From Cerasicoccus sp. TK19100 (lineage in GTDB: Bacteria; Verrucomicrobiota; Verrucomicrobiia; Opitutales; Cerasicoccaceae), in contig NZ_JAPWDU010000010.1 of assembly GCF_027257155.1 (NCBI RefSeq), positions 62,001 through 126,000 of the forward strand: DNA of 64,000 nucleotides. The letters run 5' to 3'. This document shows, piece after piece, positions 1 to 64,000 of the stretch; position 1 is the stretch's first letter, and each line of letters begins with the position of its first letter. A program made the translations under genes and the position numbers. The notes under the pieces were generated by a model that did no database searches, was not told the origin of the DNA, and saw only the letters and a program-made list of their open reading frames with translations.

Positions 1-85
1 GTATAGACTGGGGTGGGTTCCATTTTCAAAGCGCCATTGACAAAGCGTTTTCCGCGCCGATTTGCCTGAGACACACCCTAAACTA

Positions 86-1609
86 TCATTTCCCCCACAA
101 AGATTGCACGGCCCTCACCAAACCATCGATCGAGGCCTGCTTCGCCAGGCGGTCCACCGGCAGCCCGATTTGGCGCATGCGCTCGGCGGTTTTGGGGCCA
201 ATCGCCACGCCCTTGGGGCGGCGCGCGCCCTCGCCGGGTTGCAGGTTTTTCGCCTGCTGGACAAAGCCGTCCACCGCGCTCGAGCTGGCAAACGTAATCG
301 CATCGGCACCAGCCTCGCGAAAGCGCATCGCAGCCGGATCATCGTCTAGATTGGTCAAATCAGTCCGGTAAACGGGGAACACGTCCACGATCGCATGGCC
401 CTCCTCCAGGCGTTCGATCAGCACGTCGCGATTGCGGTTACCCGTCACGACGAGCACGGTCTCGTTGTCGAGCGTCTCTTCGCGTAGAAGTGTTTCGGCC
501 AGGTTTTCCGCCACCGCCTCCTCGGGCACCAGGTCCACCGCGAGTCGTTGCTCGCGCACGGCACTGGCGGTCGTTTCACCAATGCAGGCGATCCGCATGC
601 CCCCAAAGCTCCGCAAGTCGTCGAACTGCCGGTAAAACTTCTCGAAGAAATACTTCACGCCATTGGGGCTGGTGAACACAATCCAGCGGTAGTTCCAGAG
701 CGTCGGCCAAATGTCTTCGCCGGTCGATTCTTCGTCCTCGCTGATCGAAATGAGCGGCAGCTCCAGCACCTCCGCGCCAAGCTGGCTTAACGCGGCGGAC
801 AGCTCACTTGACTGCGAGCGGCTACGCGTCACCACCACGCGCTTGCCAAAGAGCGGGCGCTGCTCGAACCAGCCAATTTTCGCGCTGAGCTTGGCCACAT
901 CGCCAATCACCACCACGGCGGGCGAGCTGAGGCCTGCGGCGTCCTTGTCGGCCACGGCGTTGGCCAGGGTGGAGATCAGACTGCGCTGGCGGGGCGTTGT
1001 CGCCCATTGGACGATGGCCACCGGCGTCTCTGGCTCGAGCCCGGCCTTGAGCAGGCGCTCAGTGATCTCGCCGAGGTGGCCCATGCCCATGTAAATACAC
1101 AGCGTGCCGCCGACCTTGGCAAACTCCTCAAAGCGCACGTGCATCTCGTGCTTGTCCGGATCTTCGTGGCCGGTCAGAAACGCGACCGACGAGCTGTGCT
1201 CACGGTGCGTTAGCGGGATCCCCGCGTAGGCTGCCGAAGCCAGCGCGGCCGTCACCCCGGGCACGATTTCATAGGAAACACCGTCGTTGACGAGCGTCTC
1301 GGCCTCTTCACCGCCTCGGCCAAAAATAAACGGATCGCCGCCCTTGAGCCGCACGACCATGAGGCCCTTCTTCGCGCGATTGACGAGGATTTTCTCGATC
1401 TCCTCCTGCGGAATCGCGTGGAAGCCCTTCTGCTTACCGACGTAAATCTTCTCACAGCCGACCTTGGTCCACTTGAGCAGCTCGGGGTTGGCGAGGTAGT
1501 CATACACCAGCGCATCACAGCGCTCGATCAGCTCCTTCGCACGCACGGTCACCAGCCCGGTATCCCCCGGCCCGGCACCCACTAAAAATACTTTTCCAGG
1601 CGTCGACAT
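86..1609 (-). CDS. cobA-hemD: Uroporphyrinogen-III C-methyltransferase / uroporphyrinogen-III synthase fusion
   Basis: A 507-aa two-domain enzyme of tetrapyrrole synthesis. Residues about 5-240 are a SAM-dependent methyltransferase (CobA/SUMT): a VGAGPGDTGLVT start motif, VRLKGGDPFIFGRGGEEAE, and VPGVTAALASAAYAGIPLTH. Residues about 255-500 are a HemD domain that closes and inverts the linear tetrapyrrole, starting GKRVVVTRSR and containing VFTSPNGV and TFASSSAVDGF. The family function is established: it makes uroporphyrinogen III, then precorrin-2 for siroheme or cobalamin. It is the last gene of a minus-strand set that starts with hemC, which makes its substrate. Between hemC and this gene lie two toxin-antitoxin-like genes, the second ending 10 nt upstream of this start. 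No clear ribosome binding site is seen, so coupling to that gene is possible. Confidence 0.95.
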   Translation of the reverse strand: MSTPGKVFLVGAGPGDTGLVTVRAKELIERCDALVYDYLANPELLKWTKVGCEKIYVGKQKGFHAIPQEEIEKILVNRAKKGLMVVRLKGGDPFIFGRGGEEAETLVNDGVSYEIVPGVTAALASAAYAGIPLTHREHSSSVAFLTGHEDPDKHEMHVRFEEFAKVGGTLCIYMGMGHLGEITERLLKAGLEPETPVAIVQWATTPRQRSLISTLANAVADKDAAGLSSPAVVVIGDVAKLSAKIGWFEQRPLFGKRVVVTRSRSQSSELSAALSQLGAEVLELPLISISEDEESTGEDIWPTLWNYRWIVFTSPNGVKYFFEKFYRQFDDLRSFGGMRIACIGETTASAVREQRLAVDLVPEEAVAENLAETLLREETLDNETVLVVTGNRNRDVLIERLEEGHAIVDVFPVYRTDLTNLDDDPAAMRFREAGADAITFASSSAVDGFVQQAKNLQPGEGARRPKGVAIGPKTAERMRQIGLPVDRLAKQASIDGLVRAVQSLWGK

Positions 1610-1619
1610 CAGTTAAAAT

Positions 1620-2174
1620 TTAATACGAGGACGAAAAAAAACCAACAATACAGTCAAGATTGCGAACACAGATTTGGATGTGGTCCTGCTTATTCAAACC
1701 CGCACCGGGGTACAACGGTTCTCCCTCCGAGAAGAAGCCACGAACCGTGTCGTATGAAGGCAATGAATTCTCCTCTCTGGTGCTGTGCAACCACTCAAAA
1801 ACAAAACAATCCAAATAGCGTAGCTTGGCATCCTTCCCTTTATTTTCAGGAATAGTCAGATCGAATTCTTCCAGATTTTTCCAATAAGAGACGAGGGATT
1901 CGTGAGTCCTGGCCACTTCGGCTAAATACTCGGAATCGATCAAATTCAGACAATTGCCAAATCGGATTACCGCTCCGATAACCGCAGGCTGATCATATTT
2001 CCTTTCCTTGGCCCACTCTAATGCGCGATGCGGATTGTCCTCCCAAAAGTAAATTCCATGCCCAAGCCAATCGTAACGTTCACGACTGGGCCTAAGTTCG
2101 CTACCGGCAAATACTTTTTCGGCCACCGATGATTTGCAGCCATGGTAACCAAGCGCATAGGCATAAGCTGGCAT
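1620..2174 (-). CDS. ADP-ribosyltransferase-fold protein, candidate toxin
   Basis: A 184-aa cytoplasmic protein of no named family that I can assign with certainty. The N-terminus has YHG at residues 10-12, followed by DWLGHGIYFWEDN at about 35-47 and an ALEWA helix, then QDHIQICVR at about 163-171. This layout (His in a first strand, Tyr in a GIYF strand followed by a helix, a late Q/E strand) matches the NAD-binding core of PARP/DUF3990-like ADP-ribosyltransferases. Calling it a toxin is inference from this fold and from the small gene directly upstream, whose stop codon overlaps this ATG (TAATG). Base composition looks more AT-rich than in the flanking heme genes, suggesting insertion. Alternative: a non-toxic NAD-binding enzyme. 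Confidence 0.6.
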   Translation of the reverse strand: MPAYAYALGYHGCKSSVAEKVFAGSELRPSRERYDWLGHGIYFWEDNPHRALEWAKERKYDQPAVIGAVIRFGNCLNLIDSEYLAEVARTHESLVSYWKNLEEFDLTIPENKGKDAKLRYLDCFVFEWLHSTREENSLPSYDTVRGFFSEGEPLYPGAGLNKQDHIQICVRNLDCIVGFFSSSY

Positions 2175-2347
2175 TACTGAAACTGCTTCTTCAACTTTCC
2201 ACGCTTGGTAAACATACCGGTGCGGTGGAGCATGCGCAGAAGTTTATCGCGATCCTGAAACGCTTCACGCGTAGCCTCCTCAATCAATCGGATTTCCTTC
2301 TCCTTTTGCTTGTGGTCGGCTGGTTCAATGAATGGTCCGTGGATCAT
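2174..2347 (-). CDS. Small basic protein, candidate antitoxin partner
   Basis: A 57-aa open frame read directly from the minus strand. It begins MIHGPFIEPADHKQ, continues with a charged helix (KEKEIRLIEEATREAFQ) and ends with a Lys-rich tail containing GMFTKRGKLKKQFQ. An in-frame stop lies four codons upstream of the ATG, so this is the only ATG start. The TAA stop shares its last base with the ATG of the next gene, a layout typical of translational coupling. Small proteins with a helix and a short 'G-x-L' tail are often partners of toxins, but I cannot name the family. It sits 42 nt after hemC, so it is probably cotranscribed with the heme genes. Function as antitoxin is inference. Confidence 0.55.
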   Translation of the reverse strand: MIHGPFIEPADHKQKEKEIRLIEEATREAFQDRDKLLRMLHRTGMFTKRGKLKKQFQ

Positions 2348-2389
2348 TACGAAAGCTTACGCCAGGAATGCGTCTAAAGTCAAGCCGCC

Positions 2390-3247
2390 CTACGCGCCCA
2401 GAACCTTCTCCACGACGTCTTCCAACCAGGCGTCCACGCCCTCGCCAGTCTTTGGCAAAGCAAAGCTCTGGCGGCCGGAATCTTCGTGAAACGTGTGCAA
2501 CTGACCGCTGCAGACATGGCCTGCCGTCGCCGTGTGGCAGCCGCCACCCATCGCGGCCAGAAACTTGCGCTCCAGCTCGACGGCAAACGTCGTCACCGGG
2601 CACGCCAGTGCGGCAAATTTCTCAGCATCGGCCACGCGGCATTGCAGCGCGATCGCGCCCTGCCCCACCGCCGGGACGACCTGCTGGATCGTCAGCGGCT
2701 TAAAAACGACGCCATCGTAATTCTGAATGCCAAGTCGGCGCAGCCCTGCGGCTGCAAGAATGGTGGCCTCCGCCTGCCCCGTGGCGACCTTGCGTAGGCG
2801 GGTATCCACGTTGCCGCGAATCTCACACCACACCGCGCACGGAAAATACGACTTGAGCTGCAAGCGGCGTCGCGGGCTGCTCGTCGCGACCACCTTGGGC
2901 GACGCCACGCCTTCCTGGACCACGAGCACGTCGTTGACCAGTTCACGCGGTAAAAACGCCGCCAGCGCGAGGCCCTCGGGCATCTCGGTGGGTAAGTCCT
3001 TGGCGGAGTGGACAGCCAAGTCGGCCTCGCCGTTTAAAAGCGCGTCCTCCAGCTCCTTGGTAAAGAGCCCCTTACCGCCCTTGTCTTCAAGAGACCACGA
3101 AGTTTTCTTGTCGCCGGTGGTGACAAATTCCCTCAGCTCAGCCTTGCCGCCCGCAAAGACATTTTCCACGTGCGCCTGCGCCAGCTTCGCCTGGCAAAGC
3201 GCCAGCGGGCTACGCCGCGTCGCGAGTATGATTGGTTGGTCGGACAT
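2390..3247 (-). CDS. hemC: Hydroxymethylbilane synthase (porphobilinogen deaminase)
   Basis: A 285-aa enzyme that joins four porphobilinogens into hydroxymethylbilane, the substrate of HemD. Visible family signatures are TRRSPLALCQA near the start, HSAKDLPTEMP at about 80-90, the substrate-binding RGNVDTR at 144-150, VPAVGQGA, and the dipyrromethane cofactor Cys at about 237 in LAAMGGGCHTA. It is somewhat shorter than the usual ~310 aa because the C-terminal domain is trimmed. The start is MSDQPIILATRRS. It is the first gene of the set hemC / 57-aa gene / ART-like gene / cobA-hemD. Confidence 0.96.
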   Translation of the reverse strand: MSDQPIILATRRSPLALCQAKLAQAHVENVFAGGKAELREFVTTGDKKTSWSLEDKGGKGLFTKELEDALLNGEADLAVHSAKDLPTEMPEGLALAAFLPRELVNDVLVVQEGVASPKVVATSSPRRRLQLKSYFPCAVWCEIRGNVDTRLRKVATGQAEATILAAAGLRRLGIQNYDGVVFKPLTIQQVVPAVGQGAIALQCRVADAEKFAALACPVTTFAVELERKFLAAMGGGCHTATAGHVCSGQLHTFHEDSGRQSFALPKTGEGVDAWLEDVVEKVLGA

Positions 3248-3321
3248 AGGAAAAATAGCGGCCCAGCAAAGGGATTTCGTGCCCGTCAGTCAATTGCGGA
3301 ATGGTCAGGTGGATTTGGCGC

Positions 3322-3825
3322 TCATCGCGCGGAATTTGTAGGTTTTCTCTTCAGAAAGACCTTTGCCTCCAGATCATCCTCTGACAGTGAGAATTTAATT
3401 TTGCCCAATAGATTGGGCAGGTAGAATGTTTCGTCTCCAAACCCATCAGCGGAGATGATGACATCTTGATCCACAAGATACCTGCCGCGTCTACCAAAGA
3501 TAGTCTTCGATCCACCGGCACCAAACATCCCCTGCACCGTCACCACCCCCTCACCATCTGTCTCTCCAACCAGCCTAAGCTCGCGCAGGTGCTGCATCAT
3601 TAATTCACGCTCCTCACCTTGAAAATGCTCATCAATGAATGACTTATCCGTTGTCCCCGATCGCTGCTGCAACCAAACTTGAGCGCCTGCGATTGGTCGA
3701 CCTTCCGCATCATAAACGGAGAATTCTATCGGTCTATTCGCGGCCCCATCCCATGAAGACGAAGGCCCGAACACCAGCAACAGGAGAGCGACCCCCCCCA
3801 AAAAAAAAGGAGCCGCATTAGCCAA
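3322..3825 (-). CDS. Exported protein with carboxypeptidase-regulatory-like domain
   Basis: A 167-aa protein starting with a hydrophobic segment (about residues 5-22, FFLGGVALLLLVFG) that is a signal peptide or membrane anchor. Residues about 32-95 look like a beta-sandwich of the CarboxypepD_reg/Ig type: IEFSVYDAEGRPIAGAQVWL then TDGEGVVTV, a pattern of modifiable beta strands common in surface proteins. The remainder (RYLVDQDVIISADGFGDETFYL) continues the same fold. No catalytic residues are evident. It lies upstream of hemC in the same direction with a 74-nt gap; a functional link is not implied. The specific role is unknown. Confidence 0.6.
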   Translation of the reverse strand: MANAAPFFLGGVALLLLVFGPSSSWDGAANRPIEFSVYDAEGRPIAGAQVWLQQRSGTTDKSFIDEHFQGEERELMMQHLRELRLVGETDGEGVVTVQGMFGAGGSKTIFGRRGRYLVDQDVIISADGFGDETFYLPNLLGKIKFSLSEDDLEAKVFLKRKPTNSAR

Positions 3826-3891
3826 ACTCGTACTTTCACTAACTAATATATCACAAACCGAGATCTAGCAACACGACTACCAGCGACCGGC

Positions 3892-4599
3892 TCAACCGCC
3901 CAGCAACCACGCAAACGCTGCGGGCAATTCCTCGCGCCAGGGCTGGGCGGCGTGGCCGCCTTCGTATTCGTGGTAATGGACTTCGCCGCCAATCGCCTGA
4001 AGCGCTGCCATTGCACTGCGAACACCGTCAATCTGGCTAATATCCTGCCGCATGCCGCTGGGCTGATGCGTTAAGCCCGACTGCGTCTCGCGGTTGCCGA
4101 CGCTCAGCCAAAAACGCTGACCAGCGGCGCAATGCCCTTTTGCAAAGCGCATAAAGGCGCAATCGTTCCACCAGAAGGCACCAGACTGCGCCAAGCAGTA
4201 GTCAAACTTTTCGGCGTAGCGCAGCGCAATGTAAGCACTCTGCAAGCCGCTCAAACTCAGACCTGCAATGAGGTTGCCGGTCGGCTGAATCTCCGGACAC
4301 TGCCCCCGCGCCCAATCAAACACGTCTTCGGCGATGAACGCCGCGTAGTCCGGGTTGCAGACGTAGTCCGCGTGCCGAGCAGCCGCGCTGACGTGCGACA
4401 CGAAGACGAGCGTCATTGGCGGCACGGCACCTGCCGCGAGCAATTCTTCGAGAACCGGCAGCGCCTTCAGGTCGCGGGTATAATGCTCGGCATCCATGAA
4501 AATGCACATTCGATGCGGCTCAGACGGACCGGGCACGATCCATACTTGGCGTTCATAGGAGCCACAGCGACTAGTTAGGATGTATTCTGTGAGATGCAT
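3892..4599 (-). CDS. Putative esterase (alpha/beta hydrolase, enterochelin-esterase-like)
   Basis: A 235-aa hydrolase of the putative-esterase (PF00756-type) family. The nucleophile motif is GLSLSG at residues 113-118 with Ser115 as likely nucleophile; a late His in EGGHAAQPWREELPAAF fits the catalytic His. I use the ATG at 4599 (MHLTEYILTS) because AGGAAAC lies just upstream; a longer open frame to 4665 would run through the ilvC terminator. The Fes-like family cleaves siderophore or acyl esters, but substrate cannot be deduced here, and no siderophore genes are near. No signal peptide is seen, so cytoplasmic. Confidence 0.75.
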   Translation of the reverse strand: MHLTEYILTSRCGSYERQVWIVPGPSEPHRMCIFMDAEHYTRDLKALPVLEELLAAGAVPPMTLVFVSHVSAAARHADYVCNPDYAAFIAEDVFDWARGQCPEIQPTGNLIAGLSLSGLQSAYIALRYAEKFDYCLAQSGAFWWNDCAFMRFAKGHCAAGQRFWLSVGNRETQSGLTHQPSGMRQDISQIDGVRSAMAALQAIGGEVHYHEYEGGHAAQPWREELPAAFAWLLGG

Positions 4600-4619
4600 G
4601 GTGTTTCCTGGGCGGGTAC

Positions 4620-4652
4620 AAAAAACGGGAGAGCGCATTTCGCACTCTCCCG
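4620..4652 (-). terminator. Rho-independent terminator of ilvC
   Basis: An 11-bp stem (4626-4636 with 4642-4652, one mismatch) with a 5-nt loop is followed on the minus strand by six T. It lies 27 nt after the ilvC stop and just before the esterase start, so it should separate the two genes. Confidence 0.85.
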
Positions 4653-4679
4653 CAGTAAAGTTCAAAGGAACTCCGGCAA

Positions 4680-5714
<1,035 letters not shown>

Positions 5715-5742
5715 TGGGTTTTCTGGTTTCTTGTTGTCAGTT

Positions 5743-5817
5743 GTCGATTATCAATTGTCCGTTTTCAATTGATGGATGTTTCGCCATCTCGCTGGCCATT
5801 GGAAATAGATAATCGAC
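5743..5817. repeat. AT-rich inverted repeat between ilvN and ilvC
   Basis: Perfect 10-bp arms (GTCGATTATC at 5743-5752 and its reverse complement at 5808-5817) sit within a spacer that also holds several partly self-complementary CAATTG/ATTGA words. The region can fold as an extended imperfect hairpin in the ilvN-ilvC mRNA. Whether it regulates ilvC or is an inert dispersed repeat cannot be told from one copy. Confidence 0.6.
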
Positions 5818-5837
5818 CATTGAGAATTGAAAATTGT

Positions 5838-6341
5838 TTAGTCTTCGTCGGTTTCCTCGCCGTCGTGACCACGCAGCAGGGCTACGTTGCCAGTGCGGGC
5901 CAGTTCCAGGATGCCAAACGGCGTGATCAGCTCCAGGAACGCGCGGATCTTGTTCTCGTTGCCAGTGCACTCGATGATGATCGCCACCGGGGTGACGTCG
6001 ATGACCTTGGCGCGGAAAATGTCGCACACTTCGATGATCTCGGAGCGCGTCTCGCGGTCGGCCTTGACCTTGAGCATGACAAGCTCACGCGCGACAAATG
6101 CGTTGCGGTGGCCGAAATGCGTGATGTCGATGACATTGATCAAGCGGTCGAGCTGCTTGATCGCCATGTCCAACGCATGTTCCTCGGCCCGCAGGGTGAT
6201 CGTAATACGAGAATATTTCGGGTCGTGCGTCGGGCCGACATTGAGGGTATCAATGTTAAACCCGCGGCCGCTGAACATGCCAGCAACCCGCGCAAGAACT
6301 CCGAATTTATTTTCGACTAGTGCTGAGATCGTGTGTCGCAT
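5838..6341 (-). CDS. ilvN: Acetolactate synthase small (regulatory) subunit
   Basis: A 167-aa protein with an N-terminal ACT domain (MRHTISALVENKFGVLARVA, then FSGRGFNIDTLNVG), the valine-binding module that activates and feedback-regulates the catalytic subunit IlvB. The C-terminal half (EIIEVCDIFRAKVIDV...FGILELARTG) is the usual ALS small-subunit C-domain. I take the start at MRHTIS (6341), the family-typical beginning, rather than the open-frame start at 6440. No strong ribosome binding site is seen. The catalytic subunit is not in the window; by usual order it would be upstream, but here a tRNA on the other strand is there instead, so ilvB is elsewhere. Confidence 0.94.
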   Translation of the reverse strand: MRHTISALVENKFGVLARVAGMFSGRGFNIDTLNVGPTHDPKYSRITITLRAEEHALDMAIKQLDRLINVIDITHFGHRNAFVARELVMLKVKADRETRSEIIEVCDIFRAKVIDVTPVAIIIECTGNENKIRAFLELITPFGILELARTGNVALLRGHDGEETDED

Positions 6342-6474
6342 GGGAGGAAAAGCTGGGGAAAATGACGCATCCCCGCCGTTGAAGGAAGCATAAAATTGGC
6401 ACTTTTTGCCAATGAGGGCATCTTTTTTCTTGAATGGCACCTTAAACCGCGCATGTTCATGCGTTTCCTGATTG

Positions 6475-6550
6475 GACGGTTAGCTCAGTTGGCTAGAGCG
6501 CCTCGCTTACACCGAGGATGTCGCAGGTTCGAGTCCTGCACCGTCTACCA
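6475..6550 (+). tRNA. tRNA-Val(TAC)
   Basis: A 76-nt cloverleaf with encoded CCA. The acceptor stem is GGACGGT with ACCGTCT (first pair G-T). The D arm starts TAGCTCAG, the anticodon stem CCTCG/CGAGG encloses a loop with anticodon TAC (valine GTA), and the T arm contains GGTTCGAGTCC. It is divergent from ilvN and followed by a terminator. Confidence 0.96.
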
Positions 6551-6561
6551 TTTTCAAAAGA

Positions 6562-6587
6562 AGACGCCCAACGCGGCGTCTTTTTTT
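6562..6587 (+). terminator. Terminator after tRNA-Val
   Basis: A stem AGACGCC/GGCGTCT with a short loop runs directly into seven T, 11 nt after the tRNA 3' end. Confidence 0.88.
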
Positions 6588-6737
6588 GTGCCCGGCAGGG
6601 CGGCCAGCATGGCTAATCGGCTCACGTAAACCCAAATATATGAGCCGAATAGACACTCTAATCGGCTCATCGCTGCTCAGGGCCATAAAAAGCCGCCGCT
6701 TAAGGCAGGCTCAAGCGGCGGCGGGCGTGCGGGGAAA

Positions 6738-8312
6738 TTATTCTGGGTCGGGCACGCCGTGGCGGCGGAGGAATTCGCGAACGGGTTCGCTGCCGTGCTC
6801 GATTTTTGACGGCAAGGGCGCGCCGCGATCGAGGAGCAGCTCGGCGATTTTGACGTAGCCGCGGGGCGTGTTTTCTTCGGGCAGGCGCATGGTGCTGCCG
6901 CCGTTGATGTCGTGGCAATGCTCGGAGCCAAAGACCGTTGTGCCAAGGGCGTCGCCACCGTAGCTGTTGCGCTGGTGGACGTCGGCCCCGAGCTCGATCA
7001 AGACGCTTGCCGCCTCGAAGTGGCCGCGCCAGCAGGCCTGATGCAGGATCGGCATATTGTCGATGCCGTGAACGACGGCGTCGATATCCGCCCCAGCCGC
7101 GACCAGCGCGCGAATGGCAGGGACGTTGTTGATCCGCGTGGCCTCGCTCAGTAGTTCGGTGGGGACCTCGTCCGCGAAGGAAACTTCCTCGCCCGCAAAC
7201 AGCTTCCCCAGCAGGCGATCTTGCTCGGTAACGCCAGTCGCACCGTGCTCAGACAACAGGGACACGAGGTCTTCACGATTGCGGCGTGCCGCCCAGCGGA
7301 TCGCCGTCAGCCCACGCTGATCTTCCGCGTGCGGATTGGCCCCGGCCTTGAGCAACAGGCGCACGACTTCCGCCGACCGATTGTAGCGCACGGCCTTTTG
7401 CAGGAAGGTCATGTGGTAGAAAAAGTTCGGGTCCGCGCCATGCTCCAGGTAGAGCTTCACCGCGACCGGGTTATCGAAATCAAGCGCCCGCCCCAGGCAA
7501 TAGCTCACGCGGATCGGATGCGGCTTGGCCTTGAGCACCAGCTCCAGGCAAGCGGTGTCCGCAAACTCGCTGGCGTGGTAAAGCGCCTCCGTGCCCCAGG
7601 GCGTCTTGTGTGGGTCGTTCGGGTCGGGCTCCGGCTCGCCCTCGTCGGGGTCAGCCCCGGCTTCGAGGAGCAGACGCGTCAGTCCCGCGTGGTTCGCAAT
7701 GCCCGCGGCACCATAGAGCGGCTTGTCGCGGCCGACCGGCTCCATGAAATCCGCCAAAGGACGCCCGCTGGCGACGCCTGCCTCGATAAGCATTCGGCCA
7801 ACTTCGGCCAAGTGCGGCGCTCGCTCAGGCTCACTGCGAAACAGCCGCGAAAAGCACACGTATTCCAACGGAAACTGACCCAGCACGCCGCCCTCGGCAA
7901 AGACCAGCTCCGGTTTTTCCGCCAGTTGACCGCGCACGAAATCCACTTCGCCGCAAGCGCAGGCCAAGTAGAAATCTTCGCGTGGGAGGCCGGGCTCGGC
8001 GTCCAGCAGCACCCGGGCACGGCGCACGTCATTAGAGCAAATTGCGCGCAGGGCTTCGGCTGCCTGTTCGCGGCGGCTGAGGTTTCGTGTTTCGACAAAC
8101 GCCCGCCACTGCGGCCAGCTTTTAAAGCCGTATTCGCGGGCGATGACCAATTGCGCATCGGCCAGCTTTGGCTCGATCACGGTTGGGCGCGGATGCGACT
8201 CCGCGAAGCGTTGCACGGCGGCGCTTTCGCCAGCGCGGGTTTGCTTGAGCAAGGCCTTGGCATGCTTGCGGTCGAACTCGAGGTTGGGCCGCGAGGGAAT
8301 TTTCTTTTTCAT
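6738..8312 (-). CDS. Ankyrin-repeat protein
   Basis: A 524-aa cytoplasmic protein. The start at 8312 (MKKKIPSRPNLEFDRKHA) has GGAG eight nt upstream; a longer open frame begins at 8387. The N-terminal ~75 residues form a helical module (KHAKALLKQTRAGESAAVQRF...ARE-YGFKSWPQWRAFVE) that often precedes ankyrin repeats in environmental bacteria. The rest is ankyrin repeats with typical cores such as LTRLLLEAGADPDEGEP, AVKLYLEHGADPNFF, VVRLLLKAGANPHAEDQRGLTAI, IRALVAAGADIDAVVHG and ASVLIELGADVHQRN. These mediate protein binding; the target is unknown. It is a single gene between a tRNA terminator and the symporter gene. Confidence 0.85.
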   Translation of the reverse strand: MKKKIPSRPNLEFDRKHAKALLKQTRAGESAAVQRFAESHPRPTVIEPKLADAQLVIAREYGFKSWPQWRAFVETRNLSRREQAAEALRAICSNDVRRARVLLDAEPGLPREDFYLACACGEVDFVRGQLAEKPELVFAEGGVLGQFPLEYVCFSRLFRSEPERAPHLAEVGRMLIEAGVASGRPLADFMEPVGRDKPLYGAAGIANHAGLTRLLLEAGADPDEGEPEPDPNDPHKTPWGTEALYHASEFADTACLELVLKAKPHPIRVSYCLGRALDFDNPVAVKLYLEHGADPNFFYHMTFLQKAVRYNRSAEVVRLLLKAGANPHAEDQRGLTAIRWAARRNREDLVSLLSEHGATGVTEQDRLLGKLFAGEEVSFADEVPTELLSEATRINNVPAIRALVAAGADIDAVVHGIDNMPILHQACWRGHFEAASVLIELGADVHQRNSYGGDALGTTVFGSEHCHDINGGSTMRLPEENTPRGYVKIAELLLDRGAPLPSKIEHGSEPVREFLRRHGVPDPE

Positions 8313-8486
8313 AACGATCTCCGATTCTACCCGTTGTCCGCCTGCGGGCTGGAGGATCGTAATGATCCCAGTGTATGTGTTTTTCACTGGTGGGACTATC
8401 CCTTTCCGCGGACCGGAAGCTCCCAGATAAGCTAGGGGAAAGTCAGCCAGCCGATGCCCGGTGGGTCAATGCGAAAGCTCGCGCGA

Positions 8487-9800
8487 CTACTCCTGATAAA
8501 CCGGCTCGCCTTCGGTCTTGGCGATGATGACTGCCGCGCAGGTGTCACTGAAGACGTTTACGCTCGTGCGGCACATGTCCAGCGCGCGGTCCACCACCCA
8601 CACCAGGCCAATGTATTCCGTGGGCACGCCGAGCACGCCCATGATCAAAAAGATCGCCACGATACTCGCCGATGGCACACCGGCCACGCCGATGGATGTC
8701 GTCAGCGCGAGGAAGACTACCATGATCTGCTGCCCCAAAGTCAGCGGCACGAAGCTCGGGTCGATCACCGCCAGCACCTGGGTGACAAAGATCACCACGA
8801 CGCATTCGTAAAGCGCGGTGCCGTCCATGTTGACCGTGGCACCGAGCGGCAGGGTAAAGCTGGCCGTGCGCTGCGAGACCTTGGCGTCTTTTTCCACAGT
8901 CTCCATGGTCAGCGGCAAGGTGCCGGCCGAGCTCGCCGTGGAAAACGCCGTGAGCAGCGGGTCGGACATCGTCTTCAGATGCGTGAGCGGGTTGACCTTG
9001 AAAAACGCCAGCACACCGCACAGCGCGGCCACATGCAGAAGGAGCGCGAGGAGCACGGTAACGGTAAATGAAGCCAGCGGTGCCAGCAGGTCCATGCCCA
9101 GCTCGACGAGGCGCGGCGTAACCAGCGCAAATACCCCAATCGGCGCGAATTTCAAAATCAGATCCGTGATGCCGATCATTACATTGCTCACGCCTTCCCA
9201 GAAATTTTGCTGCGTCGCGCGCCACTTGTCATCGAGCCGGCTGATGAAAAAACCGAACAAGACGCTAAAAGTAATCAGCCCCAAGAGCTGGCCGTTGTCG
9301 CTGGCGTTTTCGACGATGTTCGACGGGAACATGCGCAGGAAGATATCCCAAATATCCTGCGAGCTTTTGCCCGCGACTTTCGTTTCGATGATCTCGCCCG
9401 CGTTGGCCGCCTGGGCATTGGCCTCCATGCGCGCGGCGACTTCGGGGTCGACCGTGCCCGGCGAAAAGACGTTCACCAGGACGAGGCCAATCGTCACCGC
9501 AATCGCGCCACTGCACACATAATACGCGAGCGTCTTAAAGCCCAGTCGGCGAAAATCCTTACCACCAGTCAGCCCCGCCATTGCCGAAATGATCGAACTC
9601 GCCACCAAGGGGACGATAATCATCTTCAGCGCGTTCATGAACAGCTTGCCCATGAAGTCGCACGCCGCCAGCAAGTTAGCCCCGAAGGCTGCCTCAGCGC
9701 CGCCGGTTGATTTCACCACCACCGTCGCAATTCCAGAAAGCACGAGGGCGGCAAGTATCTGCCAGTGTAGCTTCCACTTGAGTGGATTCATGCGCCCCAT
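8487..9800 (-). CDS. Sodium/proton-dicarboxylate symporter (DAACS family)
   Basis: A 437-aa inner-membrane carrier for glutamate/aspartate or C4-dicarboxylates. Family signatures are visible: the serine-rich reentrant loop SSAGTLPLTMETVEKDA, the ATVNMDGTALYE signature (as ATxNMDGTA), and the late helix YIGLVWVVDRALDMCRTSVNVFSDT with the substrate-binding D-x-x-x-x-R/T-x-x-N pattern. About eight membrane segments plus two hairpins are expected. The start could be the first ATG or MNPLKWKLHWQ three codons in. Exact substrate (GltP, GltT or DctA type) is not decidable by eye. Confidence 0.92.
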   Translation of the reverse strand: MGRMNPLKWKLHWQILAALVLSGIATVVVKSTGGAEAAFGANLLAACDFMGKLFMNALKMIIVPLVASSIISAMAGLTGGKDFRRLGFKTLAYYVCSGAIAVTIGLVLVNVFSPGTVDPEVAARMEANAQAANAGEIIETKVAGKSSQDIWDIFLRMFPSNIVENASDNGQLLGLITFSVLFGFFISRLDDKWRATQQNFWEGVSNVMIGITDLILKFAPIGVFALVTPRLVELGMDLLAPLASFTVTVLLALLLHVAALCGVLAFFKVNPLTHLKTMSDPLLTAFSTASSAGTLPLTMETVEKDAKVSQRTASFTLPLGATVNMDGTALYECVVVIFVTQVLAVIDPSFVPLTLGQQIMVVFLALTTSIGVAGVPSASIVAIFLIMGVLGVPTEYIGLVWVVDRALDMCRTSVNVFSDTCAAVIIAKTEGEPVYQE

Positions 9801-9898
9801 GCTTCACGGATGACGCGAGATGGAAAGAAAAAATGAAAAATTCCCCCCCAGCGACAACGTGGCTCAATTTGACAGAGCCCGTATCCAACGCTCGGTGC

Positions 9899-10105
9899 TC
9901 ACTCGACCGACTGGTAGGTGCAGGGGCGCATGTGGAACTGGCCATCTCCCGATGGAGCTCCCGTGCTGGCACTCATGTGGGTGGAACCGCTGGCATGCGT
10001 AGATGTGCTGGAGCAGCCCGAAAAAAGCCACATACCCAGCGAAATGCCTCCAGCAATGATCAACATTTTCAGGCGGCGAACGGTGGTTGTATGGTTGTGC
10101 TTCAT
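9899..10105 (-). CDS. Small lipoprotein
   Basis: A 68-aa protein: basic N-terminus (MKHNHTTTVRRLKM), hydrophobic core (LIIAGGISLGMWLF) and lipobox LFSGC followed by Ser, so lipidation at Cys about 30 is expected. The mature part is ~39 residues, Ser/Thr/His-rich, without a recognised domain. The ATG at 10105 is chosen over an upstream in-frame ATG at 10159 because the signal peptide then has normal length. Function unknown. Confidence 0.6.
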   Translation of the reverse strand: MKHNHTTTVRRLKMLIIAGGISLGMWLFSGCSSTSTHASGSTHMSASTGAPSGDGQFHMRPCTYQSVE

Positions 10106-10213
10106 GATTTTATTTGGTTCAGAAGCGAACTTAGGCAGGAACCACACATTTGCAAACACCTGACAATAAAGGACCTATATAACCCATCACCCAATAGGAC
10201 CAGTTAGGCCTGA

Positions 10214-12019
10214 TCATTTAGAAAACTTAGGGGCAACCGAACGGCGCTGGCCAGCGGGGATTTCAATCGGGTCGCCCTCAGCGGGGTCCTCGTCGTTTTT
10301 GTAAATGCGCACAGTAACGGGCTCATCGCTCTCGGGCGCGGTCCACTGCCACTTGCCGATTTCGAGAAACTCCATTGGCACGCCTTCGTCCTCGGACAGG
10401 CCCGGCCCCGTGCCACGCACGTAGGGCTTGTTGCCAATGCCGATCAGCACCTGCGCAATCAGCGTGGTGGCACCCTTTTTCTTCTTCGGCTTGGACTTCG
10501 GGGTGGCAGGCACATCGTCGATCAGCTCGCCCTGCTCGGGCTCGTCTTCGTCCTCTTCGGTCGTGGCAATTTCGCCAAAATCGTCCCAATCGTCAAAGCC
10601 CATGCCCGAGGCATCATCGTCGGCCACGGCGGCAGCTTCGCCTTCGTCGACCGCAGCTTCTTCCGGTGCGGCGGGCGCTTCCTCTTCGGCCACGATCTCG
10701 CCGTCGTCGCTCAGGGCGATGTCAAATTCTTCGTCTTCATTGAGCATGGCCAAGGCACCGTCGTCGGCCACCGGCTCCGCCTCAGCCTGGGCAACAGCTT
10801 CCTCTTCTGGCTCCTCGCCAACGGCCTCTTCCTCCTCATCGGCGAGGTCTTCGTCGGTCAGGAATTCCGGCTCGGTGTCGTCGTCGGGCTCGTCGTTGGA
10901 AAGTTCCTCATCCAGTTCGGACAGCTCTTCTTCAAAGCGGGCATCCATCTGGCTAAAGTCCTCGCCATCGACTTCGGTGGATTCCGTTTCGGCCTCGGCC
11001 ACTTCCTCATCCTCGGCCGTGTCTTCAACGACGATGTCCGGCTCCGCGCCTTCTTCGTCAGCGGCCGCATCTTCGTCTTCTTCCGGCAAGGAAGTGGTGA
11101 TGATAAAATCGTCCTCTTCGGGGAGCTCTTCGTCATACTCCTCAGCGACGTCTTCCGCCGCATCGGGCTCAGCCCCATCAACAGGTTCTTCGGCCGCCTC
11201 TTCTTCGTCTGCCTCCTCTTCGTCATCGGCCATTTCATGCTCGATGATGGCGGCCGTTTCGGGGGCGACATTTTCCTCGACCTCGGCTTCAAGCACGCCG
11301 TCAAACGAATCCTCCGGCAGGTCCGTCTCTCCGACAGAGGCCGAGTCCTTGACCGGTGTTGCCGAGACCATCGACGCGGCGGTGTCCTGCATCAGGGCAA
11401 CGAGCGTTTGGTAACGCACGGCCAAATCCCCCAAAAGCGTGACCTGCATCGGCAAGCCCTGCAGCTTGGAAAGCGCGCTATTGAGCTTGTCATGCTGCTT
11501 GTCACCCGTCATCGCGGCCTGCTCGGCAATGGCCTGGGCAAATTCTTCGCGCACGGAGTCCAGCTGCTCACGGAGCGCCGTCTTGAGCTCCTCGGGGTCA
11601 ATGCCCGCTGCGGTGCCCGAGCCGCCCTTGATCTCCTTGATCCGCGACTCCATCCGCTCCAGCAAAGTCTCGAACGCCCCGGCAATCTCCGCATTGCGAT
11701 CCGTCGCCTGCACCACCGACTCGCCAATTTCCTGGATGCCATAAAGCGCCTGCTCGATGCGTCGGGCGTTATCATCATTAGCCTGGCTGAGGTCGTATTC
11801 CTTCAGCTTGGCTGTCGTGCGGAATTCGATAAAAAAGGGCAAACAGGCCACCACGCCCCCCATAGCGACAAGGAAAAGCGTGCCCATGAACATCAAGGGC
11901 GTCAGGGGCCAATCGCTCCGAAACACGATCACTGCCGCAAAGAGCAGGAGGACCACGTCGAACACGATGAACGGTATTTTATTAATCTTCGGTAGCGGAA
12001 CGTTTTCTTCGAAGGCCAT
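10214..12019 (-). CDS. Membrane-anchored highly acidic protein with novel C-terminal domain
   Basis: A 601-aa protein that I cannot assign to a family. In order: two membrane helices (about 13-32 and 40-62) joined by a short loop; a coiled-coil region (about 65-220, including NARRIEQALYGIQEIGESVV and ELKTALREQLDSVREEFAQA); an extremely Glu/Asp-rich low-complexity stretch (about 225-500, dozens of E and D with A, V, P); a basic patch (KSKPKKKK); and an ~85-residue C-terminal beta-type domain (TTLIAQVLIGIGNKPYVRG, GVPMEFLEIGKWQW, PVTVRIYKNDEDPAEG). Most of the protein is predicted on the cytoplasmic side. The acidic tether may bind cations or basic partners; that is speculation. Frame choice is secure: the opposite strand gives only a serine-rich shadow. 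Confidence 0.75.
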   Translation of the reverse strand: MAFEENVPLPKINKIPFIVFDVVLLLFAAVIVFRSDWPLTPLMFMGTLFLVAMGGVVACLPFFIEFRTTAKLKEYDLSQANDDNARRIEQALYGIQEIGESVVQATDRNAEIAGAFETLLERMESRIKEIKGGSGTAAGIDPEELKTALREQLDSVREEFAQAIAEQAAMTGDKQHDKLNSALSKLQGLPMQVTLLGDLAVRYQTLVALMQDTAASMVSATPVKDSASVGETDLPEDSFDGVLEAEVEENVAPETAAIIEHEMADDEEEADEEEAAEEPVDGAEPDAAEDVAEEYDEELPEEDDFIITTSLPEEDEDAAADEEGAEPDIVVEDTAEDEEVAEAETESTEVDGEDFSQMDARFEEELSELDEELSNDEPDDDTEPEFLTDEDLADEEEEAVGEEPEEEAVAQAEAEPVADDGALAMLNEDEEFDIALSDDGEIVAEEEAPAAPEEAAVDEGEAAAVADDDASGMGFDDWDDFGEIATTEEDEDEPEQGELIDDVPATPKSKPKKKKGATTLIAQVLIGIGNKPYVRGTGPGLSEDEGVPMEFLEIGKWQWTAPESDEPVTVRIYKNDEDPAEGDPIEIPAGQRRSVAPKFSK

Positions 12020-12159
12020 AGGTCAATTTCGGTAAGCCTAGGAGTAGCCCGCGATTTCGCTGGAAGCAAGGAAACTTAGGTTCGTAGGCTCGAAAGTTTG
12101 TAAGTGAGAAGGTTTTTGACGCACAAAACATGAGCTATCAGCAGGACTCCTACGAATCA

Positions 12160-12552
12160 CTAAAAGACGCCATGGTAATAAGATGCATCGAAATAGATCG
12201 GATACTCGCCATCCGCCGAAACCACTTTCCACTCATGAATGCATCTACCATCATTGCGATATGACCCGACAGACGTAGACGACTCAAGATTCTCCGTATG
12301 GTGCTCGATCCAATGGCGCTCGGCCCCCCGGCCTTGCGGGCTATTAAAGGTATCAATGAGAACCGCGTCGTCCAACGATCGCCCGCTATTACTACTTTAG
12401 GCGTAGAACCTCGCAACAAAATCATGACGCTCCCAGTAAACCGGCGTCAGCGAAGCCTGAACCTCATCCGCCAATACTGGAGCATCCGCACCTGGGAATC
12501 GGCAGCAGGCGGAGAAGCAAAGTGAAGCCAAAATAATGAGAATAAACTTCAT
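12160..12552 (-). pseudogene. Lipoprotein gene interrupted by an in-frame stop
   Basis: A continuous frame of about 130 codons broken by one TAA at 12397-12399. The first part (51 aa) starts MKFILIILASLCFSACCRFPG, a signal peptide with lipobox LCFSAC, and ends ...HDFVARFYA. The same frame continues after the stop without any gap as SSNSGRSLDDAVLIDTFN and on to a natural end ...FDASYYHGVF. A single base change would restore one secreted protein of ~130 aa. I therefore call it a nonsense pseudogene; alternatives are a sequencing error, or a truncated lipoprotein that is still functional. No family recognised. Confidence 0.65.
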
Positions 12553-12611
12553 ATCGCTATCCCCAACCTTTCGAACATTCCAAACCTTCGAACATTCGAA
12601 CATTCCCTGCG

Positions 12612-13643
12612 CTAGCGCGCGACGAATCCGGCCTTGCGCTGGACCTTGCCCAGCATCTTGAAGGCGCGCTTTTGGGCGGCGTCGTCGCCTCGCTTGATGA
12701 CCTCGGTCAGGTATTTCTTGTCGGAAACCACGGCCTCGTATTTCTCGCGAACGGGCGCAAGCATCTCAGCGACGGCGTCAGCGACAGCGTCCTTGAAGTC
12801 CTTGTAACTGGCCTCGGCAAATTCCTTTTCGAGCTCTTCGACAGACTTGCCAGTCGCCACGCCAAGGATGCCGAGCAAGTTCGTCACGCCGGGTTTGTCA
12901 TCGGTCGCACGGACACAGCCCGGCCCGGAATCGGAGTCCGTCACCGCGCTGCCGATCTTCTTGCGAATCGTTTTTTCGTCGTCGGTGATGTAGAGCGTCG
13001 AGGTCTGATTTTCGTCACTCTTGGACATCTTCTTGGTCGGGTTTTGCAGCGACATGATGCGTGCGCCCGTCTTCGGGATGAACAAGTCCGGCACCTTGAA
13101 GGTCTCTGAATAGGTAGAGTTAAACTTCTGCGCGAGGTCGCGGGTCAGCTCAAGGTGCTGCTTCTGGTCTTCGCCCACGGGCACGATGTCGGCATTGTAG
13201 AGGAGGATGTCCGCCGCCATGAGCACCGGGTATTGCAGGAGGCCGCTGCCAATGAAGGCTTGCTTGTCCTCGGCGCGAGCCTTGGCGGACTTGTCCTTAA
13301 ACTGCGTCATACGCTCCAGCTGGCCCAGCGGGCACAGGCAGCTGAGGATCCACGCCAGCTCGGTGTGGCCAATGATGTGGCTTTGCACAAAGATGTTCGC
13401 CTTGTCCGGATCGATACCGCAGGCGATGTATTGCGCGATGCACTCCATGGTGTCGCGGCGGAGGTCCGCCGGCACGTAGGGCACAGTGATCGCGTGCATG
13501 TCGACGATGCCAAAGTAGCACTCGTAGCCGTCGAGGTAACGCGTCCAATTGCGCACGGCCCCGAGGTAATTGCCAAGGTGGAGTTTGCCGGTCGGTTGGG
13601 CGCAGGTCAGGACGACCTGCTGTGCTGTGGATGCGTCACTCAT
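12612..13643 (-). CDS. trpS: Tryptophanyl-tRNA synthetase
   Basis: A 343-aa class I synthetase that charges tRNA-Trp. It carries the HIGH-type motif in QPTGKLHLGNYLGAVRNW and the KMSKS motif in PTKKMSKSDENQT, plus the tryptophan-pocket elements GSGLLQYPVLMAADILLY and PVGEDQKQHLELTRDLA. The length fits bacterial TrpRS. It stands alone; its 5' spacer contains a palindromic repeat pair but no obvious T-box. Confidence 0.97.
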   Translation of the reverse strand: MSDASTAQQVVLTCAQPTGKLHLGNYLGAVRNWTRYLDGYECYFGIVDMHAITVPYVPADLRRDTMECIAQYIACGIDPDKANIFVQSHIIGHTELAWILSCLCPLGQLERMTQFKDKSAKARAEDKQAFIGSGLLQYPVLMAADILLYNADIVPVGEDQKQHLELTRDLAQKFNSTYSETFKVPDLFIPKTGARIMSLQNPTKKMSKSDENQTSTLYITDDEKTIRKKIGSAVTDSDSGPGCVRATDDKPGVTNLLGILGVATGKSVEELEKEFAEASYKDFKDAVADAVAEMLAPVREKYEAVVSDKKYLTEVIKRGDDAAQKRAFKMLGKVQRKAGFVAR

Positions 13644-13723
13644 GATGTAAAACGTCCCATAAAGGCAAAGCCGGCGGCGGTTTCAACCGAAAAGGCCAAC
13701 AGATCTGCGGCGGAAGCTAGTAG

Positions 13724-13806
13724 GGATCGCGAATTTCCACATTCGCATATACGCCATCTGAATGAAAAAGTGGTAGATAGTAAGCGAATGTGGAAATTCG
13801 CGATCC
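13724..13806. repeat. Inverted repeat pair, GCGAATTTCCACATTCGC family
   Basis: Two perfect 23-bp arms (13724-13746 and 13784-13806) in opposite orientation flank 37 bp, in the spacer between xseA and trpS. Each arm contains GCGAATTTCCACATTCGC, itself a hairpin of 6-bp stem (GCGAAT/ATTCGC) and 6-nt loop. The same palindrome recurs twice in the large element at 50.2-50.9 kb. The layout recalls REP/BIME elements. Confidence 0.85.
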
Positions 13807-13844
13807 GCCCACCGCCACCTCTCCGCCAAACATCCGCCCTAAAC

Positions 13845-15191
13845 CTACAGCTCTTCCACGCGTGTGCGGACCTCGCCGTCGGCGAAGTCCAGGCCGAGCA
13901 AGTCGCCCTTGGCGAGGCCTTCCTTACGCGTCACCACCCGCCCCTGCTGGTCACGGGCAATGGCGTAGCCGCGCTTCAAGGTCTGCTGCAAACTGACTCC
14001 CTCCAGACGTGCGCGCATCACCTCCAGCTGTTTGCGCTGGCGGCGGAGCTCCTCGCGGCTCGCGCGGTCGAAACGGCGCTGCAGCGCCACGAGTTGCTCG
14101 CCCAGATACCGAACACGTTTCTCCGGCGAGGACCCGGCGAACCGCTGACGTAGCAGACGCAAGTCACTGCCGCCCTCGGCAAGCTGCGCCTTGACCAGTG
14201 CCTCGAAGCGCGCGTGCAGCTCATCGAGCCGCAGTTGGGATTGCCGCACCTGTGCCTTGGGATGATGCAGTTGCAAGCGGCGCTGGAGAAGCTCCAGCTC
14301 GTGCCGCTGTGTCTTGAGCACCTCGTCGATGCCGTAGTTGAAATCGCGCCCCAACTCGCGCACGCGGTCGCGCAGCTCAATGAACTGGCTGCTGATCAGC
14401 TCGGCGGCGGCAGTCGGCGTTTCCGCGCGCTTGTCGGCGGCAAAGTCGCTAAGGGTGAAGTCGATCTCGTGCCCGACGGCGGAAATAATCGGCGTGGGCG
14501 AGGCCGCCACCGCGCGGGCAACAGCCTCTTCGTTAAAACACCACAGGTCCTCCAGGCTCCCGCCGCCGCGCATCACGACGATCAAATCCGCCTGGCCCCA
14601 GGCATGGATTTTTCGCAGCGCCTCGGTGATGTCGCCCACGGCGCCCTCCCCCTGCACTTTGGCTCCCGCGATGACCACGCGGCCACGCCAGTCGCGACGC
14701 TCAAGCACACGGCAAAAGTCCTGAATCGCCGCCCCGGTGGGCGAGGTGACCACGGCCACCGCTTTCGGCCAGGCCGGGATGGTGCGCTTGCGCTCGGCGT
14801 CGAACAACCCCTCGGCGGCGAGCTTCTTTTTCAGTTGCTCAAAGCGCTCCTGCAAGCGCCCCTGCCCGACTTCCATCACCGTGCGGCAAATCAACTGATA
14901 GGCACCGCGCGGCTCGTAAACATCGATGCCGCCATGGACCTGCACCGCGAGCCCGTCGCGCAAGTCGATCGTCTGCCGCATCGCATCCATGCGAAACAGC
15001 ACGCAGGGCAGCTGGCTGGCGTCGTCCTTGAGCGTAAAGTAAACGTGCCCGCTGGCTTGGCGGCGCAGGTTGGACACCTCGCCCTGCACCCAGCACGGCG
15101 GGATGTTTTTCGTCAACAGCGCCCGCACGCGACGGGTAAACTCACCGACGCTAATCGAGTCCTCAGCCTGCTGTTTTGGGGATAGCGCCAC
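13845..15191 (-). CDS. xseA: Exodeoxyribonuclease VII large subunit
   Basis: A 448-aa nuclease subunit. The N-terminal OB-fold is visible (VQGEVSNLRRQASGHVYFTL followed by DDASQLPCVLFR). The catalytic core contains VVTSPTGAAIQDF, MRGGGSLEDLWCFNEEAVARA and SAVGHEIDFTLSDFAADKRA with the conserved GHExDxT-type motif, followed by a long coiled-coil to the C-terminus. It degrades single-stranded DNA together with XseB, which is not found in this window. Its 5' end overlaps the end of the upstream VTT-domain gene by 29 nt, so both are probably in one transcript. Confidence 0.96.
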   Translation of the reverse strand: MALSPKQQAEDSISVGEFTRRVRALLTKNIPPCWVQGEVSNLRRQASGHVYFTLKDDASQLPCVLFRMDAMRQTIDLRDGLAVQVHGGIDVYEPRGAYQLICRTVMEVGQGRLQERFEQLKKKLAAEGLFDAERKRTIPAWPKAVAVVTSPTGAAIQDFCRVLERRDWRGRVVIAGAKVQGEGAVGDITEALRKIHAWGQADLIVVMRGGGSLEDLWCFNEEAVARAVAASPTPIISAVGHEIDFTLSDFAADKRAETPTAAAELISSQFIELRDRVRELGRDFNYGIDEVLKTQRHELELLQRRLQLHHPKAQVRQSQLRLDELHARFEALVKAQLAEGGSDLRLLRQRFAGSSPEKRVRYLGEQLVALQRRFDRASREELRRQRKQLEVMRARLEGVSLQQTLKRGYAIARDQQGRVVTRKEGLAKGDLLGLDFADGEVRTRVEEL

Positions 15192-15735
15192 GTTCCTTGT
15201 AATAGTTGAAAATCATCCGGCAAGCAATGCCCACCACCACGATGAGCGACACCGCAAAAATAATCATACCGACCTCGCCCTCGAACACCGCATCGCCAAA
15301 CATGATGATCAAAAACACGTGGATCGACTGGATCGGCACGGAGATCACCATATAGCGCATGAAGTTCACGTTCGCCAGGCCCAGCAGGTAGCTCTGGATA
15401 ATCATCGGCGAGCCAGGCATGATGCGCAGCAACGCGATCCACTGCACCTCGTTTTCCTTCTTAATCACGGGCACCTTCAGCTTTCGCTTTTCCAGCAGGC
15501 GGACAATTTTACCGCGCAATAAGGTCCGCGCCAGCCAGTAGGACAGCGCGTCATTGATCGCCACGCCGCCCATCGCAAAGAGCAGCCCATAGAACGGCCC
15601 AAACTTATACCCGACCAGCACCAACAGCAGCGACACCGGAAACGCAAACAGCGGCAGTATCGCAATCGCCGGCAGCAGGAAGATCGCATTCAGCGACTCC
15701 AGCCATCGGAAAACGTGGTCAAACAGTTCAGCCAT
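15163..15735 (-). CDS. VTT (DedA/TVP38-like) domain membrane protein
   Basis: A 190-aa integral membrane protein beginning MAELFDHVFRWLESLNAIFL. It has several hydrophobic helices and the VTT-domain hallmarks: PVSLLLVLVGYKFGPFYGLLFAMGG (G-x-x-F/Y-G motif) and the re-entrant MRIMPGSPMIIQSYLLG-like segment (RIMPGSPMIIQSY). Family members move or scramble phospholipids or undecaprenyl phosphate; the role here is inferred only. The open frame extends to 15846, but the ATG at 15735 gives the normal family start. It overlaps xseA by 29 nt. Confidence 0.82.
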   Translation of the reverse strand: MAELFDHVFRWLESLNAIFLLPAIAILPLFAFPVSLLLVLVGYKFGPFYGLLFAMGGVAINDALSYWLARTLLRGKIVRLLEKRKLKVPVIKKENEVQWIALLRIMPGSPMIIQSYLLGLANVNFMRYMVISVPIQSIHVFLIIMFGDAVFEGEVGMIIFAVSLIVVVGIACRMIFNYYKERGAIPKTAG

Positions 15736-15870
15736 GCCGCCGAAGCATGGCACCCGCGTATCACTTGGCAAGGCTGCGAAGTAGGGATTTTGGGTGTCAG
15801 AAGTCGGCGTGGGGTGCAATATAGCTAAAAAGAAGCTACAGCACATCAGATCGTATTTATTCAGTGAACT

Positions 15871-16138
15871 CTATTTTCTACGTTTAATCCTTTGTCTCGT
15901 TCTCCCTTGTCTCTTTCTAATGGTTACCGTGAACTCCATCCCACTTAGCTCTACATTATAGCCAAACTTACCCTGTAGAAGCTTCATTGCTTCATCATGA
16001 GGTCCGACTTCAATATGTTCTCTTTTTTAGGTGTATACGCTCACGCAAACTCTGCCTATCCTCAGTCTGAGCGATGCACAAAACAGAACTCAGCAGAAAC
16101 GCAGTGGATATAGCAATTCCTTGTAGAATTCTCAGCAA
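15871..16138 (-). pseudogene. Frameshifted paralogue remnant of the adjacent upstream gene
   Basis: Reading the minus strand from a TTG at 16138 (with GGAGG about 10 nt upstream) gives a signal peptide (LLRILQGIAISTAFLLSSVL, then CIAQTEDRQSLRERI) that mirrors the N-terminus of the next gene. At a run of six A (16023-16028) the homologous frame shifts by +1 and continues EHIEVGPHDEAMKLLQGKFG, matching REIGPYDEAMKLIGGKYD of the neighbour. It then diverges to a basic tail ending RQRIKRRK and a stop at 15871. The intact gene has 339 aa, so this copy is both frameshifted and truncated. A programmed shift is unlikely: A AAA AAG is present, but the required frame is +1, not -1. Confidence 0.7.
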
Positions 16139-16142
16139 AAGC

Positions 16143-17162
16143 CTATAACTTCCTCCGCATGAAGTATACTATTAACACTAAAAGAGCCACACCGCCCAAG
16201 GAGTAGAATATCCAATAACTCAGACCATCCTCCGCCGCTTTACTTTCTTCGATAGGTGCATCAGTAATGTTAACATCGACCTCATTAACTTTCAACTCAG
16301 GCGTTCGCGTCCTAACGCCTTCAGATTCACTACCAGGATCATCCACATCACTGCTTGGAATCTGAATTGATTCTTCCATCTCTGCGCTCATCTTCATTTG
16401 ATAGGCCAGCTGACGAAACTGAGCATATTTCCGGTACTCTGACTCCATAGAGTCGATCAATGTAAACGCTCTTTCCAAATCATGCTCGTTAGAATTCTGA
16501 GCTCGGAGCTTACTAATGTATTTCACACCTTCCTCCCCCGGATATTGAGCAATAGAGATTACCGCCTCACTTCTTGCTGAGACAAGAAGTCCTTTACTGG
16601 GATCACTCGGATCGTTAGCCGAAAGAACGTAGCTAGGAGGTTCACCATTCCAAAAGCTTTCTTTAGTTCTCTCGATCAAAAAGTCCAGCCCATGTTGATC
16701 ACCATATTTTGCGACTGCACCATAAGCAATCCTCAGCAAACCCACTTTATCTACGTCAGTAGCAAATTCTTTCCGCTCAATATCAACCGCTAATTTTGTT
16801 AGCTCCTCAATAGATATTTGTGATTTATCAACGCTCCCGATAGTACCGAGGGCATGCAAAGCAGATTTCCAATGTTTGAATTGGCTTTCATCTTTCAACA
16901 TTCTTTTCAACTGATCAACGTTCTCTTCATTGCTAAAAAAAACGTAATTTCCATGAACCCCCATTCCCTTCAATTCAGGATTCGGATCATACTTCCCCCC
17001 TATTAGTTTCATTGCTTCATCATAAGGGCCAATTTCACGATACTGCACCTGCAGTGCGCGAATGCGTTCAAGTCTTGACGATAGCTCATTTGTCTGAGCA
17101 ATAGAAAAAGCAGAACTTAAGAGAAATAGAGCAATTATAAATAGACTATTATTAAATTTCAT
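16143..17162 (-). CDS. Exported protein with C-terminal membrane anchor, unknown function
   Basis: A 339-aa protein: signal peptide (MKFNNSLFIIALFLLSSAFS, cleavage near IAQ), a mainly helical body (residues ~25-270, with features such as LKHW-type helices that could be HEAT-like), an acidic linker, and a C-terminal membrane helix (~310-333, YWIFYSLGGVALLVLIVYF) ending MRRKL. The topology is therefore periplasmic domain plus inward basic tail. The coding sequence is strikingly AT-rich for this window, as is the spacer around it, which suggests acquisition from elsewhere. A decayed partial paralogue lies directly downstream. I recognise no family. Confidence 0.65.
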   Translation of the reverse strand: MKFNNSLFIIALFLLSSAFSIAQTNELSSRLERIRALQVQYREIGPYDEAMKLIGGKYDPNPELKGMGVHGNYVFFSNEENVDQLKRMLKDESQFKHWKSALHALGTIGSVDKSQISIEELTKLAVDIERKEFATDVDKVGLLRIAYGAVAKYGDQHGLDFLIERTKESFWNGEPPSYVLSANDPSDPSKGLLVSARSEAVISIAQYPGEEGVKYISKLRAQNSNEHDLERAFTLIDSMESEYRKYAQFRQLAYQMKMSAEMEESIQIPSSDVDDPGSESEGVRTRTPELKVNEVDVNITDAPIEESKAAEDGLSYWIFYSLGGVALLVLIVYFMRRKL

Positions 17163-17418
17163 GTTAGCTAGTTATTTATAAATAAATATTTTTGATCTTC
17201 AGTTACATATCGCCCTGAAACGGCACCACTGCGACAAGCAGTGTGAAAGCATAGAAAGGGGTCGAACATAGAATTTAGACACCCAAGTCTGTCCCTATCC
17301 GACAATCCATCGTCACGCATTCTAATTCTCTAGCGCAGCACATTGGTCAAACTCCTGCTTTGTGTGGACATAAAAGCGCCCCCACCGTAGATGCTAGGTG
17401 CATTGACCAGCCGCATCC

Positions 17419-17832
17419 CTACAGCGCCATGTCCACGCGGTTTTCGATCATGTGCTTCTTGATGCGACGCATGATCTCGTGCGCCTGGGGGCCGGCATTG
17501 AGCATCGCAAACTCTTCATCGCCACATCCGTTCGTCCACTGAAAGCCCATGGACCAGTTGGGGAACTCGCGCTCATCGATTTCGCGCTCAGTGAGAATCA
17601 CGACATTGCGGTGCCGGTCATCGCGGCTGATCTTGTCATTGAAAAGCGCCTTAACCAGATCAGCTGGCCCTTCCAGGCATTGGAAGAATTTACCCTGGCC
17701 ATACAAGAGCATCCCTGTGATGCCAACCCGGGTGTTATAATCGCGCGCGGAGGAAAGTATATCGATCAACACCTGCTCGCTAATGTTATCCAGCGCGTCA
17801 CTCTTGTAGGTCAGGGATATTAATTTGCTCAT
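17419..17832 (-). CDS. BLUF-domain blue-light sensor
   Basis: A 137-aa single-domain flavin photoreceptor. The start MSKLISLTYKS (17832) has AGGGAT upstream; the open frame continues to 17946. BLUF hallmarks are seen in order: the flavin-proximal Tyr at residue 9 (SLTYKS), ARDYNTRVGITGMLLYGQG, the conserved Gln in KFFQCLEGP, and WSMGFQW near the C-terminal strand. It binds FAD and signals through hydrogen-bond rearrangement. No output domain (EAL, cyclase) is fused, so it acts on a partner protein; none is identifiable beside it. It is divergent from the GT2 gene that opens the glycan cluster. Confidence 0.92.
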   Translation of the reverse strand: MSKLISLTYKSDALDNISEQVLIDILSSARDYNTRVGITGMLLYGQGKFFQCLEGPADLVKALFNDKISRDDRHRNVVILTEREIDEREFPNWSMGFQWTNGCGDEEFAMLNAGPQAHEIMRRIKKHMIENRVDMAL

Positions 17833-17996
17833 CAAATCCCTATGGAATAAGTTCATTCGCCGAGCGCAACCCCTTTCGGAACGGTGGGTCTGCTCATCTT
17901 CGTAAACAAATTCTTTAAAAAAGCGCTGGATGCATCGGATGGCCAAAAGGGTTGCTAGCTGGTGACTTTGGCACTACAACACCGCGCATTAAGATC

Positions 17997-18995
17997 ATGG
18001 CGTCACCGTCAACCACTGAAATCCCCTTTGCCAAGGAAGTCGTCGCAAGCGCGCCGGCCATTTCCGTGGTGGCACCCGCATACAACGAGGCCGAGTCCCT
18101 GCGTAAGCTTTACGATAAAATTGCCGCCGTGCTTGAGCCCAGCCAGTGGACCTTTGAGGTGCTCTTTGTCGACGACGGCAGCACCGATGACACCTGGGAA
18201 CAACTACGCTCGCTGCAGGCCGACCACCCTACCACCGTGCGCGCCTACCAGCTACGCCGCAACCTCGGCAAGGCCGCAGCGCTCTCCATCGGCTTTGGCG
18301 AAGCGCGGGGCGAGTTCATCATCACCATGGATGCGGACCTGCAGGACGAGCCTGCCGAGATACCCAACCTCATGGCCAAGCTCAATGAGGGCTACGATCT
18401 CGTTTCCGGCTGGAAGCGTGAGCGCAACGACCCACTGGAAAAGCGCATCCCTTCGCGCCTGTTCAACGCCGTGACGCGCAAGATTTCCGGGCTGGAGTTG
18501 CACGACTTTAACTGCGGCCTCAAGGCCTATCGCGCGGAGGTCGTCCGCGAGCTGCCGCTCTATGGCGAGCTGCACCGCTACATTCCGATCCTCGCCCACG
18601 CTGACGGCTACCGCGTCACCGAAATCCCCGTGCAGCACCATGCGCGCGAGTTTGGTATCTCAAAATATGGGCTGGGCCGTTATTACAAAGGCTTCCTCGA
18701 CCTGCTGACAGTAGCCGCGATAACGCGTTTCGTGCAACGCCCCGGGCATTTGTTTGGCGGCGTCGGCCTGGCAATGGGCGGCATTGGTTTCCTGACTCTC
18801 GCCTATCTGACCGGCGTGAAGCTGTTCTTCGGCGAAGGCATTGGGCAGCGCCCGCTGCTGCTCTTTGGCGTGTTGCTGATGATCCTCGGCGTGCAGTTGA
18901 TCTCCGTTGGCCTCGTGGGCGAGTTGATCATCCGCAAACTCGGCGGCCACCGCGAATCCTACCCGATCCGCGAAGTGCTCAGCAGCGACGCCTGA
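17997..18995 (+). CDS. Polyprenyl-phosphate-type family 2 glycosyltransferase
   Basis: A 332-aa GT2 of the dolichyl/undecaprenyl-phosphate sugar transferase type (ArnC/GtrB/DPM-like). GT-A motifs are present: ISVVAPAYNEAESLRKLYD, LFVDDGSTDDTWEQL, and MDADLQDEPAEIPNL with the DxD-type metal site, then GYDLVSGWKRER. Two C-terminal membrane helices (about 255-280 and 290-315) place it in the inner membrane. Such enzymes load a sugar on the lipid carrier for GT-C transferases, several of which are in this window. The first ATG after the BLUF start region (17997) is used; an in-frame start at 17952 is possible. Confidence 0.9.
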   Translation: MASPSTTEIPFAKEVVASAPAISVVAPAYNEAESLRKLYDKIAAVLEPSQWTFEVLFVDDGSTDDTWEQLRSLQADHPTTVRAYQLRRNLGKAAALSIGFGEARGEFIITMDADLQDEPAEIPNLMAKLNEGYDLVSGWKRERNDPLEKRIPSRLFNAVTRKISGLELHDFNCGLKAYRAEVVRELPLYGELHRYIPILAHADGYRVTEIPVQHHAREFGISKYGLGRYYKGFLDLLTVAAITRFVQRPGHLFGGVGLAMGGIGFLTLAYLTGVKLFFGEGIGQRPLLLFGVLLMILGVQLISVGLVGELIIRKLGGHRESYPIREVLSSDA

Positions 18996-19020
18996 TCCGC
19001 TACACTCCACTTTTTAAGTA

Positions 19021-21399
19021 ATGAAACTCGCTATCTTCCTGCTAGCTTCGGGGCTGCTTGTCCTGGAGCTTTTCGCCACCAGTATTCTGGGCATCGTGGT
19101 GGGCCCCCAAGCTGCCTATTATTCCATTGCCACGGCCATGCTTGGCCTGGGGGCGGCGTCCACACTGGTCAGCATGATCCCCTATGAGACGCTGAAGCGC
19201 TACGAACGCGCCGCGCTGATTTACTCGACGTTTTTGATCGGACCGGCGGTCATTCTGTTTTTGCTCTACTCCACGCTGCTCAAAGCGGGCATCAACGTGG
19301 AGCGTCTGGACGCCTTAAAAATCAGCGAAACCGACGCCTGGCTGCTGATGGAGCAGCATGAGTTCAGCCTGTCGCTGAAGGTCGGTGCCGGACTTTGCAT
19401 TACCTACCTGCTACATGGCATCGCGCTGAGCACGCTGTTCCGGCTCAACGCCAAGCGCAGCACTGTGCTCTATGCGTTCGATTTGTTTGGTGCCGCGATG
19501 GGCTGCTTTGTGTTTGTCCAGGCACTGGAGAACTTTGGCTTCGCCACCACGGCAACGCTATCAGTGGCCATGCCCATGGTCGCGGCAGTACTCTTTGCCA
19601 AAGAGATCAAACAGGGCAAACTCGCGCTCGGTCTGGGCATTGCCACCCCCATCGTCATCGTGCTGATGAACCTCCCCTTTGTCGCCACCAAGCTCGAGCC
19701 GCAACCACTGCCGGAACTGCTGGCCCGCGACCACAAAGTAGAAATGCAGATCGAGGAAATGGAGCATGAGTGGACCAGCTTTGGCCGCATCGGCGCGCTC
19801 AAATTTCAAAAGGACGACGCGAAAAGCCCCACCTATGTCATGGTCCAGCGTGAGGGCAACAGCCACGCCGCGATACCCGATGTAAACCACCTGAACGTGG
19901 GCATCTTTGAGGGGCTGGTGGACGACATGGAGCCCGAAAATGTGCTCGTGCTCCTTGCCGGTGCCGGACGCGACATGCTCCAGCTAAGGCGAACCTTTCC
20001 CAACGCAAACATCACGGGGGTGGAGCTGGTTTCCCAAATGTTTCACTGGCCAGCCGAGAACATGACCGAGCGCATGAACCCCATCCTGCAAGACGAGAAG
20101 ATGGAGCTCGTCGTTGCCGAGGGGCGCGAATTCCTCTCCCGCCAAAAGACGCGCTACGATCTGATCTTGATTTCCTACAGTGGAGCCGGCGCCAACTACT
20201 ACACCGGTGCCGCCGCCCACTCCGCGGGCTACCTCTACACCGTGGAGGCGTTTCGCGACATGCTGGAGCACCTTGCGCCCGATGGTCGCATCGTGCTGCT
20301 CAACGGCAACAAGGGCCGCTTCATCCGCACCTTACAATTAATTTGGGACGAGGAGCAACGCACGCCTCCCCTGGAAGAATGCGTGCTTGTGGTGAGCGAT
20401 GGCCGTTCCTACGAGCAGGCGGTTCGTGGCATACTGGCATCGTGGGACCCCGCAGTCATGGTCATTCAGCCGGATGGCATCTCCCCTGAAGAGGTCAAGG
20501 AAATCGCGACGGGCTACACCCCGCTCTACCAACCTTTTGATACTCAAAAACGGGCCTATGGCATCTTCTTCGACGACGCCGCTCTGGCGTCCTTTGCGGC
20601 AAAGGCAGGTGCTAACTTTTCCCCCGTATGGGACGACCACCCCTACTTCCTGAATCTGGCACCCAACCACCGCCCGTGGTCCGCCAGCCTCTGGTCGGAC
20701 AAAGCGCAGCAGCCGGGCGAACGCCGACTAAGGTCGCAAATCAAACTGCTCGGCTGGTTTCTACTCGCGGCGATCGTCTCAACGATTTTGCCAGTGTTGA
20801 TCTTTAACCGGAAGCGATCCCTGAGCCTGCGTTCCTGGAACCACATGGCTTACTTCCTGGGCATTGGCCTGGGCTTCATGCTGGTGGAGATTGGCCTGAT
20901 CAACAAGCTGCAGCTGATTGTGGGGCACCCGGGCTACACGCTCGCCGTGGTCCTCACCGCCGCCATCTTCTTCACGGGTCTGGGCAGCTTTTTCTCGGAC
21001 AAACTGTTCGACCAGCGCATCCTGAACTACCGCACCGCCGCCCTCGCTGCGTGCCTGACAGGCATTGCCATGCTCGCATTACTGTCCGCCTTTAGTAGTG
21101 AATTCATGGCCCTGCCGCGCTTTGCTAAAATCCTCTTGGCCGCATTGATCCCGGCACCGCCATTTATCCTGATGGGGCAAATGTTCCCGCAGGGCTTGCG
21201 CGCGGTGAACGCTGATGACAACGGCCTGGTCGCCTGGGCCTTCGCGCTCAACGGTGTCGCCAGTGCCGCGGGCGCGGGCCTTGCCATTATCCTCTCGCAC
21301 GTTTATGGTTATTCGCTCGTCATCATTACCGGCTTGGCGATCTACCTAATCGTTGCGATGCTGCCCCACCAGAGCAGACAAAGCCTGCGCAACAACTAA
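19021..21399 (+). CDS. Membrane protein with central spermidine-synthase-like domain
   Basis: A 792-aa protein. The N-terminus has about six membrane helices (starting MKLAIFLLASGLLVLELFAT). A soluble SpeE-like Rossmann domain follows (about 290-470), with a SAM/aminopropyl-donor-type motif VLVLLAGAGRDMLQLRRTFP and GVEL. A second membrane part (about 590-790) completes it. Related proteins are annotated as spermidine synthase-like or fused MFS/spermidine synthases; their biochemistry is poorly known. It lies 25 nt downstream of the GT2 and 11 nt upstream of an aminotransferase, so it is likely in the sugar operon. Actual polyamine synthesis is doubtful. Confidence 0.75.
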   Translation: MKLAIFLLASGLLVLELFATSILGIVVGPQAAYYSIATAMLGLGAASTLVSMIPYETLKRYERAALIYSTFLIGPAVILFLLYSTLLKAGINVERLDALKISETDAWLLMEQHEFSLSLKVGAGLCITYLLHGIALSTLFRLNAKRSTVLYAFDLFGAAMGCFVFVQALENFGFATTATLSVAMPMVAAVLFAKEIKQGKLALGLGIATPIVIVLMNLPFVATKLEPQPLPELLARDHKVEMQIEEMEHEWTSFGRIGALKFQKDDAKSPTYVMVQREGNSHAAIPDVNHLNVGIFEGLVDDMEPENVLVLLAGAGRDMLQLRRTFPNANITGVELVSQMFHWPAENMTERMNPILQDEKMELVVAEGREFLSRQKTRYDLILISYSGAGANYYTGAAAHSAGYLYTVEAFRDMLEHLAPDGRIVLLNGNKGRFIRTLQLIWDEEQRTPPLEECVLVVSDGRSYEQAVRGILASWDPAVMVIQPDGISPEEVKEIATGYTPLYQPFDTQKRAYGIFFDDAALASFAAKAGANFSPVWDDHPYFLNLAPNHRPWSASLWSDKAQQPGERRLRSQIKLLGWFLLAAIVSTILPVLIFNRKRSLSLRSWNHMAYFLGIGLGFMLVEIGLINKLQLIVGHPGYTLAVVLTAAIFFTGLGSFFSDKLFDQRILNYRTAALAACLTGIAMLALLSAFSSEFMALPRFAKILLAALIPAPPFILMGQMFPQGLRAVNADDNGLVAWAFALNGVASAAGAGLAIILSHVYGYSLVIITGLAIYLIVAMLPHQSRQSLRNN

Positions 21400-21410
21400 C
21401 GCAAATTTTC

Positions 21411-22556
21411 ATGAAACCGACTCCAGTTCCTCTTCTCGATTTAGGCGCGCAAAACCACCCGCTCACCGCGGAATTACGCGCTGCATTTGACCGCGTGCTC
21501 GACCATGGGCGCTTCATCCTTGGTGACGAGGTGACCGCCTTTGAAGACGCCACGGCCGAGGCCCTCGGTGCCAAGCACGCGATCGGCGTCAGCTCCGGCA
21601 CCGACGCCCTGCTGCTGGCACTGATGACGCTCGACATCGGCCCAGGAGACGAAGTCATCTGCCCAAGCTTTTCCTTCTTTGCCACCGCTGGCGTGATCTC
21701 CCGCCTGGGTGCCACGCCCGTCTTTGCCGACATTTGCCCGGACACCTTTAACCTCGACCCCGAGTCGACGGCCAACCTGATCACCACCAAGACCAAGGCG
21801 ATCATTCCCGTGCACCTCTTCGGCCAGTCCGCCGACATGGACGCACTGATGACCATCGCCCACGACCACAAGCTGCACATCGTGGAAGACGCCGCGCAGG
21901 CCTTTGGCGCGGCCTATCGCGACAAGGCTCTGGGCACCATTGGCGACTTCGGCTGCTTCAGCTTTTTCCCGAGCAAGAACCTCGGCGGCTTCGGCGATGG
22001 CGGCCTGGTAACCACCAATGACGACGCCCTCGCCGACAAGGCCCGCATCCTGCGCGTCCACGGCTCCAAGCCCAAGTATTACCACGCGATGATCGGCGGC
22101 AACTTCCGCCTCGACGCCCTGCAGGCTGCGCTGATCGCCGTGAAGCTGCCGCACCACGCGCAGTATAGCCACGCCCGCGCCAATAACGCCGCTTACTACC
22201 GCGAGGCCCTCGCGCCGCTGGCCAACAAAGAGTCCCTGGTGCTGCCCTACACGCTGGAGCAAAACACGCACATTTGGAACCAGTTCACGCTGCGTCTGCC
22301 CGTACCCGAAGGTGCTGAAGAGCTACCCCGCGACGCGCTGAAGAATCACCTGAACGAGCGCAACGTTGGCGCGGAAATTTACTACCCGGTGCCGTTCCAT
22401 CGCCAGGAGTGCTTCGCGCATTTGCCCAAAGCGATCTGCCCGGAATCCGACAAGGCCGCGAGCGAGGTGATCAGCATTCCCGTTTACCCGGAGCTCACCG
22501 AAGAGCAGCGCGAAGCCGTCGTCGACGCCGTCCGCAGCTTTTTCGAAAACCGTTAA
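21411..22556 (+). CDS. wbpE: Sugar aminotransferase, WbpE-like (DegT/DnrJ/EryC1 family)
   Basis: A 381-aa PLP-dependent transaminase. Motifs: GVSSGTDALLLALMTLDIGPGD, VICPSFSFFATAGVI, VEDAAQAFGAAY, and the PLP lysine in FSFFPSKNLGGFGDGG near residue 190. In the UDP-GlcNAc(3NAc)A pathway WbpE/WlbC transaminates the 3-keto sugar made by WbpB. The next two genes are WbpB-like and WbpD-like, in the order E-B-D with spacings of 12 and 3 nt, which supports this assignment over other DegT enzymes. The first enzyme, the UDP-GlcNAc 6-dehydrogenase WbpA, is not in the window. Confidence 0.85.
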   Translation: MKPTPVPLLDLGAQNHPLTAELRAAFDRVLDHGRFILGDEVTAFEDATAEALGAKHAIGVSSGTDALLLALMTLDIGPGDEVICPSFSFFATAGVISRLGATPVFADICPDTFNLDPESTANLITTKTKAIIPVHLFGQSADMDALMTIAHDHKLHIVEDAAQAFGAAYRDKALGTIGDFGCFSFFPSKNLGGFGDGGLVTTNDDALADKARILRVHGSKPKYYHAMIGGNFRLDALQAALIAVKLPHHAQYSHARANNAAYYREALAPLANKESLVLPYTLEQNTHIWNQFTLRLPVPEGAEELPRDALKNHLNERNVGAEIYYPVPFHRQECFAHLPKAICPESDKAASEVISIPVYPELTEEQREAVVDAVRSFFENR

Positions 22557-22568
22557 TCTTATCTGACC

Positions 22569-23567
22569 ATGAGCCTGCCAAACATAGCAGTCATCGGCTG
22601 CGGCTACTGGGGCAAAAACCATGTCCGCAATTTCGAGGCGCTTGGCGCGCTCAAGCTCGTCTGTGACGCCAGCGAAACTGGCCGCCTGAAGGCAAAGGAA
22701 CTCGCACCCAATGTCGAGGTGAGCGACGATCCGCTGTCGGCCTTTAAGCGCGCTGACATCGACGGCGTTGTCCTCGCCACGCCCGCCGAAACGCATTGCT
22801 CGCTCACCCTGCTCGCACTGGAGCACGGCAAGCATGTGCTCGTGGAAAAGCCGATGGCGCTGACCTACAGCGAAGCGCTCAAGATGGCCGACGCTGCCGA
22901 CCAACACGAACGCGTGCTGATGGTCGGCCACCTTCTGGAATACCACGCGGCGTTTCTGGAGATCAAGCGGCTCATCGCCGAGGGCGCGCTCGGCAAGCTG
23001 CAATACATTTACTCGCACCGCTTGAACTTTGGCAAAATCCGCGTCGAAGAGAATGCCCTGTGGAGCTTTGCTCCGCACGACATCGCCCTGATTCTCCGTC
23101 TGACCGGTCAACCTCCGCTGGAGGCGACCTGCGTCGGCGGCAATTACATCACGCCAAACCTGGCCGATGTCACCACCTCCACCATGCTCTTTTCGGGCGG
23201 GGTGCGCGCGCACATTTTCGTGAATTGGCTCAACCCATTCAAGGAGCAAAAGCTGGTCATCATCGGTGATAAAAAGATGGCCGTCTTCAATGACACCGAG
23301 CCGGTGGAAAAGCTCGTCATCTACGACCAGCATGTCGAGTTCGACGGAAGACTGCCGGTGCTCGCCAAGGCCGAACGCGAAGTCATCCAGCTACCCGAAA
23401 GCGAGCCGCTCCGCGCCGAATGCAGTGAGTTTCTGGACTGCATCGCCACTGGTCGCAAGCCACTTACCGATGCCCGCAGCGGCGTAGACGTGCTCCGCGT
23501 ATTGCAGGCCTGCCAAGTCTCTCTGCAACTCAACGGCCGCCCCACCGCGCTCAGCGATATTCATTAA
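22569..23567 (+). CDS. wbpB: Gfo/Idh/MocA sugar oxidoreductase, WbpB/WlbA-like
   Basis: A 332-aa NAD-dependent dehydrogenase. The Rossmann motif IAVIGCGYWGKNHVRNFEAL starts at residue 6; the EKP motif is in HVLVEKPMALTYSEA, and the catalytic-region H-x-x-x-Y-H appears in VGHLLEYHAAFLEIK. Proposed reaction: oxidation of UDP-GlcNAcA at C3 to the 3-keto sugar, recycling NAD with 2-oxoglutarate, as known for WbpB/WlbA. The pathway role is inferred from the neighbouring WbpE-like and WbpD-like genes. Confidence 0.85.
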   Translation: MSLPNIAVIGCGYWGKNHVRNFEALGALKLVCDASETGRLKAKELAPNVEVSDDPLSAFKRADIDGVVLATPAETHCSLTLLALEHGKHVLVEKPMALTYSEALKMADAADQHERVLMVGHLLEYHAAFLEIKRLIAEGALGKLQYIYSHRLNFGKIRVEENALWSFAPHDIALILRLTGQPPLEATCVGGNYITPNLADVTTSTMLFSGGVRAHIFVNWLNPFKEQKLVIIGDKKMAVFNDTEPVEKLVIYDQHVEFDGRLPVLAKAEREVIQLPESEPLRAECSEFLDCIATGRKPLTDARSGVDVLRVLQACQVSLQLNGRPTALSDIH

Positions 23568-23570
23568 ATC

Positions 23571-24146
23571 ATGGCAGACTATCAGGCACATCCCTCGGCG
23601 ATTATCGACGACGGTGCCGTCATCGGCAACGACACCCGCATCTGGCATTTTTGCCACATTAGCAGCGGTTCCACGATCGGCGAAAAGTGCAGCTTTGGGC
23701 AGAACTGCTTCGTCGCGCCGGAGGTCACCATTGGTAACGGCGTGAAGGTGCAAAACAATGTGTCGCTCTACACCGGCGTCATTGTGGAGGACGACGTGTT
23801 CCTCGGCCCATCGTGCGTGCTGACGAATGTTTTCAACCCGCGCTCCGCCGTCTCCCGCAAACACGAATACTGGCAAACCCTAATCCGCCAGGGTGCCACC
23901 ATTGGTGCGAATGCCACCATCGTTTGCGGCACTACGATCGGCTGCTACGCCTTCATTGGCGCGGGCGCGGTCATCACCAAAGACGTGCCAGACTTCGCGC
24001 TGATGACCGGCGTGCCTGCGCGCCAAACCGGCTGGATGAGTCGCCACGGCGCCAAGCTAACCTTCGACAGCGAGGGCCACGCAAGCTGCCCGGAAAGCGG
24101 CGAGGAATACACCTTGGCAGAAGGCAGCGTCGCTTTAGCCGTTTAA
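23571..24146 (+). CDS. wbpD: UDP-2-acetamido-3-amino-glucuronate N-acetyltransferase, WbpD/WlbB-like
   Basis: A 191-aa left-handed beta-helix acyltransferase. Hexapeptide repeats run through most of the protein (SAIIDDGAVIGNDTRIWHF, GSTIGEKCSFGQNCFV, VTIGNGVKVQNNVSLY, VIVEDDVFLGPSCVLTNV). The segment NPRSAVSRKHEYWQTLIRQG is typical of WlbB/WbpD, and GVPARQTGWMSRHG closes the domain. It would N-acetylate the 3-amino group to give UDP-2,3-diacetamido-2,3-dideoxy-glucuronate. It ends 3 nt before the stop of the convergent flippase gene. Confidence 0.9.
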   Translation: MADYQAHPSAIIDDGAVIGNDTRIWHFCHISSGSTIGEKCSFGQNCFVAPEVTIGNGVKVQNNVSLYTGVIVEDDVFLGPSCVLTNVFNPRSAVSRKHEYWQTLIRQGATIGANATIVCGTTIGCYAFIGAGAVITKDVPDFALMTGVPARQTGWMSRHGAKLTFDSEGHASCPESGEEYTLAEGSVALAV

Positions 24147-24149
24147 CCT

Positions 24150-25568
24150 TCAACTAAAGCGTCGACGCGCCGCGCTCATCCCCCATTGCAGCGCCACACG
24201 GTAAATTGGCCAAAATAGCGCCAGGCATAGGAGCAGGCCGACCAACCATACGAGGTAGTACCACCCACCCAACTGCGGCCCCATCCACACTGCCCAGCTC
24301 GCAGCAACGAGGCCAGCCAGCGTGACGCCATACATTTTCCGCCGTGGCAGCGGACGCCAAACACGACAGGAAAACTCCGTGCGCAGCATCAGGAAAAACC
24401 AAAAAGAAATCGCCGTGGCAACCGCGGCCCCCGACGCACCAAAGTGAGGGATCAGCAAGAAATTCAATCCGACATTGAGCAGCATTGCGGCAACGCCCGC
24501 TGCCATCGCAAAGCCCGTCCGTTTGGATAGATTCACGCCGACCACGCTGACCTCCGATAAAATATACATCAGCGGATAATAAAGGCAGGGCATCAGCAGA
24601 AACTGGACGGACGCATACTCCGGCGGCAGTAAAAACAACACCAAGCCGGACAGCAAACCCGCCAGGCAAAACATCGCCGCCACCGCAGCCAGCACGAATT
24701 CGCCGACAGTGTCGACACGCTGCAAGTCGTCCCCCGCGGCCGCCCACTTATAAACGGTTGGTGCCCAGACGGTGGAAAACACGCGGTGCAACACCGCCGC
24801 AGCCGAAGCCAACATAACCGCTACGCTGTAAATGCCCAGCTCATCGAAGTTGGACATGCCGCGCAGCAGATAGCGGTCAGCCGCAGTCAATCCCCAGAAA
24901 CTCACACCCCCGACCACCAAAGGCAGCCCATAGCGAATCATTTCTCCCAGATTCAAAAAGGGCCCGGGCCGCACTGCTTGCAGCCACTCAGTTCTTGTTA
25001 ACAAAGCCACCCAAACAAAAGCCGCCAACAAAGACATCACGTAAGCGCTCAGCAGTGAAATAAGGCCCGCTACCCCACTGGCAAACACGATGCCCAGCAC
25101 CACCAGCAAATAGACAAGCCGCGGCACGAACTGCGAACCGCTGTAGGCCAACGCACGCTCTTCCATTCGCAGCACCAGCGCCAGAAAATAGGCGATAAAA
25201 TACACGACCAACGCCACCACTAAGAGCAAAGATAGCCACGAAGACTGCTGCCCGAACAGCCACAAGTCCATCGGCAAGCCCAACAGCAATGCGCCTCCGA
25301 GCACTGCCAACAGTAGCGCCAACCCTGGCCCCAATGATGTGCGCAGCAGCGCCACCTTATCCCGCGCTTCATGGTACTCACGAACGTAGGCCTGATCCAG
25401 GCCCAGCCCAAAGAGCAACACGGAGAAATTAGCCGTTACTTGTAGCAGGCTCAATCGCCCGATATCCGCCTCACTAAAATAACGCGTAACCAACGGCAAC
25501 GAGGCAAAACCCAGCAAGATTGATCCGACTGGGCCCAGCGCAAATTGCGATATCTTTCGAGCGTTCAA
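24150..25568 (-). CDS. Polysaccharide flippase (Wzx/O-antigen translocase type)
   Basis: A 472-aa membrane protein with about 12-14 helices and the Polysacc_synt/MATE-like pattern: the first helices include ISQFALGPVGSILLGFASLP and SLPLVTRYFSEADIGRLSLL, followed by LLFGLGLDQAYVREYHEA. It would flip lipid-linked oligosaccharide across the inner membrane. Its ATG overlaps the stop of the WecE-like gene (ATGA), and the upstream genes WecE, formyltransferase and WecF match an ECA-like pathway, so it is the likely WzxE counterpart. Confidence 0.88.
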   Translation of the reverse strand: MNARKISQFALGPVGSILLGFASLPLVTRYFSEADIGRLSLLQVTANFSVLLFGLGLDQAYVREYHEARDKVALLRTSLGPGLALLLAVLGGALLLGLPMDLWLFGQQSSWLSLLLVVALVVYFIAYFLALVLRMEERALAYSGSQFVPRLVYLLVVLGIVFASGVAGLISLLSAYVMSLLAAFVWVALLTRTEWLQAVRPGPFLNLGEMIRYGLPLVVGGVSFWGLTAADRYLLRGMSNFDELGIYSVAVMLASAAAVLHRVFSTVWAPTVYKWAAAGDDLQRVDTVGEFVLAAVAAMFCLAGLLSGLVLFLLPPEYASVQFLLMPCLYYPLMYILSEVSVVGVNLSKRTGFAMAAGVAAMLLNVGLNFLLIPHFGASGAAVATAISFWFFLMLRTEFSCRVWRPLPRRKMYGVTLAGLVAASWAVWMGPQLGGWYYLVWLVGLLLCLALFWPIYRVALQWGMSAARRRFS

Positions 25569-26707
25569 GAATAGAATTGGCGGATGTGTCCAATGACGGC
25601 GTCCAAATGCTCATCGGCCAACCCATGATAGATGGGCAGTCTTAGCAGACGCTCGCTTTCGGTGGTGGTGTGTAAATCTTCACCGTGGAATCGGCCATAC
25701 TTCACACCCGCCTTCGAGCTGTGCAGCGGCACATAGTGGAACACTGCCATGTAGCCCTTATCCCGCAAGTAGCCAATCAACTGGCGGCGCTCCTCCAAAT
25801 CGCGGCACTTCAGGTAGAACATGTGAGCGTTGTGCTCCACGTTATCCGGTATTTTCGCAATGCTGATCTTACCGGCTTCATCGATTGTGCTCAATGCATC
25901 CCGGTAGCGATTCCATTTGCGCAAACGGACGTCCGTTAACTCCTGCAGTAATTCCAACTGGGCATACAAGTAGGCGCATTGAAGCTCCGACGGAAGATAG
26001 CTGCCCCCAATGTCCACCCACGAATATTTGTCAATGAACCCACGGAAAAACTGAGCGCGATTGGTTCCCTTCTCACGAATGATCTCTGCCCGCTCGATGA
26101 AACGGGCATCGTTGATCAGCAAAGCGCCACCCTCTCCACCGCTGGTGCAGTTTTTCGTTTCGTGAAAGCTGAAAGCCCCGAGATGGCCAATCGTGCCCAG
26201 CGCGCGCCCGTCAACTTTCGCCGCCACCCCCTGCGCGGCATCCTCGACCACGATCAAATCGTGCCGCTGAGCGATGTCCATAATCGCATTCATGTCGCAA
26301 CCTACGCCTGCATAGTGCACCGGCACGATGACGCGCGTCTTCTCAGTAACCGCTGCTTCAATCAGCTCGTGGTTAATATTCATCGTGTCCGGCCGGATGT
26401 CCACAAACACAATTTGCGCACCATGCAGCGCAAAAGCATTGGCAGTGCTGACGAACGTGTAGCTCGGCATAATCACCTCATCGCCCGGCTTAATACCCGC
26501 AAGGATCGCTGCCATCTCCAGAGCTTGCGTGCAAGACGGCGTCATCAACGCCTTGCTGCAGCCCAGCTGTTCCCCCAGCCAAGCTTCGCATTTTTTGGAG
26601 AAAGGTCCGTCACCAGATAGATGCGGACTGCGCATCGCCTCGATAACATAGGCATCTTCCCGGCCGGTATAGGGTGGTTTGTTAAAGGGGATCATCACAG
26701 TCGTCAT
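25565..26707 (-). CDS. wecE: dTDP-4-amino-4,6-dideoxygalactose transaminase (WecE/RffA-like)
   Basis: A 380-aa PLP enzyme closely resembling E. coli WecE along its length: IPFNKPPYTGREDAYV, LSGDGPFSKKCEAWL, LMTPSCTQALEMAAILAGIK, MPSYTFVSTANAFALHGAQI, VVEDAAQGVAAKVDGRALG, and the PLP lysine in AFSFHETKNCTSGGEGGA. Family reaction: dTDP-4-keto-6-deoxyglucose plus glutamate gives dTDP-4-amino-4,6-dideoxy-galactose (Fuc4N). The start overlaps the stop of the formyltransferase gene (ATGA); MIPFNK four codons later is an alternative. No rmlA/rmlB for dTDP-4-keto-6-deoxyglucose supply is in the window. Confidence 0.92.
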   Translation of the reverse strand: MTTVMIPFNKPPYTGREDAYVIEAMRSPHLSGDGPFSKKCEAWLGEQLGCSKALMTPSCTQALEMAAILAGIKPGDEVIMPSYTFVSTANAFALHGAQIVFVDIRPDTMNINHELIEAAVTEKTRVIVPVHYAGVGCDMNAIMDIAQRHDLIVVEDAAQGVAAKVDGRALGTIGHLGAFSFHETKNCTSGGEGGALLINDARFIERAEIIREKGTNRAQFFRGFIDKYSWVDIGGSYLPSELQCAYLYAQLELLQELTDVRLRKWNRYRDALSTIDEAGKISIAKIPDNVEHNAHMFYLKCRDLEERRQLIGYLRDKGYMAVFHYVPLHSSKAGVKYGRFHGEDLHTTTESERLLRLPIYHGLADEHLDAVIGHIRQFYS

Positions 26708-27609
26708 CGTTGGGGAGCACGGGTGAACCGCGTGCGAAAGGGTAGCTCGGCAGTGGGAACATCTTCATCCTCCACGCGAGCGCACTCAATACAAAGCAAG
26801 CCCGACCCGCAAATAACAACCGGCTTACCATTCCGGCGGAAGATTATTTTCCCGAGATGCTCTGACCGCGATTCCACCACGACATCATCTAGCACAGCCG
26901 CCTTCAAAATTCGCACCGAACGCTGACCAGCATACGTCAGCGCGCCAGCATAGGGCGAACCAACGGCGTCAATAAATCGCCGGACTTCTGCGGCATCCCG
27001 GCTCCAGTCGATCAGGTAATCCGCTTCGTCGCGCCATAGGCTATAAGTTGCGTTACTTTCGATTTGCGGCGTCGCGCACAGCGGATTCCCCGCGATCAAT
27101 GAGGAGCCGACCTCCAACGCAATTTCCACATACAGCCCGGAAATGTCTGAGATGGCCTGAGCGATGGTTATCGGATAGGACACGGGCATTCGTTTCTGCG
27201 CAATAATCGGACCCGTGTCATACTCTTCACTGGCCAGCAAAGCGGTTACGCCGATTTCGTTTTCGCCGTTTATCAGCATGTTCACCAAAGGCGCAAAGCC
27301 ACGGTATTTGGGCAATGGAGAATCATGCAGCACAATCAGCCCATCGGTGTTGGCAATCATCCAGCGCCAGCCAATGGCAAAGCGGTAGTCAACTGTGTGA
27401 GCCAGGGCGTCCTCATCAAACTGACTGCGTAACGCATGCCGCACATGGTGGCGATTACAGGCATCCTGAATCTCCGAAGAATAGTCGTTTTCCACGTGCT
27501 TATCAGTGCCGATACAAACAAACGCCACAGGCTCCGGGCCAAACTCTTGTAAGAATCCTTCCAGGACTCGCAGTCCCTTTTCACCCATCAGATAGAAGCC
27601 GAGGTTCAT
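26704..27609 (-). CDS. Sugar N-formyltransferase
   Basis: A 301-aa enzyme of the methionyl-tRNA-formyltransferase fold used by amino-sugar formyltransferases (VioF/QdtF/FdtF type). The N10-formyl-THF site is visible as IVLHDSPLPKYRGFAPLVNM, with the catalytic His, and the Asp in ASEEYDTGPIIAQ; NGENEIGVTALL lies between. A C-terminal beta domain (PYAGALTYAGQRSVRILKAAV) follows, as in the FMT C-terminal fold. MNLGFYLMGEKG (27609) is the start because the ATG overlaps the stop of the WecF gene. Position between wecF and wecE suggests that it formylates the 4-amino group of dTDP-Fuc4N, where WecD would acetylate in enterobacteria. Confidence 0.85.
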   Translation of the reverse strand: MNLGFYLMGEKGLRVLEGFLQEFGPEPVAFVCIGTDKHVENDYSSEIQDACNRHHVRHALRSQFDEDALAHTVDYRFAIGWRWMIANTDGLIVLHDSPLPKYRGFAPLVNMLINGENEIGVTALLASEEYDTGPIIAQKRMPVSYPITIAQAISDISGLYVEIALEVGSSLIAGNPLCATPQIESNATYSLWRDEADYLIDWSRDAAEVRRFIDAVGSPYAGALTYAGQRSVRILKAAVLDDVVVESRSEHLGKIIFRRNGKPVVICGSGLLCIECARVEDEDVPTAELPFRTRFTRAPQR

Positions 27610-28631
27610 AGTGCACTGGAGAATATTTGTTGCCATTGCTCGCGTAGTCGCGCTTCGGAAAATGAGTCCGCGATGATTGCTTGATTGCGTGCAGCCGTTG
27701 CCTCGGGAATGGGATCGAAATCCATGTCATCCAAGGGGTAAACTGTCACGCCGAGCTTTTGAAAAAGGCCCCAGGGAGTAATCGTTGTCCGCAGGTAAAC
27801 TTTTTTACCATAGCCCAATAGGCTGATGATGTTGCCCATAGCCTGCTGGCGGTCGTTGGCAAACACAGCGACATCCACATCTCCCAGCATGCTCAGGTAT
27901 TCATCGAGCGGCATGAAATCCCGCATAGCTCGGAAAGCCTCAGGATACTTTTCCCGCCCGATTGCCTCAATGCGGTCCGCGTAATCAGGATCACCGTAGG
28001 CCAGCGGGCAGATCAACTTATCCATTTTCAGCCCATGGCTCTTCATCAAAGCCAACGCCTCCTCGTGGCGATTGGACGCCGTAGCCGAATTGCCCAGTAA
28101 CACTGTTAGGCGGGTGTCGGTTTTTTGCGGCAAATCGCGACGCGAAAAAACATTACTGGGGTACATGATACAATCACACAGACGCCCACGCGCTTGATAG
28201 CGGGTTTGCGCGTGCTCGAAGTCACCCGGGATATAGGTCAAGAGATGACCCATGCCCTTGATCACGCGTCGGCGCATGGCTTCAATAAAACGCGAGTGCT
28301 CCAGGCCAGATTGTTCAGGATAAAGATCGCCCCCCCAGACAACCCAATAGCAGCGCTCCAATAACCACGGGCACATGCCGAGCGCCAATATCATTCTGGC
28401 CTTAAACAAACCGTGGATGATGATCTTACGCGCCTTTCTGGATCGTGCAAAAAACTCAAGCATCCAGCGGGCACCGGGAGGCTGAGAATGTGAAATGCCG
28501 GTAGCTTCCAAAGGCTCGCCGCCCAAGCTGAGATAATGATGGCTCCCCGTGTCGAAATGATCTTCCAGGAACTTAAAATAGCGGGTCAGGAGTGGCCCGT
28601 TCAAACCGATATGTAGTATCTCGGAAGACAT
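27606..28631 (-). CDS. wecF: 4-amino-4-deoxyfucose transferase, WecF/RffT-like
   Basis: A 341-aa peripheral glycosyltransferase of the GT56 type. Similarities to WecF include IIIHGLFKARMILAL, WVVWGGDLYPEQSGL (E. coli: HIWGADLYELSSGL), LTVLLGNSATASNRHEEAL (WecF: GNSGDRSNEHIAAL), and VFANDRQQAMGNIISLLGYG. WecF transfers Fuc4NAc onto the lipid-linked disaccharide of enterobacterial common antigen. Here the donor is probably the formylated sugar made by the next two genes. First gene of the array wecF / formyltransferase / wecE / flippase, all joined by 4-nt overlaps. Confidence 0.85.
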   Translation of the reverse strand: MSSEILHIGLNGPLLTRYFKFLEDHFDTGSHHYLSLGGEPLEATGISHSQPPGARWMLEFFARSRKARKIIIHGLFKARMILALGMCPWLLERCYWVVWGGDLYPEQSGLEHSRFIEAMRRRVIKGMGHLLTYIPGDFEHAQTRYQARGRLCDCIMYPSNVFSRRDLPQKTDTRLTVLLGNSATASNRHEEALALMKSHGLKMDKLICPLAYGDPDYADRIEAIGREKYPEAFRAMRDFMPLDEYLSMLGDVDVAVFANDRQQAMGNIISLLGYGKKVYLRTTITPWGLFQKLGVTVYPLDDMDFDPIPEATAARNQAIIADSFSEARLREQWQQIFSSAL

Positions 28632-28829
28632 AAAGAATCACTGGTCGCAGCGGGAGCCCAGCTCGTCCACAAAGTTTGCTCTGACGACATGTCGAGGCAA
28701 GCTGTTTCTCGCCCCGTGCCAGCGCACATGCCAATATTTACAGTTGTCTTGCAAGCCCCCGTAAACCACATTGCCAAACCGATGAGGCGAGACTCACATG
28801 CGACAAAACCCAGACAATAAACAGCGCCT

Positions 28830-29948
28830 ATGAAGGTCCTGAGTATCGCCATCATGAAAGGCCTGCCAGCCGGCGTCTATCACCAGATGCAGCACGAGCA
28901 TGCGGTGGCGAGTAAGCTGCAGAATGTCACTTGGCATAACCGGGTATTTACGACGCACCCCCCCTTCCCTGAAGCTGCCCACGAGCCGTTCATCGAGGTG
29001 GTTGCGCCTAGCTATGGCAAGTTCACACCGCTACTCCGCTACGAACTGGATCGGGCAGTATACACCTACCTGCGAAAGCATCACCAGGAGTACGACCTCA
29101 TACTTTTTCGCTACGAAAAAGGCGATCCGCTCCAGTATCTATTCTTCAAGAATTTCCCAAACATACTCACCGTGCACCACACGCTTGAGCTGGAGGACAT
29201 CAAGCAACTACATGACATTTACCGCCCACTGCGCATCTTCGTCGAAGCGAACCTGGGGCCACGCTTACTGCAAAAAACCATTGGGCTGGTCGGCGTAACC
29301 CAAGAGATCGTCGATTACGAGAAACAGCGTGTCGGCCGCTATGATGCGCCCACTTTCGTTTTGCCCAACGGCATCGCAATGGACTCCGTCCCCCTTTGCT
29401 CCGATGAGCGCAGTGGCGCACCGAAGTTTGTCTTCGCGGCATCCGACTTTCATGACTGGCACGGCGTCGACGAAATGATTAAAGCCTTCCACCAGCATCC
29501 TGGAGATTTTGAACTGCATCTCACGGGCCGCCCACAGGAAAAGCACTGGCAACTGCGCGAGGGTGATGAACGCATTAAAATGCCCGGCATGCTCAGCCGT
29601 CAGGAGCTATATGCGACCATGGCCAAATGCGACGTGGGCCTAGGCTCCTTTGGACTGCATCGAAAAAACATGCGCGAGGCCTGCACCCTGAAAGTCCGTG
29701 AATACCTGGCCGCCGGGCTTCCGGTTTGGTCAGGACACCGCGACACCGGGCTTCCCGCCGACTTCCCATACTATCGCGAAAAGCCCCTGGAGCCGAAACA
29801 GCTCATTGATTTCGCAATGACTGCACGCGCTGAATCACGAGAGAAAATCCGCGCAGCAGCCGCCCCTCATATTGAAAAAGCCGCGATCCTACAGCGCTTC
29901 GCCGATCAGTTGAATCAGACATATCAAGCCAAGGCTAACTCTCGATAA
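28830..29948 (+). CDS. Glycosyltransferase, GT-B (GT1/GT4-like)
   Basis: A 372-aa transferase. The N-terminal domain begins MKVLSIAIMKGLPAGVYHQM; the C-terminal nucleotide-sugar domain includes GAPKFVFAASDFHDWHGVDE, IKAFHQHPGDFELHLTGRP and the GT4-like MREACTLKVREYLAAGLPVW. Acceptor and donor are unknown. It is the only plus-strand gene among minus-strand glycan genes; its 3' end overlaps the 3' end of the next GT by 25 nt (convergent). It shares a 198-nt spacer with the divergent wecF. Confidence 0.8.
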   Translation: MKVLSIAIMKGLPAGVYHQMQHEHAVASKLQNVTWHNRVFTTHPPFPEAAHEPFIEVVAPSYGKFTPLLRYELDRAVYTYLRKHHQEYDLILFRYEKGDPLQYLFFKNFPNILTVHHTLELEDIKQLHDIYRPLRIFVEANLGPRLLQKTIGLVGVTQEIVDYEKQRVGRYDAPTFVLPNGIAMDSVPLCSDERSGAPKFVFAASDFHDWHGVDEMIKAFHQHPGDFELHLTGRPQEKHWQLREGDERIKMPGMLSRQELYATMAKCDVGLGSFGLHRKNMREACTLKVREYLAAGLPVWSGHRDTGLPADFPYYREKPLEPKQLIDFAMTARAESREKIRAAAAPHIEKAAILQRFADQLNQTYQAKANSR

Positions 29949-31018
29949 CGCAAGGCCACACGGCTCACGTCAAACTCCTCGGCACGCTTCATCAGCGCCC
30001 CTGCATCCCATTGGCGATCCAGCACCTCCACCATACCCCGCGCCAACGCTTCCGGGTCATCGACATCGGTCAGAACTCCAAACTGTCCTCCTGCTAGAAT
30101 TTCCCGAGGACCGCTCCGGCAATCACAAGCGACAATCGGCTTCCTCAGCGCCATGGCCTCCAACAACACCAGTGGAAACCCCTCCCAGCGCGACGACAAA
30201 GCAAAGCAATCAGCGCGGGCCACAAAAGGAAACGGGTTATCCTGTCGTCCAAGGAATAGAACGTCATCCTCCAGGCTCAGGGATTTAGCTAACCGCTGAT
30301 GCTGTTCCAGCAGTTCCCCATCGCCCAATAGCCACAGGTATGGTCGCTTTACTTTGTCCTGCAAAGCTAATGCCTTCAGCAACACATCGAAACCTTTCTG
30401 AGTAGCCATTCGCCCGGAACCCACCACGACTTTTCGTTTACCAGGATTCGGCAACTCAACGGGCAATGCCGCTTTACACCGTATATCTGCGACAGGGATT
30501 GGCGGCGGAATGAAGATGGTGCGGCGATCATCCAGACCAATGCCCTCAACTAGATACTGCCTAATTTCTTCCGACACCCCGACCACTCGATAGGCACGTG
30601 GCATCAACATCCGCAGCAAGCACTCCTTGACCAACCGCTCACCGGGCTTTCCGGTTCGCTTCAGCTTCTCGTCTAGATGGTTGTGCACCGTCGCGATCGC
30701 ACGAGTCGCACCGCCACACCACACGTTAACCAAATTGATGTGATTAATCGCGGAAAAAACTGCGACGGGCTTCTCCTTCGAAAGCCATGACTGATAACGC
30801 GAAGGAAGTGACAGCATGGAGCCACCCAAGCACGTGACCTGCACACGCTCGTGCATTGCCGGCGAACAACTGCCGCCTGGCTCATGAACCGCTAATACGA
30901 TCCGCAAGCCAGCGTCTTCAGCCAGCTCATTCATTACCCGTACCATTGCCGTTTCCGTTCCGCCATGGCGTAGCCAGGGAAGAGAGAAGCCAATGGTTGT
31001 TGTCGACGATTCGCTCAT
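29924..31018 (-). CDS. Glycosyltransferase family 4
   Basis: A 364-aa GT-B enzyme. N-terminus TTIGFSLPWLRHGGTETAMV with the GGTE loop common in GT4; donor-site domain with KRKVVVGSGRMATQKGFDVL, LWLLGDGELLEQHQRLAKSL, VLFLGRQDNPFPFVARADCF and the E-x7-E motif in SRWEGFPLVLLEAMALRKPIV. The start MSESSTTT (31018) is one base after the stop of the upstream gene and has GGAG in front. It is part of the minus-strand set that runs from the GT-C genes. Confidence 0.9.
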   Translation of the reverse strand: MSESSTTTIGFSLPWLRHGGTETAMVRVMNELAEDAGLRIVLAVHEPGGSCSPAMHERVQVTCLGGSMLSLPSRYQSWLSKEKPVAVFSAINHINLVNVWCGGATRAIATVHNHLDEKLKRTGKPGERLVKECLLRMLMPRAYRVVGVSEEIRQYLVEGIGLDDRRTIFIPPPIPVADIRCKAALPVELPNPGKRKVVVGSGRMATQKGFDVLLKALALQDKVKRPYLWLLGDGELLEQHQRLAKSLSLEDDVLFLGRQDNPFPFVARADCFALSSRWEGFPLVLLEAMALRKPIVACDCRSGPREILAGGQFGVLTDVDDPEALARGMVEVLDRQWDAGALMKRAEEFDVSRVALRYRELALA

Positions 31019-31019
31019 A

Positions 31020-32273
31020 CTACTCCTTTCCCCCTTCGAAATTGCGCAAGACGCGGTCATAGACACCAAGGAGTTTTCGGGTAACGACCTCGGGGCTAAA
31101 CTCCGCATCATATCGGCGGCGGGCCTGCGTAACGCATTGAGCTCTAAACTTTGCATCGCAAAGTATTTGTGTTATGGCCGACGCGAGCGCATCCACATCT
31201 CCCGGTTCGACCAAGAGCCCCGTCTCGCCTTCGATGATCATATCCGGGATGCCCCCGCAACGCGTAGCAACAACCGGCAAACCTGCCGCCATCGCCTCAG
31301 CAAACACCAACCCCTGCGCCTCTACCCATCCGTTCAATGGCTTCGATGGCCCAACAAACATATCCGCCACTGACATATAATTCGCCAACGCTTCACGCGA
31401 CTTCCAACCAGCGAATTCGATACGCTGGGCGGCACCCAACTGCGACGCCTGCGCTTCAAACTTAGAGCGATCTGCGCCCTCACCAATGATAACCAAGCGC
31501 CCTGCATTGTCATCCAACTTGGCGAATGCCGAAATCAGGTCGGCCACGCCCTTCTCTTCAATCAAGCGCCCCGCAAATAAAATCAACGGCGCACCTGCAT
31601 ACTGTGACCGCAACCGGGCAACGCCATCCGCTGCTGGCTTGCCTACATTCGGGCTCGCGGGCACCCGGTGGATACGCTCAGGCCGCGCACCCAAGCGAAT
31701 CAATGCAGCTTCCGTCGCCGAACTATTAGCGGTAAGTGCGTCCACCCCGCTGACAACGCGACGCTTCAACTTGCCATACAACCCGCCCTCCTTGAGGCCA
31801 AAGACGTCATTACCATGACTCGTTGCCACCACTGGCAAGCAACCGTTGTAGAGCGCCGTCAGCCCCTGCGGCAGTAGCGAATGCGCATGCACGAGATCGT
31901 ATTGCTTTGTATGGCAAAGCTTACGGGTCGCATGAATTTGCGCGATCATCATGAATGGCAGCTGCCACTTACGCTGAGGATGATTACGTAGCTGGACCAG
32001 CATGCCGCCCTCGTAAAAAAGCCCTTGCCAGCGATGTGGCCAAACATACGGAAAACGGATCACCGTGACCTTCCCCCACTGTTCATTCCATGCCGCGCCA
32101 TGACAATGCGGCGCAAGCACCGTCACCGCCCAACCCGCGTCAGCAACGGCTTCCGCCTGCCGCAACACGAACGGCGGCGTATCATCACCCGACCAGCGCG
32201 GAAATACCGACGTGCTCATCAGCACGCGCCGCGGTTTCGCTTTTGCGGTTTGGTCGGCTTTATTCATTGTCAT
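31020..32273 (-). CDS. Glycosyltransferase family 4
   Basis: A 417-aa GT-B enzyme. Motifs: MSTSVFPRWSGDDTPPFVLR with the usual N-terminal glycine loop region, HAHSLLPQGLTAL, VATSHGNDVFGLK, LILFAGRLIEEKGVADLISA, RLVIIGEGADRSKFEAQA and VFAEAMAAGLPVVATRCGGI with the E-x7-G/E donor motif. It overlaps the end of the upstream GT-C gene by 14 nt and is followed by another GT4 after 1 nt, so the three are a translational unit. Confidence 0.92.
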   Translation of the reverse strand: MTMNKADQTAKAKPRRVLMSTSVFPRWSGDDTPPFVLRQAEAVADAGWAVTVLAPHCHGAAWNEQWGKVTVIRFPYVWPHRWQGLFYEGGMLVQLRNHPQRKWQLPFMMIAQIHATRKLCHTKQYDLVHAHSLLPQGLTALYNGCLPVVATSHGNDVFGLKEGGLYGKLKRRVVSGVDALTANSSATEAALIRLGARPERIHRVPASPNVGKPAADGVARLRSQYAGAPLILFAGRLIEEKGVADLISAFAKLDDNAGRLVIIGEGADRSKFEAQASQLGAAQRIEFAGWKSREALANYMSVADMFVGPSKPLNGWVEAQGLVFAEAMAAGLPVVATRCGGIPDMIIEGETGLLVEPGDVDALASAITQILCDAKFRAQCVTQARRRYDAEFSPEVVTRKLLGVYDRVLRNFEGGKE

Positions 32274-33906
32274 CCATTCGCGTTACGCGGGCAAAGACGA
32301 CACCGTCGCGTTCAACTACGCCTACCGTTACTCCCGGCAGCATGTCGGCAAACCCAAATCGTCGAATACCCAAGTAGTAATCCGGGTTCGCGTCCGGATC
32401 GACGAGCTCAAAGCCTTGCGGCAAGAACAAGGCGACCATTGCAATCGGCGGTTGGGCAACCGCTTCAAAGCGTTCGAAAATTTTCCCTTTGGGTGGCAGC
32501 ATTGCCACGCGGATTGGCGGCTGCATACCTTGTTGCTGCACATCGGCCAGCACAATGTCCATGGCATCCCGATACGCCGTGCCCCAATACTCGACATCAA
32601 ACTCATCCTGCACCGTTTCAATACCGCCCGACATCCGGTTGTAGTATGTATATTGATAGGGATGCAGACGGATGTTTTCCCAAACAGTAACCATTGCGAA
32701 AGCCACACATAAGGCGACCCAGGCATACCCCAGCATGGCGGACCTTTTCGATAACTCGCGCCAGAGCCAGTCAATCGCCATGGCCAACAACACCGCCAAT
32801 ATCGGCAGGATGAACAACACATGTCGCAATCCATCGTAGACAACCGCATGCTTGTAAATGATGTAGGCCACAGGAAACACCGCGGCAAATATCAACGCCG
32901 CCACCACCGCATGTTCTCGCCCATAGCGAGTCGGTGCCAGCACGCGTCCCTTGGTCCACACCAGAGCCAGCAACAATGCCAGCACAATGAAGAACCACAT
33001 ATCCGGCAGTCCCATCACCAGCATTGTGGGCAAGTAGTCCCTTGGAATTTCGCCCGCACCAAGCAACTCGCCCCGAAAAAGAGCCATGCCTTCCCAACCA
33101 AAAGATGTCACCGTGGACAGCGTGTCGGCGGTGGCACCAAAGGGATTGCGGTGAGCATTGGGCCAGAAAGCCAGCAGTATGAGAAAGGCTGGAATTGCGG
33201 CGATCGCGATCCAGCGAATCAAGCGCAAGGTCTCCGCCATCAGCACCGGAATGCCATAGCCTTTTTGCCGCCACTGGTAGAGCGCCTGCAAGCCCAGGAA
33301 CAGGCCCGCATAGCAAAAAATCAAAAGCCCGCCAATGCGCACCGACAAACAAGCACCAGCAGTGAACCCAAAGACCAACGCCGTCCGCCAATCCAATTTG
33401 TCCGGACGCCCAACCACTCGAATCAATGCCCAAAGCGCCAGGCAGAACAGTGCCGCAAAAGGCATGTCTTTCGGGTTGATAAACATGTGGCCCCAATACT
33501 TGGGCGCAATCGCCAGCAGCATCGCTGCGATTAGCCCCACGGCCGGGCCACGAATATTACGCCCCATTAGGTATACGCCCAGCAAACCGGCAAAGCCAAA
33601 TACCGCGACGCCAAGATGCCCCGTGCCCACAATGCCAAAGGGCAGGATACGCCGGGCCACAGCGAGACTCAGATCAAAGAAGCCCGGGTAGTGATCGCTC
33701 CCCGACCGCAGCTCGGCGGCACGCTCGGTGTCCCCACTAAACAGCGCCTCGTAATAATCATATTTTCGTTCGCCACCCTGCCAGCGAAAATACTCATCCC
33801 AGCTGACGCCATAGTCATCAAAAGTCATGATGATCAGCCAGGCTACGATCATGAAAAATCCCGCCGCCGCATACCCCAAAGCCCGATGATACTTTGGACT
33901 GCTCAT
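32260..33906 (-). CDS. GT-C membrane glycosyltransferase (PMT/ArnT-like), paralogue A
   Basis: A 548-aa integral membrane protein with about ten helices. The first outer loop has DYGVSWDEYFRWQGGERKYD, carrying an acidic DE pair like the catalytic Asp/Glu of GT39/GT83 enzymes; HYPGFFDLSLAV and YWGHMFINPKDMPFA follow. A small soluble C-terminal part (about 440-548) carries YYNRMSGGIETVQDEFDVEYWGTAYRD-type sequence. Lipid-phosphate sugars are the usual donors. It starts inside the end of paralogue B (4-nt overlap) and shares with it most motifs, so the two are a tandem duplication. Confidence 0.8.
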   Translation of the reverse strand: MSSPKYHRALGYAAAGFFMIVAWLIIMTFDDYGVSWDEYFRWQGGERKYDYYEALFSGDTERAAELRSGSDHYPGFFDLSLAVARRILPFGIVGTGHLGVAVFGFAGLLGVYLMGRNIRGPAVGLIAAMLLAIAPKYWGHMFINPKDMPFAALFCLALWALIRVVGRPDKLDWRTALVFGFTAGACLSVRIGGLLIFCYAGLFLGLQALYQWRQKGYGIPVLMAETLRLIRWIAIAAIPAFLILLAFWPNAHRNPFGATADTLSTVTSFGWEGMALFRGELLGAGEIPRDYLPTMLVMGLPDMWFFIVLALLLALVWTKGRVLAPTRYGREHAVVAALIFAAVFPVAYIIYKHAVVYDGLRHVLFILPILAVLLAMAIDWLWRELSKRSAMLGYAWVALCVAFAMVTVWENIRLHPYQYTYYNRMSGGIETVQDEFDVEYWGTAYRDAMDIVLADVQQQGMQPPIRVAMLPPKGKIFERFEAVAQPPIAMVALFLPQGFELVDPDANPDYYLGIRRFGFADMLPGVTVGVVERDGVVFARVTRMDDNE

Positions 33907-35540
33907 GGGTTGGCCCCTCCAGGTGCCGGGGCAAAGGATTTGATCACGGCGAGGCGCACGCCGTCGCGATGAATCTCAACGACAGGTTCGCCGCCACGCA
34001 TTTCGTCATAGCCATTGCGGGCTATCGCGATGTAGAAGTCCGGTGCCGGTAATTCATGGCTACGCACCAAGACGATGTTGTCGCCCAGAAATGGCTCCAC
34101 CAGCGAGGGAGGCGGAATCACCGGCTTACCGAAGCGCGCGACAACGTCCTCCAAAGGCGGCTCCATAGTAATGCGCCAAGGCTCTTCGCGAACGGGTAAA
34201 TTTGCTCTCAGCGTTTCCGTAGCCTCGCGGAATGATGTGCCCCAGTAGTCCGTTTCAAAGCGTTGATTCGCGCCCGCGACACCACCCGAAAGGCGGTTGT
34301 AATAAATGTATTGGTAGGGGTGCAGCGTAGCCATGTCGATCAACGTCCAAATGGCCAGCAAGCTTGCCGGCACTAGCCAGACCAAGCCAACCCGAGCTGA
34401 CCAGCGGTCTTTAAACCAACGGTAAGCCGCCGTTGACGACATTGCCAGTAATGCTGCGGCGGGTGGAATAATGAACAGCACGTGGCGAGCCCCATCATAA
34501 ACAATTGATTTGCGAATCAGGATATAGGCCAGCGGAAAACACACGGCAAACACGACCAATAGCACGCTCCAACGGGTGAACCATTGCCGCAACAGATTAC
34601 GCACATTGGCAGCCAAATAAACCAGACAGCCGAGCGCCAGCCACCACCATAGATCGGGGGCAGTGCGCGCGAGCATCGCAGGCAGGTAATGTCGCGGCAA
34701 TTCATCGGCCGCATAGGACTCTCCCGCAAAGAGTATTTGGCCCGCCCAACCGAACTGCGAAACTTCCTTAATTGAATCCACCGTGCTGCCAAAAGGATTC
34801 TGATGCGCATTGGGCCAGAAAACAAGCAGCAGCAACAACGCAACCGTCGAGGCACCGGCTAGCCAGCGCGCATTTTCCCACAGCTGCCGTTTAAAAGTCA
34901 ATGGGCCGAGAACGAGTCCGTTGACCACCAATTGTGCCCCGAGGAACAGCGTGGCATAACAAAGCAGAAGCAAGCCACCAACCCGGACCGACATGCACAC
35001 GCCCGCCAGCAAACCAAAGAGCAGCATCGAGCGCGCGTTGCGGGCATCAGTTTGCAATACCCTGGCCAAGGCCCACAGCCCCCAAACATAGGCGGCGGCA
35101 AACGGGATATCCTTTGGATTAAAAAACGAATGCCCCCAGTATCGAGGATACAGCGCGATCAAGATTGCCGCGAGCCATGCCGCATGCCAGCCGGACAACT
35201 GACGCGCCAGCATCATCGCCCCAGCAATACCCAGCAAACCAAAAAACGCACACCAGGCATGACCGACAAGGTAGTCCGGTGCAGCACTTACTTTGCGATA
35301 CAAAGCTAATGGCAGATCGAACAAGCCAGGGTAATGATCGGTCTGTTGCCGTAGCGCGGCCGCTTGATTTAAGTTACCCGAAAAAAGTGTCTCGTAGTAG
35401 CGCAGCTTCGCATCCCCGCCGGACCAGCGAAAGGTTTCATCCCAGCTAACACCGTAATCGGAAACCGTAAATGCCATCACCAAACCAATCACAACAAGCG
35501 TGAGCGCAGAGAGCAGCTTAATTGGCGTCTTGGAATTCAC
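33903..35540 (-). CDS. GT-C membrane glycosyltransferase (PMT/ArnT-like), paralogue B
   Basis: A 545-aa membrane protein of the same family as paralogue A. It shows DYGVSWDETFRWSGGDAKLR in the first loop, HYPGLFDLPLAL, YWGHSFFNPKDIPFA, FWPNAHQNPFGSTVDSI, and a C-terminal region with HPYQYIYYNRLSGG and ANQRFETDYWGTSFREA. The conserved acidic pair and the shared PNAH-x-NPFG segment, kept in both copies, may be substrate-related. Both duplicates lack truncation, so both are probably active, possibly with different sugar or acceptor specificity. Confidence 0.8.
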   Translation of the reverse strand: MNSKTPIKLLSALTLVVIGLVMAFTVSDYGVSWDETFRWSGGDAKLRYYETLFSGNLNQAAALRQQTDHYPGLFDLPLALYRKVSAAPDYLVGHAWCAFFGLLGIAGAMMLARQLSGWHAAWLAAILIALYPRYWGHSFFNPKDIPFAAAYVWGLWALARVLQTDARNARSMLLFGLLAGVCMSVRVGGLLLLCYATLFLGAQLVVNGLVLGPLTFKRQLWENARWLAGASTVALLLLLVFWPNAHQNPFGSTVDSIKEVSQFGWAGQILFAGESYAADELPRHYLPAMLARTAPDLWWWLALGCLVYLAANVRNLLRQWFTRWSVLLVVFAVCFPLAYILIRKSIVYDGARHVLFIIPPAAALLAMSSTAAYRWFKDRWSARVGLVWLVPASLLAIWTLIDMATLHPYQYIYYNRLSGGVAGANQRFETDYWGTSFREATETLRANLPVREEPWRITMEPPLEDVVARFGKPVIPPPSLVEPFLGDNIVLVRSHELPAPDFYIAIARNGYDEMRGGEPVVEIHRDGVRLAVIKSFAPAPGGANP

Positions 35541-35572
35541 GGTTTAGCCATTTCGCAGAATGTCGAGTACCG

Positions 35573-37477
35573 CTACTTCGGCAGAACCTCACTCAGACGA
35601 GCCTGCTGAATCTTTTGGAAATACAGCACTTGGTCGCGATTTAAATCTTTGATTTCAAGCGGCTCGGGCTCCTCCACCATTCCCTCGGGAATGTTCGCCT
35701 TAATATCTGTCACCCGCAGGACTCGCATCAGCACGACTCCGTTAAACGTCTTCTCTTCGACTAATTCAGTCACATAGTCGTCGTCCAAAAAGGTATCGGC
35801 ATCACCGCGGATCACTCCTTGGCGGATGTCCTTGGTGTAGAATTCGAACGCGTAAAGATTGTCGAACGTTTTGTATTTGAGATGAAATTTGAGCAGCCCC
35901 TTTTGCTGGCCAGCTTCCACAATCGATATGGCTGGCACCTGATGCGTCACCCATAAACCCGGGCGGTCGATCACGAGGTTATATTCATCCTTGTGCCGCT
36001 CCATGAATTCGCGCTGCCACTTGGTGATCTGGCCAGGAATATACTCTTGAGTAAACATATCCTTGGCGTTTCGAGGTGCCACCTCCGTAAGCAACACCAG
36101 CAAGGAAAGCGCGATCGCGATGCGCAGGGCGAATTCCTTCTTGAACAATTCGCCGATCACGAGGACTCCTGGAAAAATTAACAGCAAGAGAATGGGGAGT
36201 GCGAGACGACGAGTAACGGTGTCATCAAAGTCCCAGAAATAAAGCAGCAAAATGACAAGCAGCATCACAACACCCAACCCGCTGAGGACCAGCGCCAGAA
36301 TCGCAGAACGCATGGGCCCGGGTGTGCGCAACTCATGCAGTAGCACAATCAGCAACAGGACACAGCCAATCACGCCAAAGCAAGAGAGGAAAAATGAAAC
36401 CGGCTGCTGATGCGTCGTATCAAAAAACAGTGTGGTAGCCTGGAACACATTTCGTGGGACAAACTCCAACCCAAACGGTGAAGTGGCCCCCTTCGACACC
36501 AGTTGCCAGGAAGCTTCCGGATCCTGCTCGAAGATGCGGTGCAACCAAGGCACGGGGAGCAGCAGGATAGGCGTCAGGTACAAGCCAAACGAAAACACCA
36601 CTTTTCCCGCGCGCAGATAGCCAATGATGATCCCCAGCGCAATGGGCAGCACAAACAGAGCCGACTCGTAGCGCGTATTGGCGAGCAAAACAGTAGACAA
36701 ACAAAGCAGGCTCAGAAAAACGGGCTCCTGACGATTGAGAAACAGATACGTCGCCAAAAAGGTGAATAAGATCAGCAAAAAGTTTAGCCCTTCAAATCCA
36801 CCTCCATGGCAACACAGGTTGAACATAGGGAAGCAGGCCAGCAGCACCATCGCCAACAAACCACCGAGGCGGTTCGTTAAAATCGTCCCCAACGCATAGC
36901 AAATAGCCAGCGTTATCGGAATCAGCGATAGGTTGAAGTAGAGGGCATTCTCGGGGCGGTAGCCAAATAGATCGTGCACCAGCGAGATCAGGAAGGGAAA
37001 AAGCACCGGCCGTTTATCGATGAAGCCTACATCGAGTGGCAAAAAGACGCCATTGATGTCGTAGCCCCGCAGCGGATTCATCGCGACATTGTCATAGTGC
37101 AATCGCATCGATGTACCGAGCAGGTTGATCTCGTCCATCATCACCTTGAAGCCGATTTCCTGGCTCGTCCAAAGGTAGCCCGTTAGAGCAATGAGCGTTA
37201 GCCAAAAGGCCCAACGGCAATTGATACGATACCACGAAACAAGCTCGGTTCCGTGTACCCTAAGCACCAAATAAACCGAGGTGCCAAAACTGACCACGGC
37301 GGCCAGCATGAAATAGTAGCCCCAATGCTTGACCATGAGGACCGACTTCGAGGCGTCAAAATGCAGGAAGCCGAAGTAAATGCTCATCAACCCCAGCAGC
37401 GCAAACAAGGCCAGACGTATTAAGTCAGGCTTCGATTGCAGGGAGTTTCCAACCAGTGCCGAAATTGCGGATTTCAT
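35573..37477 (-). CDS. Large GT-C type membrane glycosyltransferase
   Basis: A 634-aa membrane protein with about 12 helices. A MMDEINLLGTSMRLHYDN loop after the third or fourth helix carries the acidic pair expected in GT-C enzymes; FIDKRPVLFPFLISLVHDLFG is reminiscent of the ArnT/GT83 KxPx motif. A C-terminal soluble region (about 470-634) completes the protein. It is more distant from the two tandem paralogues downstream. It sits between the pilin terminator and paralogue B in the same direction. Confidence 0.75.
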   Translation of the reverse strand: MKSAISALVGNSLQSKPDLIRLALFALLGLMSIYFGFLHFDASKSVLMVKHWGYYFMLAAVVSFGTSVYLVLRVHGTELVSWYRINCRWAFWLTLIALTGYLWTSQEIGFKVMMDEINLLGTSMRLHYDNVAMNPLRGYDINGVFLPLDVGFIDKRPVLFPFLISLVHDLFGYRPENALYFNLSLIPITLAICYALGTILTNRLGGLLAMVLLACFPMFNLCCHGGGFEGLNFLLILFTFLATYLFLNRQEPVFLSLLCLSTVLLANTRYESALFVLPIALGIIIGYLRAGKVVFSFGLYLTPILLLPVPWLHRIFEQDPEASWQLVSKGATSPFGLEFVPRNVFQATTLFFDTTHQQPVSFFLSCFGVIGCVLLLIVLLHELRTPGPMRSAILALVLSGLGVVMLLVILLLYFWDFDDTVTRRLALPILLLLIFPGVLVIGELFKKEFALRIAIALSLLVLLTEVAPRNAKDMFTQEYIPGQITKWQREFMERHKDEYNLVIDRPGLWVTHQVPAISIVEAGQQKGLLKFHLKYKTFDNLYAFEFYTKDIRQGVIRGDADTFLDDDYVTELVEEKTFNGVVLMRVLRVTDIKANIPEGMVEEPEPLEIKDLNRDQVLYFQKIQQARLSEVLPK

Positions 37478-37522
37478 TAATGGCCGAGAGTTTGCAGAAT
37501 CAAAAACGCGCTGTCAGCAAAC

Positions 37523-37553
37523 AAAACGAGCCGTCCATAATGGACGGCTCGTT
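37523..37553 (-). terminator. Terminator of the pilin gene
   Basis: A perfect 13-bp stem (37525-37537 with 37541-37553) with a 3-nt loop lies 21 nt after the pilin stop on the minus strand and is followed there by a T-rich tail (TTTTGTTT). It would insulate the pilin gene from the GT-C gene downstream. Confidence 0.85.
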
Positions 37554-37574
37554 GAAAAATATTTAACTAACGAA

Positions 37575-37919
37575 TTAGTAAGTGAAGACAACGGTCATAC
37601 CACCGGTGGTACCAGCACTGATGGTGCCGCCGTTTTCAAGAACGGTGATAGCGGTGTAGGTTTCGTCAGCAACTGCGGAGATCTCGTTGAAGTAATCGCC
37701 TTCGAGTTGTGCGTAGGTAGCTTGAGTAACACCTTCTTCGAGGATGTACTGCTGACCAGCGGAAGCGATTTGGCGAAGGTTGTTGGTGATTGCCTTTTCG
37801 CGGGATTGCTCACGAACCTTTTGGAACGCTGGAATCGCCATAGCGGCCAAGAGACCGATGATGACAACCACGATCATAATTTCGACGAGTGTGAAACCCT
37901 TTTTGGACTTGGTATTCAT
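37575..37919 (-). CDS. Type IV pilin / type II secretion pseudopilin-like protein
   Basis: A 114-aa class III signal-peptide protein. The leader MNTKSKKG precedes FTLVEIMIVVVIIGLLAAMA, with the prepilin-peptidase site G|F and the conserved Glu at +5. The helix continues as IPAFQKVREQSREKAITNNL with a small C-terminal globular part (EEGVTQATYAQLEGDYFNEI...). Start at 37919; the open frame extends to 37982. Clean promoter and terminator suggest a separately and strongly expressed gene. No assembly ATPase or secretin lies in the window. Verrucomicrobia carry many such stand-alone pilins. Confidence 0.92.
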   Translation of the reverse strand: MNTKSKKGFTLVEIMIVVVIIGLLAAMAIPAFQKVREQSREKAITNNLRQIASAGQQYILEEGVTQATYAQLEGDYFNEISAVADETYTAITVLENGGTISAGTTGGMTVVFTY

Positions 37920-37941
37920 GATATTCAGGTGTTGATGATTT

Positions 37942-37969
37942 ATTATATATATTAGTCGCCAACTGACAA
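37942..37969 (-). promoter_or_regulatory. Sigma-70-type promoter of the pilin gene
   Basis: On the minus strand TTGTCA (37964-37969) and TATAAT (37942-37947) are separated by 16 nt, a near-consensus vegetative promoter, about 22 nt upstream of the pilin ATG. It implies a short leader. Confidence 0.7.
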
Positions 37970-38234
37970 TGGCTAGCAACAAGGAACAGAAAACTAGATT
38001 TATCCCCCCAGATCAAGCTTATTATTCGAGCCCGGTCTCCGAGTAGTTGGCATTTACAATTTCATAACATTCAAATTAAACCACTGAAAATGAACAAGAT
38101 GCAAAATACTAGTGCACATAATCTTGTTAATTCTGCGCTAAAATGGCAACGGAGCAGCACGGCTGCTGGCAATTAAAGTTTCTTAAAATCTTAAACTTGG
38201 TTGAATACTTCCGGCATCCTGCTTGATTCGACTG

Positions 38235-39275
38235 ATGGCAAAACCTGGCGTTTTATTGCTCAATCTTGGCTCTCCTGCATCAACCAGCGTCCCCGATGTG
38301 CGCGAATATTTAAAAGAGTTCCTGCTTGATGAGCGGGTGATCGATGCGTCGACGCCGATTCGCAACCTCATTGTCCGCGGCTTCATCCTGCCAACTCGCC
38401 CCAAGAAATCTGCCGAAGCCTATGCCAGCATCTGGACACCGGAGGGCTCGCCCCTCATCGTAACCAGCAAAAAGCAACGCGAACTGGTGGCCAAAGACCG
38501 CGATTTCCCCATCGCCCTGGCTATGCGGTATGGTGAGCCATCCATTGCCAGCACCGTGCGCGAGCTCGTCAACGCAGGCGTGGATCAGCTTTACGTAATG
38601 CCGCTGTATCCGCACTACGCCATGAGCAGCTACGAGACTGTGGTCGTCCGCGTGATGGAGGAGGTTAACGCGCAAAAGCCGGGTATGAACGTCACCCTGC
38701 TCCAGCCTTTTTATAATGACGAGGACTACCTGAGCGCCATGGCCGCCAGCGTGACGCCCTATCTTCAGCAAGGCTACGACCACGTGCTCTTCTCCTACCA
38801 CGGCATTCCCGAGCGACACCTGCGCAAGAGTGACCCCTCGCACGCGCATTGCCTGGAGCGTCCGGACTGCTGTGAGACTTGCCACCCGGCCCATCACACC
38901 TGCTACCGCCACCAATGTTTCACCACCACCCACTCCGTGGCTGAGCGTGCCGGCATACCGAAGGACAAATACAGCATCTCGTTCCAATCACGCCTGGGGC
39001 GCGACCCGTGGCTGAAGCCCTACACCGACTTTCGCCTGCGCGATATGCCCGGCGAAGGAATTAAAAACCTGCTCGTGCTTTGCCCGGCATTCATCACTGA
39101 CTGCCTGGAAACGCTGGAAGAAATTTCCGAGGAAGGAAAAGAAATCTTCCTCGAAGCAGGCGGCGAACAGTTCCAACAAATCCCCTGCCTCAACGATCAC
39201 CCGGCATTTATCGACTTCCTCAACGGCCGCATCGACCAGTTTCTCGCGGATTGCGGAGTGCGGAATGCGGAGTGA
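38235..39275 (+). CDS. hemH: Ferrochelatase
   Basis: A 346-aa enzyme that inserts Fe(II) into protoporphyrin (or coproporphyrin) IX. Motifs: KPGVLLLNLGSPAST, MPLYPHYAMSSYETV with a catalytic-region His, FSYHGIPERHLRKSD with the metal-binding His, and SFQSRLGRDPWLKPYTD. An insertion after the SYHG motif (about residues 195-220) contains six Cys and several His (HCLERPDCCETCHPAHHTCY, then RHQC). The start MAKPGVLL at 38235 is used; an in-frame ATG lies at 38223. The last eight or so codons lie within one arm of an inverted repeat, so the protein tail (DCGVRNAE) is repeat-derived. First gene of hemH-ccsA-hemA. Confidence 0.95.
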   Translation: MAKPGVLLLNLGSPASTSVPDVREYLKEFLLDERVIDASTPIRNLIVRGFILPTRPKKSAEAYASIWTPEGSPLIVTSKKQRELVAKDRDFPIALAMRYGEPSIASTVRELVNAGVDQLYVMPLYPHYAMSSYETVVVRVMEEVNAQKPGMNVTLLQPFYNDEDYLSAMAASVTPYLQQGYDHVLFSYHGIPERHLRKSDPSHAHCLERPDCCETCHPAHHTCYRHQCFTTTHSVAERAGIPKDKYSISFQSRLGRDPWLKPYTDFRLRDMPGEGIKNLLVLCPAFITDCLETLEEISEEGKEIFLEAGGEQFQQIPCLNDHPAFIDFLNGRIDQFLADCGVRNAE

Positions 39276-39389
39276 CCCGGCAGAGCCAGTTGGTAAACAT
39301 CATCATCGTTTTGCGGGCTGGAAATCCACAGAAGTCCATCCTAGTTTCGTTTCATTAATTCCGCACTCCGCAATCCGCACTCCGCAATC
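39249..39389. repeat. Inverted repeat spanning the end of hemH and the start region of ccsA
   Basis: Two 26-bp arms (39249-39274 and 39364-39389), 25 of 26 positions complementary, flank 89 bp. Each arm is itself a repeat of TGCGGAGTGCGGA-like words. The left arm encodes the HemH C-terminus; the right arm ends two bases before the ccsA ATG, where the ribosome binding site should be. Confidence 0.85.
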
Positions 39390-39391
39390 GA

Positions 39392-40249
39392 ATGAGTTTT
39401 TGGCATGACCGCGCATTGACCGGCACAGGCTGTGTATTCTACGGCCTGGCGTTTCTGTTTGCGCTGGCACCACTGATTCGGCGGCGCGAGTATCCGCATG
39501 TCATTTTCATGGTCCTGCTGATTGGCGGCTTCATTTTCCAGAGCTTCGGGTTGTATGTGCGCGGGCTGGAGATACACGCAATCCCGCTGAGCAACACCTT
39601 TGAGGTTTTTCAAGTGCTGGCCTGGTTCGCCGTGGGGCTCAACTTTGTCCTGCGGCAAATGTTTCAGCTCAAGCTGCTCAATTTCTTTTCCTCGGGCTTT
39701 GGCTTCGGCCTTTCGCTAATCTCGCTGTCGATCGCCAGTTGGGATGACCAGGCACCGCCGCTGGAGCTTCCCGGCAGCCCTTGGGTTGGCTTTCATGCGG
39801 CGCTGGCGATTTTCAGTTACAGCATTTTTGCCGTCCTCGCGCTGACCTCGCTCATGTATATGCTCCAGGACCGCGCCCTGAAAAAGATGCAGACCGGCGG
39901 CCTCTTCGGCATGCTGCCAGCGATTCGCCAATTGGAGGTCATTAACACCAAGCTGATCTCGCTCGGCGTGTCCGTGCTCACCGTTGCCGTGGCCATTGGC
40001 TTTCTCAACTGGCTGCAGGCACCCCATGCCGTGGGCTTGGTCAAGCTGACCATCGCCTTGGCCGTCTGGCTGGCCTACCTGTTTGTCTTACTGCAGCGTC
40101 GGCGCAACCAACTGGTAGCGCAGAAGTTTGCCAAGACCTGTCTCGGTTTGTTCGTCGTGGCCCTGGTTTCCCTGTGGCCGCTTACCCAACGCAGCGCCGC
40201 GTACCCAGAAGCCGACGGCGTGGAATTCCTCGACGATGCCCGAAAATAA
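39392..40249 (+). CDS. hemX: CcsA/HemX-type membrane protein
   Basis: A 285-aa polytopic membrane protein with about eight helices of the cytochrome c assembly (CcsA/HemX) family: FGLYVRGLEIHAIPLSNTFE with conserved His, and SPWVGFHAALAIFSYSIFAV with a second His, then SLMYMLQDRALKK. The tryptophan-rich WWD haem-handling motif of true CcsA/CcmF is not seen. Together with the position directly upstream of hemA (14-nt overlap) this favours HemX, which controls glutamyl-tRNA reductase levels in some bacteria. No Shine-Dalgarno sequence is left because a repeat arm occupies the site. Confidence 0.8.
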   Translation: MSFWHDRALTGTGCVFYGLAFLFALAPLIRRREYPHVIFMVLLIGGFIFQSFGLYVRGLEIHAIPLSNTFEVFQVLAWFAVGLNFVLRQMFQLKLLNFFSSGFGFGLSLISLSIASWDDQAPPLELPGSPWVGFHAALAIFSYSIFAVLALTSLMYMLQDRALKKMQTGGLFGMLPAIRQLEVINTKLISLGVSVLTVAVAIGFLNWLQAPHAVGLVKLTIALAVWLAYLFVLLQRRRNQLVAQKFAKTCLGLFVVALVSLWPLTQRSAAYPEADGVEFLDDARK

Positions 40250-41261
40250 CGGCAAAGCACTATTTGTCCTTGGCAGCTCGCACCGCACGGCGTCCATCGA
40301 GGTGCGGGAGCGCCTGGCACTGGATGTTGCCCGCGCCGAGCAGTTGGCCGAAGATTTGCGCAGCGGCTGCGTCGAGGAATGCCTGATTCTGAATACCTGT
40401 AACCGCGTCGAAATTTACGGCGTCACCGACGAGGCCGACCTGCGCCCCACCCTGCTCAACCAGCTAGCCGCCATGCACGGCATGCCGCTCAACGAACTGG
40501 AAAACCACAGCTTCTGGCTCACCGGAGAAGAGGCCGTGCGCCATGCCTTCGAGGTGGCCTCCGGGCTGGACTCCCAGATGGTCGGCGAGAATGAAATCCT
40601 CGGCCAGCTCAAGGATGCCTACGCCAAGGCCAGCGATCAGCAGCTTACCGGCCGCGTGCTCAATCGCGTTTTCCAAAAAAGTTTCCAGACGGCCAAATGG
40701 ATTCGCACCAACACTGGCGTCAGCAAGGGCCAGGTGAGCATTGGCAACATCGCCACCGAGCTCGCGATCCGCGTTTGCGGCGACTTGGCGGACGTCAATG
40801 TTGTCCTGCTGGGCTCAGGCGAAGTCGGCGAAAAGACCACGCAAGCGCTCGTTAGCCGCGGTGCCCAGCGCATCGTCGTCGCAGCCCGAAATTTAGAGCG
40901 CGCCCGCCTGCTCGCCGAGCAATTCACCGGTGCGGTCGCGCCCCTGGAAAAGCTGCCGCAGCTCCTGGAGCGGGCAGACATCATTATCGGTGCCACCTCC
41001 GCGCCCCAACCGCTGATCACCCGCGACATGCTCAAGCCGATCATGAAAAAGCGCCCCGCGCAGCCACTGATCGCCATCGACACCGCCCTCCCGCGGGACA
41101 TCGAGCAGGCCGCGGAAGACGTGACCAACGTCTATCTCTACAACCTCGACCACCTCGCTCAAATCGCCAACGAAAACCTGCGCGCCCGCGAGGCCGAAGT
41201 CGCCACCGCCAAGCAATCCATTCTTGAGCGCGCCAAGCGCCTCTGGGAAAGCATGCGCTAG
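40236..41261 (+). CDS. hemA: Glutamyl-tRNA reductase
   Basis: A 341-aa enzyme that reduces glutamyl-tRNA to glutamate-1-semialdehyde, the first step of C5 heme synthesis. Motifs: LFVLGSSHRTASIEVRERL, the catalytic Cys in LILNTCNRVEIYG, SGLDSQMVGENEILGQLKDA, FQTAKWIRTNTGVSKGQVSI, and a Rossmann NADPH site VVLLGSGEVGEKTTQALVSR. It is shorter than E. coli HemA (~418 aa) because the C-terminal dimerisation helix region is reduced. The start MPENNGKALF overlaps the end of ccsA/hemX. An open frame to 40128 is just the overlap with that gene. Confidence 0.95.
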   Translation: MPENNGKALFVLGSSHRTASIEVRERLALDVARAEQLAEDLRSGCVEECLILNTCNRVEIYGVTDEADLRPTLLNQLAAMHGMPLNELENHSFWLTGEEAVRHAFEVASGLDSQMVGENEILGQLKDAYAKASDQQLTGRVLNRVFQKSFQTAKWIRTNTGVSKGQVSIGNIATELAIRVCGDLADVNVVLLGSGEVGEKTTQALVSRGAQRIVVAARNLERARLLAEQFTGAVAPLEKLPQLLERADIIIGATSAPQPLITRDMLKPIMKKRPAQPLIAIDTALPRDIEQAAEDVTNVYLYNLDHLAQIANENLRAREAEVATAKQSILERAKRLWESMR

Positions 41262-41389
41262 CGTGGCGGTAGGTAGGTCTCTTTAGAGGCCGACACAGTG
41301 GACCTGCCTGGCATGCCTGCCATTGACAACATGCGGATGGCTAAAGCCAACCCGCATACACCGACATCGCGAGGCGCGATTTCATCCCC

Positions 41390-41666
41390 CAAAAAGACGC
41401 CTAGGTCTTTTCAAAAACAACACCACTGTTGTTACTCCGACACAGCAGGCTGTGTTGCTCCAACATAGCCACTGTTGCTTCCTAAACACAAGCACTGTTG
41501 TTTTGAAAAAGAAGCACTAGGCTTTTCGAAACATAGCATAGGGCTTTTGAATCAAGGTCCGAATAGCCCACTGGAGGGCGATGCTTCGTCATCGCCGAAC
41601 GTTGCCCCTTGCTTCTTCTAACGCACTATTCATCCGTGGCGGCGATGACGAAGCATCGCCCTCCAG
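41390..41666 (+). repeat. Composite repeat element, copy 1: degenerate array plus double palindrome
   Basis: This fills the 406-nt spacer between convergent hemA and ctaG. Part one (about 41390-41550) is a degenerate array of some six units with a period of ~22-26 nt, built of ACAAGCACTGTTGTTTT-like words. Part two is a perfect 27-bp inverted repeat (41571-41597 and 41640-41666). Each arm is itself a hairpin: GGCGATG, six-nt loop, CATCGCC. The right arm abuts the ctaG stop codon. A second copy with the same order lies at 56.2-56.4 kb on the other strand. No gene is supported here. Confidence 0.85.
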
Positions 41667-41667
41667 C

Positions 41668-42489
41668 TCACTCCGCGCTACGCGCCGCACTCGGCAGAGG
41701 CACGCCGACCTCATCCGGATTATCCTGCCGATACCAGGCATAGAAGCACCAGGCGAGCAGCGTCAGCGAGACACCCATGTTGGTGACCTTCATGATCAGG
41801 CCGCCCAGAATTTGGTCCTGCAGCGGGCTGAGGTCGACCACGCGCGGTGCCCATTCGTAGGTCGGGTAAAGCACGGTTTCCGACAGCGTTAAAAAGCCAA
41901 ATACCGGCAGTTGCCCGACCATTAGCAGGAACAAATACAGCATGCGCGGCCCGTAGCCAATCGGTGGGAGTAGTTTAGAGGGGCTGATGATCGGCCACCA
42001 GGTCATCATCGCCGGGATAAACATCATCCAATGTTCCAACACGTGGGCAGATTTGTTTTGCAGCGCCAGCTCGTAAAGCGAGGGGATGTGCCACGCGGTG
42101 TAGATCACAGTGAACGACAGCCAGGCCACAAACGGATGCACCAGCACCTTCACCGGCGCGCGGACCACTTTCGGCGTCAGCAGCCAATCAGCAAGCCACG
42201 TCGGCAGGCCCCGGATCAAGAGCGGCGGCACGAGGTAAACCAGCAACATGTGCTGCACCATGTGGGCGGAAAACAGAAAGCTCTCGCCCCACTGGTCCAG
42301 CGGCGAGCCAACCGTCAAATACGCCACAGCCAGGCCGAGATAAAAGCTCGTCGCCTTCAGCGCATTAAAGCGCTCCCCCGGGGCAATTTTCTCACGCAGC
42401 GGCCCCGTCGCCAGGGCGTAAAGCCAGCCAGCGCCAATCAACAACAGGAGCAACAGCGGCTCCGTGTGCCAATGCAGGGGAATGGGCAT
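41668..42489 (-). CDS. ctaG: Cytochrome c oxidase assembly protein, CtaG (Caa3) type
   Basis: A 273-aa membrane protein of the caa3_CtaG family with seven or so helices. It shows the family pattern LLSAHMVQHMLLVYLVPPLL-like sequence (FLFSAHMVQHMLLVYLVPPL) with conserved His pairs, and VLEHWMMFIPAMMTWWPIIS; TYEWAPRVVDLSPLQDQILG follows. It helps copper loading or assembly of cytochrome oxidase. Its upstream neighbours on the same strand are two small membrane proteins. The oxidase subunits themselves are not in the window. Confidence 0.88.
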   Translation of the reverse strand: MPIPLHWHTEPLLLLLLIGAGWLYALATGPLREKIAPGERFNALKATSFYLGLAVAYLTVGSPLDQWGESFLFSAHMVQHMLLVYLVPPLLIRGLPTWLADWLLTPKVVRAPVKVLVHPFVAWLSFTVIYTAWHIPSLYELALQNKSAHVLEHWMMFIPAMMTWWPIISPSKLLPPIGYGPRMLYLFLLMVGQLPVFGFLTLSETVLYPTYEWAPRVVDLSPLQDQILGGLIMKVTNMGVSLTLLAWCFYAWYRQDNPDEVGVPLPSAARSAE

Positions 42490-42491
42490 GA

Positions 42492-42522
42492 GAGATTAAA
42501 GTGAGCAAATTAAAGATTAAAG
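42492..42522 (+). repeat. 31-nt dispersed AT-rich repeat, copy 1
   Basis: One of three nearly identical 31-nt sequences (others at 48489-48519 and, inverted, 50901-50931) with the skeleton GAGATTAAAG, then CAAATTAAA, then ATTAAAG. This copy lies just upstream of ctaG and lacks the flanking hairpins found at the other two. Confidence 0.75.
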
Positions 42523-42562
42523 CAACCTGGAGAGTGTCCAATAATGTGGCACAAGACAGAAG

Positions 42563-42910
42563 CTAAAAATCATCCATGCCTTGCCCAAAGGCCATGCCAC
42601 CCAGCGTCATCAGCGCCAAAAAAATCGCAAAAAGCATCCCTGGAACGAAAAGAACCCAACGCAAATATGAACGGTGAAAGCCAAGAAAGAACACATAACC
42701 TTCAACCACCGGTCCCAGCGTAAAGCACACATTCGCAATCACCGCCAGGACCGGTAAGATAACCAGATAAAAATACGGGGTCACCCAGTCATGCATGCCA
42801 AGCAGGAAAAACAGGCTTACACTTTCCAAAACCAGCACCCCGTTGTAGACCAGCCGCAGTTTTTCCCACGACAGACATATCGCCTTCAGTTCCTCCTTCA
42901 TCGTAGACAT
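42563..42910 (-). CDS. Small four-helix membrane protein, tandem copy 2
   Basis: A 115-aa membrane protein with about four helices. It begins MSTMKEELKAICLSWEKLRL, continues VYNGVLVLESVSLFFLL, and has FTLGPVVEGYVFFLGFHRSY near the third helix. The same landmarks occur in the gene upstream (W-E-K-x-R-L-V-Y-N-G-x-L-V, then G-P-x-x-E), so the two are tandem paralogues. The ATG shares its A with the TGA stop of the upstream copy, so they are translationally coupled. Function unknown; no family name can be given. Confidence 0.75.
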   Translation of the reverse strand: MSTMKEELKAICLSWEKLRLVYNGVLVLESVSLFFLLGMHDWVTPYFYLVILPVLAVIANVCFTLGPVVEGYVFFLGFHRSYLRWVLFVPGMLFAIFLALMTLGGMAFGQGMDDF

Positions 42911-43251
42911 CAGTTGAACAGCCACGACTGTAGCGGAAACGCAAACGAGTGCAGCATGTAGGCGGTCATGGCCATGGACAGCAGCGTGCCGCCCCAGAAC
43001 ATGCCCCGTCGAATCCAGAAACAGTCGCGCCCACGGTGCGTCAGGTAGCACTCCATTGCCGGGCCTATCAGGTAAAGCAGGTTCGCCGCCAGCGCCAGTA
43101 CCAGCAGGTTGACCTCAAAAAACTCGCGGCCAAGCTGCCCCCATAAATTCAGCTGCGTGCACAGCGCCACCGTGATCGCCACCAACAGGCCATTGTAGAC
43201 CAGTCGGCGCTTCTCCCAACCCAGCAGGATGATCACGTAGTCTTCTTTCAC
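42910..43251 (-). CDS. Small four-helix membrane protein, tandem copy 1
   Basis: A 113-aa membrane protein, MKEDYVIILLGWEKRRLVYN then GLLVAITVAL, NLLYLIGPAMECYLTHRG and a C-terminal helix WGGTLLSMAMTAYMLHSFAF. It pairs with the downstream paralogue with a 1-nt overlap. The invariant W-E-K/R-R-L-V-Y-N-G segment just before the first helix and the G-P-x-x-E segment suggest a conserved function. It is divergent from the HD-domain gene. Confidence 0.75.
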   Translation of the reverse strand: MKEDYVIILLGWEKRRLVYNGLLVAITVALCTQLNLWGQLGREFFEVNLLVLALAANLLYLIGPAMECYLTHRGRDCFWIRRGMFWGGTLLSMAMTAYMLHSFAFPLQSWLFN

Positions 43252-43308
43252 GATTTTTGCGACAAAGGCGTTGGCGGTTTGTTCAGCGTCTCTATATCAA
43301 ATATCACT

Positions 43309-43887
43309 ATGGAGGAAATTACGCGCATACTGGACTTCATTGTTGAGGTTGAGAAACTGAAAAACGTCCACCGCAAGACGAAGCCCACCGGCCTCGATCG
43401 CTACGAGAACTCCGCCGAGCACAGCTGGCACGTGTGCCTGCTCGCCCTGACCCTGCGCGACCACGCCGACGCCCCCATCGACATCGACCGCGTCATCCGC
43501 ATGCTCATCATCCACGATTTGGGCGAGATCGACGTGGGCGACACCATCATCTACGCCAGCGAAGCCCCAGAGCTGAAGGCCGAGGAAGCCGAGGGCGTCA
43601 AACGCCTCCTGGCCTACCTGCCCGAGCACCAGGCCGAGGAATACCTGGCGCTCTGGTATGAGTTCGAGGAGGGCGAGACCGCGGACTCCCGTTACGCCCG
43701 CGCCATCGACCGCATCCCACCCATCCTGCAAAACATCAATAGCGACGGCCACAGCTGGAAAACCCATAACATCCCGGCCGAGAGCGTCTACGCCGTCAAC
43801 AGCCGCATCGCCAAAGGCAGCGAGGCCATCTGGGCCGTTGTCAAAGGCAAGCTCGACCAAGCCAAGGCCGATGGTTTGCTCAAGTAA
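43309..43887 (+). CDS. HD-domain phosphohydrolase (YfbR/HDDC2-like)
   Basis: A 192-aa metal-dependent hydrolase. The HD motif residues are in order: Arg/His in RYENSAEHSWHVCLLALTL, His-Asp in MLIIHDLGEIDVGDTI, and a late Asp in YARAIDRIPPILQNI. The close family (HD_3) includes 5'-deoxynucleotidase YfbR and human HDDC2, so hydrolysis of dNMPs is the best guess. The start MEEITRILDFI at 43309 is the family-like start; an upstream ATG exists at 43279. Confidence 0.88.
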   Translation: MEEITRILDFIVEVEKLKNVHRKTKPTGLDRYENSAEHSWHVCLLALTLRDHADAPIDIDRVIRMLIIHDLGEIDVGDTIIYASEAPELKAEEAEGVKRLLAYLPEHQAEEYLALWYEFEEGETADSRYARAIDRIPPILQNINSDGHSWKTHNIPAESVYAVNSRIAKGSEAIWAVVKGKLDQAKADGLLK

Positions 43888-43919
43888 AAAGACCAGCGAG
43901 CGCCAGTATCAGCGGTACG

Positions 43920-45065
43920 CTACACCAGCAACTGCGTGCGCTCCTTACCCGGCTCCTTAGCCTTGAGTGGCAGGCGAATCCTGAAGGTGGTGCCCTCCTT
44001 TTCATCGCTCTCAATCCCCACTTCTCCTTCGTGCGCTTCCACAGCGAGTTTCACGAACGTCAGCCCCATACTCCAGCTGTTTTTGCTTTGAGTTGATTGA
44101 AAATCTGACGAGACAAACTCAAAAATCTGTTCTTGCTTCTCCTCGGGTATCGGGTCTCCCAAATTATTGACTGAAAGCAAGACGCTGTCGCCATCCTGCC
44201 GCATCGTTAAGCGTATCCGCTTACCCATAGCGCCGTAGCGGATGGCGTTGGACACCAGATTATCGATGATGCGGCTCAGGGCTGAGGGGTCAAAAACGCC
44301 TTCCAACGGCTCCTCGGGTGCCTCATATTCAATGCGGTCGTATATCTGTGTGGCATCACGACACGCCATGCTGAAAGTTTTCACGTAATCGCCGGGCTCA
44401 AAGTGCATCATGACTCCATCGCCAGCTTCGATGGCCAGGGTGTCAAGCAAACCGCCCAGCAGGTTGGTGGCGCGCTGCAAGCTATGGATCGCCATATCTT
44501 GCATGGGTTTCAGCTCACTCTTGGGCGTATTCTCGTCGGAGAGCAGATGGAGCGCAGTCGTCGCCACCGTTAACGGACTTCGAATGTCATGCGCCAACGT
44601 GCCCAGCAAGGTGCTCTGGACCTCGTCCAAGGCGTGGGTAAACTCCTCCACCGCGCCCATGATGTTTAAATCGACCACTGTGTTCACCGCCTCAATGCAG
44701 TTTGTGCGGTTCGGCAAATCCATGTCCTGGACCATATCCGTGATGACATGCTTCAGGAGAAGGTATTCCTGTATGATTTGCTTCGCAGTATATCCGGAAA
44801 CGGAGGCCCGCTGACGGCCATGTTCCCGACTGTGCAGAAGATTAAACTTTTTCGCACCAGATACACGCCCCTCCTGGGTTTTAGCGTCATCCAAAATCGC
44901 AAGTTGTATATCATCAAGAACCTGAGGCAGGCAATTGATAAGAGCCAAAGAATGTGCATCGCGAGCAGCAGAAACCTGCTGGCGACATTTTTCAGTCCAT
45001 TTATTCAGGATTTCGTCACGCCTTTCTTCAATGAAACACTCTACTGAATCCATACTCATAAACAA
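43920..45065 (-). CDS. Orphan sensor histidine kinase
   Basis: A 381-aa kinase with no membrane helix. The N-terminal ~160 residues (CFIEERRDEILNKWTEKCRQ ... QEYLLLKHVITDMVQ) are a helical domain like the RsbRD/kinase N-terminal sensor. The phosphoacceptor His is in LLGTLAHDIRSPLTVATTAL, the N box in LSRIIDNLVSNAIRYGAMG, and a G box in WSMGLTFVKLAVEAHEGEVG. A soluble input domain means a cytoplasmic signal. No response regulator gene is adjacent. Confidence 0.88.
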   Translation of the reverse strand: MFMSMDSVECFIEERRDEILNKWTEKCRQQVSAARDAHSLALINCLPQVLDDIQLAILDDAKTQEGRVSGAKKFNLLHSREHGRQRASVSGYTAKQIIQEYLLLKHVITDMVQDMDLPNRTNCIEAVNTVVDLNIMGAVEEFTHALDEVQSTLLGTLAHDIRSPLTVATTALHLLSDENTPKSELKPMQDMAIHSLQRATNLLGGLLDTLAIEAGDGVMMHFEPGDYVKTFSMACRDATQIYDRIEYEAPEEPLEGVFDPSALSRIIDNLVSNAIRYGAMGKRIRLTMRQDGDSVLLSVNNLGDPIPEEKQEQIFEFVSSDFQSTQSKNSWSMGLTFVKLAVEAHEGEVGIESDEKEGTTFRIRLPLKAKEPGKERTQLLV

Positions 45066-45241
45066 AAGGGCAGGGCCATTTTTACCAGTTCAAAAATTAA
45101 AAAACTTAAGATAACTTGTTAAAATGCGGCTCTTGAGCGCCGATTTCCCTCCTGGAAGACGATTTCCGCTAAACTAAACTTGCCCCAGGACAATTAGATG
45201 CCAAAACTCCGCGAAATTTTGCCCAAATCTAGAACCCGACT

Positions 45242-48472
<3,231 letters not shown>

Positions 48473-48560
48473 CCGCGCCGCTGGCGCGGAGATTAAAGTA
48501 AACAAATTAAAAATTAAAGTCCGGCTTGGTGGATTGAATTCTGCCAAGCCGGATTTTTTT
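48473..48560 (+). terminator. Hairpin / 31-nt linker / terminator module after carB
   Basis: Directly after the carB stop lies a hairpin (CCGCGCC GCT GGCGCGG), then the 31-nt repeat at 48489-48519, then a 10-bp terminator stem (48520-48529 with 48544-48553) followed by seven T. The same order of parts follows gltA. The first hairpin is immediately followed by AGATTAAAG in both. Confidence 0.85.
48489..48519 (+). repeat. 31-nt dispersed AT-rich repeat, copy 2
   Basis: Inside the hairpin-linker-terminator module after carB. Shares all conserved blocks with copies at 42492-42522 and 50901-50931. Confidence 0.75.
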
Positions 48561-48625
48561 GTGCCGCTTAGCTTTAGCCAGCGAGCCAGCTTGCGTTTAT
48601 GCATGGAATACACTGACCTGTCCCC

Positions 48626-49102
48626 ATGATCGTTGACCACATTTCCAACTGGCAGACTTACTCCCTGGGCGAGGATTGGGAACGGGCCTTTGCTTTTTTG
48701 ACCGGCATCGGGCCCCACACGCCGGACGGCGAATACCCGATTGATGGCGACACGCTTTTTGCCCGCGTGATGACCTACGATACCAAAGCCGCCGACGCAC
48801 CCGACGCCATTCTCGAAGCACACCGAAAATTTGCCGATATCCAAATGTCCCTCGTAGAAGCCGAGCGAATCGCGGTCTATCCTACGCATACGCTTTCGGT
48901 CAAGACGCCTTACTCTGCGGAAAAGGATGTGGAATTTTACCAATACGAAAGCACCGCCAAGCTCCAGCTAACCATGGAGCCCGGAACCTTTGCCCTGCTC
49001 CTGCCACAGGATGCCCACATGCCCGCGCTCAATCCCGGAAATATATCCGTGAGCGTGAAGAAAGTCGTCGTCAAAATCGCGCTCGACCGGCTCGCGCTTT
49101 AG
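48626..49102 (+). CDS. YhcH/YjgK/YiaL family (DUF386) protein
   Basis: A 158-aa cupin-like beta-sandwich protein. Family motifs: EAHRKFADIQMSLVEAERIA (the H-x-x-x-x-D-I-Q/H motif with a metal-binding His), and LLLPQDAHMPALNPG with a second His; VKKVVVKIAL closes the domain. Members include the NanQ/YhcH anomerase of sialic acid and the EbgC beta-galactosidase subunit. The real substrate here is unknown; no sialic acid genes are near. Confidence 0.88.
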   Translation: MIVDHISNWQTYSLGEDWERAFAFLTGIGPHTPDGEYPIDGDTLFARVMTYDTKAADAPDAILEAHRKFADIQMSLVEAERIAVYPTHTLSVKTPYSAEKDVEFYQYESTAKLQLTMEPGTFALLLPQDAHMPALNPGNISVSVKKVVVKIALDRLAL

Positions 49103-49662
49103 CCCAACTCCTTCACCTTGGCTAAGGCCTGTTCGACTGGCAGGTAATCACCGAGCCGCGCTTCGCGATGCAAAAGCTGGACCCGCTTGGCCGAATCGAC
49201 AATCAGCACCCCACCCTGCTGCGTCGGATCGCCCTGCACCGAAGTCTGCAAGTGCCCACGCCCCAGCGCGCGCACCGCATTGAACATTGCCCCCGGGCTG
49301 AGCACCGATGCCAGGGAATTCTCCATGCCCAGCACATCGTAAAACCGCTTCTCAGGGTCGGTGTAGGCCGCCGCGGGCTGGTCCACCAATCCGGTCTTTT
49401 GGACAAACTCGCGCAGTTGCTTGGTGTCCCCATTGCCAATAAAAATGACGACCGCGCCGGCCGAGGCAAACTCCGCCAAGCGCGGCTTCCACAGCGCCAC
49501 ATGCTCCTGACAAGCCAGGCAGCCGAAGTGCCGCAAAAACACAAAGACAGTCGGCGAATCAGCAACCAGCGCCCCCACCGACACCCGTTCCCCGTCGGGG
49601 GCCAGCAGCTCCAGCGCCGTAATATCGGTGGCTAAGGTCATTCCATGTTCCACTTCGGCCAT
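49099..49662 (-). CDS. Peroxiredoxin-like (AhpC/TSA-type) protein
   Basis: A 187-aa thioredoxin-fold protein. TVFVFLRHFGCLACQEHVAL has a C-x-x-C at the active-site position of the AhpC-TSA_2 (PRXL2-like) family; ASAGAVVIFIGNGDTKQLRE and YTDPEKRFYDVLGM fit the rest of the fold. It probably handles peroxides or thiols in the cytoplasm. Its 3' end overlaps the 3' end of the YhcH gene by 4 nt (convergent). Confidence 0.83.
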   Translation of the reverse strand: MAEVEHGMTLATDITALELLAPDGERVSVGALVADSPTVFVFLRHFGCLACQEHVALWKPRLAEFASAGAVVIFIGNGDTKQLREFVQKTGLVDQPAAAYTDPEKRFYDVLGMENSLASVLSPGAMFNAVRALGRGHLQTSVQGDPTQQGGVLIVDSAKRVQLLHREARLGDYLPVEQALAKVKELG

Positions 49663-49771
49663 AACGAAACCATACCCACAACGCCCTGATTTTCAACCGC
49701 ATTCACCACAGACTACACCCCGCTTCACCCTTTTTCCTTTAATCTTTTTCCTTTTTCCTTTCCATAGCCCC

Positions 49772-50230
49772 ATGTCAATCGAAGCCCGCCTCCAGGAACT
49801 TGGTCATGAACTGCCGGCCGCGCCGGCCCCCGCTGGCAGTTATGTGCCTTTCACCCGCGTGGGCAATGTGCTGCACGTCTCCGGTGCCATCTGCATGCAG
49901 AAGGGCGAAATGACCCACACCGGCAAGGTCGGCAAACTGCGCGACCTGAAATTCGGCCAGGACGCCGCCGCCGTCTGTGCACTCAATTCGCTCGCCGTGG
50001 TGAAGTCCGCCATCGGCAGCCTCGACAAGATCAAGCAAGTGGTCATGGTCAACGGCTTCGTCAACGCCGACGAAGGCTTCAGTGACAGCCCGGCCGTCAT
50101 CAACGGCGCATCGGACCTCCTCGTCGCCGCCCTCGGCGAAAAGGGCAAGCACGCCCGCGCCGCCGTGGCCGTCAGCGGCCTGCCGAAGGACACGACCGTC
50201 GAGATCCAGATGATCGTCGAGGTGGAGTAA
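49772..50230 (+). CDS. RidA/YjgF/UK114 family protein
   Basis: A 152-aa protein, start MSIEARLQELGHELPAAPAP. The fold motifs are VGNVLHVSGAICMQKG, GQDAAAVCALNSLAVVKSAI, and the late loop GKHARAAVAVSGLPKDTTVE with the Arg that in RidA binds the enamine substrate. Family role: deamination of reactive 2-aminoacrylate-type intermediates made by PLP enzymes. It is of the ~150-aa subgroup, slightly longer than classic RidA (~128 aa). The upstream open frame to 49628 is not coding: low-complexity Phe/Pro. Confidence 0.9.
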   Translation: MSIEARLQELGHELPAAPAPAGSYVPFTRVGNVLHVSGAICMQKGEMTHTGKVGKLRDLKFGQDAAAVCALNSLAVVKSAIGSLDKIKQVVMVNGFVNADEGFSDSPAVINGASDLLVAALGEKGKHARAAVAVSGLPKDTTVEIQMIVEVE

Positions 50231-50240
50231 TTCGCCGGAG

Positions 50241-50868
50241 TGGCGGAACGCGAATTTCCACATTCGCTTACATTCCATCTAACCAAAGGTAGGGCGCAGT
50301 CTCTAGACAAGCCACTACGCTGGAGTGGCTACACTCTTAATACAATCCGGATTGACTCAAAAGGTCAGATAGAAATCATCTTTACAACAGCCCTCCTCGG
50401 AGATGGCCCCCTTGTTAGGGGGCCGAGTTCAACACCTTTCCCGTACTGCTAAGATCAGGAGAAGGATTAGAACTAGAACGATGATCAAATGATCCATCTT
50501 CTTCCTCCGTTGAGGGTTGATTTGTGTAACCGACTTACTGGTAATGTGAATAAGTGTGAATAACCTATTTTCTTCCGTAAAGAAAAACGCACTAAGAACT
50601 TAATCACATATACCTGTGAATAACTCATGATCGACAGGACAAATTAGCTCCAAGGAATTACTAGAAAAAGTCATTTCAGTTGGCAAACAGCGGTAAAACC
50701 ACGAAATTATTATCGGTAATTTGCTGCTCACTTTCGTGTAAATGCACTGCTCGCGATGGACCAAGTATAAAAATACTATCGAACTCCAGCGCTGCGGCTT
50801 GTCTGGAGACTGCGCCCTACCTTTGGTTAGATGGAATGTAAGCGAATGTGGAAATTCGCGTTCCGCCA
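50241..50868. mobile_element. 628-bp element with 86-bp inverted terminal repeats, no coding capacity seen
   Basis: The arms at 50241-50326 and 50783-50868 are inverted copies with 82 of 86 positions identical. They contain the GCGAATTTCCACATTCGC palindrome shared with 13.7 kb. The 456-bp interior is more AT-rich than the flanks, contains three TGTGAATAA words, and has no open frame with plausible coding or transposase motifs. The structure resembles a non-autonomous element (MITE-like) or a long cruciform. It occupies the spacer between convergent ridA and gltA. Small open frames in the arms (MAEREFPHS...) are repeat-derived. Confidence 0.7.
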
Positions 50869-50876
50869 TCACACGA

Positions 50877-50965
50877 AAAAAGTCCGGCGTTACCACCGGA
50901 CTTTAATCTTTAATTTGCTCTCTTTAATCTCCGCAAATAGCTCCGCTATTTGCGGTCATCCATCT
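50877..50965 (-). terminator. Hairpin / 31-nt linker / terminator module after gltA
   Basis: On the minus strand the gltA stop lies inside a hairpin (CCGCAAATAG CGGAG CTATTTGCGG). This is followed by the 31-nt repeat (50901-50931) and a terminator stem AAAGTCCGG/CCGGACTTT that runs into T residues. The layout is the same as after carB. Confidence 0.85.
50901..50931 (-). repeat. 31-nt dispersed AT-rich repeat, copy 3
   Basis: Inside the module after gltA, in the direction of gltA transcription. Closest to copy 1 over its 3' half. Confidence 0.75.
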
Positions 50966-52235
50966 TCACGTAGGCGCGCTGAGTGGCACCTTGGTAGATC
51001 TGGCGCGGACGGTGGATGCGGGCACCGCTCTCGGCGAGCTCCTTCCAGTTTGCTATCCAGCCCGGCATGCGGCCGATGGCGAAGATAACCGTGAACATGT
51101 CCAGCGGGATGCCGATGGCTTGCAGGATGATGCCGCTGTAGAAGTCGACATTCGGGTAAAGGTTGCGGCTGACGAAGTAGTCGTCCTCGCGGGCCTTGGT
51201 TTCGAGGCGGCGGGCGATGTCGAGCAGCGGGTCGTTGATGTTCATCGCGGCCAGCACCTTTTCGGCGGCTTCGCCGAGGATCTTCGCGCGCGGGTCGTAG
51301 TTCTTGTAGACGCGGTGACCGAAGCCCATGAGACGGGTTTCGCCGGTCTTGGCCTTTTCGATGAAGTCCGAGCCGTCGTCGCCCGCGTCGTGGATGTCTT
51401 GCAGCATCTTGACCACGGCCATGTTCGCGCCGCCATGCAGTGGGCCCCACAGGGCGCAGACGCCAGCGGAAACCGAGGCAAAGAGGTTCGCGCCGCCGGA
51501 GGCCACCATGCGAACGGTGGAGGTGGAGCAGTTTTGCTCGTGGTCGGCGTGCAGGAGGAAGATCAAATCGAGCGCATTGACAACGTCGTCATGGAGGACG
51601 TAGTCGTTGTAGGGCTCGGAGAACATCATGTGCAGGAAGTTCGCGCAGTAGGAAAGCTTGGGCTTGGGCGCGATGAACGGCAGGCCCTGCTTCATGCGGT
51701 AGCTCATGGCGGCGACGGTGCGCACCTTGGAAAGCAGCGTCGCGGCGGCGTCATCAAAGTTTTCCAGGTCCTTGGCGCGGTCGTTGGTCGCCAGCTCCGG
51801 GTAGTAGCTGCCCAAGGTATTGAGCAGCGCGGAGAGGATGACCATCGGGTGCGCGTTGGTGGGAAAGCCGTTGAAGAGATTCTTCATGCCCTCGTGGATC
51901 GAGGCACCGCGCAGGATGCGGCGGGAATAGTTGCGCAGCTCTTCGGCCTTCGGCAGCTCGCCATAAACGGTGAGGTAGGCGGCCTCGACGAAGTTGGAAT
52001 TTTCGGCGATCTCCTCAATCGGGTAACCGCGGTAGCGCAGGATGCCCTTTTCACCGTCGATGAAGGTGATCTTGCTTTGGCAGGAGCCGGTGTTGCCATA
52101 GCCTTCGTCGTAAGTGACGCATCCGGTCTGCGCGCGCAACTTGCGGGTATCAATCGCGCGCTCGCCCTCCGTTCCGACTAGGATGGGGAGGGTATAGTTT
52201 TCGTTACCAATTCGAATAGTGGCGGTGTCGTCCAT
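50946..52235 (-). CDS. gltA: Citrate synthase
   Basis: A 429-aa enzyme, the size of the hexameric type II citrate synthases. Start [20 protein letters not shown]; motifs [20 protein letters not shown], the active-site [15 protein letters not shown] (His), [13 protein letters not shown] (His), and [17 protein letters not shown] with conserved Arg. It condenses acetyl-CoA and oxaloacetate. The gene starts 16 nt after hisH, so it is probably read in part from the his operon; this pairing is unusual. The open frame up to 52337 overlaps hisH and is not the start. Confidence 0.97.
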
Positions 52236-52251
52236 AATGAAATAAGCTGTG

Positions 52252-52881
52252 CTAACGGGAACGAATAGCTTCCACGAAGTTGCGGTAGATTTGCAAGCCT
52301 TTGGATTGGCTTTTCTCCGGGTGGAACTGGGTAGCAAAGCAATTTCCGCGCCGCACTGCGCTCACGAAACGCTCGCCATACTCCGTCTCGCCCCAGATCA
52401 GATCCGCGTCGTCGGTTTCCACGCGATAGCTGTGCACGAAATAAAATTGATCACCGCTTTCGAGCCCTGCAACGGACTGATCCGCCGGATCCTTGAATTC
52501 AACGGCGTTCCAGCCCATATGCGGAATTTTATACTCCGGCGGCAACCGGAACTTTTTTACCTTTCCGAAAAAAATGCCCAGCGCCTCAGAGTCGCCTTCT
52601 TCGCTGTATTCGAAGAGCGCCTGCATGCCCAGACAGATACCAAAGTAGGGCTTATCCGCCTTAATCCATTCGCTAATAGTTGCCGCAAAGCCGGTTTGGC
52701 GCAGCGCATCCATACAGTGAGGCATGCCCCCCTGCCCCGGGAAAACAAGGCCCGCCGGCTCCCCGACCTTATCCGGAGAGTCGGCTAAATAGACGTCCGC
52801 GCCCACGTGCTCCCACGCGCGCATGACGCTGCGCAGGTTGCCCATGCCGGGATCGATAATCGCGAGTTTCGGCGCCGACAT
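52252..52881 (-). CDS. hisH: Imidazole glycerol phosphate synthase, glutaminase subunit
   Basis: A 209-aa class I glutamine amidotransferase. [20 protein letters not shown] starts the domain; the nucleophile Cys is in [13 protein letters not shown], and the His-Glu pair in [18 protein letters not shown]. It supplies ammonia to HisF, which is not in this window. MSAPKL (52881) is the start: its ATG shares a base with the TAA of hisB (TAATG). Confidence 0.96.
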
Positions 52882-53492
52882 TACAAGGCTTCCTTCGTGC
52901 TGGGCAAACGGTCGCCCAGGCGCGGATCGAGCTGCGTCGCGGCGTCCAGCGCGCGGCCAAAGCATTTAAAGAGCGACTCGGCGATGTGGTGCGGCTCCTC
53001 ACCATATTCGAGCTTCATGTGCAGGTTGGCACCCACGGCGTTGGTGAACGCCTGGAAGAACTCCTTGACCAGCGCGATATTGAAATCACGGATCATCACA
53101 TTGCTCGACTCCACTTTGTAGCGGAAGATCGGGCGGTTGGACAGGTCGATCGCCACCTGCGCGAGGCACTCGTCCATCGGCAGGATGAAGAACCCGTAGC
53201 GCTTCATGCCGCGCTTGTCGCCGACGGCCTGCTTGACCGCTTCGCCGAGCACGATGCCCACGTCTTCCACCGTGTGGTGGTAGTCGATCTCGATGTCGCC
53301 CGTGGCCTTGACCTCCAGGTCGAACAAGCCGTGGCGCGCAAAGAGGTCGAGCATGTGGTCGAAGAACGGCACGCCCGTGTCAATGGACGACTCGCCCACG
53401 CCATCCAAGTTGATGGTGAGCTCGATCTGCGTTTCCTTCGTGTCGCGCTTGATGGTCGCCGTGCGCGCGGAGTTGGTTACTTCTTCTGCCAT
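52881..53492 (-). CDS. hisB: Imidazoleglycerol-phosphate dehydratase
   Basis: A 203-aa single-function IGPD. Metal-binding motifs: [38 protein letters not shown] (HHxxED), and a second set with [10 protein letters not shown] and [20 protein letters not shown]. It overlaps the end of hisC by 16 nt and is coupled to hisH by TAATG, so hisC-hisB-hisH is one operon. Confidence 0.97.
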
Positions 53493-54580
53493 TGGTCCAA
53501 AATTTCGCCGAGACGGTTCATTTCTTCAGCGCTGCCCACGCTGATGCGAAGGAATGATTGAGTCAAGGCGTGGTTCGGGAACGCACGCACGAGGATTTTG
53601 TTGTCCGTGAGGAACTGGAAAAGGTCCTGCGCAACAGCCTTGCCCGTCTCGCCCGCCGCATTCTTCGGCTCCACAAAGTGGAAGTTCGCCTCGGTCGGAA
53701 AAGCATACCAGCCGCGCTGCGCGTAGTCGGCAGTCGCTGCGTCGCGGAGCTGCTTGATCTCGGCAATCTTCCCTTGATAATACGCCTGGTCGCCAATCGC
53801 CGCCACCGCCGCAGCCTGCGCCAAGCGGTCGAGGTTGTAGCTGTCGCGCACGCGGTCGAGCAGGTCAATGACCTCAGGGCACGCCATCGCATAGCCCACT
53901 CGCATGCCGGCAAGCGCGTAAGCCTTGGAAAAGCTGCGCACGATCACCAGGCGCGGGTTGTCGGCAAGCAGGGACACGCAGTCCTCCTCCGCAAACGGCG
54001 CGTAGGTTTCGTCGACCACCAGCATGCCGGGGAACTTGCCCAACAGCTCCTTCACCTGCGCCGGCTTGAACGCGACGCCCGTAGGCGCATTCGGCGACGT
54101 GAGGAAGAAGATGTTCGCGCCGGAGTTGGCAATGGCGTCCATCGGCAGCGCGAAGCTGCGGTCGAACTCGACCTCGATCATCTCGGCACCCTGGATGTTG
54201 CGCAGCACCGTGTATAAAGAATAGCTGGGCACGGTCATCCCAGCCGGCTTCGACTTATCCACAAACACGCGCATCAGCATATTGAGCACGTCATCGCAGC
54301 CATTCCCGGCGAGCACCTGCTCGGGCGCCAGGCCATGATGCGCGGCAAGCGCCTTGCGCAGCGGCGCGCTGGTCGGATTCGGGTAAAGCCGGAGGCCCTT
54401 GGCCGCACTGGCCAGCTCCGCTTGGATGCCTTCAATGACTTTCGGACTCGGCGGAAAGGGATTCTCGTTCGTATTGAGTTTTACCCAGCCGGATTCGGTC
54501 GGCTGCATACCCGGCACATACGCGTGCATCGCGGCCACATGTGGCAGCGCCAGGGATTCGATGGAGACGTCGGAGTTCAT
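53477..54580 (-). CDS. hisC: Histidinol-phosphate aminotransferase
   Basis: A 367-aa fold-type I PLP enzyme. Start [15 protein letters not shown]; motifs [20 protein letters not shown], the PLP lysine in [20 protein letters not shown], and [12 protein letters not shown]. It transaminates imidazole acetol phosphate in histidine synthesis. First gene of the his operon; a 65-nt palindrome lies just upstream. Confidence 0.96.
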
Positions 54581-54644
54581 GGAAAAACCGTTTGTCGTAG
54601 CCGGTTGCTCGCGCAGCGGCAAGAATATTGGGTGGAGCGGGAAT

Positions 54645-54710
54645 GGTTGCCTCAACCGTCCGCCGCGTTAGCTGGGCCATGTAACTGAAACCGGACGGTT
54701 GAGGGCAACC
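54645..54710. repeat. Inverted repeat upstream of hisC
   Basis: Arms 54645-54662 and 54692-54710 are complementary over 18 positions with one extra G, around a 29-nt spacer. They contain CAACCGTCCG and its complement. It lies in the short space between the end of the upstream gene and the hisC start, and would form a hairpin in either RNA. Confidence 0.8.
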
Positions 54711-54746
54711 GCCCCTACCCACGAAGAGGCAAGTAGACGATCCAAC

Positions 54747-55454
54747 TCAATTGCCATCCTGCGGAACAATTCCGCTCCGTCCCTGCCACTCGCCGTGCTC
54801 GGAAATCGCCCTAAAGCGCAGCGTGATAAACTGGTGGTGAAAGTCTTTTCGATCGCGCTCAGCCATGGCGTTGACGTGGCGATCAGCCCCGGCTTGAGCC
54901 CGCTTACCGTGCACCATATCCGTCATCTCCTGCTGTGAGCGCCACACCGAAAACGTGCTAAAGGTGCGCGGCGGACGAATCGCGGCTAAAGCCAGCGTCG
55001 TGCCTGGGTGATCGCGCACTTGCTCTTCCACTGGTTTTCCCCAGCGAATAAACCGCGCGAGCTGCGGCAACTGTAATCGGGCAAGCGTCACTGCGACCAC
55101 CGGCAAAGCCGGGTCGGTTTCCTCCAAGTTCGCAGGCAGATCATTGATATCTGCAAAGCTTCCCCAACGCCGAAGAAACTCCAGTCGCACATGCCAACCA
55201 TCCGCCAAGACGCGCCCCAGTTTCGAGTCTGCCATAAAGGCGTCCAGCGCACGCTCATCATCCCAGTAAGCGAAAAAGGCCAGGTTCCGTAGTTGCATTC
55301 TAGCAGGCGAGGCAATCGGCGCACCGAGCGTCATGGCCGACAGGCATTCACAGTGACGCAAACCTGCGATATAATTTCGCGCGGGCGGTCGACAAAAAGC
55401 TGCTAACGTCGTCGTTGGTGTCGTTGCTACAAGATGGAAGCTGAAGATACTCAT
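54747..55454 (-). CDS. Spheroidene-monooxygenase (CrtA)-like protein
   Basis: A 235-aa protein of the type often annotated as spheroidene monooxygenase-like. Its two halves each look like an ABM/dimeric alpha-beta barrel strand set: ARNYIAGLRHCECLSAMTLG, MQLRNLAFFAYWDDERALDA with FMADSKLGRVLADGWHVRLE, then PPRTFSTFSVWRSQQEMTDM and RDRKDFHHQFITLRFR. Carotenoid genes are not present nearby, so carotenoid oxidation is not implied. It is followed by his genes on the same strand and preceded by the YndJ-like gene after 8 nt, suggesting a two-gene unit with that protein. Confidence 0.65.
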   Translation of the reverse strand: MSIFSFHLVATTPTTTLAAFCRPPARNYIAGLRHCECLSAMTLGAPIASPARMQLRNLAFFAYWDDERALDAFMADSKLGRVLADGWHVRLEFLRRWGSFADINDLPANLEETDPALPVVAVTLARLQLPQLARFIRWGKPVEEQVRDHPGTTLALAAIRPPRTFSTFSVWRSQQEMTDMVHGKRAQAGADRHVNAMAERDRKDFHHQFITLRFRAISEHGEWQGRSGIVPQDGN

Positions 55455-55462
55455 TGGTCCAT

Positions 55463-56143
55463 TTATGTCTTAGTCAATTGAGGACGCGGACGCCCCCAGG
55501 CAAATGCAACCAGCCCCAAGCCAACGTGACCAACGGCATTGACGGTGCCATGATACCGCACCATGCCTGCGATGTCGAACAGCGGACGACCGAACGCCCA
55601 CGCCAGAGCGGGAATCAGCGTCACCACGGGCACGGCCAAGGCCACCATGAGCAGCATCCGGGGACCACGCGCCATGCGAGTCGGCCGACCGCAGACGACA
55701 GCTGCCAACTGTGTGACGAATAGGACTTCGTAGACCGCTGCGCCCACTTCATCGCAGTAAGGAATGCCCGTGATGCCAGCGGCGGTCACCAAGTAGATAA
55801 TGGGATGCACCACCACGAGGATGCGCAGGATGCTCAAAGCCCGCTGGCTCGACACCACCCGACACGATAGCGCAGTCACGGTTAAGGCGCCGAAGCCCGC
55901 AAAGGCAAAGTGAGCCGCCGTCAACCAAGTCCAGGGAGCGCCAAACCCGAGGAATGTCGAGCCACTCAAAAATACGCCCAGCCAGAACAAGCTACCAACG
56001 ACAAAGACCCACGCCACCGCGAGCGCAAACTCTTCGGGCAAGCGTGCAGGCAGCAACCAGGCTCGCCTCAACAAAAAGCTCCCAGCGAAGATAGCCAAAA
56101 GCGCCGGTGCCGCGAGTATCAGAATTACGGTAGTGTCCGGCAT
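55463..56143 (-). CDS. YndJ-like membrane protein
   Basis: A 226-aa protein with about seven hydrophobic helices. The C-terminal FDIAGMVRYHGTVNAVGHVG closely fits the YndJ family motif with conserved MxRxHGxxNA. Earlier helices contain WTWLTAAHFAFAGFGALTVT with a His. Function of the family is unknown. It is translated 8 nt upstream of the CrtA-like gene. Confidence 0.75.
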   Translation of the reverse strand: MPDTTVILILAAPALLAIFAGSFLLRRAWLLPARLPEEFALAVAWVFVVGSLFWLGVFLSGSTFLGFGAPWTWLTAAHFAFAGFGALTVTALSCRVVSSQRALSILRILVVVHPIIYLVTAAGITGIPYCDEVGAAVYEVLFVTQLAAVVCGRPTRMARGPRMLLMVALAVPVVTLIPALAWAFGRPLFDIAGMVRYHGTVNAVGHVGLGLVAFAWGRPRPQLTKT

Positions 56144-56187
56144 GAAAACCTGATGGTGGATATTATGTAGTGCATATCAAGTTCATA

Positions 56188-56430
56188 CGGCGACGACAGA
56201 GCGTCGCCCTCCATTTGTTGCGTCGCATTGCCTTGGAGGGCGACGCTCTGTCGTCGCCGCTTCGTAGAAAACGCTTAGGCAGAGACTCAAAAACAACCGC
56301 ACTTGTGTTTGTACGACAACCGAGGCTGTGTTGCCTCAACAACACTACTGTTGTTGAACAAACAACAGTGGTGGCTTTTGGGAAAAACCCGAGTAGGCTT
56401 TTGCAAAACAACCGTATAGGAAACTCTATT
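56188..56430 (-). repeat. Composite repeat element, copy 2
   Basis: Inverted counterpart of the element at 41.4-41.7 kb. On the minus strand the degenerate ~22-26-nt array (about 56430-56275, words such as AACAACAGTAGTGTTGTTG) comes first, then a perfect 26-bp inverted repeat (56188-56213 and 56234-56259). The arm hairpin is GGCGACG, six-nt loop, CGTCGCC; relative to copy 1 (GGCGATG...CATCGCC) both sides of the stem changed, keeping the pair. Apparent open frames in it are not supported. Confidence 0.85.
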
Positions 56431-56498
56431 TTTGCTCAGTTGGTTCGGTTGGCTCCATTGCTTCAGTTGCTTCGAATGGCGTATGGCGTGCCTGTACG

Positions 56499-56918
56499 CT
56501 ACGACTTCCGTCCCTCGTCGTACTCGAAGTATTCCACCATGGTTTGAATCTCGTCGCGGTCGGCGAGGCCGCTCTCAGCTTTGCGGCGGGCGACGATTTC
56601 TGCGGCCGGGTCGTTTTGACCGCGCTTACGCAGGTAGTCGTTCCAGATGGCGATGTCGAGTTCGCTGAGCTCGCGGCCCGTGGCAAAGCACCAGTCGAGC
56701 ACTTCCTCATCGGAGCCTCCTTCAAGCGTCTTGGTGACGAGCGCGTCGTAAGGCACGCGCAGGAAGGCCGCGCAGCGTTCATCGAAGCCCTTACCGAGAT
56801 TTTCGATAAAGTCTTCGCGCAGCTCGCCGCGCGCATGCTTGCGGATCTTGTCCAGCATGCGCGGGAAGTAGATCATGCCCTTCGTCGTTTCGTATGCGGA
56901 AATGGGTGTGGTTTTCAT
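56499..56918 (-). CDS. DUF5069 domain protein
   Basis: A 139-aa soluble protein. ISAYETTKGMIYFPRMLDKI, ENLGKGFDERCAAFLRV and WCFATGRELSELDIAIWNDY are typical of the DUF5069 family, found widely in Verrucomicrobia and Planctomycetes. The start MKTTPIS (56918) is preceded by two in-frame codon alternatives to 56945. Function unknown. Divergent from the GT11 gene. Confidence 0.82.
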   Translation of the reverse strand: MKTTPISAYETTKGMIYFPRMLDKIRKHARGELREDFIENLGKGFDERCAAFLRVPYDALVTKTLEGGSDEEVLDWCFATGRELSELDIAIWNDYLRKRGQNDPAAEIVARRKAESGLADRDEIQTMVEYFEYDEGRKS

Positions 56919-57092
56919 AATATTATTTCTCGAAGTGATCGCCATTTGAGCGAACGTTGGTCATGTCGTCAATGGCGGGATGGTGGCCGCACAAACGGGG
57001 TTTGCGCTATCCGAATCAACCGAAGTGAGACACGCGGGTTCGTGGAAAATGAATTGACCAATCTGCACCGCAGAGCGGATGATTGGCGGGCT

Positions 57093-58007
57093 TTGGTAAT
57101 TGTAAAACTCAACGGTGGATTGGGCAATCAGCTGTTTCAATATGCGGCGGGTTATGCATTGGCAAAAAGGCACCGGGTCGCGCTGAAGTTTGATTGTTCG
57201 GCCATTTTTTCTCTCGGTGAGCGGCGCATGCTGATGGACAAGTATCGCCTGCCATTTGACGCGCTTGAGCCCGTGCAGCTCCGGCGTATTGGCCTGCACC
57301 AGCGGCTGGGCTTGCGCGATAAAATACCCGGCTTGCTGCTCGATGCGATCCATGGCCAACTCGCCACGCATTCGGCGGGAGACGACCCGTCTTACGACGC
57401 CAGCTTCCATGATTTGCCCAAGCATATTTACCTCGACGGCTACTGGCAGGACGAACGCTACTTCAAGGAATACGCCGACGAAATCAAAGCCTCCCTCGCG
57501 CTCAAACCAAGCGGCCAGGCAGCCGTCTATGCAGCCATTGAAACACTAAACATCTCCATGGATGAGGCGTGGACCTGCCTGCACGTGCGCCGGGGTGATT
57601 TGATTAAAAAGCCGGAAGTCGCCGCCAAGCACGGGAACTGCCCGGTGAGTTATTATCGCTACGCGCTGGAGCGACTTGCCCAGCAAAGCCAGTCGCGGGT
57701 GCGCTGCCTGCTCTTCTCCGATGACATCGGCTGGGCCATCGAAAATCTGGATAGCTCATACGAGATCATTCCCGTCTCCCAACTCAATTTAGAGGAATAC
57801 GTCGAGCACGCCATCATGCAGCGCTGTCGGCATTTTATTCTGTCCAACAGCAGCTACAGTTGGTGGGCGGCGTGGCTGGCCGAGCAGGCAGACAGCATCG
57901 TAATCTGCCCCAGCCAGTGGTTTCGTTTCACCGATTGCCACTTGGCCCCGGAACGTTGGCAAAGGCTGGAAACGACGCTCGAAGTCGCAGGCCAGCCAAC
58001 GGCGTAG
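57093..58007 (+). CDS. Alpha-1,2-fucosyltransferase-like GT11
   Basis: A 304-aa glycosyltransferase. The domain starts VIVKLNGGLGNQLFQYAAGY, directly after a TTG codon (57093), which I take as the start because family members begin M-V/I-I-V/I-x-L-x-G-G-L-G-N-Q; a GTG at 57042 is an alternative, and the open frame reaching 56544 runs antisense to the DUF5069 gene. The donor-binding motif is WTCLHVRRGDLIKKPEVAAK (H-x-R-R-G-D); HFILSNSSYSWWAAWLAEQA is the second GT11 motif. It would add fucose in alpha-1,2 linkage, or a related sugar, to a surface glycan. No GDP-fucose synthesis genes are in the window. Confidence 0.88.
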   Translation: MVIVKLNGGLGNQLFQYAAGYALAKRHRVALKFDCSAIFSLGERRMLMDKYRLPFDALEPVQLRRIGLHQRLGLRDKIPGLLLDAIHGQLATHSAGDDPSYDASFHDLPKHIYLDGYWQDERYFKEYADEIKASLALKPSGQAAVYAAIETLNISMDEAWTCLHVRRGDLIKKPEVAAKHGNCPVSYYRYALERLAQQSQSRVRCLLFSDDIGWAIENLDSSYEIIPVSQLNLEEYVEHAIMQRCRHFILSNSSYSWWAAWLAEQADSIVICPSQWFRFTDCHLAPERWQRLETTLEVAGQPTA

Positions 58008-58025
58008 CCCAATGGTATCATTGCA

Positions 58026-58913
58026 TTACTTTCCCTTTTGACGGACAACCACGCCACTGCCGAGCAGGATCAGCGCGCTGCCCAGGATGATCGGCAGTCC
58101 ATAGGTTTCGTGAAAGAAAACCATGCCGCCAACGGCGTTAAGAATGGGCAGGATGAGCTGAACCGACGCGCCCTTGGCCACTGACAAGCGCGAGTAGCCG
58201 AGCGTCATGATCATCTGACCGCCCGCCACCAGCACCCCGCCACCGAGCATGAGTGCGACGTTCCCCCACCCCGCTGCATAATCGGCAAAGCCCAGAAACG
58301 GCACGGCGACCAGCATGCCGTAAATCGCCTGCGCGGCGTAGATCGTGGTGCTGTTTTCGGTGCGCACCAAAAAGCGAATCAGCATCACGATACCACCCGC
58401 GGCGATGGCTCCGCCGATTGCGATCAGGTGATAAACGCCGATGCCCGCCAACGAAAATCCACAAAGAATCGGGATGCCGCTAAAGGCCAGCACGAGGCCG
58501 AGCATTTGCTTGCGGTTCAGGTGTTCGCCCAAAAACAGCGCTGCAAACAGTGTGCCCCACAAGACGTAGGTCAAATTGAGCACACTCGCGGTCCCGAGGT
58601 CCATATGGAACACAGTCACGTAAAACATGGCCAAGGCCACGCCACCAAGGATGCCACGCAGGATCAATAGCGGCTTGTAGAAAACCCGCAGCACCTGCCG
58701 CGCACCCGCGCCGGCGAGGAAGACTGCAAACGCCGTCCCGGCCACCCCACGGTAAAAGTTAACCGCCCAGAACGAGACCTCCCCGCGCTGCCCCAGGTAT
58801 TTCACAATGAGGCAGTTCAGGCTGAAGAGCACGACCGAAGCGAGCATCATCAAGACACCCTGCGCGGTTGCGCTGAGATTCACTGCGGGTAAACGGATTA
58901 TTCTGGCGATCAT
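58026..58913 (-). CDS. EamA/DMT-family transporter
   Basis: A 295-aa integral membrane protein with ten helices in two EamA halves (1: LMMLASVVLFSLNCLIVKYL ... FYVTVFHMDLGTASVLNLTY; 2: AQAIYGMLVAVPFLGFADYA ... LILPILNAVGGMVFFHETYG). It is a drug/metabolite-type exporter; substrate unknown. It is convergent with the GT11 gene. Confidence 0.88.
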   Translation of the reverse strand: MIARIIRLPAVNLSATAQGVLMMLASVVLFSLNCLIVKYLGQRGEVSFWAVNFYRGVAGTAFAVFLAGAGARQVLRVFYKPLLILRGILGGVALAMFYVTVFHMDLGTASVLNLTYVLWGTLFAALFLGEHLNRKQMLGLVLAFSGIPILCGFSLAGIGVYHLIAIGGAIAAGGIVMLIRFLVRTENSTTIYAAQAIYGMLVAVPFLGFADYAAGWGNVALMLGGGVLVAGGQMIMTLGYSRLSVAKGASVQLILPILNAVGGMVFFHETYGLPIILGSALILLGSGVVVRQKGK

Positions 58914-59138
58914 GGGTCGACGGTGGAGCGCCTGACCAAATGGTTACCCTGAGAAACGAAGTTTGCAAAAATCCAGGGGCCATCCGGTTAAGGCCCCTGC
59001 TGGTGTTAACTACACACGCACCACAGAAGCCTCCGCGTTCCAAATACGAACGGCGACGGTCCAAAGGTTGACGTGTTTCGGTGCAAACATTGCGCAGCGG
59101 AGCATGCCCCGCGACAACTGTATGTCAATGCGTAATAA

Positions 59139-59311
59139 TTTAGCCGCGGATAGACGCGGATTGAACACGGACTCCTGCGAAACAATTTATCCTAAAAGTG
59201 CATGCATTCTCATATTGCTAAAGAAGTCCAGCTCTAAGTCTCCGTGGTTCTGTGAGAAATTCACACTGCCTCAATGCATCCGCGTTCAATCTGCGTCTAT
59301 CCGCGGCTAAA
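59139..59311. repeat. Inverted repeat pair in the 58.9-59.3 kb spacer
   Basis: Two 32-bp arms (59139-59170 and 59280-59311) with 30 of 32 positions complementary flank 109 bp. The arms contain AGCCGCGGATAGACGC; the interior has a TCCGTGGTTCTGTGAGAA word. The right arm ends 6 nt before the stop of the lyase gene. The other part of this 404-nt spacer (58914-59138) shows nothing recognisable. Confidence 0.85.
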
Positions 59312-59317
59312 AATAAC

Positions 59318-60472
59318 TTACAGCTTTGCCACGGCCTTGGCCATGCGTTCGAGCGCTTGCTCGAGGATTGAGCGTGGGCAGCCGAAGTTCAGGCGCAGAT
59401 AATTGCCGTCAGCGAAGTCCGAGCCCGGCGAGAGGCCCACGCCGTTTTCCACGAAGAACGCATGCGGGTTTTCCACGCCTTTGGCCTTGAGGCCTTCCAC
59501 GTTCATCCATGCGAGATAGGTGGCCTCCATTTTTTGCTGGAACTCAATGCCCGGCAAACTTTGCGATACAAAGTTATAGAGGTAATCGCGGTTGGCGGTC
59601 AGGTGTTCAATGAGCGCCTGGCGCCAAGGCTCGCCATGATTGTAGGCAGCGGCGCAACCGACGTAGCCGAACGGATTCACCTCGGTGATGAACCCACGTG
59701 CGGCGAGCTGGAACCTTGCCCGCAGCTGCGGATTCTTAATCACCGCAAACGAACAGGCGAGTCCGGGAATGTTATACGTCTTGCTCGGCGCGTTGAGGGT
59801 GACGGTCATATCGTCGATCTCATCGCTGAGTGTGGCCGTCATGCGGTGCTTGTGGCCGGCGAAAATCAGGTCGCAGTGAATCTCGTCGGAGATCAGGACG
59901 AGGTCGTGCTTCTTACAGAACTCAACCAATGCCAGCAGCTCTTCGTCGCGGTAAACGCGGCCGACCGGGTTGTGCGGATTGCACAAGATGAAGGTGCGCG
60001 TTTTTGGGGTCACCTTCGCTTCGAGGTCGTCGAAGTCAAACGTCCACTCGCCGTCGGCCAGCTTCAGGTGGCTGGTGATGCATTCCTTGCCCTGCCAGGG
60101 GCCGCACGAGAGAAACGGCGGGTAAACCGGCGTGCAGGTGATGATTGCGTCGCCGGGTTCGCCAAAGGCGCGGGCCGCCACGTTGAGCGCAGGCACCACG
60201 CCGGGCAGCCAATGCAGCCACTCGGCTTTGGTCTCGTAGCCATGCACGCGGTACAGGTAGGCCAGCACGGCGTCGACGACTTCGGCGTTTGGCTTGGTGT
60301 AGCCCATCACGCCGTGGTTCACGCGCTCGGTCAGCGCACTGAGGACCTCGGGCGCGGAAACGAAATCCATGTCGGCCACCCACAGGGGCAGCACATCGCT
60401 GCCGGCGTATTTGTCCCATTTGAGGGAGCCGGTGTTGGAGCGGTCGAGGATGCGGGTGAAGTCGTAAGCCAT
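59318..60472 (-). CDS. MalY/PatB-type PLP aminotransferase or cystathionine beta-lyase
   Basis: A 384-aa fold-type I enzyme. MAYDFTRILDRSNTGSLKWD and VLPLWVADMDFVSAPEVLSA are typical of PatB/MalY; HNPVGRVYRDEELLALVEFC and LISDEIHCDLIFAGHKH follow, and the PLP Lys is in VTLNAPSKTYNIPGLACSFA. Family members cleave C-S bonds in cystathionine or cysteine; MalY also acts as a regulator in E. coli. No regulator or transport genes of that system are nearby. Confidence 0.92.
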   Translation of the reverse strand: MAYDFTRILDRSNTGSLKWDKYAGSDVLPLWVADMDFVSAPEVLSALTERVNHGVMGYTKPNAEVVDAVLAYLYRVHGYETKAEWLHWLPGVVPALNVAARAFGEPGDAIITCTPVYPPFLSCGPWQGKECITSHLKLADGEWTFDFDDLEAKVTPKTRTFILCNPHNPVGRVYRDEELLALVEFCKKHDLVLISDEIHCDLIFAGHKHRMTATLSDEIDDMTVTLNAPSKTYNIPGLACSFAVIKNPQLRARFQLAARGFITEVNPFGYVGCAAAYNHGEPWRQALIEHLTANRDYLYNFVSQSLPGIEFQQKMEATYLAWMNVEGLKAKGVENPHAFFVENGVGLSPGSDFADGNYLRLNFGCPRSILEQALERMAKAVAKL

Positions 60473-60553
60473 GACGAAAAGGCAGACAGCACACGCGAGA
60501 AGTCAACCGCGGGCAAGCGTTTTCAGCATCGAGCCCAGAGCGGGCCGGTCGCG

Positions 60554-63500
60554 TTATTTCGCCAAACCGGAACGGCGACGGCGCTTGACGAAGACTGCCA
60601 GCAAAGCGCCCGCGCCGATGAGCATCGCATACGTTTGTGGCTCGGGCACGACGATGGATAGGTCGCCTGTCGTGTAAAGATCGTCGACGCTCCAATAGTA
60701 GCCAGTCGGCAGGTCGGGCAAGGCGATGCTCGCGAAGGTTCCGCTGATCGTGCCCCAATCGAGGATGTTAAACGTGCCGGTCTCCTCGGGCGTGAAGCCG
60801 CCATAGAGCGTAACGACCAAGTCGCCGTCAAGCGTCAGGGCGTTCGTTACGTCGATAAAGTCGTATTCCGTGCCGCGCGTCCAGCCGCCGAGCTCCATCG
60901 CCAGCGTGGAAGTATTGGTCAAGGTCAGGTTGTCGAAATACATGCCGCCGGGGCTGAGGCCCGGGGCCAGCGTGCCGGAGAAACCGACCGTGCCCGCGAA
61001 GGTTCCCACGCCCTTCACGTAGCCATCGAAGAACAGGCCATCGCCCGTGCCTTCGACGTAGCCGTTGTTAATGAACGACGTCGCCGAGGTGTCGCCGACC
61101 ACGATATCGCCGGAGCCAATCACGCTGTCTTCGAAGTCCACCACGAGGCCGTTGACCGCGGTAAAAATGCCGCCGCCCATCTCGGTATAGGTGCCGAGGC
61201 CGGCCTGGTTGGCATCGTTGATGGTCACTGCATTCGAGCCAACATACAGCTCGCCGCTGCTGGAGAAGCCGGAAGTCGAGCTGGCGTCGCCCAAGGTTAA
61301 ATCGCCCGTGGCGTAAATCGTCGAACCACTGGCGGCGGCCACTTTGGCGTTGACCGAGCCGCTGCCTTCGAGGTTGTCTCCTACCCCCAGCGCAACGCCG
61401 TTAGCCGCATTGATTGAGCCGCCGGAAACCGAAGTGTAAACGCCGAGGTTGGCAAAGCCACGTGAGTTGAGGGTCACGCTGTTGGCCCCGGCATCGAGCG
61501 TTCCCGCGTGATTGAAACCGGTGAAGCTGCTGCTGTCGCCCAAGGTCAAATCGCCGCCTGAGGCTGCGATCGCACTTTCCGCTGAGCCGCTGATGCGCCC
61601 GGCAATCGTGCCGTAAGTTTCAAGCGAAGACTCCGTGCCGAGGTAAAGTCCGTTCGCCATCGTCACCGTATTTCCATTGAGCGCCAAGTCGCCGTTGAGC
61701 GTGACCAAACCGCTCGCGTGGATCGTCCCACCGCTGGCGCCGATGGTCACATCGCGCGCAATGGAGCGATCCGACCCCGTGATATTCAGTGAGCCGCCAT
61801 CGAGCAGCAAGCCACTGGATGCATCACCAAGATCGGCAACCGAGTCGACCGAGATGGCGCCCGCGTAGATATTTGTGCCGCCGGTGTAGTCGCTGGCTCC
61901 GCTCATCGTGAGCGTGCCCGCGCCATATTTATTAAAGCTGCCCGAGCCGGACAATACGCCCGAGTAGGCAGTCGACTCACCATTGCTGCCGACCGACAAA
62001 GCGTTCGCGCCGAAGTCGAGAGCGCCGCTGCCCACCAAGCTGCCGAGCGATGCGTTGTAGCCATTTACGTCGAGCCCGTTATCGACATTGATCGACACCG
62101 TGCTGTTTTGTAAAGCCAGCGCATTGCCGAGGATGATGGATCCGGCATTGATGTTCGTCTCACCGGAGAACGTGTTGGCGGCGGTGAGCGTGAGGCTGCT
62201 GGCGCCGTTTTGCGTCAACCCGCCCGAGCCGCTGGCGAGACCGGCAAACGTGATTGCGTCTGCGCGGTCGAAGATGAGCGTGCCGTTATTCAAGACGTCC
62301 CCCGCAATGGAGCCCGTTGTGCCGCCATTGCCGATTTGCAGCGAACCGCCGCTGATGGTCGTGCCGCCCGTGTAGGTATTGGCTCCGCTCAGGGTCAGCG
62401 TGCCCGCGCCAACTTTGGTCAAGCTGCCGCCGGCGTCAGAATCTTGAATCGAGCCCGCGTAAGACGAACTTTCGTCGTTGGCGCCCACGGTCAAAGCCGA
62501 GCCGCCGCTGGTGGGATCGGAGATAAGAATGCTGCTGGTGGAATCGCCGTCCAACCGGTTGGTTGCAAGCGAGGACGACATCAGCGTAAGATTTTGCTCC
62601 GTGTCGACGTAGGTATAACCCGTTGAAACAGACGAACCATTCAGGAGCGAAGTGACATCGCCGAGCGCAATAAATTCACCACTGTCGCCCATGGTCACCT
62701 GCGTGTTATCGAGCGTTAATGTGCCCGAGTTGATGATGCCCGTGGCGGTGATATCGGCGCCATTAATCGCGGAGAAGCCGGCATTCGCATTATCCACGAC
62801 AATCTCATTGAAGTCGCCCGTCACGCCATCGAACACAATAACGCCATCGTCTTCAATGACTACATCATGGGCGTCATAGTCTTGTCCCGTGAGGTACAAC
62901 ACGCCCGAACCGTATTTATAAAGACCAATTCCGCCAGTGATCGCGCCCGTGTATGTGGAGTTCGTATCGTTGTAGCCGACGAGGATATCTACATTGCTGA
63001 AGGTGATGTCGCCACTGCCCGAGAGAGCGCCCAGACTCATGACGCTTCCCACGCCATCCACGTTTAGGCCGCTATCGACGTTGACCGCGACCGTCGCGTA
63101 AGTAAGCGCATTCGCGGTTCCCGCAATGACTTCGCCTTCATCGATATTCAGCGTGCCGGAGAAGGTATTATCGCCGGTCAACGCAGTCGAACCTTCGCCA
63201 TATTTCGTCAACGTTCCCGTGCCGGAAAGGATGCCGCTATAGGTCGTTGAGTCGTCGTTGGAACCAAAGGTTAGCGAAGTCGTATCGACATCCAAATTAC
63301 CCGAGCCGCCCAAGCCGCCGAGTGTGGCGTCGTGGCTGTTGAGGTTGAGGCCGTTATCGACGTTGATGTAGACCGTGCTGTTTTGCAAAGCCAGCGCATT
63401 GCCGAGGATAATAGAGCCGGCGTTGATAGCGGTATCGCCGCTAAAAGTGTTGACCTCGGTCAGCGTCAGGCTGCCCGTGCCGTCCTGCGTGACCCCGCCT

Positions 63501-64000
63501 GAGCCGCTGATCAGGTTGCTGAAGGTCACGTCGTCCGAGCGCTTAAAGATCAGCGTGCCATCGTTCACGACATCGTTGCTCATCCAACCTTTCGTCCCGC
63601 CTTCGCCGAGCTGAATCGCGCCGCTATTGATGGTTAAGCCGCCGGTGAAGTCGTTGTCATTATTAAAGATGATCGTGCCGTCGCCCTCCTTGGTCAGGCC
63701 GCCGCTGCCGGACAAGACGCCGCCGTAGGTTGTCGAGTCGCCATTGCCGCCAACGGTCAGCGAGGTCGCGCCAAAGTCGAGACTGCCCGAGGCTTTGATG
63801 CCACCCAGAGTCGCGTTGTAGCCGTTCACATTGAGCAGATCGTCCTGCCAGATATCGACCGTGCTGTTTTGCAAGGCCAGGGCATTGCCCAGGGTCAGCG
63901 GGCTGTTCACATACGTCACGCCGGAGTAGGTATTGGCCGCCGTCAGCGTGAGCCCGGAACCGCCAATCGACACGGCGCCCGTGCCGCTGATAAGCCCGTC
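60554..64000 (-). CDS. PEP-CTERM protein with autotransporter-type beta-strand repeats, 5' end beyond window
   Basis: At least 1148 codons; the frame is open to the window edge (a GTG at 63973 is in-frame but not the real start). Most of the protein is a beta-helix of autotransporter-associated repeats of the PATR type: units with SGSGGLTKxGxGTLTLSG and NTYTGGTTI-like words, interspersed with ALALQNSTV and GYNATLG modules that recur almost unchanged at 62.05-62.23, 63.33-63.50 and 63.80-63.95 kb. The C-terminus has a VPEPQTYAMLIGAGALLAVF sorting signal (PEP, hydrophobic helix, then KRRRR), recognised by the exosortase/archaeosortase system. Expected to be a surface-bound or secreted adhesin-like protein. 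The exosortase gene is not in the window. Confidence 0.88.
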   Translation of the reverse strand, partial: DGLISGTGAVSIGGSGLTLTAANTYSGVTYVNSPLTLGNALALQNSTVDIWQDDLLNVNGYNATLGGIKASGSLDFGATSLTVGGNGDSTTYGGVLSGSGGLTKEGDGTIIFNNDNDFTGGLTINSGAIQLGEGGTKGWMSNDVVNDGTLIFKRSDDVTFSNLISGSGGVTQDGTGSLTLTEVNTFSGDTAINAGSIILGNALALQNSTVYINVDNGLNLNSHDATLGGLGGSGNLDVDTTSLTFGSNDDSTTYSGILSGTGTLTKYGEGSTALTGDNTFSGTLNIDEGEVIAGTANALTYATVAVNVDSGLNVDGVGSVMSLGALSGSGDITFSNVDILVGYNDTNSTYTGAITGGIGLYKYGSGVLYLTGQDYDAHDVVIEDDGVIVFDGVTGDFNEIVVDNANAGFSAINGADITATGIINSGTLTLDNTQVTMGDSGEFIALGDVTSLLNGSSVSTGYTYVDTEQNLTLMSSSLATNRLDGDSTSSILISDPTSGGSALTVGANDESSSYAGSIQDSDAGGSLTKVGAGTLTLSGANTYTGGTTISGGSLQIGNGGTTGSIAGDVLNNGTLIFDRADAITFAGLASGSGGLTQNGASSLTLTAANTFSGETNINAGSIILGNALALQNSTVSINVDNGLDVNGYNASLGSLVGSGALDFGANALSVGSNGESTAYSGVLSGSGSFNKYGAGTLTMSGASDYTGGTNIYAGAISVDSVADLGDASSGLLLDGGSLNITGSDRSIARDVTIGASGGTIHASGLVTLNGDLALNGNTVTMANGLYLGTESSLETYGTIAGRISGSAESAIAASGGDLTLGDSSSFTGFNHAGTLDAGANSVTLNSRGFANLGVYTSVSGGSINAANGVALGVGDNLEGSGSVNAKVAAASGSTIYATGDLTLGDASSTSGFSSSGELYVGSNAVTINDANQAGLGTYTEMGGGIFTAVNGLVVDFEDSVIGSGDIVVGDTSATSFINNGYVEGTGDGLFFDGYVKGVGTFAGTVGFSGTLAPGLSPGGMYFDNLTLTNTSTLAMELGGWTRGTEYDFIDVTNALTLDGDLVVTLYGGFTPEETGTFNILDWGTISGTFASIALPDLPTGYYWSVDDLYTTGDLSIVVPEPQTYAMLIGAGALLAVFVKRRRRSGLAK

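Follow-up and report, generated by a model that had tools for sequence, protein, structure and literature searches.

In the intergenic mosaic elements of Neisseria, which are built of short inverted repeats whose ends are constant and whose middles vary, dRS3 alternates with longer RS repeats. The pneumococcal BOX element, dispersed between genes, is assembled from three fixed modules; its ends have modules of their own, those inside vary in number, and the element forms a stem-loop. Iteron or operator arrays, such as those of ParR, TubR or plasmid Rep proteins, are phased clusters of half-sites that occur once or a few times per replicon, beside their own gene. The Neisserial mosaics with dRS3 repeats are named, for example, in PMC3898611. 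For REP elements, a RAYT gene flanked by inverted REPs is the defining arrangement (Nunvar et al. 2010, PMC2817692). The usual REP tag is GTAG, variants at its second and third positions have been described, and the verrucomicrobium Opitutus terrae is known to be rich in such repeats (PMC3733652).

Here, we analysed a stretch of 64,000 nucleotides, hereafter the window, which corresponds to C10:62001-126000 of the Cerasicoccus genome G000 (Verrucomicrobiota, Opitutae; 5.07 Mb in 13 contigs) and in which palindromes lie next to a degenerate array at two places. The palindromes share with REP/BIME elements and their RAYTs the short tagged hairpins, the many extragenic copies, the inverted pairs and a RAYT gene with inverted flanks, but differ from the GTAG/CGTC families (PMC3733652) in that their tag is GGAG instead of GTAG. 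The array has none of the REP/BIME features. Like the Neisserial dRS3 mosaics, it is an intergenic mosaic made from short inverted repeats that are constant at the ends and variable in the middle, but its units directly adjoin one another in a rigid lattice of 23 bp and its closed lexicon switches between species. It resembles BOX in being modular, dispersed and intergenic, with variable inner modules and distinct ends, whereas the stem-loop of BOX has no counterpart in a supported conserved fold of the array. The regular phasing of its putative half-sites recalls iteron/operator arrays; it differs from these in its approximately 37 dispersed copies, its several word types and its putative reader.

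G000 was compared with three congeners, coded G001, G002 and G003, so that four Cerasicoccus species were searched in all. Gene calls in G000 were ORF-based, and array counts were obtained with a core model of the array that used sequence alone, was built on aligned G000 copies and was run genome-wide; the weakest array places in this search had E-values of 1e-5 to 1e-3. REP copies were searched in the whole genome with the arm pattern, allowing up to three mismatches and using the reversed pattern as a control. Array words were parsed in 46 arrays from three species, based on the known words.

Table 1. Repeat features of the window, with positions counted from its first nucleotide
Feature	Position	Strand	Description and basis
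REP, 41.6 kb	41571..41597	+	GGAG tag at outer (left) end; stem GGCGATG/CATCGCC
REP, inverted partner	41640..41666	-	tags-outward pair, the commonest form (13/16 two-copy loci)
REP, 56.2 kb	56188..56213	-	stem GGCGACG/CGTCGCC; tag facing partner
REP, inverted partner	56234..56259	+	tags-inward pair, a rare form (2/16 two-copy loci)
Array 1	41394..41549	-	7 units of inverted half-words, leader missing; model match C10:103413-103522:-, 72.5 bits; alignment; spacing and alternation
Array 2	56267..56427	-	7 units of inverted half-words; model match C10:118289-118402:-, 85.8 bits; alignment
Leader of array 2	56428..56476	-	minus-strand CGAAGCAACTGAAGCAATGGAGCCAACCGAACCAACTGAGCAAAAAT; leader match in 19/27 scored arrays

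The palindromes and the RAYT gene on contig C3

Both inverted repeats are perfect, as the original prediction had stated with 26-27 bp: the one at 41571-41666 has arms of 27 bp and a 42-nt spacer, and the one at 56188-56259 has arms of 26 bp and a 20-nt spacer (Table 1). Each arm is itself a hairpin, in which GGAG is followed by GGCGATG or GGCGACG, a loop, and CATCGCC or CGTCGCC. The arm pattern was matched four times in the window and not at all in shuffled sequence, and the genome-wide search yielded 61 copies of a GGAG-tagged family compared with none for the reversed control pattern. These copies occupy 33 loci, mostly as inverted pairs (13 of the '+-' and 2 of the '-+' type), and the tag that accompanies GGCGAYG..CRTCGCC varies in few of them. 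The two pairs in the window have opposite polarities.

At each of the seven stem positions, no fewer than 59 of the 61 copies are paired, and the exchange of GAT..ATC for GAC..GTC between the window arms, which had been predicted to keep the pairing, is real. Compensatory exchanges in the stem comprise C-G/T-A, A-T/G-C and G-C/T-A/A-T. The pair that varies in the window is C-G in 29 copies, T-A in 31 and T-G in one, a covariation that was partly helped by the search because C/T and A/G were allowed at the two window-variable positions. Exchanges at neighbouring stem positions (G-C to T-A or A-T; A-T to G-C) cost mismatches and are therefore unbiased; another pair is A-T in 45 and G-C in 14 of the 61 copies.

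A RAYT (Y1) gene had been proposed as something to look for, and matches to the Y1 transposase domain were found at eight places in the genome, of which four or more exceed the cut-off for RAYTs. The RAYT gene at C3:599245-599505 sits between two REP clusters of the GGAG family in inverted orientation (598721-599027 and 599643-599848), and its protein contains the HIH motif and scores 93.2 bits against NF047646 (REP-associated tyrosine transposase, NCBIfam; cut-off 80). Judging from the RAYT literature, this transposase would act on the GGAG-tagged hairpin and thereby spread REPs in inverted pairs (BIME/REPIN), and we propose recognition of the hairpin by the enzyme as the reason why the stem stays paired. 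With their tag, dispersal, inverted pairs and covarying stem, the window palindromes are almost certainly REP elements, which upholds the earlier assignment to the REP/BIME type. This half of the locus is ordinary, a new member of an already known type of element, and the question is closed.

Two further observations concern the same kind of repeat. Within their first 300 bases, contigs C10 and C1 begin with one and the same repeat of approximately 250-300 bp, which contains a GGAG-family REP pair. Further REP-like families of palindromes (TAGGGCTCGCGCTTGCGCGA..., TAGGGACGGTTGCCCTCAACCGTCC, ...) are crowded into the same gaps between genes (L084, L098, L099, L101 and others).

The array as a separate repeat family

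The original prediction treated array and palindromes as one composite element that occurs twice in opposite orientation but in the same order, with an array period of approximately 24 nt. We measured a period of 23 nt and found both arrays on the minus strand, where the core model scored 72.5 versus 53.9 bits for array 1 and 85.8 versus 38.6 bits for array 2; the leader on the right side of the 56-kb array agrees with this assignment. Because both arrays are minus-strand, the REP pair is located upstream of array 1 (41 kb) but downstream of array 2 (56 kb), and with the opposite REP polarity neither the orientation nor the order holds as predicted. The idea of a composite also fails genome-wide, since the array lacks these palindromes at no fewer than 33 of about 37 places.

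In total, the core model identified arrays at about 30-37 dispersed places. That array and REP pair moved together by a RAYT as one mobile element is suggested by the REP pair near both window arrays and by the four of 37 array places with a GGAG REP within 1 kb, all four within 250 bp, compared with approximately one expected from shared gaps by a rough estimate. The remaining 33 of 37 arrays stand alone, however, as do 29 of 33 REP loci (no array within 1 kb), and side and polarity of the REPs differ between the two window copies. A GTAG-tagged REP-like family is found within 500 bp of 4/28 arrays. Because this family lies near equally many arrays, shared intergenic gaps suffice to explain the neighbourhood of REPs and arrays. 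We consider joint movement highly improbable and are nearly certain that the array is independent of the REP palindromes.

All 27 scored arrays are intergenic, and their copies have leader and core in common but not the flanks; some are approximately 90-94% identical over the array. In three congeners, the orthologous places have neither the window arrays nor the REP pairs beside the conserved gene. Lacking a counterpart there, the two window copies of the array do not represent conserved regulatory sites. The array constitutes a family of dispersed repeats of its own, apparently one not yet described, and a limited search of the Cerasicoccus literature by title and abstract retrieved no treatment of genome repeats. 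Taken as one statement, the presence of two unrelated repeat families that share intergenic gaps, REPs and a separate array lattice, is probable. A gene for an IS200-type TnpA (NF033573, 69 bits; L062 / L001, C6:256818-258130) lies approximately 1 kb downstream of one array.

Among 88 genomes searched, the core model found arrays in only three, all of Cerasicoccus; they were absent from the third congener, G002, and 84 other relatives. A two-unit pattern of the array grammar was positive in the same three genomes, and a stricter three-unit pattern matched G000 alone among 388 genomes of the phylum, a sample that did not contain the two positive congeners. Collections of phages and plasmids yielded no match to the array pattern, and an IMG/VR contig that matched the grammar pattern was discarded, since the match is an exact tandem repeat, unrelated to the array, in a contig densely packed with coding sequence. 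At C2:453571, C5:140156 and C9:143883, G000 also has arrays that follow this grammar with different words (AACACAT, AACAGAT), perhaps an older or second class.

Word grammar, folding and species vocabularies

An array consists of an optional leader and 4-12 units of 23 bp, each composed of a left word and an inverted right word. Neighbouring words were inverted in all 438 pairs parsed in the 46 arrays of three species, and word centres are spaced 23 bp apart, with 22.5-24 bp in every single step but one, which gives one putative half-site per 11.5 bp. Left and right words assort independently, and units of the type AAAAGCC-CTATG-CTATGTT are as regular as palindromic ones. A CRISPR or other direct-repeat array was rejected since the units are inverted, degenerate and abutting.

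Identical words were found 22 times within a unit versus 45.0 expected and 11 times across the linker versus 42.0 expected; when words were grouped by superclass, the deficit within units disappeared (65 versus 69.3) and a weak one across the linker remained (46 versus 61.5). Because identical neighbours are not enriched, pairing of neighbouring words is not selected. Single arrays fold better than their dinucleotide shuffles (z of -1.7 to -9.1), but arrays in which half-units were permuted among positions of the same orientation folded equally well, with mean z-values of the real arrays of -0.39 and -0.30 for the two strands and 8/45 arrays below -1.64 on each. Based on this word-shuffle result, the fold excess over dinucleotide shuffles stems mainly from the inverted vocabulary itself, and a few individual arrays may be exceptions. 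RNAalifold gave -1.12 kcal/mol and no covarying pairs for the array alignment, and the array matched no Rfam family. Selection on a folded form, to which the stem covariation had been taken to point, is supported for the REP palindromes; in the array, covariation is missing and word order gives no sign of such selection.

These results bear on an alternative reading of the array, as a structured RNA or as a bidirectional terminator with several hairpins. Units such as AAAAGCCTACTGGGGCTTTTT resemble terminator hairpins, and the folds beat dinucleotide shuffles, but most units join two different words and form no hairpin, and identical words are enriched neither in units nor across linkers. Word order does not improve the fold, and neither covariation nor an Rfam match argues for an RNA. 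The gene context of the arrays is mixed, with converging genes on both sides in only 7/27. We therefore regard this alternative as unlikely: the alignment fold, the single-sequence folds, Rfam and the word-shuffle test remove RNA as the main reading, and the mixed gene context argues against the terminator.

The vocabulary differs between species. The words come from a small lexicon, which in G000 comprises AAAAGCC, AACATAGC, AACACAGC and AACAACAG, and that of the relatives AACAACCG, GTACAGC and AGTTTCCT. In G000, G001 and G003, respectively, AACAACAG is present in 27/27, 0/10 and 5/8 arrays, AACAACCG in 2/27, 10/10 and 8/8, AACATAGC in 20/27, 10/10 and 0/8, and GTACAGC in 1/27, 0/10 and 5/8; the relatives' loci are those with the best scores for the G000-built model, which biases against foreign words and not for them. 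Four G000 arrays adjoin a gene that also neighbours an array in another species, always on the 3' side of the gene. Because the neighbour genes are shared and the words are different, some array positions have been retained while the words changed.

Because the pitch is strict, the inversion fixed and the vocabulary shared within a species, and because a conserved fold is absent, we prefer a lattice of DNA and protein to an RNA fold as the explanation. In this model, inverted half-sites of double-stranded DNA, one every 11.5 bp, would be occupied by a DNA-binding protein that acts as a dimer or oligomer, and a drift of its specificity between species would cause all arrays of a genome to change their words together. 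We assign a probability of about 0.45 to this reading, in which the protein and any regulatory effect are putative. Against it, 11.5 bp does not correspond exactly to one turn of the DNA helix. The folds that beat dinucleotide shuffles leave room for a single-strand role of some array copies, and gene conversion or recent copying, a serious rival, could bring about the concerted word change without a reader protein.

Association with integron-like cassettes

A repeated 170-bp block that resembles an attI site with a promoter, with a promoter-like TTGACG and the conserved end CAGTTCGTAAGTTT.GAGGTGTGATC, was found at C1:392k, C1:635k, C4:163k, C4:324k, C6:295k, C6:374k and C6:547k (L063-L069) and at C7:29k (L078). 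Seven of the eight blocks, two of these being partial or weak matches, are located just downstream of an array, 72-196 nt beyond its core and in constant order; one block has no array. The genes that follow vary (a CAP12/TIR effector, a BRCT protein and unknowns), and attC-like hairpins lie between some of them. From this anatomy, blocks and genes appear to be integron-type cassettes on scattered attI/promoter sites. The array itself is not an integron attC site, as the attC-like hairpins are found at cassette ends and not in the array. A dispersed CTTCGCGCCTTTGCGTCTTCGCGTGAGAT-like repeat is present near the far ends of several cassettes (L063 4511-4544, L065 3739-3769 and L069 7544-7577, in array orientation).

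Integron-integrase remnants in several frames were identified at contig ends (L076, C4:585382-586180; L077, C5:567071-567618) and are approximately 89% alike over 586 bases. The remnants on C4 and C5 and the seven blocks with cassette-like genes directly downstream would suit an array that is a selfish dispersed repeat, or a set of recombination half-sites whose halves are shuffled by a site-specific recombinase, possibly tied to the integron cassette system. The common leader and core in differing flanks, the absence from orthologous sites of the congeners and the independent assortment of left and right words point the same way. On the other hand, the remnants are broken and far from arrays, no attI/promoter-like block was present at the relatives' array loci examined or at most arrays of G000, and in four cases an array of another species directly follows the same gene, which suggests some long-term retention. 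We consider this explanation rather doubtful, although better placed than RNA or a terminator.

If the array is a protein lattice, the subset of arrays just upstream of the attI/promoter blocks may serve to silence, insulate or mark the cassette promoter. In its widest form, this would be a system specific to the genus, with approximately 30-40 word arrays across the genome and a fast-evolving putative DNA-binding reader, whose shifts in specificity would rewrite the words of all arrays in a species; in G000, it would mark or control scattered integron-cassette platforms. We put forward this wider proposal tentatively, as one that is less likely than not.

The array is a rare case of a dispersed intergenic repeat with an explicit grammar of strict inversion, 23-bp pitch and independent half-words, and the unlinked arrays of one genome use a common vocabulary that is different in sister species. 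If a protein reads the array, this would be a natural system in which to follow how a DNA-binding protein and its dozens of dispersed sites evolve together; if none does, the array is an unusual concerted repeat. The scattered integron-like sites, some of them with defence-type genes such as the CAP12/TIR effector, could bear on the control of cassettes outside the classical integron.
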